Source: Slackia sp.
GTDB lineage: Bacteria; Actinomycetota; Coriobacteriia; Anaerosomatales; Anaerosomataceae
Assembly (NCBI GenBank): GCA_020725885.1
Contig: DYEA01000007.1
Coordinates: 124,001 to 188,000 of the forward strand
Direction of reading: 5' to 3'
DNA: 64,000 bases
Part shown: positions 1 through 64,000 of the stretch, piece after piece
How positions within the stretch are numbered: position 1 is the first letter of the stretch
Layout of the letters: each line of letters begins with the position of its first letter
Notes under the pieces: model-generated
Seen by the model: the letters and a program-made list of their open reading frames with translations, nothing else
What the model was told of the DNA's origin: nothing
The model's database searches: none
Program-made: the position numbers and the translations under genes

Positions 1-417
1 CTTTGGCCGGTTCCGCCACGATGGGTCCCGCGGCCGCTGCATGTGGAAGCCGTCCGGTCTGGCCGTGCGGAGGGAGCGTCCGTCGTGACGTTCCGCGAAG
101 TCTGCGACGTGACCACGGCCAGCAAGCTCGTCGGCGCGCTGTTGTTGGCGCAAACCGACCTGCTGCCGGAGTCCGCCGTCCACGGCATCGAAGACCTTCG
201 CGGCTTCGCAGTCATCGACGAGACGCGCGGACGCCTGGGAGAGATCGCTGACGTGATCGTCACAGGGGCGAACGACGTGTGGGTCGTCGACGGCCCGTTC
301 GGCGAGGTCCTCGTGCCGGTGATCCCTGACGTGGTGCTGCGCCTCGACACGGATGCCCGGACCGCGCTCGTGCGGCTGCTGCCGGGCCTGATCGACGAAG
401 AGCAGACATGCGGATAG
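1..417 (+). CDS. rimM: Ribosome maturation factor RimM (5'-truncated by window edge)
   Basis: RimM helps mature the 3' (head) domain of 16S rRNA by binding the 30S subunit and protein S19. The reading frame is open back to base 1, so the first part of the gene lies outside the window. What remains is the end of the N-terminal barrel, a linker ending in LLPE, and the C-terminal PRC-barrel domain ([14 protein letters not shown], then [12 protein letters not shown]). The C-terminal ends of RimM proteins typically look like this. The stop overlaps the start of trmD by 10 bp, the usual rimM-trmD arrangement, which strongly supports the call. The ATG at 43 is internal and not the true start. Confidence 0.88.
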
Positions 418-1172
418 ACATCGTCTCCATATTCCCCGACGTGTTCGAGCCCGTGCTCGCGTCGTCGATGCTCGGCATCGCCCAGCAGAAGGGGGCCGTC
501 GAGTTCCGGGTGCACGACCTGCGCCAGTGGACGGACGACAAGCACCGCACGACCGACGACTATCCCTTCGGCGGCGGCCATGGGATGGTCATGAAACCGG
601 AGCCGCTCTTCCGCGCGGTGCGCGCGGTCACAGAGGCAGACCCTCGTGTCCCGTTCGTGGTGCTCACCTGCCCTCAAGGCAGGAGGCTGGACCAGCGGCT
701 GGTCGAGGAGCTCGCCGCCAAGGAACGCCTGCTCATCCTGTGCGGACGGTACGAGGGAGTCGACGAGCGTGTGCGGGAGATCGTCGACCTCGAGGTCTCG
801 ATCGGCGATTACGTGCTCACGGGAGGCGAGCTTCCCGCGATGGTCATCGTCGACGCGGTCACTCGCCTGCAACCGGGCGTGCTCGCCAGCCCCTCGTCCG
901 CTGAAGAGGAGTCCTTCTCGTGGGGCCTGCTCGAGTATCCTCAGTACACGCGGCCGGCGTCGTTCGAAGGGCGCGAGGTCCCGGCGGTCCTCTTGAGCGG
1001 GGACCACAAGAAGATCGCCCAGTGGCGCCGTCTCGAAGCGATCCGGCGGACCGCCCTTCGCCGCCCGGACCTGCTTGAGAGCGCCGACTTGACGGAAGAC
1101 GAGCGGGCGTTCGCCGCCCGCGTGATCGCAGAGCGCGACAGCGAAAGGAAGGAGCCCGGCAGTGACGGATGA
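408..1172 (+). CDS. trmD: tRNA (guanine-37-N1)-methyltransferase TrmD
   Basis: TrmD uses S-adenosylmethionine to methylate G37 next to the anticodon, which prevents +1 frameshifting. The 254-residue protein opens with [17 protein letters not shown] and has the knot region typical of SPOUT enzymes (RYEGVDERV, then [11 protein letters not shown]). The family's YPQYTRP segment is present around residue 180. Length is normal. The gene starts inside rimM, and its stop lies 10 bp inside lepB, so the three are translationally coupled. Confidence 0.97.
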
Positions 1173-1806
1173 CGCTGGCCTGCCGATCGAAGACGTGCCG
1201 GCCGATAGAGACGCCGCGGCACAGCCGCCCGCAGACGTCGTGGAGCGCGGCGGTTCCGGAGCCGACGAGGACGCCGACGCCGGACACCAGTCCTTCGGAC
1301 GCTGGCTGTTCGAGCTCATCGTCATGGTGGCCATCGCCTTCGGGCTCGCCACCGTGGTGAGGACCTACGTCGTCCAGCCGTACGTCATCCCGTCGGGATC
1401 CATGATCCCGACGATCGAGATCGAAGAGCGGGTGCTCGCGAACAAGTTCATCTACCGGTTCGAGAAGCCCAAGCCCGGCGACATCGTCGTGCTCGACGAC
1501 CCGACCGGCAACGTCCCGACCCTCATCAAGCGGGTCATTGCTGTGGAAGGCCAGACGATAGACATCGAGGACGGATCGGTGATCGTGGACGGCAAGCGGC
1601 TGGACGAGCCGTACACGCACGGCAAGCGGACCGAGCCCGGGCCCGTGCCGCTCCCGCTCACGATCCCCGAAGGATACGTCTGGGTGATGGGGGACAACCG
1701 GCCGAACAGCACCGACTCGCGCTCGTTCGGCCCGGTGCCGATGCGTTCCGTGCACGGCAAGGCCGTCCTCCGCATCTGGCCGCTCGACCGTCTCGAGAAG
1801 CTCTGA
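1162..1806 (+). CDS. lepB: Signal peptidase I
   Basis: This membrane serine protease removes signal peptides from secreted proteins. After an acidic cytoplasmic tail of about 45 residues there is one membrane helix (about 48-70), followed by the catalytic motif PSGSM with Ser80 and the general-base segment [10 protein letters not shown] with Lys123. The later boxes [14 protein letters not shown] are also present. The start is GTG, chosen because AAGGAAGGAG (1146-1154) lies 7 bp upstream. An actinobacterial-style long N-terminal tail is visible. It overlaps trmD by 11 bp. Confidence 0.95.
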
Positions 1807-1813
1807 GCGACTA

Positions 1814-1844
1814 TCGGCCCATGACCGGCGAGGGCATGGGCCGA
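1814..1844 (+). terminator. Hairpin after lepB, terminator-like without a T tract
   Basis: A perfect 10-bp inverted repeat (TCGGCCCATG / CATGGGCCGA) with an 11-nt loop begins 8 bp after the lepB stop. There is no run of T after it, so it may be a weak terminator or an RNA 3'-end stabiliser rather than a strong intrinsic terminator. Confidence 0.45.
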
Positions 1845-1847
1845 CCG

Positions 1848-1877
1848 TTGCGCCTGCGAGAACCGCTGGTCTATACT
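1848..1877 (+). promoter_or_regulatory. Putative sigma-70-type promoter of rplS
   Basis: TTGCGC (1848-1853) and TATACT (1872-1877) are spaced by 18 bp, giving a start near 1884 and a leader of about 45 nt before rplS. The site lies just behind the lepB hairpin, which fits an independent start for the L19 gene. Confidence 0.5.
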
Positions 1878-1929
1878 GTGCTGCCGTGTCTTCAGACCGG
1901 ACGGAACGCTACCCAGGAACAGGACGGAC

Positions 1930-2271
1930 ATGAACAGGATCCGCGCGATCGAAGCGCAGCAGATGCGTGACGACATCCCAGAGTTCGGCGTCGGCGACAC
2001 CGTGAAAGTCAGCTACAAGGTCGTCGAGGGCAACCGCGAGCGCGTGCAGCCCTTCCAAGGCGTGGTGATCCGCCGCCACGGCTCCGGCGCCCGCGAGACC
2101 TTCACCGTTCGCAAGGTCTCGTTCGCGGTCGGCGTCGAGCGCACCTTCCCCGTGCACTCGCCGAAGATCGTGAAGCTCGAGGTCATCTCCCGCGGCAAGG
2201 TGCGGCGCTCGAAGCTCTACTACCTGCGGGACAAGGTCGGCAAGGCCGCTCGCATCAAGGAGCGCCGGTAG
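1930..2271 (+). CDS. rplS: 50S ribosomal protein L19
   Basis: L19 sits at the interface between the 30S and 50S subunits. The 113-residue product has the expected features: the [14 protein letters not shown] barrel region, [10 protein letters not shown], the [12 protein letters not shown] stretch and the basic C-terminal [15 protein letters not shown]. The length fits the family (about 115 residues). It has its own predicted promoter and is closed by a strong hairpin, so it probably forms a single-gene unit. Confidence 0.98.
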
Positions 2272-2288
2272 TCACGCACGCACCGTCC

Positions 2289-2313
2289 GAAGGCCGCCCG
2301 AGAGGCGGCCTTC
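2289..2313 (+). terminator. Intrinsic terminator after rplS
   Basis: A perfect 10-bp stem GAAGGCCGCC / GGCGGCCTTC with a 5-nt loop starts 18 bp after the rplS stop and is followed by a short pyrimidine-rich stretch (GCGTCTT). The T tract is weak. Confidence 0.7.
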
Positions 2314-2326
2314 GCGTCTTCAGGGC

Positions 2327-2332
2327 TATACT
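2327..2332 (+). promoter_or_regulatory. Possible -10 element of the rnhB operon
   Basis: TATACT lies 14 bp behind the rplS terminator and about 50 bp before rnhB. A -35 element would fall inside the terminator stem and no good match is seen there, so this is only a candidate. Confidence 0.3.
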
Positions 2333-2381
2333 CCCGTCGGAGGCTTCAACCGCCTCGCCGTCGACGCCTTCGGGAGGTCTG

Positions 2382-3029
2382 ATGCCGCGCGCTGAGCGGC
2401 CGCGCTGCCCCCGCGACCCAACCGCGGGGTTCATAGACCCGTACGAGACCTTCGGGCTCGATCCCGGTTGTCTCGTCGCGGGCGTGGACGAGGTCGGACG
2501 GGGGGCCCTGGCCGGTCCCGTCACTGCCGCGGCCGTGCTTCTCGACGCCGGCGCGGACATCCCTGGGCTTGCGGACTCCAAGACGCTGACTCCCAGGCAG
2601 CGCGCTCGCGTAGACTCCGTCATCCGTGCGAGCGCAGCGGCCGTGGCCGTCGCCCACGTCCCTCCTGGGGTCATCGACGCGCTCGGCATCGCCGAAGCGA
2701 CGCGACGCGCCATGCTCGAAGCCGTGGCCGCGCTCGCAGTGCGCCCGCATGCGGTGGTGGTCGATGGCCTACCGGTCGACCTCGGCGTCGAATCTCACGC
2801 CGTCGTCCGCGGCGACTCGCTCGTCGCCGCCGTCGCCGCTGCCTCCATCGTGGCCAAGGTCGCACGTGACGGGCTCATGGCCGAACTCGACCACGAGTTC
2901 CCTGGGTACGGATTCGCGACCCACAAGGGATACGGCACTCCCGACCACCTCGCGGCCATCGAGGGTCTCGGGCCGTGCGAGATCCACCGGCTCTCGTTCG
3001 CGCCGTGCTCGCAGCGCAGGCTCTTCTGA
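2382..3029 (+). CDS. rnhB: Ribonuclease HII
   Basis: RNase HII nicks DNA at embedded ribonucleotides and removes RNA from RNA/DNA hybrids. The signature GVDEVGRGALAGPV holds the catalytic Asp36 and Glu37, and later segments (LADSKTLTPRQR, the VVRGDSLVAAVAAASIVAKVARD stretch, HKGYGTPDH) match the family. It is 215 residues long. The ATG is preceded by GGGAGG at 5 bp spacing. It heads a run with yraN, comM and dprA, all DNA-processing genes. Confidence 0.96.
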   Translation: MPRAERPRCPRDPTAGFIDPYETFGLDPGCLVAGVDEVGRGALAGPVTAAAVLLDAGADIPGLADSKTLTPRQRARVDSVIRASAAAVAVAHVPPGVIDALGIAEATRRAMLEAVAALAVRPHAVVVDGLPVDLGVESHAVVRGDSLVAAVAAASIVAKVARDGLMAELDHEFPGYGFATHKGYGTPDHLAAIEGLGPCEIHRLSFAPCSQRRLF

Positions 3030-3040
3030 AGCCGCGCCTG

Positions 3041-3064
3041 ACCGGCGCCGGAGGACGGCGCGGT
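3041..3064 (+). terminator. GC-rich hairpin between rnhB and yraN
   Basis: ACC-G-GCGCCG pairs with CGGCGC-GGT around a GAGGA loop (six plus three pairs with one bulged G). There is no T tract. It could attenuate or stabilise the transcript between rnhB and yraN. Confidence 0.3.
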
Positions 3065-3125
3065 AAGGCGGGGATTCGAGACCGGTAAGTCCCGTGTGCC
3101 ATCGTGCCGCCAGGAGGTGGTCGCG

Positions 3126-3491
3126 ATGGACAGACAGGAGCTCGCGCGGCGCGGGGAAGACGCCGCCGCAGCGTTCCTGGAGCGAGTCGGGATGACCGTG
3201 GTCGAGCGCAACTGGCGCTGCCCGGCAGGAGAAGCGGACATCGTCGCGCTCGACGGCGAGGACCTCGTCATCGTGGAGGTCAAGACGCGCCGGAGCGCGC
3301 GCGCCGGGACCCCGGAGGAATCCGTGACTCCTTCGAAGCAGCGCCGCATATCACGCGTTGCGCGCGCGTACGTGGCCTCGCGAGGCCTGTCGCCGCAACG
3401 CGTCCGGTTCGACGTCGTCACCCTGCGGGTGCTGTCCGAAGACAGGGCGTTGCTTCGACACCTGCGTGATGCGTTCACTGTGGAGGGCTGA
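3126..3491 (+). CDS. yraN: YraN / UPF0102 family endonuclease-like protein
   Basis: The YraN family has a restriction-endonuclease-like fold and is often found near rnhB and DNA-uptake genes. The exact role is not settled. The 121-residue product shows the PD-(D/E)XK-like core: GEADIVALDGEDLVIVEVK, with Glu36, Asp38, Glu51 and Lys53 as likely metal-site residues. The ATG at 3126 was preferred over an upstream ATG at 3096 because AGGAGGTGG ends 6 bp before it. The stop overlaps the comM start by one base. Confidence 0.85.
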   Translation: MDRQELARRGEDAAAAFLERVGMTVVERNWRCPAGEADIVALDGEDLVIVEVKTRRSARAGTPEESVTPSKQRRISRVARAYVASRGLSPQRVRFDVVTLRVLSEDRALLRHLRDAFTVEG

Positions 3492-4978
3492 TGCAGGCGT
3501 GCGTGACCACGGCGTCCCTACAGGGGGTCGAGGCCTTCCTCGTCGAGGTGCAGGCGGACGTGGCCAGCGGCCTGCCCTCGTTCGGGATCGTCGGCCTTCC
3601 CGATGCGGCGCTCCAGGAGTCACGGGACCGGGTCCGCAGCGCAGTCCGGTCGGCCGGGTTCGAGTTCCCGAACTGCCGGGTCCTCGTCAACCTGGCTCCG
3701 GCGCTGCTCCGCAAGCACGGGACCGGATTCGACCTTCCTATCGCGCTCGCGGTGCTCGCAGCCACCGCGCAGCTGCCGCCGGAGATCGCCGCGGGCTGTA
3801 TAGCGGTGGGCGAGCTCGGGCTGGACGGCTCCGTAAGGCCCGTGCACGGACTGCTGGCGTACGCCATCGCTGCAGCCCGGAACGGCCTCGAGCTCCTCGG
3901 GCCGCCGGAAGCGGCAGACGCGGCCGAGGCGGCCGGCGGCACGCCGTGCAGGACTCTCAAGGACCTTCGGGAGCTCAAGAACGGCGGCGATCGGACCGCG
4001 TCACGCCTGCGAGGGCGGCGCCGCCCGTCGGTTCCCGTCCCGGACCTCTCCGAGGTCAACGGCCAGCAGGCTGCCAGACGGGCGATGGAGATAGCCGCAG
4101 CGGGAGGCCACAACCTCCTCATGGTCGGTCCGCCTGGGTCCGGCAAGACCATGCTGGCTCGCCGGATGCCGGGCATACTGCCGCCGCTGTCCGACGCCGA
4201 ACGGCTCGAGACGGCGCTCGTCTACTCCGTGAGCGGGCTTGACGAGCGTCCCGTCCTGGACGGGACGCGGCCGTTCCGGGCGCCCCACCACTCGTGCTCG
4301 GTGGCAGGACTCACGGGAGGCGGCGCGCCGCCCCGACCGGGCGAGATGAGCCTCGCGCACAACGGCGTGCTCTTCCTGGACGAGATGCCGCAGTTCGCGC
4401 CGTCGGCGCTCCAAGCGTTGCGCGGTCCTCTTGAAGAGGGCGCCGTGACGCTCGTCCGGGCCGAAGGACGGCTGACCTTCCCCGCACGGTTCACCCTCGT
4501 CGCCGCCATGAATCCGTGCCCGTGCGGATTCGCAGGAGATCGGGAACGGGCCTGCACCTGCACCGAGACGGCAGTCGCTCGGTACCAGGCGCGCATCGGC
4601 GGACCGCTGATGGACCGCATGGACCTGGTGGTGCGCGTCGACCGGCCTGACCCGCGCGCGATCGTGGCTGCCGAGGCAGGGGAGACCAGCGCCGCTGTCC
4701 GGGAGCGCGTCATCGCGGCCCGCCGGCACGCAGAGAGCACGCGTCGCGCGCTTTCGTCGCAGCTCACAGGTCCCCGGCTCCTCGAAGCGTGCCGGCTGAC
4801 TGATCCCTCGCTGCGGCTCCTCGAACGCGCCGCTCGAACGCATCACCTGTCAGGCCGGGGCATCGCTCGCGTCCTGCGGACCGCTCGGACCATCGCCGAC
4901 CTCGAGCAGGCATTCGGCGTGTCGGAAGAGCACCTCCTTGAAGCCATGTCATACCGCGTGGAGGAGCACCCGCGATGA
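3491..4978 (+). CDS. comM: YifB/ComM family AAA+ ATPase (Mg-chelatase-like)
   Basis: ComM is a hexameric helicase that promotes branch migration when incoming DNA recombines during natural transformation. The 495-residue protein has an N-terminal Lon-like domain (about 1-170), then an AAA+ module with Walker A GPPGSGKTM (about 215-223) and Walker B VLFLDEMP, and a C-terminal Mg-chelatase-related helical domain (SGRGIARVLRTARTIADLE). The motif NPCPCGF typical of the family is present, along with nearby cysteines CTCT. It is followed with a 4-bp overlap by dprA, a second transformation gene. Confidence 0.94.
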   Translation: MQACVTTASLQGVEAFLVEVQADVASGLPSFGIVGLPDAALQESRDRVRSAVRSAGFEFPNCRVLVNLAPALLRKHGTGFDLPIALAVLAATAQLPPEIAAGCIAVGELGLDGSVRPVHGLLAYAIAAARNGLELLGPPEAADAAEAAGGTPCRTLKDLRELKNGGDRTASRLRGRRRPSVPVPDLSEVNGQQAARRAMEIAAAGGHNLLMVGPPGSGKTMLARRMPGILPPLSDAERLETALVYSVSGLDERPVLDGTRPFRAPHHSCSVAGLTGGGAPPRPGEMSLAHNGVLFLDEMPQFAPSALQALRGPLEEGAVTLVRAEGRLTFPARFTLVAAMNPCPCGFAGDRERACTCTETAVARYQARIGGPLMDRMDLVVRVDRPDPRAIVAAEAGETSAAVRERVIAARRHAESTRRALSSQLTGPRLLEACRLTDPSLRLLERAARTHHLSGRGIARVLRTARTIADLEQAFGVSEEHLLEAMSYRVEEHPR

Positions 4979-5862
4979 GCCCGCCTGACCGCTTCGTGAT
5001 ACGCAGGGACGACAGCGGCTATCCGCGGCAGCTGCTCAGGTTGGACCACCCTCCCGAAGCGCTGTACTGCATCGGAGACCCCTCTCTGCTGACAGCGGGG
5101 CTTGCCGTCATCGGCTCCCGCCGTCAGACGCCCTACGGTCGGGAATGCACCGCGGTGCTCGCCGGGTGGGCCGCGAGCAGGGGAGTGCCGATCATCTCTG
5201 GAGCAGCAGTCGGGTGCGACCAGTCAGCGCACCGGGCGGCCATCGAGGCGGGCGGCAGAACGGTCGCCGTGCTCGGATGCGGAGCAGACCTCGACTATCC
5301 TCCCAGCGCCCGGCCCCTCCTTCAGACGATGCGCCGTGACCACCTCGTGGTCTCGGAGCTGCCTTGGGGCGCTCCGCCGGCGCGCTGGACGTTCCCCGCA
5401 CGCAACCGCATCATCGCCGGTCTCGCCCATGCCCTGCTCGTGGTGGAGGCCTCGCTGCCCAGCGGCACCTTCAACACGGCCGACCACGCGCTGCAGACGG
5501 GCACCGAGGTGTTGGCCGTACCCGGATCCATCCTCTCGCCGTGCTCCCAGGGGACGAACCGCCTGATACGCGACGGAGCGGGCGTGGTCGCCGACGTCGA
5601 AGACCTCGCGACCGCCCTCGAGCGCTGCGGTCTGCTCGATCCCGGCGCCTCCTCTGGCGCCCTCGCGCAGCACACCGCTCCGGACAGCGCGCTCGCTGCG
5701 GCCCTTGCATCTTGCCCGATGACGGCGGAGGCGCTCGCGCAGGCCCTCGGACGAAGCGTGCACGAAGTCGCTCGAGAGCTCGCACTGCTCGAAATCGACG
5801 GTCTCATCCGGAGGACCGCCGACGGCCAGTATTGCTACGCGCCACGACCCTGCGGAGGATAG
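4975..5862 (+). CDS. dprA: DNA processing protein DprA
   Basis: DprA binds incoming single-stranded DNA and loads RecA. The Rossmann-like core is clear: VIGSRRQTPYG, then ISGAAVGCDQSAHRAAIEAGGRTVAVLGCGADLDYP, then FPARNRIIAGL. A C-terminal winged-helix segment (MTAEALAQALGRSVHEVARELALLEIDGLIRR) ends the 295-residue protein. Overlap with comM suggests co-translation. In B. subtilis topA follows dprA, but here the next gene is trmFO. Confidence 0.95.
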   Translation: MSPPDRFVIRRDDSGYPRQLLRLDHPPEALYCIGDPSLLTAGLAVIGSRRQTPYGRECTAVLAGWAASRGVPIISGAAVGCDQSAHRAAIEAGGRTVAVLGCGADLDYPPSARPLLQTMRRDHLVVSELPWGAPPARWTFPARNRIIAGLAHALLVVEASLPSGTFNTADHALQTGTEVLAVPGSILSPCSQGTNRLIRDGAGVVADVEDLATALERCGLLDPGASSGALAQHTAPDSALAAALASCPMTAEALAQALGRSVHEVARELALLEIDGLIRRTADGQYCYAPRPCGG

Positions 5863-5912
5863 AATGCTCGCATGGACTTCAGCCCGCATCCGTCCTGGAA
5901 GGCCCCCGCCGC

Positions 5913-7295
5913 ATGCCACGAGCCATCGTCATAGGCGCTGGGCTCGCCGGCTCGGAGGCCGCGTGGCAGCTTGCCTGCCGAGGGATCGACGTCGAGCTCA
6001 TCGAGATGCGTCCGTCCGCGATGACCCCCGCCCACACGACGGGCTGGTTCGCGGAGCTCGTGTGCTCGAACTCGTTCAAGAGCACTGATCCGGCCACTGC
6101 TCCTGGCATGCTGAAAGCCGAACTGGAGGCGCTCGGAAGCGTCGTGCTCGCCGTTGCACGCACGCACGCGGTACCGGCCGGGTCCGCGCTTGCCGTCGAC
6201 CGGGAGCGGTTCTCGTCGGCCGTGACCGAGCTGCTCCGGGAGCATCCCCGCATCCGGGTCGTGGAAGAGGAGGCCCGCGCCGTTCCACGCGGCACGCCCG
6301 TGATCGTGGCGACGGGGCCGCTCACATCAGACGCGCTGTCGGCAGACCTTCAGCGCCTGCTTGGCGCCGAGTACCTGTCCTTCTTCGACGCGGCCGCCCC
6401 GATCGTCGACGCAGCGAGCATCGACAGGAGCATCGCCTTCGCACAGAGCCGCTACGGGAAGGGCGAGGGGGCCGACTACCTCAACTGCCCCTTCGACAGG
6501 GAGCAGTACGAGCGCTTCGTCGACGCGTTGCTGGCCGCAGAGCGGGTCGTCCGCAAGGAGTTCGAGCCGGACGAGCTGTTCGCCGCCTGCCAGCCCATCG
6601 AGGAGATCGCGCGCAGAGGGCGCGATGCGCTGCGGTACGGGCCCTTCAAGCCGGTCGGGCTGACGGACCCGCGCACTGGCAGAAGGCCGTGGGCAGTCCT
6701 GCAGCTGCGCCCAGAGAACCGCGAAGCGACGATGTACAACCTCGTCGGGTGCCAGACGAACCTCACGTTCCCTGAACAATCGCGGGTGTTCAGGCTTGTG
6801 CCGGGGCTGGAGTCAGCCGAGTTCCTCCGCTTCGGCGTGATGCACCGGAACACGTACGTGGACAGCCCCCGCGTGTTGGATCAGCGGCTCGCCGTGAAGC
6901 GCGCAGACGACGTGCGGCTCGCTGGCCAGCTCACGGGCACCGAAGGCTACCTCGAAGCGGCGGCCAGCGGGCTGTGGGCCGCCCTGGTGCTCGCCCACGA
7001 GATCGTCTACGACGCACCCCCCGAGCCGCTGCCTCGCACCACCGCGCTCGGCTCGCTCATCGCATACGCGACCGACCCGCTGACACGCCCATATCAGCCC
7101 ATGCACGTTAACCTCGGCCTGCTTCCGCCGCTGGACAGCCCGATACGGGACAAGCGCGCGCGCAAGGCGGCTCTTGCGCGGCGCGCCGACGCCGACCTGA
7201 GATCGTGGTGCGGCCGTCACGAGGACCTTTTGGAGCCCGGACGCGCCGCCGCTCGAGCTGCAGCGACGGCGTCTGAAGCGCTGGAGGGGCGATGA
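5913..7295 (+). CDS. trmFO: Methylenetetrahydrofolate--tRNA-(uracil-5-)-methyltransferase TrmFO
   Basis: TrmFO makes m5U54 in the T-loop of tRNAs using methylenetetrahydrofolate and FAD. The N-terminus has the FAD-binding motif VIGAGLAGSEAA, followed by VELIEMRP and the family segment FAELVCSNSFKS. Other typical stretches are GKGEGADYLNCPF, ACQPIEEIARRG, YNLVGCQTNLTFPEQ and LAGQLTGTEGYLEAAASG. At 460 residues it is of usual size. The ATG at 5913 gives the standard N-terminus; the frame stays open far upstream but that part overlaps dprA. It overlaps xerC by 4 bp (ATGA). Confidence 0.95.
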   Translation: MPRAIVIGAGLAGSEAAWQLACRGIDVELIEMRPSAMTPAHTTGWFAELVCSNSFKSTDPATAPGMLKAELEALGSVVLAVARTHAVPAGSALAVDRERFSSAVTELLREHPRIRVVEEEARAVPRGTPVIVATGPLTSDALSADLQRLLGAEYLSFFDAAAPIVDAASIDRSIAFAQSRYGKGEGADYLNCPFDREQYERFVDALLAAERVVRKEFEPDELFAACQPIEEIARRGRDALRYGPFKPVGLTDPRTGRRPWAVLQLRPENREATMYNLVGCQTNLTFPEQSRVFRLVPGLESAEFLRFGVMHRNTYVDSPRVLDQRLAVKRADDVRLAGQLTGTEGYLEAAASGLWAALVLAHEIVYDAPPEPLPRTTALGSLIAYATDPLTRPYQPMHVNLGLLPPLDSPIRDKRARKAALARRADADLRSWCGRHEDLLEPGRAAARAAATASEALEGR

Positions 7296-8212
7296 CCGGC
7301 CGGTCCGACAGCGCCTTGCTCGACGCTTTCCTCGAGCACCTGCAGACGGTCCGGAACCTTTCTCCCGCGACCCTTCGTTCGTACGCCACGGACCTCGCGC
7401 AGTTCCTTGATTGGTGCGAGCGCAACCGCATCGCCGTGACAGACGTCCGCCGGACCGACCTCCGCCGGTACCTCGCTGAGCTCGCGGCTGCTCGCTACGC
7501 CAAGAGCACGATCGCGCGCAAGCAGTCAGCGCTTCGCTCGTTCTACGCATACCTCGTGGAGGCCGGAGCCGCAGCGCACGACCCGGCCGCGGCGATGCCG
7601 TCCGTGCAGCTCCCGGCCCGGCTCCCGCCGACCGTGCCGCCTGACCTGATAGGGCGCATCCTCGACGCCCCCGATACAGCCACTCCCCTCGGCCTGAGAG
7701 ACAGAGCGATCCTCGAGCTCGCGTACGCCACGGGCGCGCGCGTTTCGGAGATCTCCGGCCTCGACGTCTCAGACGTCGACCTCGCTTCAGGGCAGGTCCG
7801 CCTCTTCGGGAAGGGATCCCGCGAGCGGATCGTCCCGTTGCATCGCCTTGCCGTCGACGTCCTGCGCGCATACCTGCGCGACGCGCGTCCCGTGCTGATC
7901 AAAGGCACGGCGCAAGACGCGCTGTTCGTGGGGCGCCGTGGCCGCCGGTTCTCCACCAACAGCATCCGCCGCATGCTGGCCCGATACCTGGATCCGCTCG
8001 CGCGCGATCTCGGCTTGACGCCCCACGGCATCCGCCATGCGTTCGCGACGCACCTGCTGGAGTCCGGCGCGGACCTGCGCACGGTGCAAGAGCTCCTCGG
8101 CCACATTGCCCTGTCGACGACCCAGATTTATACTCACGTGAGCATACGGCGGCTGCGCGAAGTGCACGAACGCGCGCACCCGCGCAGCGCACAGGAGGGG
8201 CGTCCTGGATGA
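7292..8212 (+). CDS. xerC: Tyrosine recombinase XerC (chromosome dimer resolution)
   Basis: Xer recombinases resolve chromosome dimers at dif. The 306-residue protein has an N-terminal SAM-like core-binding domain (about 5-95) and a catalytic domain with Arg150, Lys174, His245, Arg248, His271 and the nucleophile Tyr280. The motifs are TGARVSEISGLDVSDVD, HGIRHAFATHLL and LGHIALSTTQIYTH. Core-gene context (trmFO upstream, as in B. subtilis codV) argues for a housekeeping Xer protein rather than a phage integrase. It overlaps the following sigma-factor gene by 4 bp. Confidence 0.92.
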   Translation: MTGRSDSALLDAFLEHLQTVRNLSPATLRSYATDLAQFLDWCERNRIAVTDVRRTDLRRYLAELAAARYAKSTIARKQSALRSFYAYLVEAGAAAHDPAAAMPSVQLPARLPPTVPPDLIGRILDAPDTATPLGLRDRAILELAYATGARVSEISGLDVSDVDLASGQVRLFGKGSRERIVPLHRLAVDVLRAYLRDARPVLIKGTAQDALFVGRRGRRFSTNSIRRMLARYLDPLARDLGLTPHGIRHAFATHLLESGADLRTVQELLGHIALSTTQIYTHVSIRRLREVHERAHPRSAQEGRPG

Positions 8213-9003
8213 AGCAGCAACCCTTGAGCGACATCGAGCGCTGCTGGGCTGCATACAAACAGACGGGCGATCCCGAAGCCCGGGAACGGCTCATCATCAA
8301 CTACTCGCCCCTGGTCAAGTACGTCGCCGGCCGCCTGTCGTCGAACCTGCCCCAGACGGTCGACACCGCGGACCTCATCTCGTACGGCGTCTTCGGCCTC
8401 ATCGACGCCATCGACAAGTTCGAGCCGGACCGCGGCATCAAGTTCGAGACCTACGCCATAGCACGCATCAAAGGCGCGATCATCGACGAGCTTCGCGCGC
8501 TCGACTGGGTGCCGCGTTCGGTACGGGCTCGCGCCCGGGACATCGAGAACGCCTACATCACGCTCGAGAACCGGCTGAAGCGCGTGCCGACCGACGCGGA
8601 AGTCGCTGCCGAGCTCGGCATCTCGCTCCGCGAGCTCGACGACCTCCTGGCCCGTCTCGCGTACACGTCCGTGGTCTCCTTCGAGGAGCTGTGGTCGGGG
8701 AGCCAGGACCGCGAGGAGCGCTCCAGCCAAGGCGCTGCTCAGATCCGCGACCACCGAGCGGAAGACCCCGTCGAGGTCTACGAGAGCAAGGAGCTCCGCC
8801 AGATACTCGCAGACGCGATCGACCGCCTCCCTGAGCGTGAGCGGGCCGTCATCACGCTCTACTACTACGAGGGTTTGACACTGAAGGAGATCGGCACCAT
8901 CCTTGGAGTCACCGAGTCCCGGGTCAGCCAGCTGCACACCAAGGCCGTCTTGCGGCTGCGTGCGAGAGTGCGTGCTGCCCAGGGACTCGCACCGACCCCC
9001 TAG
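8209..9003 (+). CDS. whiG: RNA polymerase sigma factor of the FliA/WhiG group
   Basis: This group of sigma-70 factors drives flagellar genes (FliA, SigD) in many bacteria and sporulation genes (WhiG) in Streptomyces. The 264-residue product has region 2 (YSPLVKYVAGRLSSNLP, then ISYGVFGLIDAIDKFEPDRGIKFETYAIARIKGAIIDELR with the typical DWVPRSVR), region 3 (about 115-160), and region 4 with its helix-turn-helix (LTLKEIGTILGVTESRVSQLHTKAVLRLR). The position between xerC and rpsB matches both B. subtilis sigD and streptomycete whiG. No flagellar gene occurs in the window, so its regulon cannot be inferred. The symbol is chosen for similarity, not proven function. Confidence 0.85.
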   Translation: MKQQPLSDIERCWAAYKQTGDPEARERLIINYSPLVKYVAGRLSSNLPQTVDTADLISYGVFGLIDAIDKFEPDRGIKFETYAIARIKGAIIDELRALDWVPRSVRARARDIENAYITLENRLKRVPTDAEVAAELGISLRELDDLLARLAYTSVVSFEELWSGSQDREERSSQGAAQIRDHRAEDPVEVYESKELRQILADAIDRLPERERAVITLYYYEGLTLKEIGTILGVTESRVSQLHTKAVLRLRARVRAAQGLAPTP

Positions 9004-9017
9004 AGGAAAGGGATCCG

Positions 9018-9605
9018 ATGCCGAACGAGCGCGTCCTGGTCGTCGAAGACACGGAGCTGCTCCGCCGCATCTACCACGACCGGCTGGCCCAAGAGGGGTA
9101 CTCGGTCTTGACCGCCTCCGACGGGCTTGAAGCCATCCAGCAGATGCGCGCCGCGCCGGTCGACCTCGTGCTGCTCGACCTGATCATGCCGAGGATGGGC
9201 GGCTTGGAAGTCCTCGAGACGATGAAGGCCGACCCGCGCCTTGCCGGCATCCCCGTGATCGTGCTGACGAACCTGGGCGAGGAGTCCTCGGTCGAGCGCG
9301 CCATCGAGCTCGGAGCGGCCGACTACCTGATCAAGAACCAGGCGAAACCGGCCGAGGTCGTCGAGAAGATCCGCCTCGTCCTGGAGCACCTCGGAGCATC
9401 GTGCGTGCAACAGAAGTCGTACAAGCTCCTGGTGCGGGACCGCCAGGCGGACGCCGACTGCTTCATCGCCGAGGCTCGCTTGCCGCGCCGCTTCTGGTGT
9501 CCGGCGTGCGAGGTCGAGCTCGTCATGGAGCTCATCCCGCAGCCGGACCGGGACGGGTGGTACGACGCGCACGTCATCTGCCCGATGTGCGCCCGGGAGT
9601 TCTAA
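9018..9605 (+). CDS. Response regulator with C-terminal zinc-ribbon-like domain
   Basis: Residues 1-122 form a receiver domain with the acidic pair Glu10/Asp11, phosphoacceptor Asp54 (LVLLDLIMPRMGG), Thr84 and Lys106. Instead of a DNA-binding output domain, the last 70 residues hold two CxxC pairs (CPAC at 161-164 and CPMC at 188-191), which look like a four-cysteine zinc ribbon. No sensor kinase is adjacent. The gene follows the sigma factor after 14 bp with ribosome binding site AGGAAAGGG, so the two are probably co-transcribed, and the regulator could act on the sigma factor or another protein. That link is inference. Confidence 0.8.
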   Translation: MPNERVLVVEDTELLRRIYHDRLAQEGYSVLTASDGLEAIQQMRAAPVDLVLLDLIMPRMGGLEVLETMKADPRLAGIPVIVLTNLGEESSVERAIELGAADYLIKNQAKPAEVVEKIRLVLEHLGASCVQQKSYKLLVRDRQADADCFIAEARLPRRFWCPACEVELVMELIPQPDRDGWYDAHVICPMCAREF

Positions 9606-9613
9606 GGCGCGCT

Positions 9614-9642
9614 TCCTCTCCGTCAGGACTTGTGGTAACCTG
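9614..9642 (+). promoter_or_regulatory. Putative extended -10 promoter of rpsB-tsf
   Basis: TTCCTC (9614-9619) and TAACCT (9637-9642) are spaced by 17 bp, with TGG directly before the -10 element. Transcription would start near 9649 and give a leader of about 100 nt before rpsB, a place where S2 commonly acts on its own mRNA. No clear hairpin terminator is seen in this leader. Confidence 0.42.
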
Positions 9643-9746
9643 TCCCGGCTTCAGACCACGCACGCCTGCCGATCGGTGCGGGGGGTGCCGCGCAGCGGTC
9701 CCGCTCTGAGATGACGCAGGCGGAGGAGACAACCGAGGAGGCAGCA

Positions 9747-10571
9747 ATGGCCAAGGTATCGATGCGCTCGCTCTTGGAGTCTGGGGTCCACTTCGGGCAC
9801 CAGACGCGCCGGTGGAACCCGAAGATGCGCCCGTACATCTTCACGGAGCGCAACGGGATCTACATCATCGACTTGAAGCGCACCCTGCTCGAGATCGACG
9901 CCACCTACCGTTTCGTCCGTGACTTGGCGGCCCGAGGCGGGACCGTCCTGTTCGTCGGCACGAAGAAGCAGGCCCAGGAGACGATCGCCGAGCACGCCCA
10001 GCGCTGCGGGATGCCGTACGTGAACTACCGCTGGCTCGGCGGGATGCTCACCAACTTCGCGACCATCCAGAAGCGCATCGCGCGTCTGAACGAGCTCGAG
10101 CGGATGGAAGAGGACGGCTCGATGGCGGCGCTGCCGAAGAAGGAGGCGCTGAAGCTGCGTGCCGAGCGCGAGAAGCTGGTGCGGAACCTGGGCGGGATCC
10201 GGGAGATGACCAGCCTTCCGGCCGCGGTCTACGTGGTCGACACCAAGCGAGAGGCCATCGCGGTCGCGGAAGCGCGCCGGCTCGGCATCCCGCTCATCGG
10301 TCTCATCGACACGAACGCGGACCCGGACGAGGTCGACTACGTCATCCCCGGCAACGACGACGCCATCCGCTCCATCGCACTGATCACGAGCGTGATCGCC
10401 GACGCCGTCATCGATGGCCGCGCCGCCGCCGGCATGGCGGTCGAGCCGACCGGATCGCCCGCTCTTGCAACTTCTGCTGAGATAGCCATGGCGGAGGAGG
10501 AGCCCGGCGAGCCCGAAGCCGACGAAGAGGCGGCCGTCGACGACGACGCCGAAGGCTTCGAGGAAGAGTGA
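9747..10571 (+). CDS. rpsB: 30S ribosomal protein S2
   Basis: S2 binds the 30S subunit body and is needed for S1 binding and initiation. The protein starts [27 protein letters not shown] and contains [53 protein letters not shown] and [21 protein letters not shown], all standard. The acidic tail after residue 235 is longer than the core fold needs. The ATG at 9747 has a GAGGAGG site 5 bp upstream, which is better than the in-frame ATG at 9711. Confidence 0.97.
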
Positions 10572-10614
10572 CCGTAGGCCGCGAAGACCGCTGGAACGGA
10601 TCGAGGAGGATCCC

Positions 10615-11517
10615 ATGGAGATAACCGCACGCATGGTGCAAGAGCTCCGCGAGATGACGGGCGCCGGCATGATGGACTGCAAGAAGGCGCTCACGGAGGC
10701 GGGCGGCGACATGGACAAGGCCGTCGACATCCTCCGCACCAAGGGGCTCGCTGCGCTGCAGAAGAAAGCGGGCCGCGCCACCAACGAAGGCGTGGTCGCC
10801 GCCTACGTCAGCGACGACAAGCAGGTCGGCGTCCTCGTCGAGGTCAACTGCGAGACCGACTTCGTCGCGCGCAACGCCGACTTCCTGGCCTTCGTCAACG
10901 ACCTCGCCGCTCACATCGCGGCCGCCGCGCCGGCCGACGTCGAGACCTTGAAGTCCCAGACCTTCACCGGCCGCGAGCACACGGTCCAGGAAGTCCTCGG
11001 TGAGGCCGTCGGCAAGCTCGGCGAGAACATGAACGTCGCGCGCTTCACGCGCCGCCAGGTCGCTGGGGCAGGCGCCATCGCCAGCTACATCCACATGGGC
11101 GGCAAGATCGGCGTCCTCGTCGAAGCCTCCTTCGAGAAGCCGGAGACCGCGTCTGCGGACGCTCTTGCGACGCTGCTCAAGGACATCGCCATGCAGGTGG
11201 CAGCCGCGTCGCCGATCGCCGTCTCGCGCGAAGAGGTGCCTGCCGACGTCGTCGAGCACGAGCTCGCGATCTACCGGGCGCAAGCAGCCGAGTCCGGAAA
11301 GCCGGAGCAGATCCAGCAGAAGATCGCCGAGGGACGCCTGCAGAAGTTCTACAAGGAGGTCTGCCTCCTGGAGCAGGCCTTCGTGAAGGACCCGGACATC
11401 TCCGTCTCCGACCTCGTCGCTCGCGTCTCCAAGGAGCTCGGCGACGCGGTGCGCATCGTCGCCTTCGAGCGCTTCCAGCTCGGGGAGACGAGCGAGGCGC
11501 AGCCCGCAAGCTGCTGA
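10615..11517 (+). CDS. tsf: Elongation factor Ts
   Basis: EF-Ts recharges EF-Tu by swapping GDP for GTP. The N-terminal UBA-like domain (MVQELREMTGAGMMDCKKAL) is followed by the EF-Tu contact motif VNCETDFVARN and the two core subdomains (HIHMGG-type segment YIHMGGKIGVLVE). At 300 residues the length is ordinary. It follows rpsB by 43 bp with a GAGGAGG site, and a strong hairpin follows it, so rpsB-tsf is a closed unit. Confidence 0.97.
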   Translation: MEITARMVQELREMTGAGMMDCKKALTEAGGDMDKAVDILRTKGLAALQKKAGRATNEGVVAAYVSDDKQVGVLVEVNCETDFVARNADFLAFVNDLAAHIAAAAPADVETLKSQTFTGREHTVQEVLGEAVGKLGENMNVARFTRRQVAGAGAIASYIHMGGKIGVLVEASFEKPETASADALATLLKDIAMQVAAASPIAVSREEVPADVVEHELAIYRAQAAESGKPEQIQQKIAEGRLQKFYKEVCLLEQAFVKDPDISVSDLVARVSKELGDAVRIVAFERFQLGETSEAQPASC

Positions 11518-11531
11518 CGAGTCCTGCATGA

Positions 11532-12338
<807 letters not shown>

Positions 12339-12896
12339 ATGTCAGTCAAGGATCTGAACGAAGCCAAGGACCACATGCGCAAGGCCGTCGCGGCGCTTGC
12401 GCACGAGTTCGCCGGCGTGCGCACCGGCAGGGCCTCGGGAGCCATCCTCGAGAAGGTCACGGTCGAGTACTACGGCGTGCCCACGCCGCTCAACCAGATC
12501 GCGTCGGTGAGCGTGCCCGAGCCGCAGATGCTCGTCATCACGCCGTACGACCGCAGCGCCATCAACGCGATCGAGAAGGCGATCCTCGCCTCGGATCTCG
12601 GGTTGACGCCGTCCAACGACGGGCAGGTCATCCGGCTCCCGTTCCCGCCGCTCACGGAAGAGCGCAGGCGGGAGCTCGTCAAGCTGTGCCGGCACTACGC
12701 CGAGGAGGCCCGCGTCGCGGTCAGGAACATCCGCCGGGACATCAACGACCGGCTCAAGCGCCAGGAGAAGGACGGCGAGATCTCCCAAGACGAGCTGCGG
12801 CGCCTCGAAGCGGAGGTCCAGAAGGAGACCGACGCCCACATCAAGGAGATCGACGAGCTTCTGAAGCGCAAAGAGCAGGAGATCATGGAGGTCTGA
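12339..12896 (+). CDS. frr: Ribosome recycling factor
   Basis: RRF, with EF-G, splits the post-termination ribosome. The 185-residue protein has the three-helix bundle signatures VRTGRASGAILEKVTVEYYG, TPLNQIASVSVPE, PYDRSAINAIEKAI and LPPLTEERR-type segment LPFPPLTEERRRELVKL, with the usual charged C-terminal helix. It starts at the base right after the pyrH stop. Confidence 0.98.
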   Translation: MSVKDLNEAKDHMRKAVAALAHEFAGVRTGRASGAILEKVTVEYYGVPTPLNQIASVSVPEPQMLVITPYDRSAINAIEKAILASDLGLTPSNDGQVIRLPFPPLTEERRRELVKLCRHYAEEARVAVRNIRRDINDRLKRQEKDGEISQDELRRLEAEVQKETDAHIKEIDELLKRKEQEIMEV

Positions 12897-12900
12897 CGGC

Positions 12901-13674
12901 GTGCCCGACCGTGCCGCCATCGAAGCATTCTTCTCAGCAAAGCGCGACCGCGAGCTGCTGGGCGAGCTCGAGCTCGACCGCATCCCGCGCCACGTGGCGA
13001 TCATCATGGACGGCAACGGCCGGTGGGCGACCAAGCGCGGCTTGCCGCGCGCCGCTGGCCACAGGGCAGGCGTCAAAGCCATCCGCGAGACCATCCTGGC
13101 CGCCCTGGAGCTCGGCATCGAGGTCCTGACCGTCTACTCCTTCTCGAGCGAGAACTGGCGACGGCCGCGCAGCGAAGTCGAACACCTGATGGACCTGTTC
13201 GTCGAGGTCCTGGAGCAGGAGCTGCGTACGCTGCAAGACCTCGGCGTCCGAGTCGTGGTGATCGGCAGGCGGGAAGGGCTGCCGCCTCTCACGGCGCAGG
13301 CATTCGAGCGCGCCGAGCGCGACACTGCGGACAACCAGCGCCTGACGTACGTCGTCGCACTGAACTACGGCGGACGGCAGGAGCTCGTCGACGCCGCCCG
13401 CTCGATAGCGGCGGACGCAGCCGCGGGCAGGCTCGATCCCGCCTCGATCGACGAGGACGCCGTCCGCTCACGGCTGTACGCTCCCGATCTCCCTGATCCC
13501 GACTTGCTCATCCGGACCAGCGGAGAGCTGCGCATCTCGAACTTCCTGCTGTGGCAGATCGCGTACAGCGAGCTGTGGGTGACGGCGACGCTGTGGCCGG
13601 ACTTCGACCGCCATCACCTGCTGAAGGCAGTCGTCGACTACCAGCACCGGCGCCGACGGTTCGGGGGGCTCTAG
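12901..13674 (+). CDS. uppS: Isoprenyl (undecaprenyl) diphosphate synthase
   Basis: UppS condenses isopentenyl units onto farnesyl diphosphate in cis to make the lipid carrier for cell-wall synthesis. The motifs HVAIIMDGNGRWATKRG (catalytic Asp), YSFSSENWRRP, and LIRTSGELRISNFLLWQIAYSE are intact in a 257-residue protein. It starts with GTG 4 bp after frr. An N-terminal extension of about 38 residues precedes the core. uppP, which recycles the same carrier, lies at 36977. Confidence 0.95.
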   Translation: MPDRAAIEAFFSAKRDRELLGELELDRIPRHVAIIMDGNGRWATKRGLPRAAGHRAGVKAIRETILAALELGIEVLTVYSFSSENWRRPRSEVEHLMDLFVEVLEQELRTLQDLGVRVVVIGRREGLPPLTAQAFERAERDTADNQRLTYVVALNYGGRQELVDAARSIAADAAAGRLDPASIDEDAVRSRLYAPDLPDPDLLIRTSGELRISNFLLWQIAYSELWVTATLWPDFDRHHLLKAVVDYQHRRRRFGGL

Positions 13675-13675
13675 C

Positions 13676-14494
13676 GTGGCCGGACGGCGCCCGCTCACCG
13701 ACTTCTGGGTCAGGACCGCGTCCGCGCTCGCGATCGGCGCGGCCTTCTTCGCCGCAATCTTCCTCGGCGGCCCGTACGGCATCGCCGCCCTCGTCGCCGC
13801 GATCGGCTCGCTCGCCGCGTCGGAGCTGTTCGCGATACTCCGCACCGAGCACCGTCTTCCGAACGAGGTGTTCGGCGTCGCCGCCGTCGTCGTCATGCCC
13901 TTCGCTGCAGCCGCCAAAGGGCTCGCAGGCCTCGGCGCGGCGTTCGGAGCGCTCATCATCGCGTCGTTGGCCTGGCATCTGGCGTTCCGCCAGGTCCGGG
14001 CCTCGGACACCGCGGCGACGGTGTTCGGCGCAGCGTACGTCGGCTTCCTCCTGTCGCACCTCGTCTTGATCAGGCAGCTGGACGCGGGCACCGAGCTCGT
14101 GCTCGCCACCGTGGTCAGCGTCTGGGCGAACGACAGCTTCGCGTACCTGGTCGGCTCGACCATCGGCCGCCACAAGATGGCGCCGGTGATCTCGCCCGCC
14201 AAGTCCTGGGAGGGCTTCGCCGCCGGAACGCTGTTCACGACCGCTGTCTGGGTCTTCACCGGCCTGGTGGCCGACGTGGGGCTCCGGCCCGTCGCGACCG
14301 TCGGCGTCGGGCTCGCCGCCTCGATCGCCGCGGTGCTCGGCGACCTGGCGGAATCGAGGCTCAAGCGCGAAGCGCAGGTTAAAGACTCCGGACGGCTGCT
14401 CCCCGGGCACGGCGGGTTCCTTGACCGCTTCGACAGCATGATCGTCGTTGCGGCCGTCGTGTACTACACGCTGCTCGCGGCAGGTGCGCGATGA
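13676..14494 (+). CDS. cdsA: Phosphatidate cytidylyltransferase (CDP-diacylglycerol synthase)
   Basis: CdsA makes CDP-diacylglycerol from phosphatidate and CTP in the inner membrane; pgsA (42633) uses this product. The 272-residue protein consists mostly of membrane helices and ends with the family signature region: DLAESRLKREAQVKDSG, then GHGGFLDRFDSM. Upstream, ANDSFAYLVGSTIGRHK and SPAKSWEGF are also typical. The GTG start lies one base after the uppS stop, and its end overlaps dxr by 4 bp. Confidence 0.95.
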   Translation: MAGRRPLTDFWVRTASALAIGAAFFAAIFLGGPYGIAALVAAIGSLAASELFAILRTEHRLPNEVFGVAAVVVMPFAAAAKGLAGLGAAFGALIIASLAWHLAFRQVRASDTAATVFGAAYVGFLLSHLVLIRQLDAGTELVLATVVSVWANDSFAYLVGSTIGRHKMAPVISPAKSWEGFAAGTLFTTAVWVFTGLVADVGLRPVATVGVGLAASIAAVLGDLAESRLKREAQVKDSGRLLPGHGGFLDRFDSMIVVAAVVYYTLLAAGAR

Positions 14495-15627
14495 TCCGCA
14501 TCGCTGTCCTCGGCTCGACCGGCTCGATCGGCCGCCAGACCCTCGAGGTCGCGTCCCGCTTCCCGGACCGGGTCAAGATCGTCGCGCTGGCCGCAAACCG
14601 CAGCGCCGACGTCCTTGCTGCACAAACGGCAGCGACTGGCGTCACACGCGTCGCAGTCGCCGACGAAGCCGCCGCGGACCGCTTCCGGAGCCTCGTCGCT
14701 GGCGTCGAGCCGGCTGTGGGTCCGCAAGCCGTCGCCGACCTGGCTGCGCTCGAGGACGCGGACGTCGTCGTCAATGCGCTCGTCGGGGCAGCAGGGCTTC
14801 GCGCTACCGTCAACGCCTTGAAAGCCGGCAAACGCTTGGCGCTCGCGAACAAGGAGTCGCTCGTCGTCGGTGGCGACCTCATCGTGCCGCTCGTGAAGAG
14901 CCATGACGCGCTCCTGCCTGTCGACAGCGAGCACTCGGCTATCTTCCAGTGCCTCGAGGGAGAGCGGCGCGACCGCATCGCGCGCATCTGGTTGACGGCG
15001 TCAGGCGGCCCGTTCCGGGGGATGCGGCGCTCGGATCTCGACCGGGTCACCGTCGAACAGGCGCTCGCGCACCCGCGCTGGTCGATGGGGCCGAAGATCA
15101 CCGTCGACTCGGCGACGCTCATGAACAAGGGGCTCGAGGCGATCGAGGCGCACCACCTCTTCGGGGTCCCGTACCACGCTATCCAGGTCGTCATCCATCC
15201 TCAGTCGTGCGTGCACTCCATGGTCGAGTTCGTCGACGGCAGCGTGAAGGCCCACCTCGGCGCCACCGACATGCGCATCCCGATCCAATACGCGCTGAGC
15301 TATCCCGACCGATGGGACGCGCCGGTGGCCCCGGTGGATTTCGCAGCGCTCGGCCGGCTCGACTTCGAGGAGCCCGACCACGAGACATTCCCATGCCTGG
15401 GCCTTGCCCTCGAGGCAGGGAAGGCCGGGGGCACCATGCCGGCTGTGATGAACGCTGCGAACGAAGTGGCTGTGGCGAGGTTCTTGGACGGGCGCATCGG
15501 GTTCAACGACATCGCACGCGTCGTCGAAAGCGTGATGTCGCGCCACCGCGCCGCACCCGTCTGCTCACTGAAGCAGATCGAGGAGGTCGACGCGTGGGCT
15601 CGGCGGGAAGCCGAGGGTATCCTCTGA
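14491..15627 (+). CDS. dxr: 1-deoxy-D-xylulose 5-phosphate reductoisomerase
   Basis: Dxr catalyses the second step of the MEP isoprenoid pathway, turning DXP to MEP with NADPH. The N-terminal NADPH site is GSTGSIGRQTLEV. The metal and substrate region includes LPVDSEHSAIFQCLEG, LTASGGPFRG, HPRWSMGPKITVDSATLMNKGLE and the flexible loop with the conserved Met-rich and His residues (VVIHPQSCVHSMVEFVDGS). At 378 residues it is of normal size. It is coupled to cdsA and followed by rseP and ispG, another MEP gene. Confidence 0.97.
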   Translation: MIRIAVLGSTGSIGRQTLEVASRFPDRVKIVALAANRSADVLAAQTAATGVTRVAVADEAAADRFRSLVAGVEPAVGPQAVADLAALEDADVVVNALVGAAGLRATVNALKAGKRLALANKESLVVGGDLIVPLVKSHDALLPVDSEHSAIFQCLEGERRDRIARIWLTASGGPFRGMRRSDLDRVTVEQALAHPRWSMGPKITVDSATLMNKGLEAIEAHHLFGVPYHAIQVVIHPQSCVHSMVEFVDGSVKAHLGATDMRIPIQYALSYPDRWDAPVAPVDFAALGRLDFEEPDHETFPCLGLALEAGKAGGTMPAVMNAANEVAVARFLDGRIGFNDIARVVESVMSRHRAAPVCSLKQIEEVDAWARREAEGIL

Positions 15628-15690
15628 ACGCAGGCCGCTGGCACTCCGCTTGCTCGTGATGAGCGCGAGATCCCGGTCGAAAGGATGACG

Positions 15691-16938
15691 ATGGCTCTGT
15701 CTGGTCTCGACGCCGTGTTCTGGGGCGTCGTCACGTTCTCGATACTGGTGGTGCTCCACGAGGGAGGGCACTTCCTCGTCGCCCGGCTGTTCGGCGTCAC
15801 CGTGCACGAGTTCATGATCGGGCTTCCAGGCCCGGCTTTGCGGCTCCGCGGCAAGAAGACGACGTACGGCGTCACCGCGATCCCGTTCGGGGGGTACGTC
15901 CGTATCGCCGGCATGGAGCCGGGCGAGGAGGACCCGCTGCTCGCCGGGGCGCTCGGCGTCATCGCGTCTCGCGGGTCGGCCACTGTCGGAGAGCTCGCCC
16001 GGGCGCTCGGCGTGGATCAGGAACGCGCGTCGGCGATTGCGACGGTCCTCGAAGACTGGGGAGCCGTCCTTCGCGACGAAACGCACACGCTTACGCTCGC
16101 GCCCGGCCTCGACCCGAGCACGCCGGCCGACGAGATGCTCGCAGCCGTCCGCGCGAAGACGTACCGCGGCCTGTCCACGCCCAAGCGCATCGCCGTGCTG
16201 TCGGCCGGAGTGGTCGCGAACATCCTGGCGGCCGTGCTCGTGTTCACCGTCGTGCTCTCGGCGTTCGGCACCTATGAGCCGAGCAGGACGCTCGAAGACG
16301 TCCAGCCGGGATCCCCGGCGGCCGCAGCCGGCCTGCGCGCCGGGGACACGCTCGTCGCGATCGACGGCCGGCGCATCGCTTCTTGGGAGGAGTTCCAGCG
16401 CGCCGTGGCGGCGTCCAAGCCCGGCGACCGGCTGCTGCTGGAGGTCGAGCGTGGCCAGTCCACCCTGGCTGTCCCCGTCGTGCTCGGCGAACGCGACGGC
16501 CACGGCTACGTCGGCGTCCGCGTGTCGCTCGAGAAAGTGGACTACACGGTCGGCGAGGCGCTCACGCAGAGCTTCGTGTGGACGGGCATGGTCTTCCAGG
16601 CGATCGTCGGGTTCTTCCGGCCAGACACCTTCCCGCAGTCCGTCGAGAACGCTCGAAGCGTCGTGGGCATCAGCGTCATGGCTGCCGACGCCGCCAAAGC
16701 GGGGCCCCTCGACTACGCCTGGCTCGTGGCACTGCTTTCGTTGTCGCTCGGCGCGATGAACCTTATGCCTATACCTCCGTTGGACGGAGGCAAGATCGCG
16801 TTCGAAATGCTCCAGCGCATCACAGGAAAGCCGTTCGGGAGGCGCTTGACGACCGCGGTCACGGTGTTCGGCGCCGTGCTGCTGTTCTCGCTCATCGGGT
16901 ACCTCGTGTACGCTGACATCGTGCGGTTGGCGGGGTAG
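15691..16938 (+). CDS. rseP: RseP/site-2-type intramembrane metalloprotease with inserted winged-helix-like domain
   Basis: Site-2 proteases cut membrane-spanning substrates such as anti-sigma factors. The first helix holds the zinc site HEGGH (23-27), a PDZ domain spans about 198-280, and the third zinc ligand is in MNLMPIPPLDGGK (Asp365). Membrane helices also occur near 168-190, 338-362 and 387-412. Between GYVRIAGM and the second helix, where relatives have a short loop, there are about 65 extra residues (84-150) that read like a winged helix: ATVGELARALGVDQERASAI, then LEDWGAVLRDE and a TLTL strand. The ATG at 15691 was chosen over 15685 because AAAGG lies 6 bp before it. Position between dxr and ispG is the usual one. 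Confidence 0.92.
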   Translation: MALSGLDAVFWGVVTFSILVVLHEGGHFLVARLFGVTVHEFMIGLPGPALRLRGKKTTYGVTAIPFGGYVRIAGMEPGEEDPLLAGALGVIASRGSATVGELARALGVDQERASAIATVLEDWGAVLRDETHTLTLAPGLDPSTPADEMLAAVRAKTYRGLSTPKRIAVLSAGVVANILAAVLVFTVVLSAFGTYEPSRTLEDVQPGSPAAAAGLRAGDTLVAIDGRRIASWEEFQRAVAASKPGDRLLLEVERGQSTLAVPVVLGERDGHGYVGVRVSLEKVDYTVGEALTQSFVWTGMVFQAIVGFFRPDTFPQSVENARSVVGISVMAADAAKAGPLDYAWLVALLSLSLGAMNLMPIPPLDGGKIAFEMLQRITGKPFGRRLTTAVTVFGAVLLFSLIGYLVYADIVRLAG

Positions 16939-16946
16939 GAGGGGCC

Positions 16947-18020
16947 GTGGAGCGCCGAATGAGCCGGCGTGTGATGGTGGGCGACGTCCCCATCGGCGGC
17001 GGCGCGCCCGTCGTCGTGCAGTCGATGACCAACACCGACACGCGGGACCTGGAGTCGACGCTCGCGCAGATCTCCCGCCTCGCCGAAGCCGGCTGCGAGC
17101 TCGTCCGCGTGGCGATACCGCACGCCGACGCCCTCGACGGGTTCGCCGCCGTCTGCGAGTCGTCGCCGCTCCCAGTCATCGCGGACGTGCACTTCGACTA
17201 TCGCCTCGCGATAGAGGCCATCGCCCGGGGTGCGGCGAAAGTCCGGATCAACCCGGGCAACATCGGCTCGCTCGACCGCGTCGACGCCGTCGTCGATGCG
17301 GCCGGGGCAGCAGGCGTCCCAATCCGCATCGGGGTGAACGCCGGATCGCTGGCTCCTGAGCACCGGGACCTCGACTGGCCGCTGGAAGACAAGCTGGTCG
17401 CGAGCGCCGTGCGCTTCTGCGAGCACGTTGCGGGCCGAGGCTTCGAAGACATCGTCGTGTCGGCGAAAGCGTCGTCCGTGCCTGCCACCGTGCGCGCGTA
17501 CCGCCGTCTCGCGGACGAGATCCCGTACCCGCTGCACCTCGGCGTGACCGAAGCCGGGACGGCGTTCTCGGGCACCGTCAAGTCCGCCGTCGGCATCGGC
17601 GTCCTGCTCGAGGAGGGCATCGGGGACACGATCAGGGTCTCGCTGACCGCAGACCCGGTCGAGGAGGTCGCGGTGGCGTGGGAGATCCTCGCCGCCCTCG
17701 ACCTGCGGCGCCGCTCGCCTGAGCTCATCTCGTGCCCCACGTGCGGCCGGTGCGAGGTCGACCTCGTCGGCATCGCCACGGAGGTCGAGCGCAGGCTGCG
17801 CTCTCTCGACGTGCCGCTCAAGGTCGCCGTCATGGGCTGCGCCGTCAACGGCCCAGGAGAGGCGCGCGAGGCGGACGTCGGCGTGGCGGCCGGACGGGGC
17901 GTCGGGCTCGTCTTCCGGCGCGGCGAACCGGTGCGCAAGGTCCCGGAAGACCGCATCGTGGACGCGCTGTTCGAGGAGATCGACGCCCTCGCACGGGAGT
18001 CGCGCACCGAGCGCGCGTAG
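16947..18020 (+). CDS. ispG: 4-hydroxy-3-methylbut-2-enyl diphosphate synthase (IspG)
   Basis: IspG carries out the penultimate step of the MEP pathway, a reductive ring opening using a [4Fe-4S] cluster and an electron donor such as flavodoxin or ferredoxin. The TIM-barrel part starts near PVVVQSMTNTDT; the C-terminal cluster domain has SCPTCGRCEVD (Cys263, Cys266) and GCAVNGPGEA (Cys298, Glu305). The 357-residue length is normal for the bacterial two-domain type. The GTG start is preceded by TAGGAGGGG. It lies 8 bp after rseP. Confidence 0.96.
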   Translation: MERRMSRRVMVGDVPIGGGAPVVVQSMTNTDTRDLESTLAQISRLAEAGCELVRVAIPHADALDGFAAVCESSPLPVIADVHFDYRLAIEAIARGAAKVRINPGNIGSLDRVDAVVDAAGAAGVPIRIGVNAGSLAPEHRDLDWPLEDKLVASAVRFCEHVAGRGFEDIVVSAKASSVPATVRAYRRLADEIPYPLHLGVTEAGTAFSGTVKSAVGIGVLLEEGIGDTIRVSLTADPVEEVAVAWEILAALDLRRRSPELISCPTCGRCEVDLVGIATEVERRLRSLDVPLKVAVMGCAVNGPGEAREADVGVAAGRGVGLVFRRGEPVRKVPEDRIVDALFEEIDALARESRTERA

Positions 18021-18023
18021 CGT

Positions 18024-18053
18024 CTGGCAGCGGCCTCCCTCCGCTGGTATCCT
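18024..18053 (+). promoter_or_regulatory. Possible extended -10 promoter before the Rossmann protein and proS
   Basis: CTGGCA (18024-18029) and TATCCT (18048-18053), spacer 18 bp, with TGG directly before the -10. A transcript from here would start about 25 bp before the start codon of the small Rossmann protein. Confidence 0.38.
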
Positions 18054-18084
18054 GCACCCAACGCAAGCGGACCAGGGAGGAGCC

Positions 18085-18492
18085 ATGTCCGAGGACAAGA
18101 TCCGCGTCGCCGTCGTCGGCGCAGGGCGTACCGGCGCCCCGCTCATCGAGGCCTTCCTCAAGCTTCCATACGTCGAGGTCGTCGGAATCGCGGACAAGAA
18201 CCCAGACTGCCTCGGGGCGCGCATCGCCCGGGAACGTGGGATCTTCTTCACCGAGTACCCTGACGTGCTCACGGCGAAGGGCTCGGAGATCGACGTCATC
18301 ATCGAGGTCACCGGCGACCCGTCGGTCAAGCCTGCGCTCAAGCGGGCCTTCGCGCTGCAGGGCAACACCACGACCATCATCGTCCACGACCTGGTCGCGC
18401 GCCTCATCCTGAGCCTTGCGACCGACGCGGACCACCTCGTGGAGACCTATCACCCCCACGACAAAGGCATCGGGCCCGTCGCGCAGGACTGA
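18085..18492 (+). CDS. Small NAD(P)-binding Rossmann protein of unknown function
   Basis: The 135-residue protein consists of a dinucleotide-binding Rossmann domain alone. It begins RVAVVGAGRTGAPLIEAF, has an acidic end of strand 2 (GIADKN), then a second half with DVIIEVTGDPSVKPALKRA. The pattern recalls the NAD-binding domain of homoserine dehydrogenases or Gfo/Idh/MocA oxidoreductases, but no catalytic domain follows. It has a good site (GGGAGGAG) before its ATG, its own possible promoter and normal codon use, so it looks intact rather than a gene remnant. It precedes proS by 39 bp. A sensor or regulatory subunit is possible; I cannot assign a substrate. Confidence 0.8.
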   Translation: MSEDKIRVAVVGAGRTGAPLIEAFLKLPYVEVVGIADKNPDCLGARIARERGIFFTEYPDVLTAKGSEIDVIIEVTGDPSVKPALKRAFALQGNTTTIIVHDLVARLILSLATDADHLVETYHPHDKGIGPVAQD

Positions 18493-18531
18493 CCACCGCT
18501 CCACGTCGCCTCGAAATCTGAAGGAGACCGC

Positions 18532-20247
18532 ATGCGCACCGCTCTGCGGATGTCGAACGTCTACGCGCCCACGCTTCGAGAGGATCCAGCGGAAGCCGAG
18601 GTCCCCAGCCACCGGCTGCTCCTGCGTGCCGGCATGATCCGCAAGGTCGCCGCCGGCATCTACGCCTTCTTGCCGCTGGCATGGCGCTCCATCGCCAAGA
18701 TCGAGCGCATCGTGCGGGAGGAGATGGACGCGATCGGGTGCCAAGAGCTGCTGCTGCCCGTCGTGCAGCCCGCCGAGCTGTGGCACGAGTCCGGACGCTG
18801 GGACCTGTACGGCCCCGAGCTCGCACGGCTCAAGGACCGCGCGGGCCGGGACTTCTGCCTGGGGCCGACGCACGAGGAGGTCATCACGGCGCTCGTCCGC
18901 GACGAGGTGCGGTCGTACCGCCAGCTGCCGATGTCGCTGTACCAGATCAACGTCAAGTTCCGCGACGAGATCCGGCCGCGGTTCGGGCTTCTGCGCGGGC
19001 GCGAGTTCATCATGAAGGACGCGTACTCCTTCCACGCGACCCAAGAGTCGCTCCAGGAGCACTACGACGCGCAGTCGCGGGCGTACGGGCGGATCTGCGA
19101 CCGCCTCGGCCTTGTCTGGCGGGCGGTCGAGGCCGAGTCCGGCCAGATCGGCGGGAAGGTGACGACGGAGTTCATGGCCCTTGCCGAGACCGGCGAAGCC
19201 GAGCTCGTCCACTGCGCGTGCGGCTTCGCCGCGAACGTCGAGGCCGCGGAAGCATTGCTTGAGGGCCGTCCGCGCTGCACGGAGCCGGAGGAGCTCCGCA
19301 AGGTGCACACGCCTGGCCTGCGGACCATCGCAGACATCGCGCAGACGTTCGGCCTCGACGAGCGCGACACAGTCAAGACGATGGCCGGCTCCACGGAAGA
19401 CGGCCGCCTCGTCTTCTTCTGCATCCCTGGAGACCGGGAGCTCAACCCGGTCAAGGCCGCGCGAGCCGTGCCCGGAGTCCGGCTCTTGGACGAGGAGGGC
19501 TTCGAGCAGCACCGCATCCCCAAAGGATCGCTCGGCCCTGTCAGCCCGCCCGAGGGCGCGATCGTCGTGGCCGACCGGTCGCTTCGCCACGAGCGGTCGT
19601 GGGTCGTCGGAGCCAACGAGGAGGACTACCACTTCTTCGGCGCGGACCCCGAGCGGGACTTCACCGTCGACGTCTGGGCGGACCTCGTGGCAGCCCGACC
19701 GGGCGACTTGTGCCCGCGATGCGGCGCCGTCCTCGAGGGCGCGCGCGGCATCGAAGTCTCTCAGGTCTTCCAGCTCGGGACGCGGTACTCCGAGAAGATG
19801 AACGCGACCTTCACCGACGAAGACGGGCAGGAACGCCCGTTCATCATGGGCTGCTACGGCGTCGGCATCACGCGATCGCTCGCCGCCGTCATCGAGCAGC
19901 ACCACGACGACGCGGGCATCTGCTGGCCGGTCTCTGTCGCGCCGGCGGAGGCGATCGTGTTGCCGCTGTCCTCGGACGACGAGGTCGTGCAGACGGCCGA
20001 GCGCATCTTCGAGACATTGGCCGACGCGGGGATCGAAGCGGTCCTCGACGACCGCGACGAGCGGGCCGGCGTCAAGTTCGCTGACGCCGACCTCATCGGC
20101 TGGCCGTACCAGGTCGTGGTCGGCCGCAAGGGGCTGGCGGAAGGCGTCGTCGAGGTCAAGCACCGGGCGACCGGCGACCGCGAGTCGGTCCCGGTCGACG
20201 AGGCGGTCGCTCGAGTCCGCACCCTGGTGGAGTCCCAGAGGAGCTGA
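18532..20247 (+). CDS. proS: Prolyl-tRNA synthetase (bacterial type)
   Basis: ProRS charges tRNA-Pro. The 571-residue protein has the class II motifs: motif 1 (GIYAFLPLAWRSIAKIERIVREEM), motif 2 (KFRDEIRPRFGLLRGREFIMKDAYSFH, partly spaced) and motif 3 (GCYGVGITRSLAAVIEQHHDD). The editing insertion (INS) domain lies about 225-385, including GSLGPVSPPEGAIVVAD, so mischarged Ala-tRNA-Pro can be hydrolysed. A C-terminal anticodon-binding domain follows (about 465-571). The site GAAGGAG precedes the ATG. Confidence 0.97.
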   Translation: MRTALRMSNVYAPTLREDPAEAEVPSHRLLLRAGMIRKVAAGIYAFLPLAWRSIAKIERIVREEMDAIGCQELLLPVVQPAELWHESGRWDLYGPELARLKDRAGRDFCLGPTHEEVITALVRDEVRSYRQLPMSLYQINVKFRDEIRPRFGLLRGREFIMKDAYSFHATQESLQEHYDAQSRAYGRICDRLGLVWRAVEAESGQIGGKVTTEFMALAETGEAELVHCACGFAANVEAAEALLEGRPRCTEPEELRKVHTPGLRTIADIAQTFGLDERDTVKTMAGSTEDGRLVFFCIPGDRELNPVKAARAVPGVRLLDEEGFEQHRIPKGSLGPVSPPEGAIVVADRSLRHERSWVVGANEEDYHFFGADPERDFTVDVWADLVAARPGDLCPRCGAVLEGARGIEVSQVFQLGTRYSEKMNATFTDEDGQERPFIMGCYGVGITRSLAAVIEQHHDDAGICWPVSVAPAEAIVLPLSSDDEVVQTAERIFETLADAGIEAVLDDRDERAGVKFADADLIGWPYQVVVGRKGLAEGVVEVKHRATGDRESVPVDEAVARVRTLVESQRS

Positions 20248-20252
20248 GCGCC

Positions 20253-20543
20253 GTGACTCCCGAGCGTCCAGCGCCACCGGAAGGCGCAGCGGTCTCGATC
20301 GAGGTCGTCGAGATCCAGGGGACGGGCGTCTGCTCGATCGGCTTGCAGGTCGGCGACCGATGGGTGGTGGATTCCGCCCTGGTGCCGCCGGGCATGTGCG
20401 GGTGGGCGTACGCCGCCATCCTGCCGTTCCTGCAACCCCTCCGGTTCGGCGGCTCGTTCCCGTGGGAAGCCCAGGGAGAAGCGCTCGTCTGCTGCCCTGA
20501 TCCTGCGAATCCCGTTGTCTTCCGGCTGTCCGTCGAACGCTGA
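20253..20543 (+). CDS. TIGR04076-like small protein, function unknown
   Basis: The 96-residue protein resembles the TIGR04076 family of roughly 90-residue proteins found mostly in anaerobes. It shows the family pattern: VEVVEIQGTGVCSIGLQVGDRW, PPGMCGWAYAAILPF, LRFGGSFPWE and CCPDPANPVVFRL. Cysteines at about 27, 50, 85 and 86 could bind metal or react with redox partners. The GTG start has AGAGGAG at 9 bp. It follows proS by 5 bp, and no function is known. Confidence 0.75.
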   Translation: MTPERPAPPEGAAVSIEVVEIQGTGVCSIGLQVGDRWVVDSALVPPGMCGWAYAAILPFLQPLRFGGSFPWEAQGEALVCCPDPANPVVFRLSVER

Positions 20544-20552
20544 CCCAGCGGG

Positions 20553-20581
20553 TTCACCGCCCCTGCGGGCTGTGCTAGAAT
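20553..20581 (+). promoter_or_regulatory. Extended -10 promoter of the rimP-nusA-infB operon
   Basis: TTCACC (20553-20558), a 17-bp spacer, then TAGAAT (20576-20581) with TGC directly before it. The predicted start near 20588 lies upstream of a terminator hairpin in the leader. Confidence 0.65.
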
Positions 20582-20612
20582 GCAGCCGCACGGAGAAATC
20601 TGCGGTTCTGGC

Positions 20613-20645
20613 GAGAAGTGGGCTGACCCCCGCTTCTTTTGTTCT
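20613..20645 (+). terminator. Intrinsic terminator in the leader of rimP-nusA (attenuator candidate)
   Basis: AGAAGTGGG pairs with CCCGCTTCT (nine pairs, one G-U) around a 6-nt loop, followed by TTTGTTCT. This is the best intrinsic terminator in the window, yet it sits between the rimP promoter and the rimP start. Just upstream CCGCA (20586-20590) can pair with TGCGG (20601-20605). It may attenuate the operon, and it also ends read-through from proS. Confidence 0.7.
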
Positions 20646-20669
20646 GGACGCGAGCCGAAGGAGGCAGCA

Positions 20670-21155
20670 GTGGCGCGAGACATCGCAGCAGAGATCGAGC
20701 AGGCGCTCGCCCCGCTCGCGCTCGCGCACGGCCTGGAGCTCGTGGCTGTCGAAGTCGCGGGACATTCTGGCAGGCCCGTGGTCCGCGTGTTCCTCGACCG
20801 CGAGAGCGGCATCGACCTCGACGCGATCGCGGAGGCCAACCCATGGATCTCCGACGCGATCGACGCGACCGAGGCGATCCACGGCTCGTACGTGCTGGAG
20901 GTCTCATCGCCCGGCATCGAGCGCCCGCTCCGGACGCCGCGCGACTGGGACCGCTTCGCCGGCCGCAGCGCCTCCGTGACGGTCGCTGAGGCGATCGCTG
21001 GCCGCAAGAAGCTGACCGGCGTGGTCGGCGGACACGACGGAGACGACGCCGTCCTCGAAGTCGAGGGCGCGATCGTCCGCATACCGTTCGCGCTGATCCG
21101 CAAAGCGCACCTGGTGTTCGACTTCCCGTCGTTCGAGAGCAAGGAGACGCGATGA
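20670..21155 (+). CDS. rimP: Ribosome maturation factor RimP
   Basis: RimP is needed for correct assembly of the 30S subunit. The 161-residue product has the N-terminal domain (LVAVEVAGHSGRPVVRVFLDRESGIDLD, spaced) and the family motif YVLEVSSPGIERPL followed by the SH3-like C-terminal domain (LTGVVGGHDGDDAVLEVEG). GTG at 20670 is the best start because AAGGAGG is 7 bp upstream; the frame stays open to 20580 but that part covers the terminator. Overlaps nusA by 4 bp. Confidence 0.93.
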   Translation: MARDIAAEIEQALAPLALAHGLELVAVEVAGHSGRPVVRVFLDRESGIDLDAIAEANPWISDAIDATEAIHGSYVLEVSSPGIERPLRTPRDWDRFAGRSASVTVAEAIAGRKKLTGVVGGHDGDDAVLEVEGAIVRIPFALIRKAHLVFDFPSFESKETR

Positions 21156-22288
21156 GCTCGGAGTTGATGGAGGCGCTGAAGCAGCTCGCCCGGGAGAAGA
21201 ACATCGACGAGATCGACATGCTCGACCGGCTCGAGCACACGCTCGCGCAGACCTACCGCAAGACGCTCGACCTCGAGAACGAGGCCCGCGTGGAGATCGA
21301 CCGGGAGACCGGGCGTATCCGCGTGTTCGAGCTCGTGCCCGTCGGCGGCACCGAAGAGGAACCCGTCTTCGAGGAGCGGGACATCACCCCGTCCGACATC
21401 TCGCGGTTCGCAGCGCTGGCCGCGAAGCAGGTCATCACGCAGGCGATCCGCGACGCGGAGCGCGAGCACATCTTCCAAGAGTACGCCGACCGCATCGGAG
21501 AGAGCATCACGGGCACCGTCCAGCAGTCGGACAGCCGGTACACCCTCATCAAGATCAGAGAGGGCGTCGAGGCGCTGCTCCCGCCCACCGAGCAGCCGCC
21601 GAACGAGCGCTACGACCACAACATGCGCCTCAAGGCGCTCATCATCGACGTCCGCAGGTCGTCTGGCAACGAGCCGTCGATCGTCGTGTCGCGTACCCAC
21701 CCGAACCTGCTCAAGCGCCTGTTCGAGCTCGAGGTGCCCGAGATCTACGACGGCATCGTCGAGATCAAGAGCGTGGCCCGCGAGCCGGGCATGCGCTCGA
21801 AGGTCGCGGTCTCGTCGCGCGAGCCGGGGCTCGACCCCGTCGGCGCGTGCGTCGGCCCGAAGGGCAGCCGCGTGCGTATGGTCGTCGCAGAACTCAAGGG
21901 CGAGCGCATCGACGTGATTCCGTGGTCGGACGACCCGGCCACCTTCGTCGCGAACGCGCTCTCGCCGGCCAAGGTCTCGTCGGTGCTCATCGACGAGGAC
22001 ACGCACACCGCGACCGTCATCGTGCCTGACGACCAGCTGTCGCTCGCCATCGGCAAGGAAGGCCAGAACGCCCGCCTTGCGGCCAAGCTCACGGGTTGGC
22101 GCATCGACATCAAGAGCATGACGCAGGCGATGGAAAGCGGCCTCCCCGTGTCGCCTGCTGGGCACGGTCCGGCCGAGCCGACGGACGGCCGGTGCGCCCA
22201 CACGACCGAGGACGGCATCCGTTGCAGGAACCAGGCGCTGCCCGGAAGCCGGTTCTGCCGGATCCACGCAGGAGAGGACGACGGCTAG
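21152..22288 (+). CDS. nusA: Transcription factor NusA with a C-terminal Cys/His knuckle
   Basis: NusA binds RNA polymerase and RNA and controls pausing, termination and antitermination. The 378-residue protein has the N-terminal polymerase-binding domain (1-125), S1 (130-200, [12 protein letters not shown]) and two KH domains ([11 protein letters not shown], then [21 protein letters not shown]). After the usual end at about residue 330, a tail carries Cys348, Cys358, Cys369 and His372 ([11 protein letters not shown], then FCRIHAG), spaced like the small Cys3His knuckle in DUF5763-type proteins. This extension is unusual for NusA. It is coupled to rimP and followed by ylxR after 3 bp. Confidence 0.96.
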
Positions 22289-22291
22289 CAC

Positions 22292-22591
22292 GTGAAGCAA
22301 CCGAAGCCACACCTGCGCACCTGCCTCGGCTGCGGTCGGGAAGCGGACAAACGGGAGCTCGTCCGGATCGTCCGCAGCCCCGAGGGCGACGTGTTCGTCG
22401 ACCCGTCGAGCAAGCGGAGCGGACGCGGCGCCTACGTGTGCGCCGACGAAGCGTGCTTCGAGGCGGCCGTGCGCAAGGACCGCCTCGGGCGGGCGCTGAA
22501 GACGACGGTCAAAGAGGACGACATCGAGCGATTGAGACACGAGTTCGAGCAGGTCGCAACGAGCGACGCTCGATTCAGGTCGGGACGGTGA
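22292..22591 (+). CDS. ylxR: YlxR family RNA-binding protein
   Basis: YlxR (DUF448) proteins are small nucleic-acid-binding proteins encoded between nusA and infB; in some bacteria YlxR binds RNase P or regulates expression. The 99-residue product has RTCLGCGREADKRELVRIV and the GRGAYVC motif typical of the family, with four cysteines. The start is GTG, and the stop shares one base with the infB start. The L7Ae-like gene (rplGA) that often follows ylxR in Firmicutes is absent. Confidence 0.9.
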   Translation: MKQPKPHLRTCLGCGREADKRELVRIVRSPEGDVFVDPSSKRSGRGAYVCADEACFEAAVRKDRLGRALKTTVKEDDIERLRHEFEQVATSDARFRSGR

Positions 22592-25098
22592 TGCGGATGC
22601 CAGCGATTCGAGTGCACGAGCTTGCAAAGGAATTCGGGATGAGCTCCAAGGAGCTGCTCGAGCACCTGGAGCGCCTGAAGATACCGGTGAAGGGCCACTC
22701 GTCGACGCTGCACGACGCGTATGTGCAGAAGATCCGCAAAGACCTCGCCCCGATCATCGCGGAGCGCCAGGCCGCGATGGAGGCCGAACGCGCGAAGCAG
22801 GAGGCCGAGGAGGCTGCCCGCAGGGCCGCAGAGGAGGAAGCTGCTCGAAAGGCCGCAGAGGAGGAGGCGGCGCGCAAAGCCGCTGAGGCTGCCGCACGGG
22901 CGGCCGCAGAGGCCCCGGCCCCGCCCGTCGAAGCCGCAGAGGAGCCCGCTGCAGAAGAAGCCGAGCCGGCGCTCGAGGCTCCGGCGCGGAAGGCTCGCGG
23001 CGTGGCGGCCATCGATGCTGAGCGCGCCAAGGCCAAGGCTGAGGCAGAGGAGCGGCTCCGCCGGATCGAGGAGGAGCGCAAGCGGCTCGAAGCCGAGGCC
23101 CGCGCCGCCGAGGAGCGCAAGCGGCTCGAGGAGGAAGCCGCCCGGCTCGAGGCCGAGGAGGCCGAACGCTATCGCCGCATGGCCAAGGAGGCCGAAGAGG
23201 CGGAGCGCCACGCGCACCTGCTGGCCGAGGCCGCGCGGCTCGCCGCGACCGGCACCGGCGGCAAGAAGAAGAAGAAAGCGAAGAAGCCCGGCGCCGAGCG
23301 GGAAGAGACGCCCGTCGTCGCCGCAGCCGAGCCGGCGAAGCCCGCTGTCGCAGTCGAGCAGGTCGTCGTCTCTGAAGGCGCGACCGTCGGCGAGTTCGCC
23401 GAGGCGCTCGGCGTGCCGCCGACTGACATCATCAAGCGCCTCATGATGCTCGGCGAGCTCCTGACGGTGAACCAGCCGATCGGCCGGACCACGATGGAGA
23501 TCCTTGCGGAGGACCTCGGCATCTCGCTCAAGGTCCTCTCGCCTGAGGAGGAGGCCGGCATCGTCTACGAGGACAGGCCGGAGGACCTCAAGCCGCGGCC
23601 GCCCGTGGTCACGGTCATGGGGCACGTCGACCACGGCAAGACCTCGCTTCTGGACGCCATCAGGGAGACTGGCGTGGCGGCGACCGAGGCCGGCGGCATC
23701 ACCCAGCACATCGGCGCGTCGGTCGTGCACCACAACGGCAAGCAGATCACCTTCATCGACACGCCGGGCCACGAGGCGTTCACGGCGATGCGCGCCCGCG
23801 GCGCGAAGGTCACGGACGTGGCCGTCCTGGTGGTCGCGGCGGACGACGGCGTGATGCCGCAGACGGTCGAAGCCATCAACCACGCGAAGGCCGCCGGCGT
23901 CCCGATCGTCGTCGCCGTGAACAAGATCGACAAGGACGGCGCGAATCCTGACCGCGTGCGGCAGGAGCTGACCGAGCACGGCATCATCCCCGAGGAGTGG
24001 GGCGGCTCGAACATCTTCGTCGACGTGAGCGCCAAGAAGCGCATCAACATCGACGAGCTCCTCGAGATGATCCTGCTGCAGGCCGAGGTGCTGGAGCTCA
24101 AGGCGAACCCCGACGCGCCGGCGCACGGCGTGGTCATCGAGGCGAAGCTGGACCGGGGCCGCGGACCGGTCGCAACGGTGCTCGTCCAGCGCGGCACCCT
24201 CCGCGTGGGCGACGCGGTCGTCGCCGGCACGAGCCACGGCCGCGTGCGGGCGCTCGTCGACCCGAAGGGCAACCAGGTCGAGGCCGCGCTCCCCGCAGAC
24301 CCCGTCGAGATCCTCGGCCTGGCAAGCGTGCCGGCTGCAGGCGACGAGTTCCGCGTGGTCGCAGACGAGCGCGAGGCGCGCCGGATCGCCGAGGAGCGCG
24401 CGCTCAAGCAGCGCCTGCTCGCCGAGCAGCGCAAGACGCACGTCAGCCTCGACGACCTGTTCTCGCGCATCGCGGAAGGCGAGCTCAAAGAGCTCAACCT
24501 CGTCGTCAAGGCCGACGTCCAGGGCTCGATCGAGGCGCTCAAGGACGCGCTCGACAAGATGGACCAGTCGGAGGTGCGCATCAACGTCATCCACTCGGGC
24601 GTGGGCGGCATCACCGAGTCGGACATCATGCTGGCCGACGCGTCCGACGCCATCGTCATCGGCTTCAACGTGCGCCCCGAGCCGAAGGCGAAGGCGCTCG
24701 CAGAGCAGGAGAAGGTGGACGTCCGCCTGTACCGCGTCATCTACCAGGCGATCGAGGACATCAACGCCGCGCGCGTCGGCCTGCTCGCGCCGACCATCGA
24801 AGAGCGCGACACCGGGCGTGCCGAGGTGCGCGAGCTCTTCAAGATCCCGAAGGTGGGCGTGGTGGCCGGATGCGTCGTGGTGGACGGCGAGATCAACGCC
24901 GACGACCAGGTGCGCGTCGTGCGCAACGGCGCGGTCGTCTTCGAGGGCAAGATCCGCTCGCTCCGTCACTTCAAGGAAGACGTCAAGAGCGTGCGCGCCG
25001 GCTCGGAGTGCGGCATCGCGATCGACGGGTTCCAGGACGTCAAGGAGGGCGACTACATCGAAGGCTTCAAGACCGTCGAGGTCGCCCGGAAGGAGTGA
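22591..25098 (+). CDS. infB: Translation initiation factor IF-2
   Basis: IF-2 is the GTPase that brings fMet-tRNA to the 30S subunit and joins subunits. The 835-residue protein starts with an IF2N motif ([21 protein letters not shown]), followed by a long Ala/Glu/Arg-rich segment (about 60-250, likely helical), a second N domain ([23 protein letters not shown]), the G domain with [32 protein letters not shown] and NKIDKD, then domains II-IV. The ATG at 22591 overlaps the ylxR stop; ATG 22597 is an alternative. The linker repeats are listed separately. Confidence 0.97.
22813..22893 (+). repeat. Three 27-bp tandem repeats inside infB
   Basis: Three imperfect copies of a nine-codon unit ([27 protein letters not shown]) lie in the charged linker of IF-2. 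The DNA varies at wobble positions while the protein pattern is kept, so they look like old duplications maintained for a charged helix. Confidence 0.8.
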
Positions 25099-25104
25099 CG
25101 CGCG

Positions 25105-25491
25105 ATGCCCGCTCCGCGCGTCCGCAAGCTCAACGAGTCCGTGCGCGCCGCGCTCGCCGAGATACTGGTGAGCGAGGTGCAGGACCCGCGGTTGGAGCTA
25201 GCGACGGTCACGAGCGTCGAAGTCAGCCCCGACATGCGGTACGCCGACGTGTTCGTGACGGCGCACGGCGGGGAGCGACGCTACGCCGAGCTGCTCGCAG
25301 GGCTCGAGTCGGCCAAGGGCAGGATACGCGCCGCGCTGGGCGGGCGAGTCGCCATGAAGTACCTGCCGGAACTGCGCTTCCACATCGACGAGAGCGTGGA
25401 CACCGGCCAGCGGATCGAGCGCGCGATCCGGCGGGAGCGCCGCAAGCACCCTGAATGGACTGCCGACGGTGACGGATCCGATGCGGTCTGA
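25105..25491 (+). CDS. rbfA: Ribosome-binding factor A
   Basis: RbfA binds the 30S subunit near helix 1 of 16S rRNA during late assembly. The 128-residue protein has the KH-like fold with RVRKLNESVRAALAEIL, VTSVEVSPDMRYADVFV and LRFHIDESVDTGQRIE. It begins 6 bp after infB. Its last 23 bases overlap the nrnA start. Confidence 0.95.
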   Translation: MPAPRVRKLNESVRAALAEILVSEVQDPRLELATVTSVEVSPDMRYADVFVTAHGGERRYAELLAGLESAKGRIRAALGGRVAMKYLPELRFHIDESVDTGQRIERAIRRERRKHPEWTADGDGSDAV

Positions 25492-26452
25492 GGCAGACGC
25501 GCTTCATGCAGCCGCGCACGCGGCGCTCGCCGCGCGTCACGTCGTCGTCTGCTCGCACGTAGACCCTGACGGAGACGCCGTCGGCAGCGTGCTCGCCCTC
25601 GTCCACGCGCTCGATTCCGCCGGCGTGAGGGCCGACGCTGTGCTCGCTTCAGGGGATCGCGCCCCCGTCACCTATGCGTTCTTGCCGGGAGCCGAGCGCT
25701 TCATCCGCGCAGCCGAGGTCGACGGGCGCCCCGACTGCGTCTTCGCCCTGGATGCGCCGAACCCGGTCCGGTTGGGCGAAGCAGCGGCGTTTCTGGAAGG
25801 GTCGTCCACCGTCGTGATCGACCACCACCCCGACAACGAGCGGTTCGGCCAGGTCTCCGTCGTCGACCCGGACGCGCCTTCGACGAGCGCGCTCATCTGG
25901 GAGCTCCTGCCTGCGCTCGGCGTGGAGCCGGACCAGGCGGTGCTGGACTGCGTCTTCTGCGGCCTGATGACCGATACCGGCCGGTTCTCCTTCGACAACG
26001 CCACGCCCCGCGCGTTCCGGCTCGCCGCCGAGCTCGCCGAGGCAGGCGCTCGAACGGCGTGGGTCTACCGGAACGTCTACGAACGGCGCTCGCACGCCGC
26101 GCTCCTGCTCGTTTCCCGCGCGATGGACCGCCTGACGTTCGCGAACGGCGGCGCCGTCGCGTACTCGTGGATCGGCGACGACGACCTGCGCGAGACGGGC
26201 GCGCTTCCCGAGGAGACCGAGGACCTCATCGACGCGATCCGCGTGGTGGCGGGTCCGGAGGTGGTCGTCTTGTTCAAGAGCGCTCCGGGCCGAGTGAAAG
26301 GCAGCCTGCGAGCGAAGGACGGAACCGACGTCGGCGCGGTCGCTCGCGCGCTCGGTGGCGGCGGTCACCGTGCTGCTGCGGGCTTCACGATCGACGGCTC
26401 GCTTGACGACGCGCTCGACGCGGTGCTGCCGCTCCTGCCGACGAGGTCGTGA
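25469..26452 (+). CDS. nrnA: DHH/DHHA1 phosphoesterase, NrnA-type nanoRNase / pAp phosphatase
   Basis: NrnA degrades very short oligonucleotides (2-5 nt) and dephosphorylates 3'-phosphoadenosine 5'-phosphate. Motif I SHVDPDGDAVGS, motif II FALDAPN, motif III VIDHHPDN and motif IV TDTGRFSF line the metal site, and the C-terminal DHHA1 domain has VKGSLRAKDGTDVGAVARALGGGGHRAAAGF. Start is GTG 25469; ATG 25481 is an alternative. The rbfA-nrnA-truB-ribF order is typical of many Gram-positives. Confidence 0.93.
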   Translation: MTDPMRSEADALHAAAHAALAARHVVVCSHVDPDGDAVGSVLALVHALDSAGVRADAVLASGDRAPVTYAFLPGAERFIRAAEVDGRPDCVFALDAPNPVRLGEAAAFLEGSSTVVIDHHPDNERFGQVSVVDPDAPSTSALIWELLPALGVEPDQAVLDCVFCGLMTDTGRFSFDNATPRAFRLAAELAEAGARTAWVYRNVYERRSHAALLLVSRAMDRLTFANGGAVAYSWIGDDDLRETGALPEETEDLIDAIRVVAGPEVVVLFKSAPGRVKGSLRAKDGTDVGAVARALGGGGHRAAAGFTIDGSLDDALDAVLPLLPTRS

Positions 26453-27357
26453 TGGCTGCGCGGGTCGCCACCGGTCTCGAGGGCGTCCTGCCCGTCGACA
26501 AGCCGTCCGGCATGACCAGCCACGACGTCGTGGCCGCCCTGCGCCGGGCGACGGGGGAGCGCCGCATCGGCCACGCCGGCACGCTCGACCCTTCAGCGAC
26601 GGGGCTTCTGGTCGTGCTCATCGGCCCCTACACGCGCCTTGAACCGTACCTGTCCAAGTCTCAGAAGCGCTACTTCGCCACCGTGCGCTTCGGCGCCGCG
26701 ACCGACACCGACGACGCTGAGGGTGCCGTCGTCGCTGAAGCGCCCGTGCCCGGCCTCGTGTCCGACGAGCAGGCTGCTCGCGAAACGGTCGCTGGCCTCA
26801 TCGGCGTGCACGAGCAAGTGCCACCCGCGTACTCTGCGATCAAGCGTCACGGCGTCGCCGCTCACCGGGCCGCCCGCTGCGGCTCTCCGCTTGCCCTCGA
26901 TCCTCGCCAGGTGCGCATCCTCGAAGCGCAGCTGCTGGCCGTACGCCCCGATGAAGCGGAGTGGGACCTCTCGCTGACCGTGTCGGCCGGCACCTACGTG
27001 CGCGCCATCGCGCGCGATCTCGGTCGCATGCTGGGCACAGCCGCACACCTTGCGGCGCTGCGCCGGACGGCGAGCGGCCGGATCGGCCTGGAGCAGGCTC
27101 ACCCGCTGTCCGAGTGCCTCGAAGCTGCGGCGGCGGGCAGCATCGACAGGTTGTTCACGGACCCGTTCGAGGCCCTTGGGCTTCCCGTCGTCGAGGCGGA
27201 AGCCGCGTGGGTCTCCAGCGGACGGGCCCTGCCGGCTCCCGCGGACGCCGCCGACCTCGTCGCCGTCCGCGCCGACGGCCGGCTCGCCGCGCTGTACCGC
27301 CGCTCGGGTGCGCGCCTCGCGCCCGTGGCCGTGTTCCCGAAAGGGGGCCCGGCGTGA
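26452..27357 (+). CDS. truB: tRNA pseudouridine-55 synthase TruB
   Basis: TruB isomerises U55 in the T-loop of tRNAs, next to the U54 that TrmFO methylates. The catalytic Asp46 lies in HAGTLDPSATG, preceded by VDKPSGMTSHDVV; further motifs are RYFATVRFGAATDTDDAEG and SAGTYVRAIARDLG. The 301-residue protein includes the small PUA-like C-terminal domain. The ATG overlaps the nrnA stop by one base. An in-frame GTG just before it (26449) may also start translation. Confidence 0.95.
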   Translation: MAARVATGLEGVLPVDKPSGMTSHDVVAALRRATGERRIGHAGTLDPSATGLLVVLIGPYTRLEPYLSKSQKRYFATVRFGAATDTDDAEGAVVAEAPVPGLVSDEQAARETVAGLIGVHEQVPPAYSAIKRHGVAAHRAARCGSPLALDPRQVRILEAQLLAVRPDEAEWDLSLTVSAGTYVRAIARDLGRMLGTAAHLAALRRTASGRIGLEQAHPLSECLEAAAAGSIDRLFTDPFEALGLPVVEAEAAWVSSGRALPAPADAADLVAVRADGRLAALYRRSGARLAPVAVFPKGGPA

Positions 27358-28295
27358 CGGCCCGCGTGCTGACCTTCGAGCAGGGGATGCTGCCGCTCGG
27401 ACCCGCTGTCGCCGCCATCGGCGTCTTCGACGGCGTGCACCTCGGCCACCAGGCGCTCGTCCGGACGTGCCGCGAGCGCGCCGCCCAGGAAGGCGCGTCC
27501 TCTATCGTCGTCACCTTCGACCGCGACCCCGACCGCGTGGTGGCTCCGGACCGCGCGGCTCCCCAGCTCCTGGAGCTCGACGACAAGGTGGCGGCTCTCG
27601 CGGAGCTCGGCGTCGACTGGATCGTCGTCGTGCCGTTCGACGCCGGCGTCGCCTCGATGAGCCCTGAGCGGTTCGTGGACGAGGTCCTGCTCACGGCGTG
27701 CACGCCCGTGGCCGTCGTCGTCGGGCAGGATTTCCGCTTCGGACGGGCCGCCTCGGGCGACGTTGCGGCTCTCGCGGCGCTCGGCGCAGAGCGCTCGTTC
27801 TCCGTCGAGCCGCAGCCGCTCGTCCACGCAGACGGCGCTCCGGTGACCTCGACGCGCGTCCGCTCGCTCGTCGCAACCGGGGACGTCGCCGCCGCAGCGC
27901 GGCTTCTGGGGCGTCCGCACCGGCTGCGCGGTTCGGTCACGCGAGGCAGGGGCGTCGGGGCGCGCCTGGGCGCTCCAACCGCCAACCTCCGGACCCACGG
28001 CTATGCGGCCGTGCCGGCAAGCGGCGTCTACGCGGCCTGGGCGCACCTCGGCTCCCAGCGCATGCCGGCGGCCGTGTCGGTCGGTGCGCCGCCGACCTTC
28101 CCAGACGTTCACGACGGCGTCGAAGTGCACCTGCTCGACTACGACGGCCCTGATCTGTACGGCCACGAGATGGCCGTCGACTTCGTCGACCGCCTTCGCG
28201 GCCTTGCGAAGTTCGAAGACGAGACGGAGCTCGCGGACGCGATCGCGCGCGACGTGGCCCGTGTGCGCACCGTCCTCGGCGAGCAACCACGGTAG
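27354..28295 (+). CDS. ribF: Bifunctional riboflavin kinase / FAD synthetase
   Basis: RibF makes FMN from riboflavin and then FAD; FAD is required by TrmFO. The N-terminal nucleotidyltransferase has [29 protein letters not shown] and the STRVR motif. The C-terminal kinase domain shows [15 protein letters not shown] and [13 protein letters not shown]. Length is 313 residues. The start GTG overlaps truB by 4 bp (GTGA), with AAAGGGGG upstream. Confidence 0.95.
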
Positions 28296-28320
28296 CACGC
28301 GCGCACCGCAGCGTCGGCTG

Positions 28321-28329
28321 TGCTATCAT
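28321..28329 (+). promoter_or_regulatory. Extended -10 promoter of rpsO
   Basis: TGC directly followed by TATCAT (28324-28329). There is no clear -35, which fits an extended -10 promoter. The predicted start near 28336 gives a leader of about 85 nt. Confidence 0.5.
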
Positions 28330-28349
28330 TCTCAGGTTGGTTCTGGATA

Positions 28350-28396
28350 CCCACGACTTGGATCAGCGATCCACCGGCGCTCTTCTCGGTCGTGGG
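28350..28396 (+). promoter_or_regulatory. Structured rpsO leader, candidate S15 autoregulatory RNA
   Basis: An 8-bp helix CCCACGAC / GTCGTGGG (28350-28357 with 28389-28396) encloses a second 6-bp hairpin TGGATC / GATCCA (28359-28364 with 28368-28373) and a 15-nt single-stranded arm. This junction-like fold lies 24 nt before the S15 start codon. Other bacteria use unrelated leader folds of this kind for S15 feedback. Confidence 0.55.
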
Positions 28397-28420
28397 CGGA
28401 TGACGGACGAAAGGGTGGAC

Positions 28421-28690
28421 ATGGCACTGTCGAAGGACGTCAAGGCGCAGATCATCGCCGAGCACGCGCGAGGCGAAGGCGACACGGGGTCGCCGGAGGT
28501 GCAGATCGCGCTGCTCACGCAGCGGATCAAAGACCTGACCGAGCACCTGCGGTACCACAAGCACGACCACCACACCCGCCGCGGGCTGCTCAAGCTCGTC
28601 GGCCAGCGCCGCAGGCTGCTGAACTACCTGAAGAAGACCGACATCGAGCGATACCGCGCGCTCATCGCGAAGCTCGGCCTTCGCAGCTGA
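28421..28690 (+). CDS. rpsO: 30S ribosomal protein S15
   Basis: S15 is a primary binder of the 16S central domain and forms a bridge to the 50S subunit. The 89-residue product begins [33 protein letters not shown] and contains [32 protein letters not shown]. The ATG at 28421 matches the family length exactly and has AAAGGGTGG upstream; in-frame starts further upstream fall in the structured leader. It is closed by a strong hairpin. Confidence 0.98.
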
Positions 28691-28710
28691 TCGCGCAAAG
28701 AGAGGCTCGC

Positions 28711-28740
28711 AGAAGGCGGGAGAGACCTCCCGCCTTCTTG
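28711..28740 (+). terminator. Intrinsic terminator after rpsO
   Basis: A perfect 12-bp stem AGAAGGCGGGAG / CTCCCGCCTTCT with an AGAC loop, 20 bp after the rpsO stop. The T tract is short, so some read-through into pnp is likely, as in other rpsO-pnp operons. Confidence 0.75.
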
Positions 28741-28750
28741 CCGATTGCCA

Positions 28751-28778
28751 CGCTGAACGGGAATGACTCCCGTCAGCG
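28751..28778 (+). promoter_or_regulatory. Hairpin in the pnp leader
   Basis: CGCTG-A-ACGGGA pairs with TCCCGT-CAGCG (eleven pairs with one bulged A) around an ATGAC loop, 28 nt before pnp. In E. coli a leader hairpin is cut by RNase III and used by PNPase to repress its own synthesis. A similar role here is inference. Confidence 0.5.
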
Positions 28779-28806
28779 GAGATGACGAAGAGGAAGAAGA
28801 AGAGGC

Positions 28807-30972
28807 ATGGGAAAAGTCACTGAGCAGTTCGAGCTGTACGGCAAAACCTACTCGCTGGAGACCGGCGAGCTGGCGAAGCAGGCGGGGGGAGCGGTCGTCG
28901 TCCGCCAGGGCGACAGCGTCGTGCTCGTCACCGCGGTGGCGAGCAAGGAGTCGAAGGACCTCGACTTCTTCCCGCTCACGGTTGACTTCGAAGAGCGCAT
29001 GTACGCCGCGGGCAAGCTTCCCGGCGGCTTCATCAAGCGCGAGGCGCGTCCGAGCGAGAAGGCGATACTCACGGCACGCATGATCGACCGTCCGATACGC
29101 GCCGCGTTCGCGGATGGGTTCCGAAACGAGGTGCAGATCATCGGCACCGTGCTCTCCGCCGATCAGGAGCACCAAGTCGACGTCATCTCCATCATGGGCG
29201 CCTCCGCGGCGCTCATGATCGCGGGAGTCCCGTTCGAAGGACCGCTCGCCGGCGTCCGCATCTCGCGCACCGCCGACGGGGAGTGGCTCGTGAACCCGAC
29301 GTTCGAGGAGACCGAGGCGTCCGACCTCGACCTCGTCGTCGCCGGCTCGAAAGACGCCATCTTCATGGTCGAGGCGGGCGCCAAGATGGTCTCGGAAGAG
29401 GACATGCTCGCGGCGCTCGAGTTCGCCCAGGAGGCCATCGCCGAGTTCTGCTCCGTCCAGGAGCGGTTCCTGTCGAAGATCGACATCACGCCGATGGAGG
29501 TCGTGCTCGACGAGCCGCCGGCGGAGTTGTGGGACCGCATCCGTTCCCTCGGCGCCGACAAGATGCGGGCCGCGCTTCACAACCCGGACAAGCACGCCCG
29601 GATGGACGCGGTGGCCGCGGTCAAAGAGGAGATCAAGGCGTCGTTCAGCGAGGAGGAGCTCGCCGCACACGGCAAGCACGTCAAGGCGCTGCTCAAACGG
29701 CTGGAGAAGGAGACCATGCGGGCGATGGTCCTCGACGAGGGCGAGCGCGCCGACGGACGCGGCCTCACCGAGATCCGCCCGATCTCGTGCGTGGCGGGCT
29801 ACCTGCCGCGCAGCCATGGCTCAGGGCTGTTCACCCGGGGCCAGACGCAGGTGCTCTCGGTGCTCACGCTCGGCATGCTCTCAGAGTGGCAGCGCATCGA
29901 CACCATCGACGTGATGGAAGGGAAGCGCTACCTGCACCACTACAACTTCCCGCCGTTCTGCACCGGCGAGATCGGGTTCATGCGCGGCCCGAAGCGCCGC
30001 GACATCGGGCACGGCGCGCTCGCCGAGCGGGCGCTTTTGCCGGTGATCCCGCCGGAAGAGGAGTTCCCGTACACCATCCGCATCGTCTCTGAGGTGCTCG
30101 AGAGCAACGGCTCCTCGTCCATGGCCTCGGTGTGCGGCTCGACGCTCGCGCTCATGGACGCAGGCGTCCCGATCAAGGCGCCCGTCTCGGGCGTGGCGAT
30201 GGGGCTCATCAAGGAGGGCGACCGCGTCGCGGTGCTCACCGACATCCAGGGCCTCGAGGACTTCCTCGGCGACATGGACTTCAAGGTAGCGGGGACCGCC
30301 GACGGCATCACGGCGCTGCAGATGGACAACAAGGCCAAGGGCCTGTCGGTCGACATCCTGCGTCAGGCGCTCATGCAAGCCAAAGAGGCGCGGGCGTTCA
30401 TCCTGAGCAAGATGCTGGAAGCGATTCCGGAGCCGCGGGCGGACCTCTCGCCGTACGCTCCACGCATCATCACCATCAAGATCCCGACGGACAAGATCCG
30501 CGACGTGATCGGCCCCGGCGGCAAGGTCATCCGCAGCATCATCGAGGCCACGGGCGCCGAGATCGACGTGAACGACGACGGCACCGTGTACGTCGCCTCG
30601 CGCGACGCGGGCGGCCTGGAGGCAGTCGAGCGCATCAAGCAGCTCACCCGCGAGGTCGAGGTGGGCGAGGTCTACAAGGGCCGCGTCGTGGCCATCCAGC
30701 CCTTCGGCGCCTTCGTCGAGCTGCTTCCGGGACGCGACGGCCTGCTCCACATCTCGCGCATGGCCAAGGGCCGGCTCGCGAAGGTCGAGGACGTCTTGAA
30801 CATCGGCGACGAGGTCGAGGTCGTCGTGCTGGAGATCGACGAGCGCGGCAAGGTAAGCCTCGATGCTGTCAACAAGTTCGACGTGCCAGAAGGCAGCGCA
30901 GCGCCGCACTCCGCTCCTGAGCGCAGAGACGACGTGCGCGGCCACGACCGCAGACCGCGCCGCCGCCGGTAG
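28807..30972 (+). CDS. pnp: Polynucleotide phosphorylase
   Basis: PNPase degrades RNA 3' to 5' with phosphate. The 721-residue protein has two RNase PH domains (about 12-140 and 320-455), a helical domain between them, a KH domain (IPTDKIRDVIGPGGKVIRSI) and an S1 domain (GEVYKGRVVAIQPFGAFVEL). Signature residues appear in FTRGQTQVLSV and DIGHGALAERAL. The last 30 residues are basic and probably bind RNA. With RNase J (35303) and RNase Y (47120) the window carries a full Gram-positive-like decay set. Confidence 0.97.
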   Translation: MGKVTEQFELYGKTYSLETGELAKQAGGAVVVRQGDSVVLVTAVASKESKDLDFFPLTVDFEERMYAAGKLPGGFIKREARPSEKAILTARMIDRPIRAAFADGFRNEVQIIGTVLSADQEHQVDVISIMGASAALMIAGVPFEGPLAGVRISRTADGEWLVNPTFEETEASDLDLVVAGSKDAIFMVEAGAKMVSEEDMLAALEFAQEAIAEFCSVQERFLSKIDITPMEVVLDEPPAELWDRIRSLGADKMRAALHNPDKHARMDAVAAVKEEIKASFSEEELAAHGKHVKALLKRLEKETMRAMVLDEGERADGRGLTEIRPISCVAGYLPRSHGSGLFTRGQTQVLSVLTLGMLSEWQRIDTIDVMEGKRYLHHYNFPPFCTGEIGFMRGPKRRDIGHGALAERALLPVIPPEEEFPYTIRIVSEVLESNGSSSMASVCGSTLALMDAGVPIKAPVSGVAMGLIKEGDRVAVLTDIQGLEDFLGDMDFKVAGTADGITALQMDNKAKGLSVDILRQALMQAKEARAFILSKMLEAIPEPRADLSPYAPRIITIKIPTDKIRDVIGPGGKVIRSIIEATGAEIDVNDDGTVYVASRDAGGLEAVERIKQLTREVEVGEVYKGRVVAIQPFGAFVELLPGRDGLLHISRMAKGRLAKVEDVLNIGDEVEVVVLEIDERGKVSLDAVNKFDVPEGSAAPHSAPERRDDVRGHDRRPRRRR

Positions 30973-30984
30973 CCTGGAGCCCGC

Positions 30985-32244
30985 ATGGCGGTCCCGTTCT
31001 ACGAGCGCACGCTCGCGAGCAACGGCGTCGAGGTCATCACCGAGACCATCGACGCCGTCCGCTCCGTCGCGGTCGGCGTCTGGGTGCGCGTCGGAAGCCG
31101 CGACGAGACCCCGCCCGAGGCGGGCATGTCGCACTTCATGGAGCACATGGCGTTCAAGGGCACGCCCACCCGTTCGGCCCAGGATATCTCCACGACGTTC
31201 GAGCGCCTGGGAGCCGAGTTCAACGCTTTCACGAGCAAGGAGTACACCTGCTTCTTCGCGCGGGTGATCGATGAGCGCCTCGAAGACGCGTTCGAGGTGC
31301 TGGCCGACATGGTGTCGAACGCGCTGCTCGCACAAGACGCAGTGCTCTCTGAGCGCGAGGTCGTCCTCGAGGAGATCGCCCGGCACGACGACACGCCCGA
31401 CGACGCCGTGCACGACCTGTTCGCCTCCGCGCTGCTTTCGGGCCACCCGCTCGGCGAGCCCGTGCTGGGGCGTCGCGAGACCGTCGGGGCGTTCACCCGC
31501 GAGGCCGTGGCGAGCTTCAAGCAGCGCCACTACACCGCGGGGAACCTCGTCGTCGCGGCCGCAGGCCACGTCGACCACGCTCGCGTGGTGGCGTGCGTGG
31601 AGCGCTGGCTCGCCGTCCCGCGCTCACAGGCGAGTGACCGCCGGCTGGCATCCCCGACGCCGGCCCCAAACCTGCGCGTCGTGACGCGCGAGACCGAGCA
31701 GGCCCACATCTGCTGGGGAGTCCCTGGCCTTCCTGCTCGCTCTGACGAACGGTTCGTCCTGGCGGTGCTCGACGGGCTGTTCGGCGGAGGGATGGCCTCC
31801 CGGTTGTTCCAGGAGGTCCGCGAGAAGCGGGGGCTCGCGTACGCGGTCTACTCGTACCACTCGCTGTTCCTCGACACCGGAGAGGTCGTCGTCTACGCAG
31901 GCACGCGTCCCGACAACGCTCGCGAGGTCGTGCGCATCGTTTCCGAAGAAGCGGCGCGGCTGGCCGCCGATGGAGCGTCCGACGAGGAGGTGCACCGCGT
32001 AAAGGAGCACCTCAAGGGGCAGATGGTGTTGTCGCTTGAGAACACGCGCGCACGGATGAGCCGCCTCGGCAAGAGCGCGGTGACCGACACAGAGATCCTG
32101 TCGGTCGACGAGCTCATCGCTCGCATCGACGCGGTGACGCCCGGCGACGTGCATGTGCTCGCCCAGAAGCTCTTCGGCCAGCCGAAGACCATCGCGATGA
32201 TCGCTCCGCTCGACGCGGACGCGGTCGCGGAGTTCGCACGATGA
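30985..32244 (+). CDS. M16 family zinc metallopeptidase
   Basis: M16 peptidases cut small peptides within a closed chamber. The inverted zinc motif HFMEH (His50, Glu53, His54) is intact and is followed about 76 residues later by the glutamate-rich helix (SEREVVLEEIARHDD) that holds the third ligand. The C-terminal half (HICWGVPGLPARSDERFVL, then LRSV-like SRLFQEVREKRGLAYAVYSYHS) forms the second M16 domain. At 419 residues it matches B. subtilis MlpA (YmxG), which also follows pnp. Its substrate is unknown. Confidence 0.92.
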   Translation: MAVPFYERTLASNGVEVITETIDAVRSVAVGVWVRVGSRDETPPEAGMSHFMEHMAFKGTPTRSAQDISTTFERLGAEFNAFTSKEYTCFFARVIDERLEDAFEVLADMVSNALLAQDAVLSEREVVLEEIARHDDTPDDAVHDLFASALLSGHPLGEPVLGRRETVGAFTREAVASFKQRHYTAGNLVVAAAGHVDHARVVACVERWLAVPRSQASDRRLASPTPAPNLRVVTRETEQAHICWGVPGLPARSDERFVLAVLDGLFGGGMASRLFQEVREKRGLAYAVYSYHSLFLDTGEVVVYAGTRPDNAREVVRIVSEEAARLAADGASDEEVHRVKEHLKGQMVLSLENTRARMSRLGKSAVTDTEILSVDELIARIDAVTPGDVHVLAQKLFGQPKTIAMIAPLDADAVAEFAR

Positions 32245-32260
32245 GCGCGCGGAGGTGACG

Positions 32261-33034
32261 ATGATGATCCGTGTAGCCGTCACAGGCGCATACGGGAAGA
32301 TGGGCAGGGAGGTCGTCCGCGCGGTTGCTGCCGAGCCGGACATGGCAGTCGTAGCAGCCATCGACCCGCTGCACGCGGGCGAGACGGTAGAAGGCGTCCG
32401 GGTCACCGCGGACTTGAAGGACGCCATCACCGCGAGCGCACCGGACGTCCTCGTCGACTTCACCAGGCCCGAGGCGGTGGTACAGAACGTCAGGACTGCA
32501 GCGCTCGCGGGCGTCGATTGCGTGGTCGGCACCACCGGCGTGCCTGTGGAGTCCTTCGATGAGATCGCCACCCAAGCACCAGAGGGCGTGTGCGTGTTCG
32601 TGGCGCCGAACTTCGCGATCGGCGCGGTCCTCATGATGCGCTTCGCCCAGGAAGCGGCCCGCTTCATGCCGCACGTCGAGATCGTCGAGCTCCACCACGA
32701 CAGGAAGGCTGACGCTCCGTCGGGTACTGCCCTGCGCACCGCCGAGAGGATCGCGCAGGCCCGCTCGGCCGTGCCCGCGGCCCCGGGACGAGAGACCGAG
32801 GTCGCCGATGGCGCCCGCGGCGCCGTGGTCGCCGGCGTGACGGTGCACTCGGTGCGCCTGCCGGGGCTCGTCGCACACCAAGAGGTCATCTTCGGAGGCC
32901 AAGGCCAGACGCTGACGATCAGGCACGACTCGATCGACCGCACGAGCTTCATGCCTGGCGTCGTGCTCGCCATCCGTTCTGTCCGCAGTCGCAGCGGCCT
33001 GGTCGTCGGGCTCGAGGAGCTCCTTGGGCTGTGA
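32261..33034 (+). CDS. dapB: 4-hydroxy-tetrahydrodipicolinate reductase
   Basis: DapB reduces the DapA product with NAD(P)H on the way to diaminopimelate and lysine. The N-terminal motif VAVTGAYGKMGREVV binds the dinucleotide, VVGTTGVP and APNFAIGAVLM surround the active site, and ELHHDRKADAPSGTAL contains the substrate-binding signature. It is 257 residues long. ATG 32261 follows GGAGG at 5 bp; ATG 32264 is equally possible. It is coupled to lysC by a 4-bp overlap. Confidence 0.95.
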   Translation: MMIRVAVTGAYGKMGREVVRAVAAEPDMAVVAAIDPLHAGETVEGVRVTADLKDAITASAPDVLVDFTRPEAVVQNVRTAALAGVDCVVGTTGVPVESFDEIATQAPEGVCVFVAPNFAIGAVLMMRFAQEAARFMPHVEIVELHHDRKADAPSGTALRTAERIAQARSAVPAAPGRETEVADGARGAVVAGVTVHSVRLPGLVAHQEVIFGGQGQTLTIRHDSIDRTSFMPGVVLAIRSVRSRSGLVVGLEELLGL

Positions 33035-34254
33035 CCGCCGAGACCCCTATCGTCGTGATGAAGTTCGGCGGGACGTCCGTGGCGACCGCCGAAGGACGGG
33101 CGGCGCTCGCACGCCGAGTGCTCGAAGCGCTGGAAGCCGAACGCCGGCCCGTGGTCGTCGTCTCGGCGATGGGCCGCCGTGGGGACGCCTACGCCACCGA
33201 CACGCTGCTCGGCCTCATCGGGAGGCTGCCGTCGACGCCTGAAGAGCGCGACCTCCTGGCTTCAGTGGGAGAGGTCATATCGGCCGTGGTCGTCGCCGCG
33301 GAGCTGCGAGCGGCGGGGATCGAGTCCCGCGCCTTCACCGGCGCCGATGCCGGCATCCGCACCGACGGCGTCCACGGCAACGCGACCGTGACGGAGATCC
33401 GCCCCTACGCGCTGCTGACCGCGCTGGAGGACCGGGTCGTCCCGGTCGTCGCCGGCTTCCAGGGCGTCGGCCCTGACGGGTCCATCACCACGCTCGGCCG
33501 CGGCGGGAGCGACACCACCGCGTGCGCCCTCGGAATCGCGCTCCAGGCGGAGTCGGTCGAGATCTACACCGACGTCGACGGCGTCATGACGGCAGACCCG
33601 CGCGCATGCGACGCCGCGACTGTGCTCACGGTCATCCGGTCTGACGAGCTCCACCAGATGGCCCAGCACGGGGCCCGAGTCGTCCACACGCCCGCTGCGG
33701 AGATGGCTGCAGCGAGCGGCCTTACCGTACGCGTGCGGAACACCTTCTCCGACCATCCGGGCACGCTGGTGGCGGACATCGCCGCGTACCAGCCGCGGTC
33801 CGTCGCCACGGCCGTCTCCCAGATCCGCAGCGTCGCGCGGTTCCTGGTCGATCTCGAGGCGCCCGCAGGCACTCGGGAGCACACGACGGCGCAGACCGCC
33901 GTGTTCCAAGCCATGGCCGATGCGGGCATCTCCCTCGACATGTTCACGCCGACCGACGGGAAGCTCGTCTTCTCCGTGGCTGCTGCCGACGTCGAGAGCG
34001 TGCAGGCCGCCCTCAAGCGCCTCGGCAAGCCGTTCGCCGTCGAGCAGCCGCTCGCGAAAGTCACCCTCATCGGCGCCGGGATGCACGGTGTCCCCGGCGT
34101 CATGGCGCGCGTCGCCCGGTGCCTCGACGAGGCCGGCGTGACGATCCTGCAGACCGCCGACAGCCACGCCACGATCTCGGTCCTCGTTCCCGACGAGCAG
34201 GCCGAGACGGCCGTCAAGGCGCTGCACGACGGGTTCCGCCTCGGTGACGGCTGA
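33031..34254 (+). CDS. lysC: Aspartate kinase
   Basis: Aspartate kinase starts the lysine/threonine/methionine pathway by phosphorylating aspartate. The kinase core begins VVMKFGGTSVA and includes GRGGSDTTACALGIALQAESVEIYTDVDGVMTADPR, spaced. After residue about 265 there are two ACT domains that bind inhibitory amino acids. At 407 residues it is the usual monofunctional form. The gene lies between dapB and dapA; asd, the next step, is not in the window. Confidence 0.95.
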   Translation: MTAETPIVVMKFGGTSVATAEGRAALARRVLEALEAERRPVVVVSAMGRRGDAYATDTLLGLIGRLPSTPEERDLLASVGEVISAVVVAAELRAAGIESRAFTGADAGIRTDGVHGNATVTEIRPYALLTALEDRVVPVVAGFQGVGPDGSITTLGRGGSDTTACALGIALQAESVEIYTDVDGVMTADPRACDAATVLTVIRSDELHQMAQHGARVVHTPAAEMAAASGLTVRVRNTFSDHPGTLVADIAAYQPRSVATAVSQIRSVARFLVDLEAPAGTREHTTAQTAVFQAMADAGISLDMFTPTDGKLVFSVAAADVESVQAALKRLGKPFAVEQPLAKVTLIGAGMHGVPGVMARVARCLDEAGVTILQTADSHATISVLVPDEQAETAVKALHDGFRLGDG

Positions 34255-34307
34255 GCCCGTCTTCAAACGGCCCGGACTGCCCAGTGTGGCACAATACTGG
34301 AGTCGAA

Positions 34308-34325
34308 GCCCGCAGGCATGCGGGC
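34308..34325 (+). terminator. Hairpin between lysC and dapA
   Basis: A perfect 7-bp stem GCCCGCA / TGCGGGC with a GGCA loop lies 35 bp before dapA. There is no T tract. The preceding sequence holds TGG-CACAAT (34287-34295), a weak extended -10 match, so this may be a leader hairpin of dapA rather than a terminator. Confidence 0.35.
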
Positions 34326-34359
34326 CATGCATGGAATCGTCGCTGATGAGGAGCACGAC

Positions 34360-35253
34360 ATGAGCACGCCACGGTTCGGCCGCCTGATCACGGCCATGGT
34401 CACGCCGTTCACGCCCGACCTCGAGCTCGACCTCGGGCGCGCGCAGGAGCTCGCGGTCCGTCTGTTGGACGAGGGTTCGGACGCGCTCGTGCTGTGCGGG
34501 ACCACGGGCGAGTCGCCCACGGTCTTCTACGACCAGAAGATGGACCTCTTCCGCGCAGTCGTCGAGGCGGTGGACGGGCGCGCCCCGCTGATCGCGAACG
34601 TCGGAGACAACTGCACGGCCGACTCCGTCGAGTTTGCCCGCGATGTGGCGAAGCTCGGCGTCGACGGCCTCATGGCCGTGGTGCCCTATTACAATAAGCC
34701 GCCGCAGGAAGGCCTGTACCGGCACTTCCGGGCCATCGCAGAGGCCGTCGACCTGCCCGTCGTCTTGTACAACATCCCCGGCAGGTGCGTGATCAACATG
34801 GAGCCGGCGACGATCCTGCGGCTGGCGCACGACGTCGAGAACATCGTGGCGCTCAAGCAGGCGAACGCCGACCTGGCGCAGGCGGCCACCGTCATCTCGC
34901 AGGCTCCCGACGGCTTCGAGGTCTTCGCGGGAGATGACGAGCTCACGCTGCCGATGATGGCGCTCGGCGGGACTGGCGTGATCTCGACGATCGGCAATGT
35001 CGCGAGCCGCCGTTTCCGCGAGCTGGTCTACGCACAGGCCGAAGGCGACCACACGCGAGCCCTGCGTGTGCACCTCGAACTGCTGCCGCTCATGAAGGCG
35101 CTCTTCATGACGAGCAACCCGATCATGGTCAAGAAGGCGCTCGAGCTCATCGGCTTCCCCGTCGGGGGGCTGCGTCTGCCGCTGGTGGAGGCCACCGAGG
35201 AGCAGACCGCCGAGCTCGCGCGCGTGATGCGGCACCTCGGCATGATCGACTGA
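34360..35253 (+). CDS. dapA: 4-hydroxy-tetrahydrodipicolinate synthase
   Basis: DapA joins pyruvate and aspartate semialdehyde. The TIM-barrel protein has GTTGESPTV, YYNKPPQEGLY and LYNIPGR with the conserved tyrosine, and the Schiff-base Lys166 in IVALKQANADL. It is 297 residues from the ATG at 34360, which follows GAGGAG; an in-frame ATG at 34318 lies within the hairpin region and is less likely. It is followed by RNase J, as in many Gram-positives. Confidence 0.95.
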   Translation: MSTPRFGRLITAMVTPFTPDLELDLGRAQELAVRLLDEGSDALVLCGTTGESPTVFYDQKMDLFRAVVEAVDGRAPLIANVGDNCTADSVEFARDVAKLGVDGLMAVVPYYNKPPQEGLYRHFRAIAEAVDLPVVLYNIPGRCVINMEPATILRLAHDVENIVALKQANADLAQAATVISQAPDGFEVFAGDDELTLPMMALGGTGVISTIGNVASRRFRELVYAQAEGDHTRALRVHLELLPLMKALFMTSNPIMVKKALELIGFPVGGLRLPLVEATEEQTAELARVMRHLGMID

Positions 35254-35302
35254 GCAACACGCTGAAGGGCCGCCTGAGGACAAGGAGAACGGAACTCACC
35301 GC

Positions 35303-36976
35303 ATGACCAAACGCAAGGAACGCCTGCGCGTCATCCCCTTAGGCGGGCTTGACGAGATAGGCAAGAACATGACCGTGCTTGAGCTCGGCAACGACATGAT
35401 CGTGATCGACGCCGGGCTGATGTTCCCGGACGACGACACGCCGGGCGTCGACCTCATCCTTCCGGACTACTCGTACGTGCTCAAGCGCAAGGACAAACTG
35501 CGCGGGATCGTCATCACGCACGGCCACGAAGACCACACCGGGGCGCTCCCGTACCTGCTCAAGGACCTCGGGCAGCCCGTCCCCGTGCTCGGGACCCGCC
35601 TCACGCTCGGGCTCGTGAAGGGCAAGCTCGAGGAGCACCGCATCACCAAGCCCAAGCTCCGCGAGATCAAGCCGGGCAGCCACGTGAGCCTCGGCGTCTT
35701 CGGCCTCGACTTCCTCGCGGTGAACCACTCGATTCCAGACGGCGTCGCGGTCCTCGTGCGCACGCCGGTGGCGACGGTTCTGCACACGGGGGACTTCAAG
35801 CTCGACCAGACCCCGATCGATGGGCGTCTCACAGACTACGCGGGCTTCACGAAAGCCGGGCGCGCTGGAGTCACGCTCTTGCTGTCCGACTCCACGAATG
35901 CAGACTCCCAGGGGCACACGCCGAGCGAAGCGGTGGTGGGGGAGACGCTTCGGGCGGTCTTCGCGCAGGCGACGGGCCGCATCATCGTGGCGTCCTTCGC
36001 ATCGCACATCCACCGCCTGCAACAGGTCTGCGACGCCGCGCTCGCATCGGGGCGCAAGGTCGTCGTGACCGGCCGCTCGATGGTGAACAACACCCGCATC
36101 GCCCGGGACCTCGGCTACCTCGACATCCCTGACAGCGAGATCGTCGACGCGTACGAGATGAAGGGGCTGCCTCCCGAGAAGGTCGTCGTGCTGTGCACCG
36201 GCAGCCAAGGCGAGCCGCTCTCGGCGCTCGCGCGCATCGCGAACCGCGACCACAAGACCGTCTCGATCGAGCCCGGCGACACCGTCATCATCTCGGCCTC
36301 GCCGGTGCCGGGCAACGAGAAGGCCGTCTCGCGCGTCATCAACCGCCTGCATAAGGCTGGCGCCACGGTCATCCATAAGGGTTCGGCTCAGGTGCACGTC
36401 TCGGGCCACGGCGCATCCGAAGAGCTCAAGCTCATGTTGAACATGACCCGTCCGCGGTACTTCGTGCCGATCCACGGCGAGACGCGGCATCTCCACGCGC
36501 ACGCGAAGCTCGCGGCGTCTGTGGGGCTGCGCGATGACGCGATCTTCGTGCTCGAGAACGGCCAGTGCCTCGAGATCGACGAGAGCGGCGTCCGCCTCGC
36601 CGAACACGTGGAGAGCGGCGTGAAGTACGTCGACGGCCTGTCTGTGGGCGACGTCGGGCAGGTGGTGCTCCGCGACCGGCAGGTGCTGTCCAGCGACGGG
36701 ATCGCCATGATCGTCGTCGTGATCGACGCGCAGACCGGACGCGTCGCAGCCGAGCCTGAGATCGTGATGCGAGGCGTCGTCCTTACAAGCTCAGATGACG
36801 CAGACGTCGTGGAGGAGATGCGCGCACGGGTGCACAAGGTTCTCGCACGGACCTCGTCCGAGGGCGTGACGGACCACGGCGTCATCAAGAAGGCTCTTCG
36901 CGACTCGTTGTCGTCGTTCGTCTGGGAGCGGAGCAGGATGCGCCCGATGATCATCCCCGTCGTCCTGGAGGTCTGA
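35303..36976 (+). CDS. rnj: Ribonuclease J
   Basis: RNase J is a metallo-beta-lactamase/beta-CASP nuclease with endonuclease and 5'-3' exonuclease activity that processes rRNA and decays mRNA. The zinc motif THGHEDHTGALPYL (73-78) is intact, followed by VNHSIPDGVAV and HTGDFKLDQTP. The beta-CASP and C-terminal parts show ASFASHIHRLQQV, the SASPVPGNEKAV stretch and HVSGHGASEELKLMLN. Length 557 fits. Placement right after dapA is common. Confidence 0.96.
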   Translation: MTKRKERLRVIPLGGLDEIGKNMTVLELGNDMIVIDAGLMFPDDDTPGVDLILPDYSYVLKRKDKLRGIVITHGHEDHTGALPYLLKDLGQPVPVLGTRLTLGLVKGKLEEHRITKPKLREIKPGSHVSLGVFGLDFLAVNHSIPDGVAVLVRTPVATVLHTGDFKLDQTPIDGRLTDYAGFTKAGRAGVTLLLSDSTNADSQGHTPSEAVVGETLRAVFAQATGRIIVASFASHIHRLQQVCDAALASGRKVVVTGRSMVNNTRIARDLGYLDIPDSEIVDAYEMKGLPPEKVVVLCTGSQGEPLSALARIANRDHKTVSIEPGDTVIISASPVPGNEKAVSRVINRLHKAGATVIHKGSAQVHVSGHGASEELKLMLNMTRPRYFVPIHGETRHLHAHAKLAASVGLRDDAIFVLENGQCLEIDESGVRLAEHVESGVKYVDGLSVGDVGQVVLRDRQVLSSDGIAMIVVVIDAQTGRVAAEPEIVMRGVVLTSSDDADVVEEMRARVHKVLARTSSEGVTDHGVIKKALRDSLSSFVWERSRMRPMIIPVVLEV

Positions 36977-37780
36977 GTGAGCGTCTGGCACGCCATCGTC
37001 CTGGGGATCGTGCAGGGCGTCACCGAGTTCTTGCCGATCTCCTCGGACGGACACCTCGCGGTCGCCTACCATGCGCTGGGCATGCGGCCGGACCTCACGT
37101 TCGAAGTCTTCCTCCATGCGGCGACGTTGCTCGCGATGCTGGCGTACTTCCGCCACGACCTGCGAGCGGTAGCGCGCGCCATCGCGTCCCGCCGGCCCGA
37201 AGACCAGCACGAACGGCTCCTGGCGGTGCGGATCGCGGGCGTGACCGTTGTCAGCGCCGCGGTCGCGCTCGCGATCTCCCCGCTGGTCGAACCGGCCGCC
37301 GAGTCGCTGCCGTGGATCGGCGCCGGCTTCTTCCTCACTTCCGCGCTCATGCTCGCCGCCGAGCTGTCGAGACGCGCGAGCGGCCGCATCGACGGAGCCG
37401 CGCTCGGTCCGATCGCCGTCGTCCTCGTCGGCGTCCTCCAGGGGCTCGCAGCCTTGCCCGGAGTCTCGCGCTCAGGCTCCACGATATCCGCAGGCATGCT
37501 CTCCGGCCTCAGCCGCCAGTCTGCGGCCCGATTCTCCTTCCTCTGCGGCATCCCGATCATCGCGCTGGCTGCAGCCAGAGACGCCGTGGGGCTGCTCACG
37601 GGCGCGACCGTGCTGCCAGGGATAGCTCCGTCGGCGGCCGGCTTCGTCGCCGCCGCCGTGTCCGGCTACCTCGCGATCGCCGCGCTGCTCGGATTGGTGA
37701 AACGCCACGGCCTGTGGGTGTTCTCTGCGTATACGGCGCTGCTCGGAGCAGGTATGCTCGTGCTGGCTGCACGCTCGTGA
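36977..37780 (+). CDS. uppP: Undecaprenyl-diphosphate phosphatase
   Basis: UppP (BacA) releases phosphate from undecaprenyl diphosphate so that the lipid carrier can be reused. The motif LGIVQGVTEFLPISSDGHLAV near the N-terminus and LPGVSRSGSTISAGML near residue 160 are both present; the eight or so hydrophobic helices fit an integral membrane protein. It is 267 residues. The start is a GTG directly after the rnj stop. It complements uppS (12901). Confidence 0.94.
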   Translation: MSVWHAIVLGIVQGVTEFLPISSDGHLAVAYHALGMRPDLTFEVFLHAATLLAMLAYFRHDLRAVARAIASRRPEDQHERLLAVRIAGVTVVSAAVALAISPLVEPAAESLPWIGAGFFLTSALMLAAELSRRASGRIDGAALGPIAVVLVGVLQGLAALPGVSRSGSTISAGMLSGLSRQSAARFSFLCGIPIIALAAARDAVGLLTGATVLPGIAPSAAGFVAAAVSGYLAIAALLGLVKRHGLWVFSAYTALLGAGMLVLAARS

Positions 37781-37789
37781 GAGGTCGAG

Positions 37790-40030
37790 ATGGGACGCAC
37801 TGCTGGACGGACTCGGAGATCGTCGAAGGCGAACGGAACGGCACGTGCGGACGCCCGGCCGCCCGCACGGCGGCGAGTGCTTGACGACGACGCTCGGCGG
37901 GAGGTCGCCGGCGTCCTGGTGAGCGCCGCGGCGCTTGCGCTCGCGATCTCCGTCGTGAACCCGTCCGCAGGCGTCGTGCCCGGCTTCGTGGCCCGCACGC
38001 TCGGCCTCGGCATCGGCATCGGAGCATACGTCTTGCCCTTCGTGGTGCTCCTCTGGGGAGCGAGCTTCTTCGTCCGCTCGGTGCGGATCGATGAGGTCCG
38101 CGTCGGCGCAGGGCTCGCGCTGGTCGTCGTGTCGGTCATCTCGATCGCCGCGGTCGGCGCCCCGATCGCGGTGTTCTGGGAGCCCGACGTCCTCACGGCC
38201 CGCGGAGGGTACCTCGGCGGGGGGATCGCCTGGGCCTCGCGCATGCTGTTCGGACCGACGATCTCCTACGTGCTGCTCGCCGCCGCCGTCGTCGTCGGAC
38301 TGGTGATAGCCGGAATGCCGCTCTCGGAGCTGCTCGAGAAGGTGGTCCGCGCAGCCCGCCGGGCACCGGAGGGCGCTTCGTTCAACGACGCCCCGTCGCC
38401 CCGGCGACGGGCTCCTGAGCAGCCGACGCTTCCGCTGACGGACGCTGAGGCCGACCGCGCCGCCGTCGAGGCCCTCCCGAGCCCGAAACGCCGCCGCACC
38501 GACCCTGAAGCCCGCCGCGCCACGGTGCCGACGACGGCAGTCGTCGCTCCGCGGCCCGCGCAGGGCTTCGAGCTGCCGCCGATGGGCCTGCTCAAGCGGA
38601 GCTCGACGTCCGCAGGCGTCCATCGCGCGAACGAGCGCGAGCTGAAGACCACCGCGCAGGTCATCGAGCAGACCCTGGCGACGTTCGACATCCCCGCGCG
38701 CGTCGTGGACTGGATCCCGGGACCGACGGTCACGATGTTCGAGGTCGAGATCGCCCGCGGCGTCAAGGTCGGGCGGGTGACGGCGCTCGCAGACGACCTT
38801 GCGCTCGCGCTCGCGGCGCCGACCATCCGCATCCTCGCCCCGATCCCCGGCAAGAGCTACGTCGGCATCGAGGTGCCGAACGAGCGGCGCGCCACGGTCA
38901 CGCTCGCCGACGTCCTCGAAGGCGGGGCGGCGTCGCACCCGAGCCCGCTGCTGCTCGCAATCGGGAAGGACGTCGCGGGCGACGCCGTGCTCGCCGACCT
39001 CGCGCCGATGCCGCACCTGCTCATCGCCGGCGCGACAGGCACGGGCAAGAGCGTGTGCATCAACGCCATCCTCATGTCCATCCTCATGCGGGCGACGCCG
39101 GCCGAGGTGCGCCTCATCCTCATCGACCCGAAGCGCATCGAGCTCAGCCTCTACAACGGCGTCCCGCACCTGTACGTGCCGGTCGTCACCGAGCCGAAGG
39201 AGGCCGCGTCGGCGCTTGCGTGGGCGGTCAGCGAGATGGAGTCGCGCCTGAAGCAGCTGCAGCGCGCCAACGCGCGCAACATCGCCCAGTACAACGCGCT
39301 CGTCCACGACGGCCGCGGCCCGGAGGGCGCCGAGCCGATGCCGTACATCGTCATCGTCATCGACGAGTTGGCGGACCTCATGCTCGTCGCCGCCAAGGAA
39401 GTCGAGGACTCGATCTGCCGGCTCTCGGCGCTCGCCCGCGCCGCGGGCATCCACCTCGTGGTCGCCACGCAGCGCCCGAGCACCGACATCATCACCGGCC
39501 TGATCAAGACCAACATCACGAACCGCATCGCATTCGCGGTCTCGTCCGGCATCGACAGCCGCGTCATCCTCGACCAGCCCGGCGCCGAGAAGCTCGTCGG
39601 GCAGGGCGACATGCTCTTCTCGATGCCCGTCTGGCCGAAACCGAAGCGCATCCAGGGCGCCTTCGTCACCGAAGACGAGATCATGGCGGTCGTCGACCAC
39701 CTCAAAGCGCAAGCCGAGCCCGACTACCACGAGGAGATCTTGCACCTCAAAGTGACCCCCGGCGGCGCGGCGGACGCGGAGGGGGAGGAGGACCCGCTGC
39801 TGTGGGAGGCCGCCGACATCGTCGTGACGACCGGCATGGGCTCGACGTCGCTCCTGCAGCGGCGTCTCAAGGTCGGCTACGCACGGGCAGGACGCATCAT
39901 GGACATGCTGGAGTCGCGCGGCATCGTCGGCCCGCCGGACGGCAGCAAGCCCCGCGAGGTGCTGGTCGACGTCGAGGAGCTGGAGGCGATCAAGGCCTTC
40001 GAGCGAGAGAGCCGCGCGAGCGGGGACTGA
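37790..40030 (+). CDS. ftsK: DNA translocase FtsK/SpoIIIE
   Basis: FtsK pumps chromosomal DNA through the closing septum. Four membrane helices occupy about residues 38-185, followed by a charged linker (about 190-290) and the motor domain with Walker A GATGTGKSV and Walker B IVIVIDELADLM. The C-terminal gamma winged helix (TSLLQRRLKVGYARAGRIMDMLESRG, spaced) reads the orienting DNA motifs. At 746 residues the linker is short, like SpoIIIE. Works with XerC at dimer resolution. Confidence 0.95.
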   Translation: MGRTAGRTRRSSKANGTARADARPPARRRVLDDDARREVAGVLVSAAALALAISVVNPSAGVVPGFVARTLGLGIGIGAYVLPFVVLLWGASFFVRSVRIDEVRVGAGLALVVVSVISIAAVGAPIAVFWEPDVLTARGGYLGGGIAWASRMLFGPTISYVLLAAAVVVGLVIAGMPLSELLEKVVRAARRAPEGASFNDAPSPRRRAPEQPTLPLTDAEADRAAVEALPSPKRRRTDPEARRATVPTTAVVAPRPAQGFELPPMGLLKRSSTSAGVHRANERELKTTAQVIEQTLATFDIPARVVDWIPGPTVTMFEVEIARGVKVGRVTALADDLALALAAPTIRILAPIPGKSYVGIEVPNERRATVTLADVLEGGAASHPSPLLLAIGKDVAGDAVLADLAPMPHLLIAGATGTGKSVCINAILMSILMRATPAEVRLILIDPKRIELSLYNGVPHLYVPVVTEPKEAASALAWAVSEMESRLKQLQRANARNIAQYNALVHDGRGPEGAEPMPYIVIVIDELADLMLVAAKEVEDSICRLSALARAAGIHLVVATQRPSTDIITGLIKTNITNRIAFAVSSGIDSRVILDQPGAEKLVGQGDMLFSMPVWPKPKRIQGAFVTEDEIMAVVDHLKAQAEPDYHEEILHLKVTPGGAADAEGEEDPLLWEAADIVVTTGMGSTSLLQRRLKVGYARAGRIMDMLESRGIVGPPDGSKPREVLVDVEELEAIKAFERESRASGD

Positions 40031-40057
40031 CCCGCCAGGCACCACGAGGAGGACGCC

Positions 40058-40828
40058 ATGCCCGTCGGACAGCGGTTGGCAGACGAGCGCCGGGCCCAGG
40101 GCAAGAGCCTGGCCGACATCTGCGCGGCCACGCGCATCATGGCCTCGAAGCTCGAGGCGCTCGAGCACGGCCGGCTCGACGAGCTGCCGGCTCCCGCGTA
40201 CGTGCGAGGGTACATCACGGCGTACGCACGGGCCCTCGGGCTCGACCCGGCTCCGTTCCTCGCCGAGTACGAGCGTGACGCGGGAGGAGCGTCCTCTGGC
40301 GTGCGCCTCTCCGACATGCCCGAGATGGAGTCCGTCGTCCCGCTCGGCCATCAGGCGCACGCCGTGCCCCGGCGCGTATGGCTCGTCGTGGTCGCCGTCG
40401 TGATCGTGGCGTCGCTCGCCGCGTGGATCGTCCGGATCGTGTCTGCGCCGGCCGCCGACGTCCCGCCGGTTCCCCCTGCAGGCCCCGCGCGGACCGCTCC
40501 GGCCACCGGAGCGCCTGCCGTCAGCGTGCCTGCGACCTCGGAGGCTCCCGCGTCCCCTGATGCCGCATCGGCCGCGTCGTCTCAGCCGTTCACGCTCGTC
40601 GTCGCGGTGGCGCCAGGCGCCGCCTCGTGGCTCCGCGTCACCGTCGACGGCCGCCTGGCGTACGAAGGGACCCTCACAGGCGGCTCGACGAAGCAGTGGA
40701 CGGTCGAGCGGGAAGCAGTCGTCCGAGCGGGCAAACCCAGCGCCGTGACCGTCACGCGCGACGGCGCTCAGGTATCATTCACGAGCGCCGGCGGCGTCGG
40801 CGTCGCGACCATCACGGCAGCACCCTGA
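40058..40828 (+). CDS. rodZ: RodZ-like protein with N-terminal helix-turn-helix
   Basis: RodZ links MreB to the cell-wall machinery. The N-terminal helix-turn-helix (GQRLADERRAQGKSLADI, APAYVRGYITAYARALGLDP) is the HTH_25 type. A single membrane helix lies at 107-127, then a Pro/Ala/Ser-rich linker and a C-terminal beta domain (LRVTVDGRLAYEGTLTGGS) of the DUF4115 type. It is 256 residues. B. subtilis has its homologue ymfM in the same place between ftsK (spoIIIE) and pgsA. Confidence 0.88.
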   Translation: MPVGQRLADERRAQGKSLADICAATRIMASKLEALEHGRLDELPAPAYVRGYITAYARALGLDPAPFLAEYERDAGGASSGVRLSDMPEMESVVPLGHQAHAVPRRVWLVVVAVVIVASLAAWIVRIVSAPAADVPPVPPAGPARTAPATGAPAVSVPATSEAPASPDAASAASSQPFTLVVAVAPGAASWLRVTVDGRLAYEGTLTGGSTKQWTVEREAVVRAGKPSAVTVTRDGAQVSFTSAGGVGVATITAAP

Positions 40829-40838
40829 GAGGAAGGCG

Positions 40839-41336
40839 ATGGGCAAGGAGCAGAGCTTCGACATCGTGTCGCAGGTCGACATGCAAGAGGTGGACAACGC
40901 GGTCCAGCAGACTTCCAAGGAGATCGCGCAGCGGTACGACCTCAAAGACACCGGCGCGACGGTGTCGCTCGACCGCAAAGCGGCGCAGGTCGCTTTGACC
41001 GCGCCGAGCGATTTCGTGCTCCGGCAGGTCAAAGACGTCCTGGCGAGCAAGCTCGTGCGGCGCGGCATCGACCTGAAGGCGCTGAGCTGGGGGACCGTTC
41101 AGCAAGCGTCCGGCGGCTCCGTCAAAGTCGCTGCCACCGTCGTCAACGGCATCCCGGACGACGTCGCCCGGAGGATCTCGAAGGACGTGCGAGACCTCAA
41201 GCGCAAGGTGCGCGTCGCGATCGAGGGCGACAAGGTGCGCGTGTTCTCGCCGAGCAGAGACGAGCTCCAAAGCGTGATCGCGCACCTCAGGGCGCAAGAC
41301 TATGGCATCCCGCTCCAGTTCACCAACTACCGCTGA
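40839..41336 (+). CDS. yajQ: YajQ / UPF0234 family nucleotide-binding protein
   Basis: YajQ proteins bind nucleotides; some bind cyclic di-GMP, others RNA. The 165-residue product has the expected two ferredoxin-like halves: FDIVSQVDMQEVDNAVQQT, RYDLKDTGATVSLDR and the C-terminal RISKDVRDLKRKVRVAIEGDKVRV. The site AGAGGAAGG precedes it. It ends 35 bp inside rimO, an unusually long overlap for this window. Confidence 0.92.
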   Translation: MGKEQSFDIVSQVDMQEVDNAVQQTSKEIAQRYDLKDTGATVSLDRKAAQVALTAPSDFVLRQVKDVLASKLVRRGIDLKALSWGTVQQASGGSVKVAATVVNGIPDDVARRISKDVRDLKRKVRVAIEGDKVRVFSPSRDELQSVIAHLRAQDYGIPLQFTNYR

Positions 41337-42636
41337 GCGCGACGCGAAGGCGCCTGCAGTCGCGTTCGTCACGCTCGGGTGCCCGAAGAACGAGGCGGAC
41401 TCGGACCGCATGGCGGGCCTCCTGGCGCAGTCGTTCCGAATCGCGACGGAGATCGACGAGGCCGACGTGCTCGTGCTGAACACCTGCGCGTTCATCCAGA
41501 GCGCGGTCGAAGAGGCCATCGACGAGGTGCTCGCCGCGATCGAGTGGCGCGCGGCTCGACCCGGGCGTCGGCTCGTCGTCGCAGGCTGCCTGCCGTCGCG
41601 GTACGGCGAAGACCTCGCGGCAGAGCTGCCCGAGGTTGACGCGTTCGTGCCCGTCGCCGAGGAGGAGAGCATCGTCAGCGTCGTGTCGGATCTCGTGGCG
41701 GTCAGCGCGTCACGGGCCGCCGCTGGCCCCGACGTGCGGGCGGTCCCGCTGCCCACGGCGTACCTCAAGGTGTCGGACGGCTGCGACCGCCGATGCGCGT
41801 ACTGCACCATCCCGGCGATTCGCGGGCCGCATCGCAGCCGCTCCCGCTCAGAGGTGCTGGCCGAGGCCCGCATGCTCATCGAGGCTGGCGTGAAGGAGAT
41901 CGTGCTGGTCGGGCAGGACGTCACACGCTGGGGGAGCGACCTTTCGGGACGCCCCTCGTTCGCGCAGCTCGTAAGCGATGTCGCGTCGCTCGACGGCGAC
42001 TACCGCGTGCGGCTCATGTACCTGCAGCCCGACGGCGTCACCGACGAGCTCCTGCGAGCCATCGCCGAGCACCGACGCGTGTGCCGCTACCTCGACGTCC
42101 CCGTCCAGCACGCGTCGCGTACCGTCTTGCGAGCGATGGGACGCAGGGGAGACGCGCGTTCCCTCCTCGCGCTCGTGGAACGCATCCGCGAGACGCTGCC
42201 GGACGCGACGCTTCGCACCACGGTCATGCTCGGATTTCCCGGCGAGACGCGGCGCGACGTCGAGGAGCTCCACCGGTTCCTCCGAGCCGCTCGTTTCGAC
42301 TACGTCGGCGTGTTCGCGTTCTCGCCGGAAGAGGGCACCGCCGCGGCGTCCCTGCCCGGCCAGGTGCCTCTCCGCACCCGGCGCGCCAGGGCCCAGCGCA
42401 CGCGAGACCTCGCCGACGAGATCGGGACCTCGATGGCGGCGCGCTGGCTCGGCCGCAGCGTCCGCGTCCTCGTCGAGGGGGAGGAGGAGGGCCTCACCGT
42501 CGGCAGGACCTGCGCGCAGGCGCCCGAGATCGACGGCGTGACGCTCTTCCCACAGAAGGCGCCTCGGGGTACCTTCGTCACGGTCAGCGTGACCGAGACG
42601 CACGGATACGACCTCTTCGGGGAGGCTGACGAGTGA
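41302..42636 (+). CDS. rimO: Ribosomal protein S12 methylthiotransferase RimO
   Basis: RimO adds a methylthio group to an aspartate of S12 using two [4Fe-4S] clusters. The N-terminal UPF0004 domain has GCPKNEADSD and Cys27, Cys62, Cys96; the radical SAM site is CDRRCAYC (161-168); and a C-terminal TRAM domain follows. The GCPKN sequence separates it from MiaB (GCQMN, at 51010). The ATG at 41302 is the only in-frame ATG/GTG/TTG I see before the first motif, which forces the overlap with yajQ. Confidence 0.93.
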   Translation: MASRSSSPTTAERDAKAPAVAFVTLGCPKNEADSDRMAGLLAQSFRIATEIDEADVLVLNTCAFIQSAVEEAIDEVLAAIEWRAARPGRRLVVAGCLPSRYGEDLAAELPEVDAFVPVAEEESIVSVVSDLVAVSASRAAAGPDVRAVPLPTAYLKVSDGCDRRCAYCTIPAIRGPHRSRSRSEVLAEARMLIEAGVKEIVLVGQDVTRWGSDLSGRPSFAQLVSDVASLDGDYRVRLMYLQPDGVTDELLRAIAEHRRVCRYLDVPVQHASRTVLRAMGRRGDARSLLALVERIRETLPDATLRTTVMLGFPGETRRDVEELHRFLRAARFDYVGVFAFSPEEGTAAASLPGQVPLRTRRARAQRTRDLADEIGTSMAARWLGRSVRVLVEGEEEGLTVGRTCAQAPEIDGVTLFPQKAPRGTFVTVSVTETHGYDLFGEADE

Positions 42637-43238
42637 GCCCGCTGAACAGCATCGCCAACCGGGTGACGCTGGCGCGCGTCGTCTTCATCCCGATATTCTT
42701 GGCCATCCTGCTCGCCCGGCTCCCGGTCTGGGGCCCGTGGCTCGCGGCCGCCGTCTTCGCGTTGCTCGCAGCCACCGATGCCGTCGACGGCTATCTCGCC
42801 CGCTCGCGCAACGAGGTCACCACCTTCGGCAAGTTCATCGACCCGATCGCCGACAAGCTCCTGGTCACCGCGGCGCTCGTCGCGCTGGTCGAGCTGGGCC
42901 GGCTGCCGTCGTGGATCGCGGTGCTCATCATCAGCCGCGAACTGGTGGTCTCAGGGCTCCGGCTGGTGGCCGTGGCCGAGGGCCGGGTGATCGCCGCGTC
43001 CGTCTGGGGCAAAGCGAAGACGGTGCTGCAGACGGTCGCGATCGTCTCGTTCATCGTCAAGGACAGCTCCGTCATCGTTCAAGCGGCGGGGCAGGCCGGA
43101 GCGCACGCGTTCGGCGTCGCCGCCTGGGTCGTCATGGTCGCCGCGATGCTGGCCACCGTGGCGTCGATGGTCGACTACTTCTATCACGCGAGGGACATAC
43201 TCGCCGGTCCGTGGACGAGCGGAGGCGGCAGTGCCTGA
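42633..43238 (+). CDS. pgsA: CDP-diacylglycerol--glycerol-3-phosphate 3-phosphatidyltransferase
   Basis: PgsA makes phosphatidylglycerol phosphate from CDP-diacylglycerol. The CDP-alcohol phosphatidyltransferase motif DAVDGYLARSRNEVTTFGKFIDPIADK is complete (DG-x2-AR-x8-G-x3-D-x3-D). Several membrane helices surround it. It is 201 residues with a GTG start overlapping rimO by 4 bp. Gene order pgsA-cinA-recA is conserved in many bacteria. Confidence 0.95.
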   Translation: MSPLNSIANRVTLARVVFIPIFLAILLARLPVWGPWLAAAVFALLAATDAVDGYLARSRNEVTTFGKFIDPIADKLLVTAALVALVELGRLPSWIAVLIISRELVVSGLRLVAVAEGRVIAASVWGKAKTVLQTVAIVSFIVKDSSVIVQAAGQAGAHAFGVAAWVVMVAAMLATVASMVDYFYHARDILAGPWTSGGGSA

Positions 43239-44451
43239 GCGTCGGGCCGCAGCAATCCTGACGGTCGGCACGGAACTTACGACCGGCCTGCGCGTCGACA
43301 CCAACACCGCCCGCATCGCCGCCGAATGCGTCGCAGCCGGGTTCCGCGTGTCCGAGGCGGTCACGGTCGCAGACGACGCCGGCGTCATCGCGGCTTCCAT
43401 AGCGCGGCTCGTGCGCGCGAACGATCTCGTTGTCGTGACCGGCGGGCTGGGTCCCACGCACGACGACCTCACGCGGGAGGCGGCCTCGCTCGCGCTGGAC
43501 CTTCCGCTGCGGCCGGATCCAGATATCGTCGAGCGGCTGCAGGCCGTGGCCGACCGCCACAAGGAGGGCGCGGCGCGCGAGCAGGTCCTCCGTCAGGCCC
43601 TCGTGCTCGAAGGAGCGCGCGTGCTGCAACCGACGACCGGCACCGCACCCGGGCAGGTCGTCCGAACGGGCGCGTGCACGCTCGTGCTCCTTCCCGGGCC
43701 GCCGAGCGAGATGCTGCCGATGCTTCACGAGGTGCTCGGCGAGCGACGCGAGACTGCGGATCCGGTCGTGCTGAAGTGCGCGCGGATCACGGAGTCCGAT
43801 GCGCAAATGCGCGCGCAGTCAGCGCTCGCGGCTCACCCGGGGGTCGACCTGACGGTGCTCGCGTCGCCTGCGCTCGTCGACGTCGTGCTGCTGGACGCAG
43901 GCGCTGGCCGCGACGGGCTCGTCGACGCTGCTCACGCGGTAGCCCTGGCGCTCGGCGAGGCGTGCTACTCGATGGACGGGGCGTCGCTTGCCGAAGCGGT
44001 CGTCAGGCTCGCGCGAGCGACGTTCAGGACGGTCGCGACCGCGGAATCGTGCACCGGCGGCATGGTCGCAGCGGCCATCACGGACGTGCCCGGGGCGTCG
44101 GACGTCTTCGCCGGCGGCGTCGTCGCATACAGCAACGCCCTCAAGACGGCGCTGCTCGGCATCCCTGAGGCCACGCTCGCTGCGCACGGGGCCGTCTCGC
44201 GAGAGACGGCCGAGGCGATGGCGCGGGGAGCCCAGGCGCTCGGTGCAGATGCGGCCGTCGCGACGACGGGCATCGCGGGGCCGGGCGGCGGGACGCCCGA
44301 GAAGCCCGTCGGTCTCGTGTGGGTCGCCGTGGCGGTCGGGGAGACGACTGAGGCCTACGAGCTCCGTCTGCACGGCGACCGCGACGGCGTCAGGAGACGC
44401 GCGACGGTCCACGCGCTCGACCTGCTTCGGCTCCGACTCGAACGGTCGTGA
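43231..44451 (+). CDS. cinA: CinA family competence/damage protein with NMN amidohydrolase domain
   Basis: CinA has an N-terminal molybdopterin-binding-like domain that acts on ADP-ribose or NAD-derived compounds and a C-terminal nicotinamide-nucleotide amidase domain. The N-terminus reads AAILTVGTELTTGLRVDTN, with VVVTGGLGPTHDDLTREA; the C-terminal domain begins near residue 255 with TVATAESCTGGMVAAAITDVPGAS and SNALKTALLGI. It is 406 residues. GTG start overlaps pgsA by 8 bp. It is often co-transcribed with recA, but here thpR and a LexA-controlled promoter intervene. Confidence 0.94.
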   Translation: MPERRAAAILTVGTELTTGLRVDTNTARIAAECVAAGFRVSEAVTVADDAGVIAASIARLVRANDLVVVTGGLGPTHDDLTREAASLALDLPLRPDPDIVERLQAVADRHKEGAAREQVLRQALVLEGARVLQPTTGTAPGQVVRTGACTLVLLPGPPSEMLPMLHEVLGERRETADPVVLKCARITESDAQMRAQSALAAHPGVDLTVLASPALVDVVLLDAGAGRDGLVDAAHAVALALGEACYSMDGASLAEAVVRLARATFRTVATAESCTGGMVAAAITDVPGASDVFAGGVVAYSNALKTALLGIPEATLAAHGAVSRETAEAMARGAQALGADAAVATTGIAGPGGGTPEKPVGLVWVAVAVGETTEAYELRLHGDRDGVRRRATVHALDLLRLRLERS

Positions 44452-44455
44452 GGGC

Positions 44456-45037
44456 GTGAGGGCGTTCTTCGCCATCGGGCTCGACGGACCGATGCGCGCC
44501 GCCCTCGTGCGCGCCCGGGAAGCGTTCTGCGACGCGGCGCCTGCGTGGCGCTCCGAGAAGTGGGTCTCCGAGGAGAATCTGCACCTGACGCTCGCGTTCC
44601 TCGGAGACGTCCCGGAAAGCGCCCTCGCCGCGCTCGCAGAGGACGCGGCCGCCCGCGTCGCCGGCGTGGCGCCGTTCACCCTCACCGCGAAGGATCTGCG
44701 CGCCGTGCCCCGGCCGCGCGCGGCCACCATGCTCTGGTGCACGGTCGGCCAGGGGGAGCAGGAGGCGGCCGGCCTCGCCGCGACGCTCCAGGAAGCGGCT
44801 GCGCTGCACGGCATCGACCTTCCCGGACGGCCCTTCGCCGCGCACCTGACGCTCGTGCGCTCCCGGCGCCCGCGGCACGCGCCAGCAGACGCGCTGGCCT
44901 CGGCGGCAGAAGCGCTCGCCGCCGCCGGCCCGCCGGCCGGGATGTCAGTCACGGATGTCATGCTGTGCTCGAGCACGTTGACGCCGCGAGGACCCATCTA
45001 CGGCACGCTCGCGCGCCTTCCGCTCCGCGGGGATTGA
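44456..45037 (+). CDS. thpR: RNA 2',3'-cyclic phosphodiesterase (2H family)
   Basis: ThpR (LigT) opens 2',3'-cyclic phosphates on RNA ends. Both catalytic HxTx motifs are visible: HLTLAFLGD near residue 43 and HLTLVRS near residue 132. The 193-residue length suits the family. The start is the GTG at 44456, giving MRAFFAIGLDG, the usual N-terminus. The cinA-thpR-recA order is known in other phyla such as Deinococcus-Thermus. Confidence 0.9.
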   Translation: MRAFFAIGLDGPMRAALVRAREAFCDAAPAWRSEKWVSEENLHLTLAFLGDVPESALAALAEDAAARVAGVAPFTLTAKDLRAVPRPRAATMLWCTVGQGEQEAAGLAATLQEAAALHGIDLPGRPFAAHLTLVRSRRPRHAPADALASAAEALAAAGPPAGMSVTDVMLCSSTLTPRGPIYGTLARLPLRGD

Positions 45038-45060
45038 CACCGAACAGGTGTTCGTATAGC
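45034..45060 (+). promoter_or_regulatory. LexA-controlled promoter of recA
   Basis: TTGACA (45034-45039) and TATAGC (45055-45060) flank an SOS box; the spacer is 15 bp, or 17 bp if TAGCGT is the -10. The leader before recA is about 45 nt. Confidence 0.6.
45041..45054. promoter_or_regulatory. SOS box (LexA operator) of recA
   Basis: CGAACAGGTGTTCG is a perfect Gram-positive-type SOS box (CGAAC-N4-GTTCG). It fills the space between the -35 and -10 elements, so bound LexA would block RNA polymerase. Confidence 0.88.
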
Positions 45061-45112
45061 GTAGGACGTGCCTCAGGGGTCGCCCGTCGTGGGCCGAAGG
45101 AGCAGAGGAGCC

Positions 45113-46135
45113 ATGGAGACGGACAAGGAAAAAGTGCTCGACTTGACGCGCGAGCAGATCGAGCGGAAGTTCGGCAAGGGGTCGCTCATGCGGCTCGGCG
45201 AGCACGCGGCCGTCGCGGGGATCAGCGCCATACCCACGGGGTCGCTGGCGCTCGACGCCGCGCTCGGCATCGGCGGCGTGCCTCGCGGGCGCATCGTCGA
45301 GATATTCGGGCCGGAGTCCTCAGGAAAGACGACGCTCGCCCTGCAGATCGTCGCCGAGGCACAGCGCATGGGCGGCGTCGCCGCGTACATCGACGCTGAG
45401 CACGCCCTCGACCCGACGTACGCCGCACGCATCGGCGTCGACATCGACGAGATCTTGATCTCGCAGCCCGACACGGGCGAGCAGGCGCTGGAGATCGCCG
45501 ACATGCTCATCCGGTCCGGAGCCATCGACGTCATCGTGGTCGACTCCGTCGCCGCACTCGTCCCGCGCGCCGAGCTGGAAGGCGAGATGGGTGACGCCAC
45601 CGTCGGTCTCCAGGCCCGGCTCATGAGCCAGGCCATGCGGAAGCTCGCCGGGTCGCTCAACAAGTCCAACACGACCTGCATCTTCATCAACCAGCTCCGC
45701 GAGAAGGTCGGGGTGATGTTCGGGAACCCCGAGACGACCTCGGGCGGCCGCGCGCTGAAGTTCTACGCGTCCGTGCGAATCGACGTGCGCCGCGTGGACT
45801 CGATCAAGCAGGGCTCTGAGATCGTGGGCAACCGGGTCCGGGCGAAGGTCGTCAAGAACAAGGTCGCACCTCCATTCCAGCAGGCCGAGTTCGACATCAT
45901 GTACGGCCAGGGCATCTCCAAGGAAGGAAGCCTGCTCGACCTCGGCGTCGAAGAGGGCGTCGTGGCGAAGTCAGGCGCCTGGTACACCTACGGCGACGAA
46001 CGGCTCGGACAAGGCCGTGAGGCCGCCAAGGACTTCCTGCGCGAACACACCGATATCCGCGACAGGATCGAACGCGAGCTGCGCGACAAGCTCGGGCTGC
46101 CGGACCCGGCGCGTCGCGACACGCTGGAGGAATGA
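45113..46135 (+). CDS. recA: Recombinase RecA
   Basis: RecA forms filaments on single-stranded DNA, drives strand exchange and triggers LexA self-cleavage. Walker A is GPESSGKTT (66-74), with [19 protein letters not shown] and [30 protein letters not shown]-type core, spaced. At 340 residues it is complete. The ATG at 45113 was chosen over 45068 because GAGGAG lies upstream and the product begins METDKEK as in relatives. It overlaps recX by 4 bp. Confidence 0.98.
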
Positions 46136-46785
46136 CGCGGCTGGCGACGATCACCGACATCGAGCGAGTCTCCAACTCACGACGGGCGCGGCGCATCTGG
46201 CTCGACGGTGAGCCGTTCCGGACGACCTCGGCAGCGGTGATCAAGATGCTTCGCTTGGGCGTCGGCGATGCGGTCGACCCGCAACGGCTTGCGACCCAAT
46301 GCGACGCGCTTGAGCGAACGGCGGCACGCGAACGAGCGATCGGCCTCTTGGCACGCCGCGAGTTCAGCGTCCACCAGCTCGCCAGCAAGCTCGCCGACGA
46401 CGGATACGCACCCGCCACGGTCGACGAGACCCTCGGCCGTCTCGTCGCATCGGGGCTCGTCGACGACGCGCGCTTCGCTGAGACCCTCGTCAGGGCGCGC
46501 ACGCGAGCAGGGTACGGGCTCCGCGCGATCCGCCGCGATCTCGAGCGCGCAGGCATCCCGACGCACTTGGCGGATGCCGCGCTCGACGCCGCCGCCGATG
46601 GCGAGGGCGCCGTCGACGCCACAGCGGTCGCCCGCCGCCTCGCACGCCCTCACGACGACGTGCGCAAGCTCGCCGCTCGGCTGGTTCGTCGCGGGTTCGA
46701 GTTCGACGAGTCGCTGTCCGCCGCACGCACCGCGTTGTGTGATGGGACGCCTGGGACGGGCGCGGCCGATGACGCATCCGGTTGA
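46132..46785 (+). CDS. recX: RecA regulator RecX
   Basis: RecX inhibits or remodels RecA filaments. The 217-residue helical repeat protein shows the typical patterns [43 protein letters not shown] and [15 protein letters not shown]. An N-terminal segment of about 60 residues ([17 protein letters not shown]) precedes the helical repeats, as in several Gram-positive RecX proteins. Co-transcription with recA puts it under LexA control. Confidence 0.92.
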
Positions 46786-46810
46786 GAGCCCTGCGCCAGG
46801 CGCGCCCTTC

Positions 46811-46840
46811 TTGACGCTGCTCGCGCCTGCCGGGTACCAT
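46811..46840 (+). promoter_or_regulatory. Promoter upstream of the rny leader
   Basis: TTGACG (46811-46816), an 18-bp spacer and TACCAT (46835-46840) make a near-consensus promoter just after recX. It gives a transcript starting near 46847, about 270 nt before rny. Confidence 0.6.
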
Positions 46841-46846
46841 CAGCAC

Positions 46847-47119
46847 GGCAAATGTGATCGAATCGACGCCCTCGCTGGACGTCGATGTGCATGCAGGAAC
46901 CGGTGAAGACAGCCTCTCGTGCAGAGCGCAGATGCTCTGCCGTTCTGCTATACGCGTCGACCCGATTCCTCATGTGGTCTATCGCACTTGCCGGGCGCGT
47001 GGGCGTCCGGCGCTGACCGGCAACGGCGGGGGAGCGACCCCTCCCTTCCGGCGCAGGCCGCCCGCTCCGTGCAGGCCCATGCGCCCGCACTGTACGACGC
47101 GACCGGAAGGAGGGGACAC
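46847..47119 (+). ncRNA. Structured non-coding leader or small RNA before rny
   Basis: This is the main part of the only gene-free stretch over 300 bp (46786-47119). Three clear hairpins are visible: ATCGACG / CGTCGAT (46862-46886), GCAGAGC / GCTCTGC (46921-46940) and GCCGGGCGC / GCGTCCGGC with one G-U (46990-47011). Near the 3' end GGGGG / CCCC can pair (47028-47042). No convincing ORF with a ribosome site is seen. It could be a regulatory leader of rny or an independent small RNA; I do not recognise a known riboswitch. Confidence 0.45.
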
Positions 47120-48649
47120 GTGATATTCGTGTACATCCTCGTCTCCCTCGTCCTCGGCGCTGCTATCGGCTACTTCGCGCACCGGTACTTCGTATCGGAC
47201 GCCATCGCGCGCTCCCGCGAATCGGCAGAGCGGCTCCTGGAGGATGCCAAGCGGCAGGCTGAGACCACCAAGAAGGAGATGCTCCTCGAAGCCAAGGACG
47301 AGATCTTCAAGATGAAGGCTCAGGCCGAGGAGGAGAACAAGGAGCGCCGCAAGGAGCTCACTGCGCTCGAGAACCGCCTGATGCAGCGCGAGGAGGCTTT
47401 GGAGCGCCGCGCTGAGGCGCTCGACAAACGCGAGCACCAGCTGTCGAGCATGCAGGGCCAGATCCAGAAGATGGAGCGCGACCTGCAGGAGGCCATCGCG
47501 CAGGAGCGCGAACGCCTCGAAGCGCTCGCGGGGATGACGACCGAGCAGGCCCGCCAGGTCCTGCTCGACCGCGTGCGCCAGGACGTGACGCAGGACGCGG
47601 CGATGATCATCCGAGAGGCCGAGACGCGCGCCCGCGAGGAGGCGGACCGGAAGGCCCGCAACATCGTCAGCATCGCGATCCAGCGCGTCGCCGCAGACCA
47701 CACCGCGGAGTCGACGGTCTCCGTCGTGCACATACCCTCGGACGACCTCAAAGGCCGCCTGATCGGGCGCGAAGGGCGCAACATCCGCGCCTTCGAGCAG
47801 CTCACGGGCATCAACCTCATCATCGACGACACGCCCGAGGCGGTCATCCTTTCGTCGTTCGACCCCGTGCGGCGCGAGATCGGCCGCGTGACCCTCGAAG
47901 GTCTCATCGCTGACGGCCGGATCCACCCGGCACGCATCGAGGAGATGTTCGCCAAGGCCACGGCCCTCGTGGAGCAGCAGATCCGCGATGCCGGCGAGGC
48001 GGCCGCGCTCGACGCCGGCATCCCGAACCTGCACACCGATCTGGTACGCACCCTCGGGCGGCTCAAGTTCCGCACGTCGTACGGTCAGAACGTGCTGAAG
48101 CACTCCCTCGAGGTAGCGCACCTGGCCGGCGTCATCGCGAGCGAGCTCGGCGTCGATCCGAAGACGGCGAAGCGCGCGGGACTGCTCCACGACATCGGCA
48201 AGGCGATCGACCACGAGGTCGAGGGGCCGCACGCGGTCATCGGCGCAGACCTCGCCCGGCGGCTCGGCGAGTCTCCGGACGTCGTGCACGCCATCGAGGC
48301 GCACCACGCCGACGTCGAGCCCGCGACCGTCGAAGCAGTCATCGTGCAGGCGGCCGACGCCGTGTCCGCGTCCCGTCCGGGCGCCCGGCGCGAGACGCTC
48401 GAGAGCTACATCAAGCGGCTCGAGAAGCTGGAGAAGCTCGCAGAGTCGCACAAAGGCGTCGAGAAGTCCTACGCGATGCAGGCCGGCCGTGAGATCCGCG
48501 TGATGGTCAAGCCGGAGGAGATATCCGACGCGGAGTCGACGGTGCTCGCTCGCGAGATCGCCAAGCAGATCGAAGACGAGCTGCAGTATCCGGGGCAGAT
48601 CAAGGTCATGGTCATCCGCGAGAGCCGCGCGATCGAGTACGCGAAGTAA
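47120..48649 (+). CDS. rny: Ribonuclease Y
   Basis: RNase Y is a membrane-anchored endonuclease that starts mRNA decay. It has an N-terminal membrane helix (2-20), a long coiled coil (about 25-150, rich in Glu, Lys and Arg), a KH domain ([27 protein letters not shown], spaced) and an HD domain with [10 protein letters not shown] and [22 protein letters not shown]. The 509-residue size fits. GTG at 47120 follows AAGGAGGGG at 4 bp; upstream in-frame sequence lies in the non-coding leader. Confidence 0.96.
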
Positions 48650-48667
48650 GGAAGCGGTGCGCCCGCG

Positions 48668-49750
48668 ATGAGCGACGATGCGGAGCGGTTGCTGGAGTTC
48701 GTCTCGTCCGTCTCCGGCGACGCATACCTCAAGGTCGAGGAGACCTTGGGGGACGGCTTCGTCCGCCTGAAGGTCTCGGAAGCCGAGCGCAGACAGGCGA
48801 AGCACGACATCCGGAGCGTCGAGGACGTCGTCGTCGAGCTGCTCCGCAACGCGCGCGACGCGCACGCGCAGCGGATCTTCGTTGCCACCACGCGAGACGG
48901 CGACGAACGCCTGCTCACGGTCGTGGACGACGGCGTCGGCGTTCCGGCGCACCTGCACGAGGCCGTGTTCGAGCCACGCGTGACGAGCAAACTCGAGACG
49001 ATGGTAGTCGACAGGTGGGGCGTGCACGGACGCGGCATGGCCTTGTTCTCGGTCCGCTCCAACACCCGGATCGCGCGGATCGCGTGCTCTGAGCCGCACA
49101 AGGGCTGCGCCGTCCAGGTCGTCGCGGACGTCGCGGAGCTCCCCGAGCGGAGCGACCAGTCCACGTGGCCGGAGGTCGAGCCCGACGAGGCCGGCGGGCT
49201 CCACGTGGTGCGCGGTCCGCACAACATCGCCCGCCGCGTCATCGAATTCGCTTGCGAGCATCCTGAGACCGCGGTCTACCTCGGGTCTGCGGTCGAGACG
49301 GTCGCGACGATGCACGCCGTGGCCCGGTCGGTCCTCGAACCAGGGGACCTGCTGTTCTGCGACGACCCGGCCGCAGTGCCGATCTGGCAGCGTCCGGCGG
49401 TGTGCGCGGATGCCGACGAGCTCGTCGAGGTCTCAGCGGCGATGGGTCTCGAGATCTCCGAGCGGTCGGCCCATCGCATCCTCAGCGGCGAGGTCCCAGC
49501 GCTGCCGACCGTACTGGAGTCTCTCACGAAGAGCCACAGCGGACCGCGCCAACCTTCGACCCCGGACATCTTCCGCGACCGGCGGTCCGTCAAGCTCGCT
49601 GCGACCGACGTCGCGGCCTTCTCCGCCGAGCTCGAAGAGGCCTTCGACGTGCTCGCTGAACGCTACTACATCCGCCTCAAAGGGGAACCGAAGGTCAAGG
49701 TCCTCGGCGAGGAGATCCGGGTCCGCTTCCTGTTCGAGAAGGACGAGTAG
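48668..49750 (+). CDS. GHKL-type ATPase of unknown role next to spoVS
   Basis: The 360-residue protein has a histidine-kinase/HSP90/MutL-type ATP-binding fold. The N box is VEDVVVELLRNARDAHA (Glu57, Asn61, Asp64), the G1 box VVDDGVGVP (87-93), and a G2-like GVHGRGMALFSVRS (118-131). There is no receiver, sensor or phospho-histidine box and no membrane helix. The C-terminal 200 residues, which include DLLFCDDPAAVPIW and a possible helix-turn-helix ISERSAHRILSGEVPALPTVLESL, match nothing I can name. In B. subtilis ymdB stands at this position between rny and spoVS. It might act on SpoVS or on RNA metabolism. Confidence 0.75.
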   Translation: MSDDAERLLEFVSSVSGDAYLKVEETLGDGFVRLKVSEAERRQAKHDIRSVEDVVVELLRNARDAHAQRIFVATTRDGDERLLTVVDDGVGVPAHLHEAVFEPRVTSKLETMVVDRWGVHGRGMALFSVRSNTRIARIACSEPHKGCAVQVVADVAELPERSDQSTWPEVEPDEAGGLHVVRGPHNIARRVIEFACEHPETAVYLGSAVETVATMHAVARSVLEPGDLLFCDDPAAVPIWQRPAVCADADELVEVSAAMGLEISERSAHRILSGEVPALPTVLESLTKSHSGPRQPSTPDIFRDRRSVKLAATDVAAFSAELEEAFDVLAERYYIRLKGEPKVKVLGEEIRVRFLFEKDE

Positions 49751-49757
49751 CGCGGGT

Positions 49758-49786
49758 TTGGCGGCCGACGCGCCTGCCGCTATACT
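49758..49786 (+). promoter_or_regulatory. Promoter of spoVS
   Basis: TTGGCG (49758-49763), a 17-bp spacer and TATACT (49781-49786) form one of the strongest sigma-70-type promoters in the window. It starts 8 bp after the upstream gene ends and leaves a leader of about 80 nt. Confidence 0.6.
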
Positions 49787-49873
49787 CTATTCGCCGCACC
49801 AGCAGCCCAGATGCCCCAGCCCAGCAGCCCACACCGCAGCGAGACCGCACGACCGATGCAGCAGGAGGCGTAC

Positions 49874-50149
49874 GTGGAAGTCCTCAAGGTCTCCAGCAAG
49901 TCCAGCCCGAACTCAGTGGCAGGAGCGCTCGCCGGCGTCATCCGGGAGCACGGCGCCGTCGAGGTCCAGACCGTCGGCGCAGGAGCGCTGAACCAGGCCA
50001 TCAAAGCCATCGCGATCGCCCGCGGTTTCGTCGCCCCGATGGGCCAGGACCTCGTCTGCACGCCCGCGTTCGCCGACATCGAGATCAACGGCGAGGAGCG
50101 GACCGCTATCCGGTTGCTGGTCGAGCCTCGCGCCGCGCGCCACGGCTAG
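49874..50149 (+). CDS. spoVS: Stage V sporulation protein S (SpoVS) family
   Basis: SpoVS is a small Alba-like protein that affects septation and spore coat assembly in Bacillus and also occurs in non-sporulating bacteria. The family core is nearly invariant: SSPNSVAGALAGVIRE, GAGALNQAIKAIAIARGFV and INGEERTAIRLLVEPR. GTG at 49874 is the likely start because AGGAGG lies 5 bp upstream and it gives the usual N-terminus MEVLKVSSKS. The product is 91 residues. Confidence 0.95.
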   Translation: MEVLKVSSKSSPNSVAGALAGVIREHGAVEVQTVGAGALNQAIKAIAIARGFVAPMGQDLVCTPAFADIEINGEERTAIRLLVEPRAARHG

Positions 50150-50159
50150 ACCGCCCCGC

Positions 50160-51008
50160 ATGACGGTCGACCTGCACATACACAGCACGGCATCGGACGG
50201 CGCGCACACCCCCGAGACCCTGGTGCGCATGGCAGCGGAGGCCGGTCTCGCCGCGATCGCCATCGCAGACCACGATACGGTCGCCGCCGTCTCTGCGGCG
50301 CAACAGGAGTCCAGCCGCATCGGCGGACCGCGCATCCTGACTGCCGTGGAGCTCTCCGCGCGGGCCTCAGACGGGCGGTCGGTGCACGTGCTCGGCTATC
50401 ACCTCGACCCGGCGTCGAACGCCCTTCAGGCCTTTCTGGAAGCGCAGCGCGCCGAGCGGCTCCGCCGCGCCGAGCGGATGGTCGAGTCGCTCGCCAAAGC
50501 CGGATACCCGGTGACGGTCTCCTCCGTGCTCGCGCACGCGAACGGCGCGTCGGTCGGCCGCACGCACGTGGCGCTGGCCTTGGTCCACGACGGCGCCGTG
50601 CCGTCCGTCGGGGCGGCTTTCGCGGAGCTCATCGGCCGCGGCAAGCCGCACTACGTCCCGAAGGCGGTCCCCGACGTCGTCGAGGTCATCGACCTCGTGC
50701 ACAGCGCAGGCGGTCTCGCCGTTCTCGCGCACCCCGCCGTGAGCGGCGTCCTCGACCTCGTCGAGCCGCTCGCAGCCACGGGCCTCGACGGCGTCGAGGC
50801 GTACCACGCGCAGCACACGGTGGCGCAGCGCCAGGAGGTCGCACGCCTCGCTCGGCGTCTAGGCCTTGCGGCAACAGGCGGTTCGGACTTCCACGGCCAC
50901 CCTGGGGACACGGCGCGCCTCGGCGCAGGCGAGGCTCCCGACGCCGTCCTGGACGAGCTGGACGCACGCCTCGGCCGGCCGTCTGCTCAGCACGAAAGGA
51001 CGCCCTGA
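50160..51008 (+). CDS. PHP-domain phosphoesterase
   Basis: PHP domains bind three metals and hydrolyse phosphoesters. The 282-residue protein has DLHIHSTASDGAHTPE, ADHDTVAAV, ITAVELSA-like LTAVELSARASD, HPAVSGVLD and GSDFHGHPGD, giving the full set of metal ligands. The arrangement matches the RNase AM/YciV type, which in E. coli degrades 5' ends of RNA and 3',5'-bisphosphates. The exact substrate is uncertain. It follows spoVS by 10 bp. Confidence 0.88.
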   Translation: MTVDLHIHSTASDGAHTPETLVRMAAEAGLAAIAIADHDTVAAVSAAQQESSRIGGPRILTAVELSARASDGRSVHVLGYHLDPASNALQAFLEAQRAERLRRAERMVESLAKAGYPVTVSSVLAHANGASVGRTHVALALVHDGAVPSVGAAFAELIGRGKPHYVPKAVPDVVEVIDLVHSAGGLAVLAHPAVSGVLDLVEPLAATGLDGVEAYHAQHTVAQRQEVARLARRLGLAATGGSDFHGHPGDTARLGAGEAPDAVLDELDARLGRPSAQHERTP

Positions 51009-51009
51009 G

Positions 51010-52347
51010 GTGCGCACCTACCACGTCATCACCTTCGGCTGCCAGATGAACAAGCACGACTCCGAGCACATCGCAGGGCTTCTCGAGTCGCGGCTCGGGC
51101 TCGTGCGCGCCGAGGACGCCGAGCACGCCGACGTCGTCGTCTTCAACACCTGCGCGGTGCGCGAGGGGGCCGAGGAGCGCCTCATCGGACAGGTCTCCGC
51201 GCTCAAGCCGCTCAAGGCCCTGAACCCGAACCTGGTGATCGCGGTGGGGGGTTGCGTGGCGCAGCACGAACGCTCGCGGCTCTTCCAGATGCTCCCGCAC
51301 GTCGACGTGGTCTTCGGCACCCACAACATCCCCGAATTGCCGGACCTCATCGCACGCGCCGCGTCCGGAACGCCGGCGCTGTCCGTGCCGGACGAGCCTT
51401 CGCTCGACGTCGAGCGCACGCCGTCGATACGCGAGACTCGTTGGCACGCGTGGCTGCCGATAGCGGTCGGCTGCGACAACTGGTGCTCGTACTGCATCGT
51501 GCCTCGCACTCGCGGTCGTGAGCGCTCCCGTCCGTTCGACGAGGTCGTCGCCGAGGCGGAGCGCCTGGTCGCGGACGGCGTCGTCGAGATCACGCTGCTC
51601 GGCCAGAACGTGAACTCGTACGGCCGGGACCTCTACGGGAAGCCCCGGTTCGCCGAGATCCTCCGGGCCGTCGCCCGTACCGGCGTGAAGCGCCTCAGGT
51701 TCGTCACGAGCCATCCGAAAGACCTGTCGGACGACACGCTTCGCGCGATGGCTGAGGAGCCGGCGGTCTGCGAGTACCTTCACCTGCCCGCACAAAGCGG
51801 TTCGACCCGCATCCTGCGCGCCATGAACCGCGGCTATAGCAAAGAACAGTACCTCGCTGCCGTCGAGCGCGCATACGAGCTCGTGCCCGGTCTCGCGCTG
51901 TCGGGCGACGTCATCGTCGGATTCCCGGGCGAGACGGAGCAGGACTTCGAGGAGACGCTGGACCTCGTGCAGCGCTGCCAGTACGACCAGCTATTCACCT
52001 TCCTCTACTCGCCGCGTCCAGGCACGAGGGCAGCGCAGCTCCCGGAAACCGTTCCCTCCGCGATCGCGCAAGACCGCTTCGAGCGCCTGACCGAGCTCGT
52101 CCGGGACTCGGCGCTCGAAAAGAACCGCCGGCTCGTCGGAAGCACGGTCGAGGTGCTCGTCGAAGGACCGTCCCGCAAAGACCAGGACATGCTGGCAGGC
52201 CGCACCCGTACGAACAAGCTCGTGCACGCGCCGTTCCCGGCGGGCGCGGACCCCGCGTCCCTCGAGGGAACCTTCCTTGCCGTACGCGTTGTCGAAGCGC
52301 ACGCGTGGCACCTCATGGGCGAGGTCGCTGGGTATCAACGCCAGTAG
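51010..52347 (+). CDS. miaB: tRNA-2-methylthio-N6-dimethylallyladenosine synthase MiaB
   Basis: MiaB methylthiolates i6A37 in tRNAs, the base that MiaA (53742) first prenylates. The N-terminal cluster Cys11 (GCQMNKHDSE), Cys48 and Cys82, the radical SAM Cys155, Cys159, Cys162 (GCDNWCSYC) and a C-terminal TRAM domain are in place. The GTG at 51010 follows AAAGGA and gives the usual MRTYHVITFGCQMN start; the longer frame overlaps the PHP gene. Length 445. Confidence 0.95.
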   Translation: MRTYHVITFGCQMNKHDSEHIAGLLESRLGLVRAEDAEHADVVVFNTCAVREGAEERLIGQVSALKPLKALNPNLVIAVGGCVAQHERSRLFQMLPHVDVVFGTHNIPELPDLIARAASGTPALSVPDEPSLDVERTPSIRETRWHAWLPIAVGCDNWCSYCIVPRTRGRERSRPFDEVVAEAERLVADGVVEITLLGQNVNSYGRDLYGKPRFAEILRAVARTGVKRLRFVTSHPKDLSDDTLRAMAEEPAVCEYLHLPAQSGSTRILRAMNRGYSKEQYLAAVERAYELVPGLALSGDVIVGFPGETEQDFEETLDLVQRCQYDQLFTFLYSPRPGTRAAQLPETVPSAIAQDRFERLTELVRDSALEKNRRLVGSTVEVLVEGPSRKDQDMLAGRTRTNKLVHAPFPAGADPASLEGTFLAVRVVEAHAWHLMGEVAGYQRQ

Positions 52348-52374
52348 GACACTGCTCCGCCGGAGGTGATCGCG

Positions 52375-53742
52375 ATGCATGACGGATTCTTCGGCGTCAT
52401 CGCACCGCACCCGCCCATCATGGTCCCAGAGGTCGGCGGATCGGATGCTGACGTCACGAACGCCTCGGCCGCCGCGCTCAAGGCAGCGGGAGCGATGCTT
52501 GCTCGATTCGGTCCCGACGCGGTGGTCGTGATGTCTCCGCACGCCCCGGGCATATCGGACGCATTCGTGGTAGAGACTGCGCCGCGCGTCTCTGGCTCGC
52601 TCGCGCAGTTCCGTGCGCCGCAAGTCCGCATCGACGCCACGACCGATACGGACTTGGCCGACGCCATCCTCGACGCCGCAGCCGATGCCGGGGTACCCGC
52701 GATCGACCGCGGCGAGTATCCGGCGCTGCACCCCGGCGTGCTGGACCACGGCTTCCTCGTGCCGATGAGCTTCCTCGACCGCGAAGGCCGCTACCCCGTG
52801 GTGCTCCTGTCGCTCTCCTGGCTTCCGCTTGCCGAGCACCGACGGTTCGGCGCCGTCGTCGCCCAAGCCGCGCGGCGGCTGGGGCGTCGCGTCGCATTCG
52901 TCGCGAGCGGCGACTGCAGCCACCGTCTGACCCCCACGGCTCCTGCGGGCTATTCGCCGCGCGGCGCTGTGTTCGACGCCATGCTCGTCGATACGCTCAA
53001 GAACGGCCGCCTGGACGACCTGGTGAACACCGACCTCGCGTTCGCCGAGGAGGCGGGGGAGTGCGGTCTGCGCTCCTTCGTGACGCTCTCCGGATTCCTG
53101 CCAGGCGCGTCCACGCGCGTGCTCGCGTACGAAGGCCCGTGGGGCGTCGGATACCTCACGGCGGTCGCCGGGGACCGCGTCCTGCTCGACGAGCTCGCGA
53201 CGCCGGAGTCGGGCGCGCGCGGCGGCATGCCCGGCGACGACGAGTCACCGCCGGTCGCGCTCGCGCGGCGCGCCATCGAGACCTACGTCCGCACGCGCCG
53301 CGTCATCGACCCTGAGCCTGCCGAAGGGCTGCTCGCGACGCAGGCCGGCGCGTTCGTGAGCCTGCACCGCGGCCACGAGCTCCGCGGCTGCATCGGCACC
53401 ATAGCCCCGACCGCTCCCACGTTGGCCCAGGAGATCGTGCACAACGCCATCCAGGCGGCCACCGCAGATCCCCGCTTCCCGCCGCTTTCGCCAGATGAGC
53501 TCGACGACCTCGAGATCTCCGTGGACGTGCTGCACGAGCCCGAGCCGTGCGCCTTCGAGGACCTCGACCCGAAGCAGTACGGCGTCATCGTGAGCGCGGA
53601 CTGGCGCCGAGGTCTGCTGCTGCCGGACCTCGAGGGCGTCGACACACCTGAGCAGCAGGTCGCGATCGCCATGCGCAAGGCCGGCATCGCGTCAGGCGAA
53701 CGCGTGCGCCTCGAGCGGTTCAGAGTAGACCGGTACCGGTGA
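52375..53742 (+). CDS. Fused AmmeMemoRadiSam system proteins B and A (MEMO1-AMMECR1)
   Basis: This 455-residue protein combines two partners that are separate genes in many genomes. The N-terminal MEMO domain (1-270), related to extradiol dioxygenases, has [35 protein letters not shown] and VASGDCSHR, with conserved histidines. The C-terminal AMMECR1 domain (about 285-455) shows [19 protein letters not shown] and [21 protein letters not shown]. The radical SAM partner is not in the window. Function is unknown. The ATG at 52375 lies 8 bp after GGAGG. It is coupled to miaA. Confidence 0.9.
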
Positions 53743-54740
53743 TGCTCGAGCTCGCAGGCCGCAAGAACGCAGCGCGCTTCGTCGTCGCCGTCGTCGGACC
53801 GACCGGCGTCGGGAAGTCCGAGCTCGCCGACCGCTTGGCAGTGCGGCTCGGCGGCGAGGTCGTCAGCGCCGACTCGATGCAGGTCTACCGCGGCATGGAC
53901 GTCGGCACCGCCAAAGTCCCGCCGCGCGCCCGCAGCGTGCCGTATCACTGCATCGACCTGGTGGAGCCCGGGACGCCCTTCTCTGCTGCGCTGTACCAGC
54001 AACACGCCCGCGCAGCCATCGAGGACATCCTCGGCCGCGGGGCCGTCCCGGTGCTCTGCGGCGGCACCGGCCTCTACGTGCGAGCTGCGCTCGACGACAT
54101 GCGCTTCCCTGCGGGCGAGCTCGCGTCGCCCGTGCGCGAGGAGCTCGAGGTTCTGGCTGCTCGCATCGGGCCGGCGGCCCTCCACGCGCGGCTCGCAGAG
54201 ATCGACCCCGCCTCTGCAGCGCTCATCCACCCCAACAACGTCCGGCGCACGATCCGCGCCCTCGAGATGGCTGCCGAGGGGACGTCGTATGCGGAGCAGG
54301 CGGAAGGCTTCTCGAGAAGGACGAGCGTGTATCCCTGCGTGTTCGTCGGGCTCGCGATGCGCCGTGACGCGCTGTACGCTCGCATCGACGAGCGCGTCGA
54401 CCACATGATGGCCGCCGGCTTGCTGGACGAGGTCCGAGAGCTGCTCGGACGCGGCTACCGCGAAGCGCTCACCGCTCGCCAGGCGATCGGCTACAAGGAG
54501 CTCGTGCCGGTGCTGGAAACCGGAGCGCCTCTGGACGAGGCGGTCGCTGCGATCAAGCAGGCGAGCAGACGGTACGCCAAGCGCCAGATGACCTGGTTCA
54601 AAGCCGACCCGCGCATCTCGTGGATCGACGTCACGGACAAAGACGCAGACGAGGTGCTCGAAGAGGCGCTCGCACTGCTAGAATCGCGTAACCGCCGCGG
54701 TCCGGGTGCGAAGGAGGAGCCATGCGGATCGAATTCGTGA
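53742..54740 (+). CDS. miaA: tRNA dimethylallyltransferase MiaA
   Basis: MiaA transfers a dimethylallyl group to A37 of tRNAs reading UNN codons. It has P-loop VVGPTGVGKSELA, SADSMQVYRGMDVGTAKV, GGTGLYVRAALDD and the tRNA-binding QAIGYKEL segment. At 332 residues it is normal. ATG 53742 overlaps the previous stop by one base; a GTG at 53739 is also possible. The dapF start lies 19 bp inside its end. Confidence 0.95.
   Translation: MLELAGRKNAARFVVAVVGPTGVGKSELADRLAVRLGGEVVSADSMQVYRGMDVGTAKVPPRARSVPYHCIDLVEPGTPFSAALYQQHARAAIEDILGRGAVPVLCGGTGLYVRAALDDMRFPAGELASPVREELEVLAARIGPAALHARLAEIDPASAALIHPNNVRRTIRALEMAAEGTSYAEQAEGFSRRTSVYPCVFVGLAMRRDALYARIDERVDHMMAAGLLDEVRELLGRGYREALTARQAIGYKELVPVLETGAPLDEAVAAIKQASRRYAKRQMTWFKADPRISWIDVTDKDADEVLEEALALLESRNRRGPGAKEEPCGSNS
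54677..54685 (+). promoter_or_regulatory. Possible extended -10 promoter of dapF inside miaA
   Basis: TGC directly followed by TAGAAT (54680-54685) lies in the last codons of miaA, 37 bp before dapF. No good -35 is seen. The same hexamer occurs before rimP and pyrH. Confidence 0.35.
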
Positions 54741-55582
54741 AGATGCACGGCATCGGGAACGATTTCGTCGTCATCGACGATCTCGAGGGAACGCTGGAGC
54801 TCGACCCATCAGCCGTGCAGTGGATCTGCGACAGGCACTTCGGCGTCGGCGGCGACGGAGTCATCTTGGTGCGTCGCGCGACGCGCGACGACGCCGATCT
54901 CTACATGCACTACTTCAACGCGGACGGCTCGTTGGCCGAGATGTGCGGCAACGGCATCCGCTGCTTCGTCAAGCACGCGGTGGACACCGGGCTGATCCCA
55001 CAGGACGCGTCGACCGTCCGCGTGGAGACCCTCGGGGGCGTCAAACCCGTGACGTTCTGGCGCGACGACGCCGGGCGCATGACCGTCGCCCGCGTCGACA
55101 TGGGTGTGCCCGAGCTGCAGCCCGAGAAGATCCCAGTCGACCTGCCAGGCGAGATGGTCTACGACTGTCCGCTCGAGACGCCGCACGGCACGGTGCGCAT
55201 CACCGCGGTCAGCATGGGCAATCCCCACGCCGTGATCTGGGTCGACGACGTCGACGCAGCCCCCGTGGAGACCGTCGGACCCGCCGTTGAGACGCACGCC
55301 GCGTTCCCGAAGCGCACCAACGTCGAGTTCGCCGAGCTCGTGGACGACGCTCACATCCGGCTGCGCGTATGGGAGCGCGGGGTCGGGGAGACGCTCGCGT
55401 GCGGCACAGGTGCATGCGCGACCGTCGTGGCCGCCGTGCTGTCGTGCCGCACCGGTCGCTCGGCCACCGTCGAGCTGCCCGGCGGCGAGCTCGAGATCCG
55501 CTGGCACGAAGACGAGCACGTCTACATGACGGGCCCTGCAACGACCGTCTTCTCAGGGGCCATCGAAGTTCCCGAGGAATGA
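54722..55582 (+). CDS. dapF: Diaminopimelate epimerase
   Basis: DapF interconverts LL- and meso-diaminopimelate with two active-site cysteines acting as acid and base. Cys75 is in EMCGNGIRC and Cys227 in ACGTGACAT; the start has FVKMHGIGNDFVVID. At 286 residues it is normal. Its AAGGAGGAG site lies inside miaA. It is followed by dapL, which makes its LL-substrate. Confidence 0.97.
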   Translation: MRIEFVKMHGIGNDFVVIDDLEGTLELDPSAVQWICDRHFGVGGDGVILVRRATRDDADLYMHYFNADGSLAEMCGNGIRCFVKHAVDTGLIPQDASTVRVETLGGVKPVTFWRDDAGRMTVARVDMGVPELQPEKIPVDLPGEMVYDCPLETPHGTVRITAVSMGNPHAVIWVDDVDAAPVETVGPAVETHAAFPKRTNVEFAELVDDAHIRLRVWERGVGETLACGTGACATVVAAVLSCRTGRSATVELPGGELEIRWHEDEHVYMTGPATTVFSGAIEVPEE

Positions 55583-55590
55583 GGCGGTTC

Positions 55591-55599
55591 TGCTACCAT
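55591..55599 (+). promoter_or_regulatory. Possible extended -10 promoter of dapL
   Basis: TGC followed by TACCAT (55594-55599), 65 bp before dapL. There is no clear -35. Confidence 0.35.
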
Positions 55600-55609
55600 T
55601 ACGCGCAAC

Positions 55610-55623
55610 CTGGCTTCGGCCAG
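55610..55623 (+). promoter_or_regulatory. Small UUCG hairpin in the dapL leader
   Basis: CTGGC / GCCAG closed by a TTCG tetraloop (C-UUCG-G), a very stable small hairpin 40 nt before the dapL start. Its role is unknown; it could protect the 5' end of the transcript. Confidence 0.5.
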
Positions 55624-55663
55624 ACGACGGTGCCGTGCGATCGATGAAGGAGATGTCACGCCT

Positions 55664-56821
55664 GTGAGAACCGCGTCCCGCATCGCGAACCTCCCGCCGT
55701 ACCTGTTCGCCGAGATCGACCGCAAGAAGGAGGCGAAGCAGGCGCAGGGCATCGACGTGATATCGCTCGGCATCGGCGACCCCGACACGCCGACTCCGGA
55801 GCACATCGTGGACGCGATGGCACGCGCCATCCGCGACCCGAAGAACCACCAGTACCCCTCGTACTTCGGTGCGAAGCGCTACCGGGAAGCAGCTGCGGAA
55901 TGGATGCGCCGCCGGTTCGGCGTCGAGGTCGACCCGGCCACCGAGGTCCTCGCGCTCATCGGCAGCAAGGAAGGCATCGCGCACCTGTTCCTGGCGTTCA
56001 CCGATCCAGGCGACTACACCCTCGTTCCCGGCGCCGGCTATCCCGTCTACCACACCGGCGGCATCCTCGCAGGCGGCCAGAGCTGGTTCATGCCCATGAC
56101 GGAAGAGAACGGCTTCCTCGCGGACTTCGAGAGCGCGCCGCCTGAGGTGCTCGCGAAAGCCAAGATGATGTTCTTGAGCTACCCGAACAACCCGACCTCG
56201 GCCATCGCGAACGAGGAGTACTTCGACCGCGCGATCGCGTTCGCGCGGGAGCACGACCTGCTGCTCGTGCACGACAACGCGTACTCGGAGATCGGCTTCG
56301 ACGGCTACCGCCCGCCGAGCATCCTGGAGCGGCCCGGCGCGAAGGACGTCGCCATCGAGCTGTTCAGCCTGTCGAAGGCGTACAACATGACCGGCTGGCG
56401 AGTCGCGTTCGCCGTCGGCAACGCCGAGGCGATCAAGGCCCTCGGGACCGTGAAGAGCAACATCGACTCGGGCGTGTTCACCGCGATCCAGGACGCTGCC
56501 ATCGAGGCGCTCCTGGGGCCGCAGGACTCGATCCAGGAGCTCTGCGCGCTCTACCAGCGCCGCCGCGACCTCGTCATCGACACGCTGCATCGCATCGGGC
56601 TGAGGGCGCAGACCCCAAAGGCGACGATCTACGTGTGGGCGCGCGTGCCGGACGGGTACACGTCCGCGGCGTTCGCCGAGAAGGTGCTCGAAGAGGCCAA
56701 TGTGATCGTGGCTGCAGGTACCGCGTACGGTCCCAGCGGCGAAGGGTACATCCGGATCAGCCTGACCACGCCGGACGATCGCCTCGAAGAGGCGCTCGAA
56801 CGCATCAAGAACACGCTCTAA
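55664..56821 (+). CDS. dapL: LL-diaminopimelate aminotransferase
   Basis: DapL converts tetrahydrodipicolinate to LL-diaminopimelate in one step, bypassing succinyl or acetyl intermediates. It is a PLP enzyme: Lys238 (SLSKAYNMTGWR) holds the cofactor, and SLGIGDPDTPTP, GSKEGIAHL and YPNNPTSA match the family. The 385-residue protein starts at GTG 55664 with AAGGAG 11 bp upstream. A general aspartate aminotransferase is possible, but the DAP context (dapF next door) favours DapL. Confidence 0.88.
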   Translation: MRTASRIANLPPYLFAEIDRKKEAKQAQGIDVISLGIGDPDTPTPEHIVDAMARAIRDPKNHQYPSYFGAKRYREAAAEWMRRRFGVEVDPATEVLALIGSKEGIAHLFLAFTDPGDYTLVPGAGYPVYHTGGILAGGQSWFMPMTEENGFLADFESAPPEVLAKAKMMFLSYPNNPTSAIANEEYFDRAIAFAREHDLLLVHDNAYSEIGFDGYRPPSILERPGAKDVAIELFSLSKAYNMTGWRVAFAVGNAEAIKALGTVKSNIDSGVFTAIQDAAIEALLGPQDSIQELCALYQRRRDLVIDTLHRIGLRAQTPKATIYVWARVPDGYTSAAFAEKVLEEANVIVAAGTAYGPSGEGYIRISLTTPDDRLEEALERIKNTL

Positions 56822-56841
56822 AGGGGGCGGCGCACGCTCGC

Positions 56842-58164
56842 ATGCCCGAACGGGCCGAAGGATACCAACCGGTCGCGCTCGAGCGCACGGAGCGCGCGAT
56901 CCTCGTGGGCGTCGAGCGCCTTGGGTCGCGGAAGCAGCTCGGCTGGGACATCGAGGAGGACCTTGCCGAGCTCGCACGCCTCGCCGACACCGCCGGCCTC
57001 GAAGTCGTGGCCACTGTCACGCAGCGCCTCGCGAAGCCGGAGGCAAAGACCTTCATCGGGACCGGCAAGGCGGAGGAGGTGGCGCGCCTCGCGCGCGAGC
57101 TCGGCGCGACGGTCGTGGTGCTCGACGAGGAGCTCACGCCGAGCCAGCAGGCCAACCTGGAGCGCCTGCTTCCTGACGTGCGCGTCATCGACCGCACTGC
57201 GCTCATCCTCGAGATCTTCGCGCAGCACGCGACCAGCTACGAAGGCAAGCTGCAGGTCGAGCTCGCGCAGATGGAGTACCAGCTGCCCCGTCTGAAGGGC
57301 ATGTGGGAGCACCTGGAGCGCGAGCGCCTCGGCGGCGGCAGGGGAGCGCGTTTCGGCGCCGGCGAGTCCCAGTTGGAGACCGACCGCCGCCTCACGCGCA
57401 AGCGCATCGCCGACCTCAAGCGGGAGCTCGCTGCGATCGCCAAGCACCGAGAGACGCAGCGGCAGGCGCGCGTCGGCTCGGGCGTGTTCCGGATCGCGCT
57501 CGTCGGGTACACCAACGCGGGCAAGTCCACGGTGCTCAACGCGCTGACGGACGCAGGGGTGCTCGTCGAGGACAAGCTCTTCGCCACCCTCGACGCGACG
57601 ACGAGGCGCCTCGAGCTTCCCCTCGGCCGCGAGGCCACCATCACCGACACGGTCGGCTTCATCAACAAGCTGCCGCATGGACTCGTCGAGTCGTTCCGCT
57701 CGACCTTGCAAGAAGCCCGCGAGGCCGACGTGCAGCTCCACATCGTCGACGCCTCGTCGCCGCATGCCGCCGCGAGGATCGCCGCCGTGAACGAGGTGCT
57801 CACCGAGATCGGCGCGAACGACCGGCGTCAGGTCCTGGTCTTCAACAAGTGCGACCTGCTCGATTCCGGTGAACGGGCGCGGCTCGAGGCCGCGTGGCCG
57901 AACGCGGTGTTCATCGCTGCCGCGACGGGAGAGGGACTGGACCGCCTGCTGGACCGTCTCGCACAAGAGGCTGCCCGGCTCGACGAGCCCGTCAGCGTGA
58001 CGATCCCGTACTCGCGCGGCGACCTCGTCTCCGCTGTGCACGAGCGCGGCACGGTGCTCTCGGAATCGCACACGGCCGCAGGGACCGCGCTCACCGCCCG
58101 GGTGCCACGCGACCTCGCTGCGCGCCTGCAGCCGTTCGCCGACGGAGGCGGAGCGGCGGGCTAG
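56842..58164 (+). CDS. hflX: GTPase HflX
   Basis: HflX binds stalled 50S/70S ribosomes and splits them after stress. The N-terminal HflX domain ([31 protein letters not shown], spaced), the coiled helix with [19 protein letters not shown], and the G domain ([23 protein letters not shown]) are all present. It is 440 residues from the ATG at 56842. Its stop shares a CTAG palindrome with the stop of lexA on the other strand, so the two genes converge with a 4-bp overlap and no terminator between them. Confidence 0.95.
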
Positions 58165-58784
58165 AGGCGCCGGAACAGCGCGACGACTTTGCCCAGGATG
58201 CGAGCGTCGCGCACGTAGATCGGCTCCATGGCGCTGTTCTCGGGCTGGAGCCGGATGCGGTCGCTCTCGCGGTAGAAGCGCTTGACCGTGGCCTCGTCCT
58301 CGACGAGCGCCACCACGATGTCCCCGTTGTCGGCTGTCTGCTGCTGCCGGACGACGACGTAGTCGCCGTCGAGGATGCCCGCCTCGACCATGCTGTCGCC
58401 CCGCACCCGCAGCACGAACGTCGAGTCGCCCGCGAACTCCGCGGGCAGAGGAAGCGTCGCCTCGATGTTCTCCGCGGCGAGTATCGGCTGACCGGCCGCG
58501 ACTGCGCCGACCAGCGGCACAGCGGTCACGGCACGCGGGTCGACGCCGCGCTCGGTGTCCCGGAAGTCCAAGACCTCAAGAGCGCGGGGTTTCGTCGGGT
58601 CGCGGCGGATGTACCCGTGCCGCTCCAACGCCGCAAGGTGCGCGTGCACCGTCGACGACGATGAGAGCCCGACGGCCTCGCCGATCTCCCGGACCGACGG
58701 GGGATAGCCCTTGCGGTGGATCTCGGAACGGATGAAGTCCAGGATCTGCTCCTGGCGACGCGTGAGCCGCGGCTGGTAGTCCAT
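58161..58784 (-). CDS. lexA: LexA repressor
   Basis: LexA represses SOS genes and cuts itself when RecA is active. The 207-residue protein has the winged-helix domain ([41 protein letters not shown]), the Ala97-Gly98 cleavage site (GAVAAGQP), Ser131 (RGDSM) and Lys168 (EATVKRFY). It is the only gene on the minus strand. AAGGGGGCG precedes the start. Three SOS boxes lie upstream, so it is autoregulated. Confidence 0.97.
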
Positions 58785-58816
58785 GTCGCCCCCTTGGTCC
58801 GGGACCCTTGCGCCCC

Positions 58817-58845
58817 AGTGTACCGCTACGGCCGTTCCGATGCAA
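58817..58845 (-). promoter_or_regulatory. Promoter of lexA
   Basis: On the minus strand TTGCAT (58845-58840) and TACACT (58822-58817) are spaced by 17 bp. The -35 element overlaps SOS box 1. Transcription would start near 58810, about 25 nt before lexA. Confidence 0.6.
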
Positions 58846-58856
58846 ACATGCGTTCG
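58843..58856. promoter_or_regulatory. SOS box 1 (one mismatch) at the lexA promoter
   Basis: CAAACATGCGTTCG differs from CGAAC-N4-GTTCG at one base. It overlaps the lexA -35 element. Confidence 0.75.
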
Positions 58857-58864
58857 ATTCCGTC

Positions 58865-58893
58865 TTGCGATGCGAACATGTGTTCGGTATCAT
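58865..58893 (+). promoter_or_regulatory. Promoter of the LysM protein gene
   Basis: TTGCGA (58865-58870) and TATCAT (58888-58893) are spaced by exactly 17 bp. SOS box 2 lies wholly within the spacer, and box 3 covers the expected start site near 58900. Confidence 0.65.
58873..58886. promoter_or_regulatory. SOS box 2 (perfect)
   Basis: CGAACATGTGTTCG matches CGAAC-N4-GTTCG exactly and occupies the spacer of the LysM gene promoter. Confidence 0.9.
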
Positions 58894-58899
58894 GCTGTT

Positions 58900-58913
58900 C
58901 GAACGGATGTTCG
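58900..58913. promoter_or_regulatory. SOS box 3 (perfect)
   Basis: CGAACGGATGTTCG matches CGAAC-N4-GTTCG exactly and covers the expected transcription start of the LysM gene. Confidence 0.9.
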
Positions 58914-58979
58914 CGTTTCATGTCAGACCCGGGAGCGATGATGCGAACCGCACCGCCGAAGTCGAGGAAGGGAGCCGGC

Positions 58980-59336
58980 ATGTACGCGCCGCATCGCAGG
59001 CACGTGGCACAGATCATCGGGGCGCTCCTGTCTGTGGCGCTCTTCGTCTTCGCCGCAGCGCACGCGGCGGCGCGCGACGCCGCGCCCTCTCGTCCCTCGA
59101 CCTGCGTGCGCATCGTCGTGCAGAGGGGAGACACGCTGTGGTCTCTAGCGAAGCGGTACGCCGTTCCCGGGTCGTCGCTCCCGCAGAAGGTCTCCGCGAT
59201 ACGCTCTGCGAACGGCCTGCCCACCGCCACGCTCAGACCAGGACAGACGCTCCTGGTCCCCATAAGCAGCGAGCACGATGCCGTCGCTCTGCGGCAGCCC
59301 GCATCGGCGTACTCGACGTCCGAGGAAGCGAGGTGA
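58980..59336 (+). CDS. LysM-domain membrane protein, likely SOS cell-division inhibitor (YneA/ChiZ type)
   Basis: The 118-residue protein has a short basic N-terminus, one membrane helix (about 8-31) and a LysM domain (VVQRGDTLWSLAKRYAVPG, then GLPTATLRPGQTLLVPI). Small LysM proteins divergent from lexA are SOS-induced division inhibitors in B. subtilis (YneA) and mycobacteria (Rv2719c/ChiZ). The same arrangement, three SOS boxes and nrdR downstream support this role; function is inferred from context. AGGAAGGGAG is 5 bp before the ATG at 58980; ATG 58938/58941 are alternatives. Confidence 0.82.
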   Translation: MYAPHRRHVAQIIGALLSVALFVFAAAHAAARDAAPSRPSTCVRIVVQRGDTLWSLAKRYAVPGSSLPQKVSAIRSANGLPTATLRPGQTLLVPISSEHDAVALRQPASAYSTSEEAR

Positions 59337-59403
59337 TCCGTCGCGCTCGATCCGCGCTCCTTGCCAGCAGCTGCTGAACGCGCCCCGCGCTCGACGTCCC
59401 CGC

Positions 59404-59421
59404 TCGGCAGCCGTCTGCCGA
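59404..59421 (+). terminator. Hairpin after the LysM gene
   Basis: TCGGCAG / CTGCCGA, a perfect 7-bp stem with a CCGT loop, 67 bp after the LysM gene stop and 29 bp before the nrdR promoter. It lacks a T tract. Confidence 0.4.
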
Positions 59422-59449
59422 TACAGCACACACGGTCAACAAGACCCCG

Positions 59450-59478
59450 TTGCGACGCAATATGTTGTGTGCTAGTCT
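59450..59478 (+). promoter_or_regulatory. Extended -10 promoter of nrdR-nrdD
   Basis: TTGCGA (59450-59455), a 17-bp spacer and TAGTCT (59473-59478) with TGC directly before the -10. The spacer is filled by an NrdR-box-like sequence. Confidence 0.6.
59455..59470. promoter_or_regulatory. NrdR box
   Basis: ACGCAATATGTTGTGT differs from the consensus-like ACACAATATATTGTGT at two positions. It lies between the -35 and -10 elements of the nrdR promoter. A second box usually lies about 31 bp away; none with a good match is seen here. Confidence 0.75.
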
Positions 59479-59508
59479 CGGAGTCGGCCTAGATGTGGGG
59501 GTGCGCTC

Positions 59509-59955
59509 ATGCGGTGTCCGTACTGCGGTCATGAAGAGACCAAGGTCGTCGACTCGCGGGTCTCCGAGTCCGGAGACGCCATCCGCAGGCGGCGAGAGTG
59601 CTTGGAGTGCGCCAAGCGCTTCACGACCTACGAGCGCCGCGAAGAGGTGCCGCTCATGGTGATCAAGAAGGATTCCCGACGGGAGCCCTTCGACCGCGGG
59701 AAGCTCTTGCGGGGTCTCGTCGTCGCGTGCGCGAAGCGCGACGTCTCGACTGCGCAACTCGAAGCGCTGATCGACGACATCGAGGCCGAGCTGCACAACT
59801 CGTTCAAGTACGAGGTCCGCGCCAAGGACCTCGGCGACATGGTACTGAAGCGGCTCTTGGAGCTCGACAAGGTCGCGTACATCCGGTTCGCGTCCGTCTA
59901 CAAGCAGTTCCAGGACCTCGACGAGTTCACCGCCGAGCTCAAGAAGCTCGGTTAG
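59509..59955 (+). CDS. nrdR: Transcriptional repressor NrdR
   Basis: NrdR represses ribonucleotide reductase genes when dATP is high. The 148-residue protein has an N-terminal zinc ribbon ([33 protein letters not shown]) and an ATP-cone domain ([20 protein letters not shown]). It is followed after 60 bp by nrdD, so an autoregulated nrdR-nrdD-redoxin-nrdG unit is likely. An NrdR-box-like site lies in its own promoter. Confidence 0.97.
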
Positions 59956-60015
59956 GGCGCTGCGCGCCCGTCAGCAGCGGGAGCGGCACGGGCTTGAAAT
60001 GGAGGGATGGTCGCG

Positions 60016-62139
60016 ATGGTCCTCGAACGCACAGTCAACGTCATCAAGCCGGCTCCGGCGCCTCGCGCTGCGGACTCCACGGACATCGCGCTGCTCGTCG
60101 CGACGTCCTCCCGCCAGGAGATCGACTCCTGGGACCGCTCCAAGATCGCCGACTCGCTCGTCAAGGAGACAGGCGTCGACCGCGCGCTCGCCGAGGAGAT
60201 CGCGCTCGCGGTCGAGGACCGCATCGACCGCACGAACCTTCTCACCGTCACCACCGCCATCATCCGCGAGTTCGTCGACCTCGAGCTGCTCGAGCGGGGG
60301 CTCACGACCACGCTCAAGCGGCACACGCACCTCGGCCTGCCGATGTGGGACGTGGAGCAGATCATCACCAACGCCAACAAGGAGAACAGCAACACCACGC
60401 ACAACCCGGAGTCGATCAACCTGACGCTCGCCGAGACCATCCTGAAGGAGTACGCGCTTCGGAAGGTCTTCTCCGAAGACGTCGCTGAGGCGCACTACGT
60501 CGGCGACATCCACATCCACGACCTCGGGTTCATCATCCGCCCGTACTGCGGCGGACACAGCCTCGAGTACATCAAGAAGTACGGCCTGAACCTGCCTAAC
60601 ATCACGAGCGTGAGCAAGCCCGCCAAGCACCCGGAGGTGCTCATCGGGCACATGGTGAAGATGGCGAGCGCCCTGCAGGCCCACTACGCCGGCGCCGTGG
60701 GCTGGGAGGCCGTCAACATCTTCTTCGCGCCCTACCTGGTGGGCAAGACCGAAGACGAGCTCGACCAGCTCGCGCAGATGCTGATCTTCGAGTTCAACCA
60801 GCTCGCCGGCGCTCGCGGCTCGCAGGTGGTGTTCACGGACTTCAACCTCTACTACAACGTCCCGCGGCACTTCGCCGACACGCCCGCGATCGGTCCTGGC
60901 GGCGTCTACACCGGCAAGACCTACAAGGACTACGAGAAAGAGGCGCAGGCGTTCCTGCGCGCCATGTTCAACGTCTACATGCGCGGCGACGCGCACGGCA
61001 AGACGTTCGTGTTCCCGAAGCCGCTCCTGCACATCAACGAGGACTTCTTCCGCACGCCGGGGCACGAGGAGTTCCTCGAGCTCGCGTGCGCGGTCGCCAG
61101 CAAGCAGGGCATCACGTACTTCGTCTTCGACCGCGGCGACGAGGTCACGGTCTCGCAGTGCTGCCGGTTGAAGCTGAAGCTCTCCAAGGAGCAGCTGCGG
61201 GAGACGTCCACGCCCGAGAAGATGCGCTTCTCGGCGCTCCAGAACGTGACGATCAACCTGCCGCGCATCGCGTACAAAGCCAACGGCAACGACCAGGCGC
61301 TGTTCATGGAGCTCAACCGGGCGCTCGAGCTGGTCGCGAAGGCGCACCTCCAGAAGCGCGAGTTCATCAGAGGCCTCCTCGACTTGGGCGAAGACGGCCC
61401 GCTCGGCCTGCTCACGCTCGACCTCGACGGGTCGCCGTACCTCAACCTGGACCGCCTGACGTACCTCGCCGGCCTGATCGGCCTGAACGAGCTCGTGCAG
61501 GTCCACACGGGCCAGCAGCTGCACGAGTCCGACGAGGCGCTGCGCTTCGGCTTGAAGGTCGTGGCGGCGATGAACTTGAAGTGCCGCGAGCTGTCCGAGC
61601 GGTATGGCATCAACCTGGTCTTGGAGGAGACGCCGGCCGAATCGGCCGGTTACCGGCTCGCCAAACTCGACCTGAAGTACTGGCCGTCGCAGGCTGAGCA
61701 GGTCATCAAAGGCGACCCGTCGTCCGGACACTGCTACTACACCAACTCGGTGCACCTCGCAGTCGACGCGCCGATCGACTACATCGAGCGGGTCGAGAAG
61801 CAGTCGCGGTTCCACCCGTTGATCGAGGCGGGCGCCATCGTGCACGTGTGGCTCGGCGAGAGCGAGCCGGATCCGGCCGCCATCAAGTCGTTCGTCGTCA
61901 AGACGTTCCGCAACACCCAGTGCGCCCAAGTGGCGTTCAGCCCGGAGTTCACCGTGTGCGAGACCTGCCGCCGCACGAGCCGCGGGCTGAAGTCCCAGTG
62001 CCCGCTGTGCGGCTCGCTCGACGTGTACGGCGTGACGCGGATCGTCGGCTACTTCAGCAAGGTGCAGACGTGGAACCGCAGCAAGGTGGCAGAGCTGTAC
62101 GACCGGGTCCGCACGGACCTGTCCGATCTCGCGAGCTAG
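60016..62139 (+). CDS. nrdD: Anaerobic ribonucleoside-triphosphate reductase (class III)
   Basis: NrdD makes deoxynucleotides from NTPs with an oxygen-sensitive glycyl radical. It has an N-terminal ATP-cone (about 30-115), a ten-stranded barrel core, a C-terminal zinc site (Cys648, 651, 662, 665) and the glycyl radical Gly678 in TRIVGYFSKV. At 707 residues it is normal. The ATG at 60016 lies 9 bp after GGAGGG, while the in-frame ATG at 60007 touches that site. The adjacent redoxin suggests electrons come from a CxxC protein rather than from formate. Confidence 0.95.
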   Translation: MVLERTVNVIKPAPAPRAADSTDIALLVATSSRQEIDSWDRSKIADSLVKETGVDRALAEEIALAVEDRIDRTNLLTVTTAIIREFVDLELLERGLTTTLKRHTHLGLPMWDVEQIITNANKENSNTTHNPESINLTLAETILKEYALRKVFSEDVAEAHYVGDIHIHDLGFIIRPYCGGHSLEYIKKYGLNLPNITSVSKPAKHPEVLIGHMVKMASALQAHYAGAVGWEAVNIFFAPYLVGKTEDELDQLAQMLIFEFNQLAGARGSQVVFTDFNLYYNVPRHFADTPAIGPGGVYTGKTYKDYEKEAQAFLRAMFNVYMRGDAHGKTFVFPKPLLHINEDFFRTPGHEEFLELACAVASKQGITYFVFDRGDEVTVSQCCRLKLKLSKEQLRETSTPEKMRFSALQNVTINLPRIAYKANGNDQALFMELNRALELVAKAHLQKREFIRGLLDLGEDGPLGLLTLDLDGSPYLNLDRLTYLAGLIGLNELVQVHTGQQLHESDEALRFGLKVVAAMNLKCRELSERYGINLVLEETPAESAGYRLAKLDLKYWPSQAEQVIKGDPSSGHCYYTNSVHLAVDAPIDYIERVEKQSRFHPLIEAGAIVHVWLGESEPDPAAIKSFVVKTFRNTQCAQVAFSPEFTVCETCRRTSRGLKSQCPLCGSLDVYGVTRIVGYFSKVQTWNRSKVAELYDRVRTDLSDLAS

Positions 62140-62158
62140 GTAGGCAAGGGAGCGCACG

Positions 62159-62404
62159 ATGGAAGTCAAGCTGTTCGTGAAGGAGGACTGCCCGCGGTGC
62201 CCGGCCGCGAAACGGGCCTGCGAAGGCATCGACCGCCTGCGGATCTACGACGTCGACTCGATCGAGGGGCTCGCTGAAGCGTCGTTCCACGGCGTGATGG
62301 CGACCCCGACCGTGATCGTGGTCGATTCGAACGGCCGCGAAGTGGCCGCCTGGCGAGGCGTCGCGCCCGAGCCGAGCGAGCTGCGCGCCGTGCTCATCCA
62401 CTGA
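62159..62404 (+). CDS. Glutaredoxin/NrdH-like redoxin
   Basis: This 81-residue thioredoxin-fold protein has the active-site motif KEDCPRCPAAK (Cys11 and Cys14) and the cis-proline segment MATPTVIVVD. Its place between nrdD and nrdG suggests it supplies electrons to NrdD, as redoxins do for a subset of class III reductases. That role is inferred from position. Confidence 0.85.
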   Translation: MEVKLFVKEDCPRCPAAKRACEGIDRLRIYDVDSIEGLAEASFHGVMATPTVIVVDSNGREVAAWRGVAPEPSELRAVLIH

Positions 62405-62419
62405 GAGGCAGCGGCTCAC

Positions 62420-63139
62420 GTGGCATCGACGACGATCGCATCCGCCGCGCCGCTGCGCCTTGCCGCGTGGCAACCGGCCAGCATGCTCGACTGGCCCGGA
62501 CGCATCGCCGTCACGGTCTTCGTGCGCGGCTGCCCCTTCCGGTGCGCCTATTGCCACAATCCGGACCTGCTCGCACCTGGCGCGCAAACGGACTGCGCGG
62601 CGCTGCTGGAGCACCTCCAGCGCAGAGCCGGCTGGATCGACGGCGTAGCCATCACGGGAGGCGAGCCGACGAGCGACCCGGCGCTCGTGCCGTTCTTGCG
62701 AGCACTGCGCGAGCTCGGGCTGCCGGCGAAGCTCGACACCAACGGGGGCAGGCCTGACGTGCTCGAGCGGCTCTTGGACGAGCAGCTCGTCGACATGGTC
62801 GCGATGGACGTGAAGACGGTACCTGAGCGGTACGACGCGCTTACGGGAATGCCCGGCTCGGCCCGGACGGTCATCGCGTCGGCCAAGCTGGTGATCGGAT
62901 CGGGCGTGCCGCACGAGTTCCGCACGACGGCTTGGCCAGGCGCATTGACGCTGGACGACTTCCCGCGCATCGCTGCGTCCCTCGAGGGCGGCCAGCGCTA
63001 CGTGATCCAGCAGTTCCGCGCCGAGCGCACGCTCGACCCTGCCGCCGCCGCCGTCTTGCCGTTCAAGAGCGACGCGCTGCACGCAGCCGCTCGCGCGTGC
63101 TCGCCGTACGTCCCGACCGTCGTGAGAGGAGCCGCCTGA
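62420..63139 (+). CDS. nrdG: Anaerobic ribonucleotide reductase activating protein (radical SAM)
   Basis: NrdG generates the glycyl radical on NrdD. The radical SAM motif is [13 protein letters not shown] (Cys38, Cys42, Cys45), with [25 protein letters not shown] and [14 protein letters not shown] further on, matching the longer type (TIGR02495) of activase (239 residues). The start is GTG 15 bp after the redoxin. Its stop overlaps the dut start by one base. Confidence 0.92.
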
Positions 63140-63570
63140 TGGATCTCCGCATCAAACGGCTCGATCCAGACCTGCCTCTGCCGCGCTACGCGCACGAGGG
63201 AGATGCCGGCCTCGATCTGTACGCGGCCGAGAGCGTGACGCTCGCGCCGTTCGAGCGCGCGCTCGTTCCGACGGGGATCGCCGTCGCTATTCCAGAGGGA
63301 TTCGCTGGATTCGTGCAACCTCGGAGCGGGCTTGCCATCCGTCGTGGGCTCAGCCTCGTGAACACCCCTGGCCTGATCGACAGCCACTACCGCGGGGAGA
63401 TCAAGGTCATCGCCATCAACCTCGACCCGAGCCAGACGCTCGTCATCGAACGCGGGGACAAGATCGCCCAGCTGGTCGTACAGCCGATCGTCCGGGTTGC
63501 CCTCGTCGAATGCGACGAACTCGACGAAACCGCGCGAGGGGAGGGGGGCTTTGGCAGCACCGGCGTCTAA
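63139..63570 (+). CDS. dut: dUTP diphosphatase
   Basis: Dut hydrolyses dUTP to dUMP, which keeps uracil out of DNA and feeds dTMP synthesis. The five motifs are present: [41 protein letters not shown] and the C-terminal [11 protein letters not shown]. At 143 residues it is the trimeric type. Coupled to nrdG, so deoxynucleotide supply genes lie together. Confidence 0.97.
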
Positions 63571-64000
63571 GACGCCTCGCATCCGGGTCGCCGCCGCGAT
63601 CCCTGTCGGCTCCAGTCTCATCCTCGTCCGGCAGCACAAGGGGGACGCGTCCTACTGGCTCCTCCCGGGCGGGGGAGTCTCCTGGGGCGAATCGCTCGCC
63701 GAATCGCTCGTGCGCGAGGTGCGAGAGGAGATCGGGTTGGACGTCGCGGTCGACCGACTCCTCTTCGTGAACGACAGCGTGGCTCCTGACGGCTCGAAGC
63801 ACGTCGTCAATCTCACGTTCCTCGCATACGCCGTGTCACCGGTCGATGCCGTATCGGCGCTCGACCCGGCCATAGACGCGGTCGACACCGTCCCGTTCGC
63901 ACAGCTTGAGAGAATCGACCTGCGTCCGCCGGTCGCCAAGGAGCTCATAGCGTACTTCGGAGAGGGGCGCCTCTCGTCGCCGTACCTCGGTACGCGCTGG
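63551..64000 (+). CDS. Nudix hydrolase (3'-truncated by window edge)
   Basis: The frame shows a complete Nudix box, [14 protein letters not shown] then [11 protein letters not shown], with the G-x5-E-x7-REVREEIG pattern. It starts with TTG at 63551, right behind GAGGGGGG at the end of dut, and overlaps dut by 20 bp. No ATG or GTG gives a better start. The coding sequence runs past the window end (150 residues seen). Nudix enzymes hydrolyse nucleoside diphosphate-linked compounds; the substrate cannot be told. Confidence 0.85.

Follow-up and report, generated by a model that had tools for sequence, protein, structure and literature searches.

The rseP locus and the domain inserted before TM2

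The window, a stretch of 64,000 nucleotides from Slackia sp., carries an rseP gene in a cluster of the usual order, uppS-cdsA-dxr-rseP-ispG-(small Rossmann protein)-proS. The genes and features considered here have the following window coordinates:

14491..15627, + strand: dxr (DXP reductoisomerase), upstream neighbour of rseP (Pfam DXP_reductoisom, DXPR_C)
15685..16938, + strand: rseP, 417 aa, RIP metalloprotease RseP, an M50 site-2 protease of group I (TIGR00054, Peptidase_M50)
15757..15771, + strand: HEGGH zinc motif in TM1, residues 25-29 (sequence)
15889..15906, + strand: GGYVRI, residues 69-74, counterpart of the MRE beta-loop strand of E. coli RseP (alignment; AlphaFold2 strand E70-74)
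15931..16098, + strand: predicted winged-helix domain between the MRE region and TM2, residues 83-138 (AlphaFold2, Foldseek, VIA-align, MarR_2)
16018..16056, + strand: third helix, at the recognition-helix position, residues 112-124, acidic (AlphaFold2, charge count)
16054..16059, + strand: conserved Asp-Trp, residues 124-125 (D/E in 93% and W in 81% of 54 class sequences)
16126..16152, + strand: linker helix, residues 148-156, from the winged helix to the TYRG..KR segment before TM2 (AlphaFold2)
16177..16266, + strand: TM2, residues 165-194 (helix in the AlphaFold2 model)
16282..16494, + strand: single extracytoplasmic PDZ domain, residues about 200-270 (PDZ_6, 1e-13)
16759..16791, + strand: NLMPIPPLDGG metal-ligand motif, residues 359-369 (sequence)
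16947..18020, + strand: ispG/gcpE, downstream neighbour of rseP (Pfam GcpE, 2e-141)

Judged from its sequence, the RseP encoded in the window belongs to group I of the site-2 proteases by all of the features tested. It matches TIGR00054 at 204.6 bits (curated cut-off 147.55) and Peptidase_M50 (E = 4e-46), and it contains the RseP motif set of HExxH in TM1, the GGYxR MRE strand and NxxPxPxLDG. In the RseP alignment H25, E26, G28 and H29 are almost invariant, and G69, G70, Y71, I74, N359 and L366-G369 are invariant. At least one extracytoplasmic PDZ domain is expected in a group I protease (review PMC10202637), and one such domain is found here. It is an ordinary single-PDZ RseP of Coriobacteriia. 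There are a few further M50 matches in the 1.83 Mb genome, and the window rseP is the only RseP-like one. An Rfam scan of the rseP neighbourhood gave no match. The 135-aa Rossmann-like protein between ispG and proS (18085-18492) has a DapB_N match just under the cut-off and looks like a stand-alone NAD-binding domain.

It is evident that residues 83-158 stand where other RsePs have a short loop, between GGYVR (69-73) and TM2. The distance from GGY to the basic motif before TM2 is about 98 residues in the window RseP, compared with 25-36 residues in 18 of 20 loci encoding insert-less RsePs in other families of the phylum (lengths measured by motif or by eye; of the other two loci, one was anchored off the motif and one is the f44 sequence described below). 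The loop is short as well in RsePs of Aerophobetes and Myxococcota. One RseP of another phylum family (L090, f44) has a longer, charged loop at this site, with 62 residues from GGY to TM2, which is unlike a winged helix.

In the AlphaFold2 model of the full-length protein (input alignment of 14 proteins; mean pLDDT 89), the insert is folded as H83-96, E98-100, H101-108, H112-124, E128-130 and E135-138, with block-mean pLDDT of 91-96. The same fold is obtained when the insert is modelled alone (pLDDT 91). Residues 83-138, with the order H-E-H-H-E-E and a wing, are predicted to form a textbook winged helix. Foldseek matches of the insert model are chiefly MarR proteins (best E = 9e-4), and VIA-align superimposes the insert on Zalpha (Z = 10.5, 0.8 A over 59 residues), MarR 4YIF (Z = 10.1), IclR 1MKM (Z = 9.5, 1.5 A over 63 residues) and ESCRT-II 3CUQ (Z = 9.5, rmsd 1.9 over 63 residues). 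The isolated insert matches Pfam MarR_2 (E = 4e-7, 30.5 bits) above the gathering cut-off of 27, and the whole window RseP stays just under it at 26.5 bits. By hhalign, the insert is similar to IclR (E = 5e-11), MarR (about 3e-7) and FtsK-gamma (about 5e-7). These results bear out the initial annotation, which had proposed a winged-helix-like domain at 15940-16140 (residues 86-152; the winged helix proper is 83-138) between the GYVRIAGM region and the second membrane helix, in place of the usual short loop. The strand pair that it described as ending in TLTL corresponds to strands E128-130 and E135-138 of the predicted wing, the modelled insert matches winged-helix families, and the insert is neither predicted to be disordered nor found with another fold in ordinary RsePs.

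The insert is not a chance resemblance, because the MarR_2 E-value is accompanied by the same insert in all 29 relatives first aligned and in almost every Coriobacteriia genome that could be assessed; this breadth, and an insert that is in frame, also rule out an assembly or frame artefact. Since the insert begins about 10 residues past the GGYVR strand and stops just before TM2, it should lie in the cytosol, opposite the PDZ domain. By this topology the winged helix must be cytosolic and the PDZ domain, which follows TM2, on the other side of the membrane, which agrees with the cytoplasmic loop originally suggested.

Two labels for the domain were rejected. It passes MarR_2 in isolation but has neither the surface charge nor the N- and C-terminal dimerisation helices of a MarR regulator; before the linker there are only helices 83-96, 101-108 and 112-124 and the wing. 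It matches the FtsK-gamma family PF09397 at 16.7-17.5 bits (gathering cut-off 30.6), and the residues that contact KOPS differ. We claim no origin from FtsK-gamma because hhalign scores MarR equally and IclR better. An FtsK gamma domain is present at about 39785-39967, about 23 kb downstream of rseP, and opens with EEDPLL like the insert; several relatives show a similar distance between rseP and ftsK.

Distribution, loss and constraint of the insert

Aligning homologues from related genomes, a check suggested at the outset, revealed the insert in 29 of 29 relatives, and it is also present in representatives of all other sampled families of the class (f17, f18, f19 and f86-f91). A profile of the insert matches 283 of 298 Coriobacteriia genomes, and 265 of the 270 good ones. 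One of the 283 matches (E = 1e-3) comes from a genome in which no RseP was found (G515) and is probably stray. Of the 15 unmatched genomes, four (family f87, three genera) have an RseP that is intact but short in the loop; in another, G528, an insert is present but divergent and was overlooked by the profile, and the remaining ones have no complete RseP in the assembly. Over 296 genomes of the phylum, the profile scores 45-91 bits in 26 of 26 class members and not above about 30 bits in any non-member, and it did not reveal the insert in any RseP outside the class. The seven weak out-of-class matches that were read (E = 1e-4 to 1e-6) were dismissed, being five IclR-type regulators, one FtsK and one MutY-like protein. 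Among the matches listed in a scan of 85,000 species, the named contigs bearing the insert are labelled Coriobacteriia, Coriobacteriales, Coriobacteriaceae or simply Actinobacteria/Actinomycetes, hence the name Coriobacteriia for the class.

On an RseP tree built by a quick method with the insert columns left out, the insert needs two changes. When outgroups are included, the four f87 sequences nest within insert-bearing clades with starred support. These results are best read as a single gain of the insert at the root of the class and a single loss, in f87. In the four f87 sequences (L147-L150) the GM motif after GGYVR is altered to ALEGS or ALEGE. The insert is dispensable for RseP, since f87 (three sampled genera, four genomes) lives without it. 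Families f17 and f19 (L035-L040 and L045-L053) have an additional conserved segment of 35-45 residues between the winged helix and TM2, RDA..L.T.YD.GHDF...T..G, which was not found in the order of the window organism. The insertion of this domain into a core stress protease is thus real, ancient and conserved.

The winged helix is under purifying selection that is stronger than that on the PDZ domain and weaker than that on the catalytic core. Within two genera, dN/dS is 0.08-0.30 for the winged helix, 0.13-0.53 for the PDZ domain and 0.01-0.15 for the catalytic core. Among 54 class sequences, the insert varies least at L90, A105, A115, L122, D124 (93% D/E), W125 (81%) and the linker helix, in whose region positions 151, 152, 156, 159 and 160 are conserved. 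The third helix varies among the class sequences in its exposed N-terminal half, and because this exposed face is variable it offers no obvious conserved interface. No conserved Cys/His metal site was found in the insert in the class alignment.

In one family, f18, the RsePs (L041-L044, L054 and L066-L068; 361-380 aa) have the winged helix and are devoid of the PDZ domain. TM2 joins almost directly to the segment before TM3, no PDZ domain was found by Pfam in these proteins, and their TIGR00054 score (139.6) falls just under the cut-off of 147.55. The loss of the PDZ domain is a single event on the RseP tree (100* support). The winged helix has thus outlasted the PDZ domain in f18. A review (PMC10202637) describes the PDZ tandem of E. 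coli as a presumed size filter against uncleaved RseA, and the f18 RsePs are a natural experiment on how RseP is gated once that filter is gone. Fold, position, class-wide conservation, the single loss, purifying selection, acidity and retention without a PDZ domain are all computed properties of the insert.

Surface charge and the possible role of the winged helix

The surface of the insert, mapped from the alignment, is acidic. The net charge of the helix-turn-helix and wing ranges from -2 to -11 (mean -5.7) and is negative in 54 of 54 class sequences, compared with +3 to +4 (mean +3.9) for the same part of 31 FtsK-gamma sequences and -4 to +3 (mean -0.7) for that of 28 MarR proteins, both from relatives. 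The ranges overlap little; the Mann-Whitney tests (P = 3e-12 and 6e-15) overstate independence, as the sequences are related. The 17-residue stretch 111-127, which includes the third helix, has a mean net charge of -3.3 over the 54 sequences. FtsK-gamma contacts KOPS through N1296, R1300 and E1303 (PMC2533119), and the matching residues in the window RseP are E113, A117 and T120. Position 117, which corresponds to the base-contacting R1300, is K or R in 7% of the 54 sequences.

These observations bear on the DNA binding that was initially suggested; in such a reading the protease would hold DNA near the membrane, or autoregulate, through the winged helix. The nearest relatives of the insert in sequence and structure (MarR, IclR, FtsK-gamma and Zalpha) do bind DNA, but all 54 inserts are acidic in the helix-turn-helix and wing, 93% are without a basic residue at the R1300 position, the recognition helix is variable, and the wing of the window RseP (RDETHTLTL) has scarcely any basic side chain. 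DNA binding as the main role is rejected on charge and the missing contact residues, and we regard a membrane-tethered DNA-binding domain as very improbable. The acidic surface points to a protein, rather than DNA, as what such a domain would grip, and the sensing or binding of a partner is the half of the earlier proposal that survives. Winged helices that bind protein exist, for example in ESCRT-II.

We tentatively favor a role in protein docking, in which the domain would act in the cytosol, close to the strand that clamps the substrate, to recruit or gate substrates or to bind a partner; we give this a little less than an even chance. The winged helix would have been inserted in the class ancestor into the cytoplasmic loop just past the MRE strand and before TM2, where its acidic helix-turn-helix face, the conserved Asp-Trp patch or both could hold either a regulator or the cytosolic part of a substrate (an anti-sigma factor together with its sigma factor, for example). 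The extracytoplasmic PDZ domain would then share the control of RseP cleavage with a module inside the cell. We infer the docking role from charge, place and conservation, and infer the partner and the gating as well. In E. coli RseP, the MRE loop reaches in from the cytoplasm and the substrate is held on it as an extended strand; residues of the GGYVK strand contact the substrate and crosslink to it (PMC4597795). A domain at the insert site can therefore touch the cytosolic part of a substrate during transmembrane cleavage, which argues for a docking or gating module. The placement about 10 residues after GGYVR, the location opposite the PDZ domain and the retention in f18 without a PDZ domain also count in its favor, as do the confident fold prediction, the presence in nearly the whole class, the single gain and loss, the dN/dS values and the acidity. 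By analogy, the cytosolic linker between the transmembrane and CBS domains of SpoIVFB, which packs on and binds pro-sigmaK (PMC11486902), is a precedent for cytosolic elements that matter in site-2 proteases. Elsewhere in the genome (contig C6, about 377 kb, L195), an ECF-type sigma gene is followed by a gene for a single-TM zf-HC2 protein (E = 8e-4, under the Pfam cut-off), a possible substrate of RseP.

Counting against docking are the variable exposed face of the third helix, the f87 genera that live without the insert, and the chance that the Asp-Trp patch only packs onto the protease itself. Alternatively, the winged helix could be a structural brace with no partner of its own, lying against the cytosolic face of the protease and lending rigidity to the MRE sheet or TM2. 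The most conserved insert positions are the core, the Asp-Trp pair and the linker helix, which could constitute an intramolecular interface; a brace, however, would not require all parts of a winged helix, nor a helix-turn-helix face that is acidic and varies fast, and other RsePs, as well as the f87 genera that lost the insert, manage without it. We consider a brace rather unlikely, though a serious contender. It is clearly less probable that the inserts, being MarR-like, pair two proteases or bind a small cytosolic switch ligand. MarR and IclR proteins dimerise and bind ligands, and there is a precedent on the cytosolic side in the CBS domains that group III site-2 proteases carry, but the insert comprises helices 1-3 and the wing without the MarR dimerisation helices, and it has no conserved Cys/His metal site.

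The docking reading can be extended to a second control point across the class, in which the acidic winged helix, next to the strand that clamps the substrate, would act in the cytosol as a gate or adaptor and recognise either a cytosolic regulator or the inner part of the substrate. In f18, where it outlived the PDZ domain, permission for site-2 cleavage would come from the cytosol rather than from outside. This extension is speculative, and we think it has a modest chance of being right.

Comparison with known site-2 proteases

RseP itself is well known, and the internal winged helix is an addition to a group I site-2 protease. The structures of RseP, RasP and Rip1 (PDB 7W6X, 9A6W and 9J82) are the top Foldseek matches of the full window model and share with it the catalytic core, the MRE strand, the LDGG motif, the PDZ domain and the gene neighbourhood, but no winged helix is present between the MRE region and TM2 in solved or read relatives outside the class. 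E. coli RseP has two PDZ domains, compared with one in the window RseP. Among the open-access papers that we found, there is no mention of a winged helix in RseP, or of RseP in Coriobacteriia or Eggerthella, in line with the initial impression that the insert is undescribed.

MarR, IclR and FtsK-gamma winged helices are similar to the insert in fold and sequence, but they are DNA binders with a neutral or basic helix-turn-helix and wing, whereas the insert is acidic and part of a membrane protease. The likeness to the protein-binding winged helices of ESCRT-II is in fold only. SpoIVFB and mjS2P, of group III, likewise have a cytosolic accessory domain that acts on substrate engagement (PMC11486902); theirs is a C-terminal CBS domain without a PDZ domain, in contrast to the internal winged helix before TM2 in the window RseP. 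Bacterial site-2 proteases are classified by their extra domain, which is a PDZ domain in group I and a CBS domain in group III and is lacking in groups II and IV (PMC10202637). The winged helix in the cytosolic loop is a further site-2 protease architecture, fixed across nearly the whole of a class of gut and environmental Actinomycetota, in a protease that relays stress signals by cleavage in the membrane.

Follow-up and report, generated by a model that had tools for sequence, protein, structure and literature searches.

The window, as we call the whole stretch of 64,000 nucleotides that was analysed, contains the rimP-nusA-ylxR-infB operon of Slackia sp., with all four genes on the + strand. 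Upstream of the operon lie a gene that is presumably proS-like, judged by eye from its translation, and then a small gene of the TIGR04076 family. The 126 bases preceding rimP carry, on reading of the sequence, an extended -10 promoter, a hairpin, the tract TTTTGTTCT and a Shine-Dalgarno sequence, which lead up to a GTG start at 20670. The features are:

20253-20543: small gene of the TIGR04076 family (TIGR04076 match), just 5' of the rimP promoter
20553-20581, + strand: sigma-70-type promoter TTCACC-17-TAGAAT, extended TG one base 5' of the -10 hexamer (sequence scan)
20588-20612, + strand: short leader 5' of the terminator, beginning at the putative transcription start, without conserved structure
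20613-20638, + strand: terminator hairpin GAGAAGUGGG[CUGACC]CCCGCUUCUU, last pairs inside the U-tract (folding, scans, 58 of 58 genomes)
20637-20645, + strand: interrupted U-tract UUUUGUUCU, with the end of the terminated transcript predicted near its 3' side
20657-20664, + strand: Shine-Dalgarno sequence GAAGGAGG of rimP, not part of the terminator stem (sequence)
20670-21155, + strand: rimP, first gene of the operon, GTG start (Pfam RimP_N and RimP C-terminal domain)
21152-22288, + strand: nusA (TIGR01953, Pfam), whose residues 348-372 form a C-terminal zinc-knuckle-like module of the C-C-C-H type (pattern)
22292-22591, + strand: ylxR (Pfam PF04296)
22552-25098, + strand: open frame of infB (IF-2), member of the operon, true start within the frame approximate (Pfam IF-2 and GTP_EFTU)

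The -10 spacing alone places the putative transcription start at about 20588. The terminator stem consisted of nine pairs plus a G-U at its foot (9-10 pairs), and hairpin and tail together folded at -14.7 kcal/mol compared to -7.3 (sd 2.2) for shuffled sequences (z -3.3), with none of 200 shuffles reaching this value. The initial annotation had claimed an extended -10 promoter before rimP, a nine-pair terminator with its tail, and a position of this terminator between promoter and first gene; all three were borne out, and every transcript from the promoter meets the hairpin. A simple terminator scan gave one match in 3 kb versus 1.0 (sd 1.1) in shuffles, which by itself proves nothing because shuffles yield an equal count. 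With a stricter detector the rimP hairpin was the sole candidate in the window on both strands.

When the same detector was run on 348,047 bases sampled from the source genome, eight terminator candidates came up, ranging from weak to strong. This agrees with the low use of intrinsic terminators described for Actinobacteria (PMC2965389). Because few intrinsic terminators were seen in this genome, the leader represents a clean natural test of the NusA-dependent terminator form. The window has a single copy of the string TTTTT on one strand and none on the other.

Conservation within the order and beyond

The order was represented by 61 genomes including the source genome, and its named public relatives were Coriobacteriia, some of them labelled Anaerosomatales. 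We located nusA in all 61 genomes, and 58 of them provided DNA upstream of the gene; two ended at contig borders (G024, G037), and G059, which has nusA at contig base 144, was left out. All 58 genomes carried the hairpin, 529-548 nt 5' of nusA, so that its absence from relatives, which the initial annotation had named as speaking against its reading, did not occur. The motif AAGTGGG was present in 56 of the 58, and the motif list was broadened to AAGCGGC and AAGCTGGG after inspection of loci L114 and L135. The tail read TTTTGTTCT in 41 genomes, TTTTCGTCT in 14 and otherwise in three. Its tract was interrupted throughout (58/58); in 56 genomes position 5 of the tract is not T, and in L125 and L131 the interruption lies elsewhere. 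The promoter was likewise conserved, as TGnTAnnnT stood 27-38 nt 5' of the hairpin's AAG in 51 of the 58 genomes; six of the other seven lacked the exact TG but still had TAGAAT or TAAAAT at the expected position, and in one of the seven (L134) a promoter copy was displaced by about 50 nt upstream.

For the analyses of pairing and covariation and for model building, identical hairpins were merged, which reduced the 58 to 36 unique ones. A covariance model built from these had one match in the source genome with an E value of 4e-14, the runner-up having an E value of 2.45. Across the 36 hairpins 98.6% of cells pair. The 5' arm GUGGG was nearly fixed, with its U.G wobble pair kept in 33 of 36, and G-C pairs changed chiefly by replacement of C with U in the 3' strand, giving the 3' arm variants CCCGC, CUCGC, UCCGC and CCUGC. 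Changes on both sides of a pair were absent among the 36 hairpins, and shuffles reached the covariation score in 294 of 500 cases. The evidence within the order is therefore sequence conservation and not covariation.

Between groups the stem does covary, with A-U and G-C exchanged in the lower stem between the order and Firmicutes. At position -2 the order has A-U, and all 25 unique hairpins from Firmicutes have G-C; at position -3 the order has G-C (28/30) versus A-U (23/25) in Firmicutes, and its U.G pair corresponds to U-A in 21 of the 25. The Firmicutes set comprised 36 segments (25 unique) picked by a pattern holding G[T/C]GGG, and it cannot reveal changes in this core because the selecting pattern holds the core fixed. 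Two loci of Bacilli (L088, Gottfriedia solisilvae, and L089, Bacillus sp. EAC) showed the stem GCAGG/CCUGC, a natural instance of two compensatory changes in the GUGGG/CCCAC core, and were two of the five Firmicutes loci that the detector missed.

We further screened Actinomycetota with a detector that requires a stem of at least 6 pairs, a T-rich tail and, in the 5' arm, GGG or GCGG. The 47 loci (L157-L203) were from families with a listed NusA place (one genome each), and families without one were excluded, including two of the class (f17, f19). The hairpin was found 468-703 nt 5' of nusA in 33 of the 47 families, compared to 1/47 on the reverse strand and 0/47 in each of three shuffles. The remaining 14 families were without a GGG-type hairpin 5' of nusA, two of them showing close variants, and the device may therefore have been lost in some; a family with genomes of 7-10 Mb (f37) was among the 14. 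With a slightly looser detector the hairpin was found in all eight Coriobacteriales/Eggerthellales and in 38 of 43 Firmicutes loci. The detector also matched 16 of the 43 Firmicutes reverse strands, an unfair control in this group because hairpins flanked by A/T are near-symmetric. A phylum-wide search with model R1 and stricter filters matched 13 of 197 genomes, and of the 14 matched places eight were upstream of a rimP/nusA match and six elsewhere.

Relation to rimP-leaders and a proposed role of NusA

In 2010 Naville and Gautheret named the 'rimP-leader', described as the most ubiquitous transcription attenuator, with a GGGc...gCCC stem, no visible antiterminator and NusA as the best candidate effector (PMC2965389). 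The leader described here resembles it in its position 5' of rimP-nusA-infB, in a short GGG...CCC hairpin followed by a T-stretch, in having no larger element or antiterminator, and in NusA as the likely effector. The window hairpin pairs GGG with CCC on folding, a conserved feature of rimP-leaders that was also present in the relatives, and the hairpin with its T-stretch lies in the predicted 5' UTR. The 31 nt between the terminator (20638) and the start of rimP (20670) fall inside the 4-130 nt range of the general form. The order differs in its 5' arm GUGGG with U.G and in a drifting 3' arm. The window hairpin lacks the flanking c-g pair, and 12 of the order's 30 unique hairpins have C-G at this place. 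We do not treat this pair as defining because it is printed in lower case in the description of the family (PMC2965389). Rfam family RF01770 (rimP) shares the gene position and presumed role and has a model of 102 positions. Above the family cut-off it had no match in the source genome, and of 14 control genomes only that of E. coli matched. Leaders of the present form therefore escape annotation.

Mondal et al. (2016), whom we take to be the source of the statement on Bacillus subtilis, reportedly described a terminator without antiterminator in its nusA-operon leader. Autoregulation of B. subtilis NusA through NusA-stimulated termination in its own leader is stated in PMC12288461. B. subtilis and Slackia sp. 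both have an intrinsic terminator in the 5' leader of the operon; autoregulation by NusA was tested experimentally in B. subtilis and is inferred in Slackia sp., and the B. subtilis leader, given as 180 nt (PMC2965389), is longer than the one described here. In Streptococcus agalactiae the leader of the same operon (gbs0413-gbs0418) has a terminator close behind the start, a short transcript stops 31 nt downstream of that start, and NusA feedback was proposed (PMC4448216); that case rests on RNA-seq, while our leader was derived from sequence. Distal interruptions of the U-tract are reported to be frequent in terminators dependent on NusA and NusG (PMC8060035), and the interrupted tract found in all 58 genomes resembles these.

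The hairpin is a real and conserved terminator of a known kind, and it is very probably regulatory. By analogy with these systems we consider it likely that it acts as a rimP-leader attenuator through which NusA exerts feedback on rimP-nusA-ylxR-infB. RNA polymerase would start near 20588, and about 50 nt later the GUGGG/CCCGC hairpin would form, followed by the imperfect U-tract. Polymerase-bound NusA, probably together with NusG, would stabilise hairpin and pause, and a fraction of transcripts would stop near 20643-20646. Scarce NusA would then allow more readthrough into the four genes and plentiful NusA less, and an antiterminator RNA, a leader peptide or a small molecule would not be required. 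Termination at the hairpin with an efficiency set by NusA is what we infer, and NusA might be one influence among others because the hairpin is fairly stable.

Architecture, conservation and missing antiterminator fit a feedback attenuator that acts through a termination factor. The feedback interpretation of the initial annotation is supported by these properties and by the known rimP-leaders, with the role of NusA assigned by analogy, and it is essentially correct but not new. What we add is the spread across Actinomycetota, the fixed GUGGG versus the drifting 3' arm, a tract that is interrupted in every one of the 58 genomes, and the retention of the leader despite few terminators. We found no report of this leader in Coriobacteriia in the open-licence literature. 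A known autoregulatory device thereby gains a class of Actinomycetota that has received little study, and among the families sampled it is common across the phylum.

Alternative structures and explanations

A classical attenuator or riboswitch, in which a first hairpin or another upstream strand competes with the terminator, is very improbable here. The window does allow a CCGCA/TGCGG pairing, and some Gammaproteobacterial rimP-leaders are described as having an additional terminator further upstream, together with a possible antiterminator (PMC2965389). However, the consensus fold of the 58 leaders contained no conserved structure beyond the terminator stem, energies were at the level of shuffles (z -0.2 and +0.1 for the small upstream hairpin alone, z -0.15 for the 85-nt leader as a whole), and RF01770 was unmatched in the source genome. 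As the consensus consists of the terminator stem alone, the first hairpin and the antiterminator are unsupported, and both were rejected; the CCGCA arm of the small hairpin (20586-20590) also begins 5' of the proposed transcription start. The initial annotation had included this small hairpin and had suggested examining the leaders of relatives for a competing pairing and for covariation of both hairpins. The first hairpin turned out not to be conserved, a competing pairing did not appear in the 58 leaders, and covariation held for the terminator stem between groups and not within the order. It is next to inconceivable that the hairpin is coding, with rimP beginning upstream at ATG 20580: the frame is open from there into rimP, but this ATG sits inside the -10 element and a good Shine-Dalgarno sequence precedes GTG 20670. 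No coding frame was conserved across the hairpin in the 58 genomes, where hairpin-to-nusA distances split over the three frames (26, 17 and 15), and because all three occur the hairpin does not belong to a longer N-terminus of rimP.

Two further explanations retain the terminator and differ in what controls it. It might be a fixed, unregulated partial terminator that sets the basal level of the operon against a strong promoter. This is unlikely; a leader without sensor or alternative structure and a hairpin encountered by every transcript would suit it, but a GUGGG arm and tail fixed over 58 genomes exceed the need of a partial stop, and regulation is reported for B. subtilis (PMC12288461). 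A main effector other than NusA, be it NusG or the overall pausing state of RNA polymerase, with the tract as a NusG pause signal, appears more unlikely still. The tract reads UUUUGUUCU here and UUUUAUUU or UUUUCUUU in other families and is similar to the NusG pause motif TTNTTT (PMC8060035), but TTTTCGTCT, found in 14 of 58 genomes, matches this motif poorly. Moreover, nusG was not seen among the operon genes examined, and the feedback logic would therefore be lost.

Two other readings of the terminator region were rejected. A duplex between the Shine-Dalgarno sequence and the 3' arm plus tract reached -13.4 kcal/mol but only z -0.6, and it cannot antiterminate because it requires RNA 3' of the termination point. 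The TGTTCT of the tail was likened to boxA, but genomes with TTTTCGTCT break this motif.

The GUGGG arm and the zinc-knuckle-like module of NusA

The G-rich arm tolerates wobble only through changes on the other side, and this asymmetry suggests, without proving it, recognition of sequence. GUGGG and the fixed tail might then form a sequence-specific NusA site and be more than one strand of a stem, the arm staying constant as its partner drifts through wobble pairs; the site would be read in Coriobacteriia via a C-terminal zinc-knuckle module that NusA shares with the beta-prime subunit of the polymerase, and the leader would be a dedicated NusA sensor. We regard this as doubtful. If true, the leader would be a NusA sensor retained in a lineage that largely gave up intrinsic terminators.

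The C-C-C-H module at the C-terminus of NusA spans 25 residues (window 22193-22267). A strict pattern detected it in 22 of 30 NusA sequences of the order, the other eight showing it in their tails by eye, as well as in 5 of 8 from Coriobacteriales/Eggerthellales and 0 of 43 from Firmicutes. Two copies of the NusA-type module (G000:C11:3934-4308; L227, L228) end a frame of 1436 aa in the source genome. We take this frame to encode the beta-prime subunit of RNA polymerase, recognised by eye from the sequence of relatives. A copy of the module in a relative matched Pfam DUF5763 below the cut-off.
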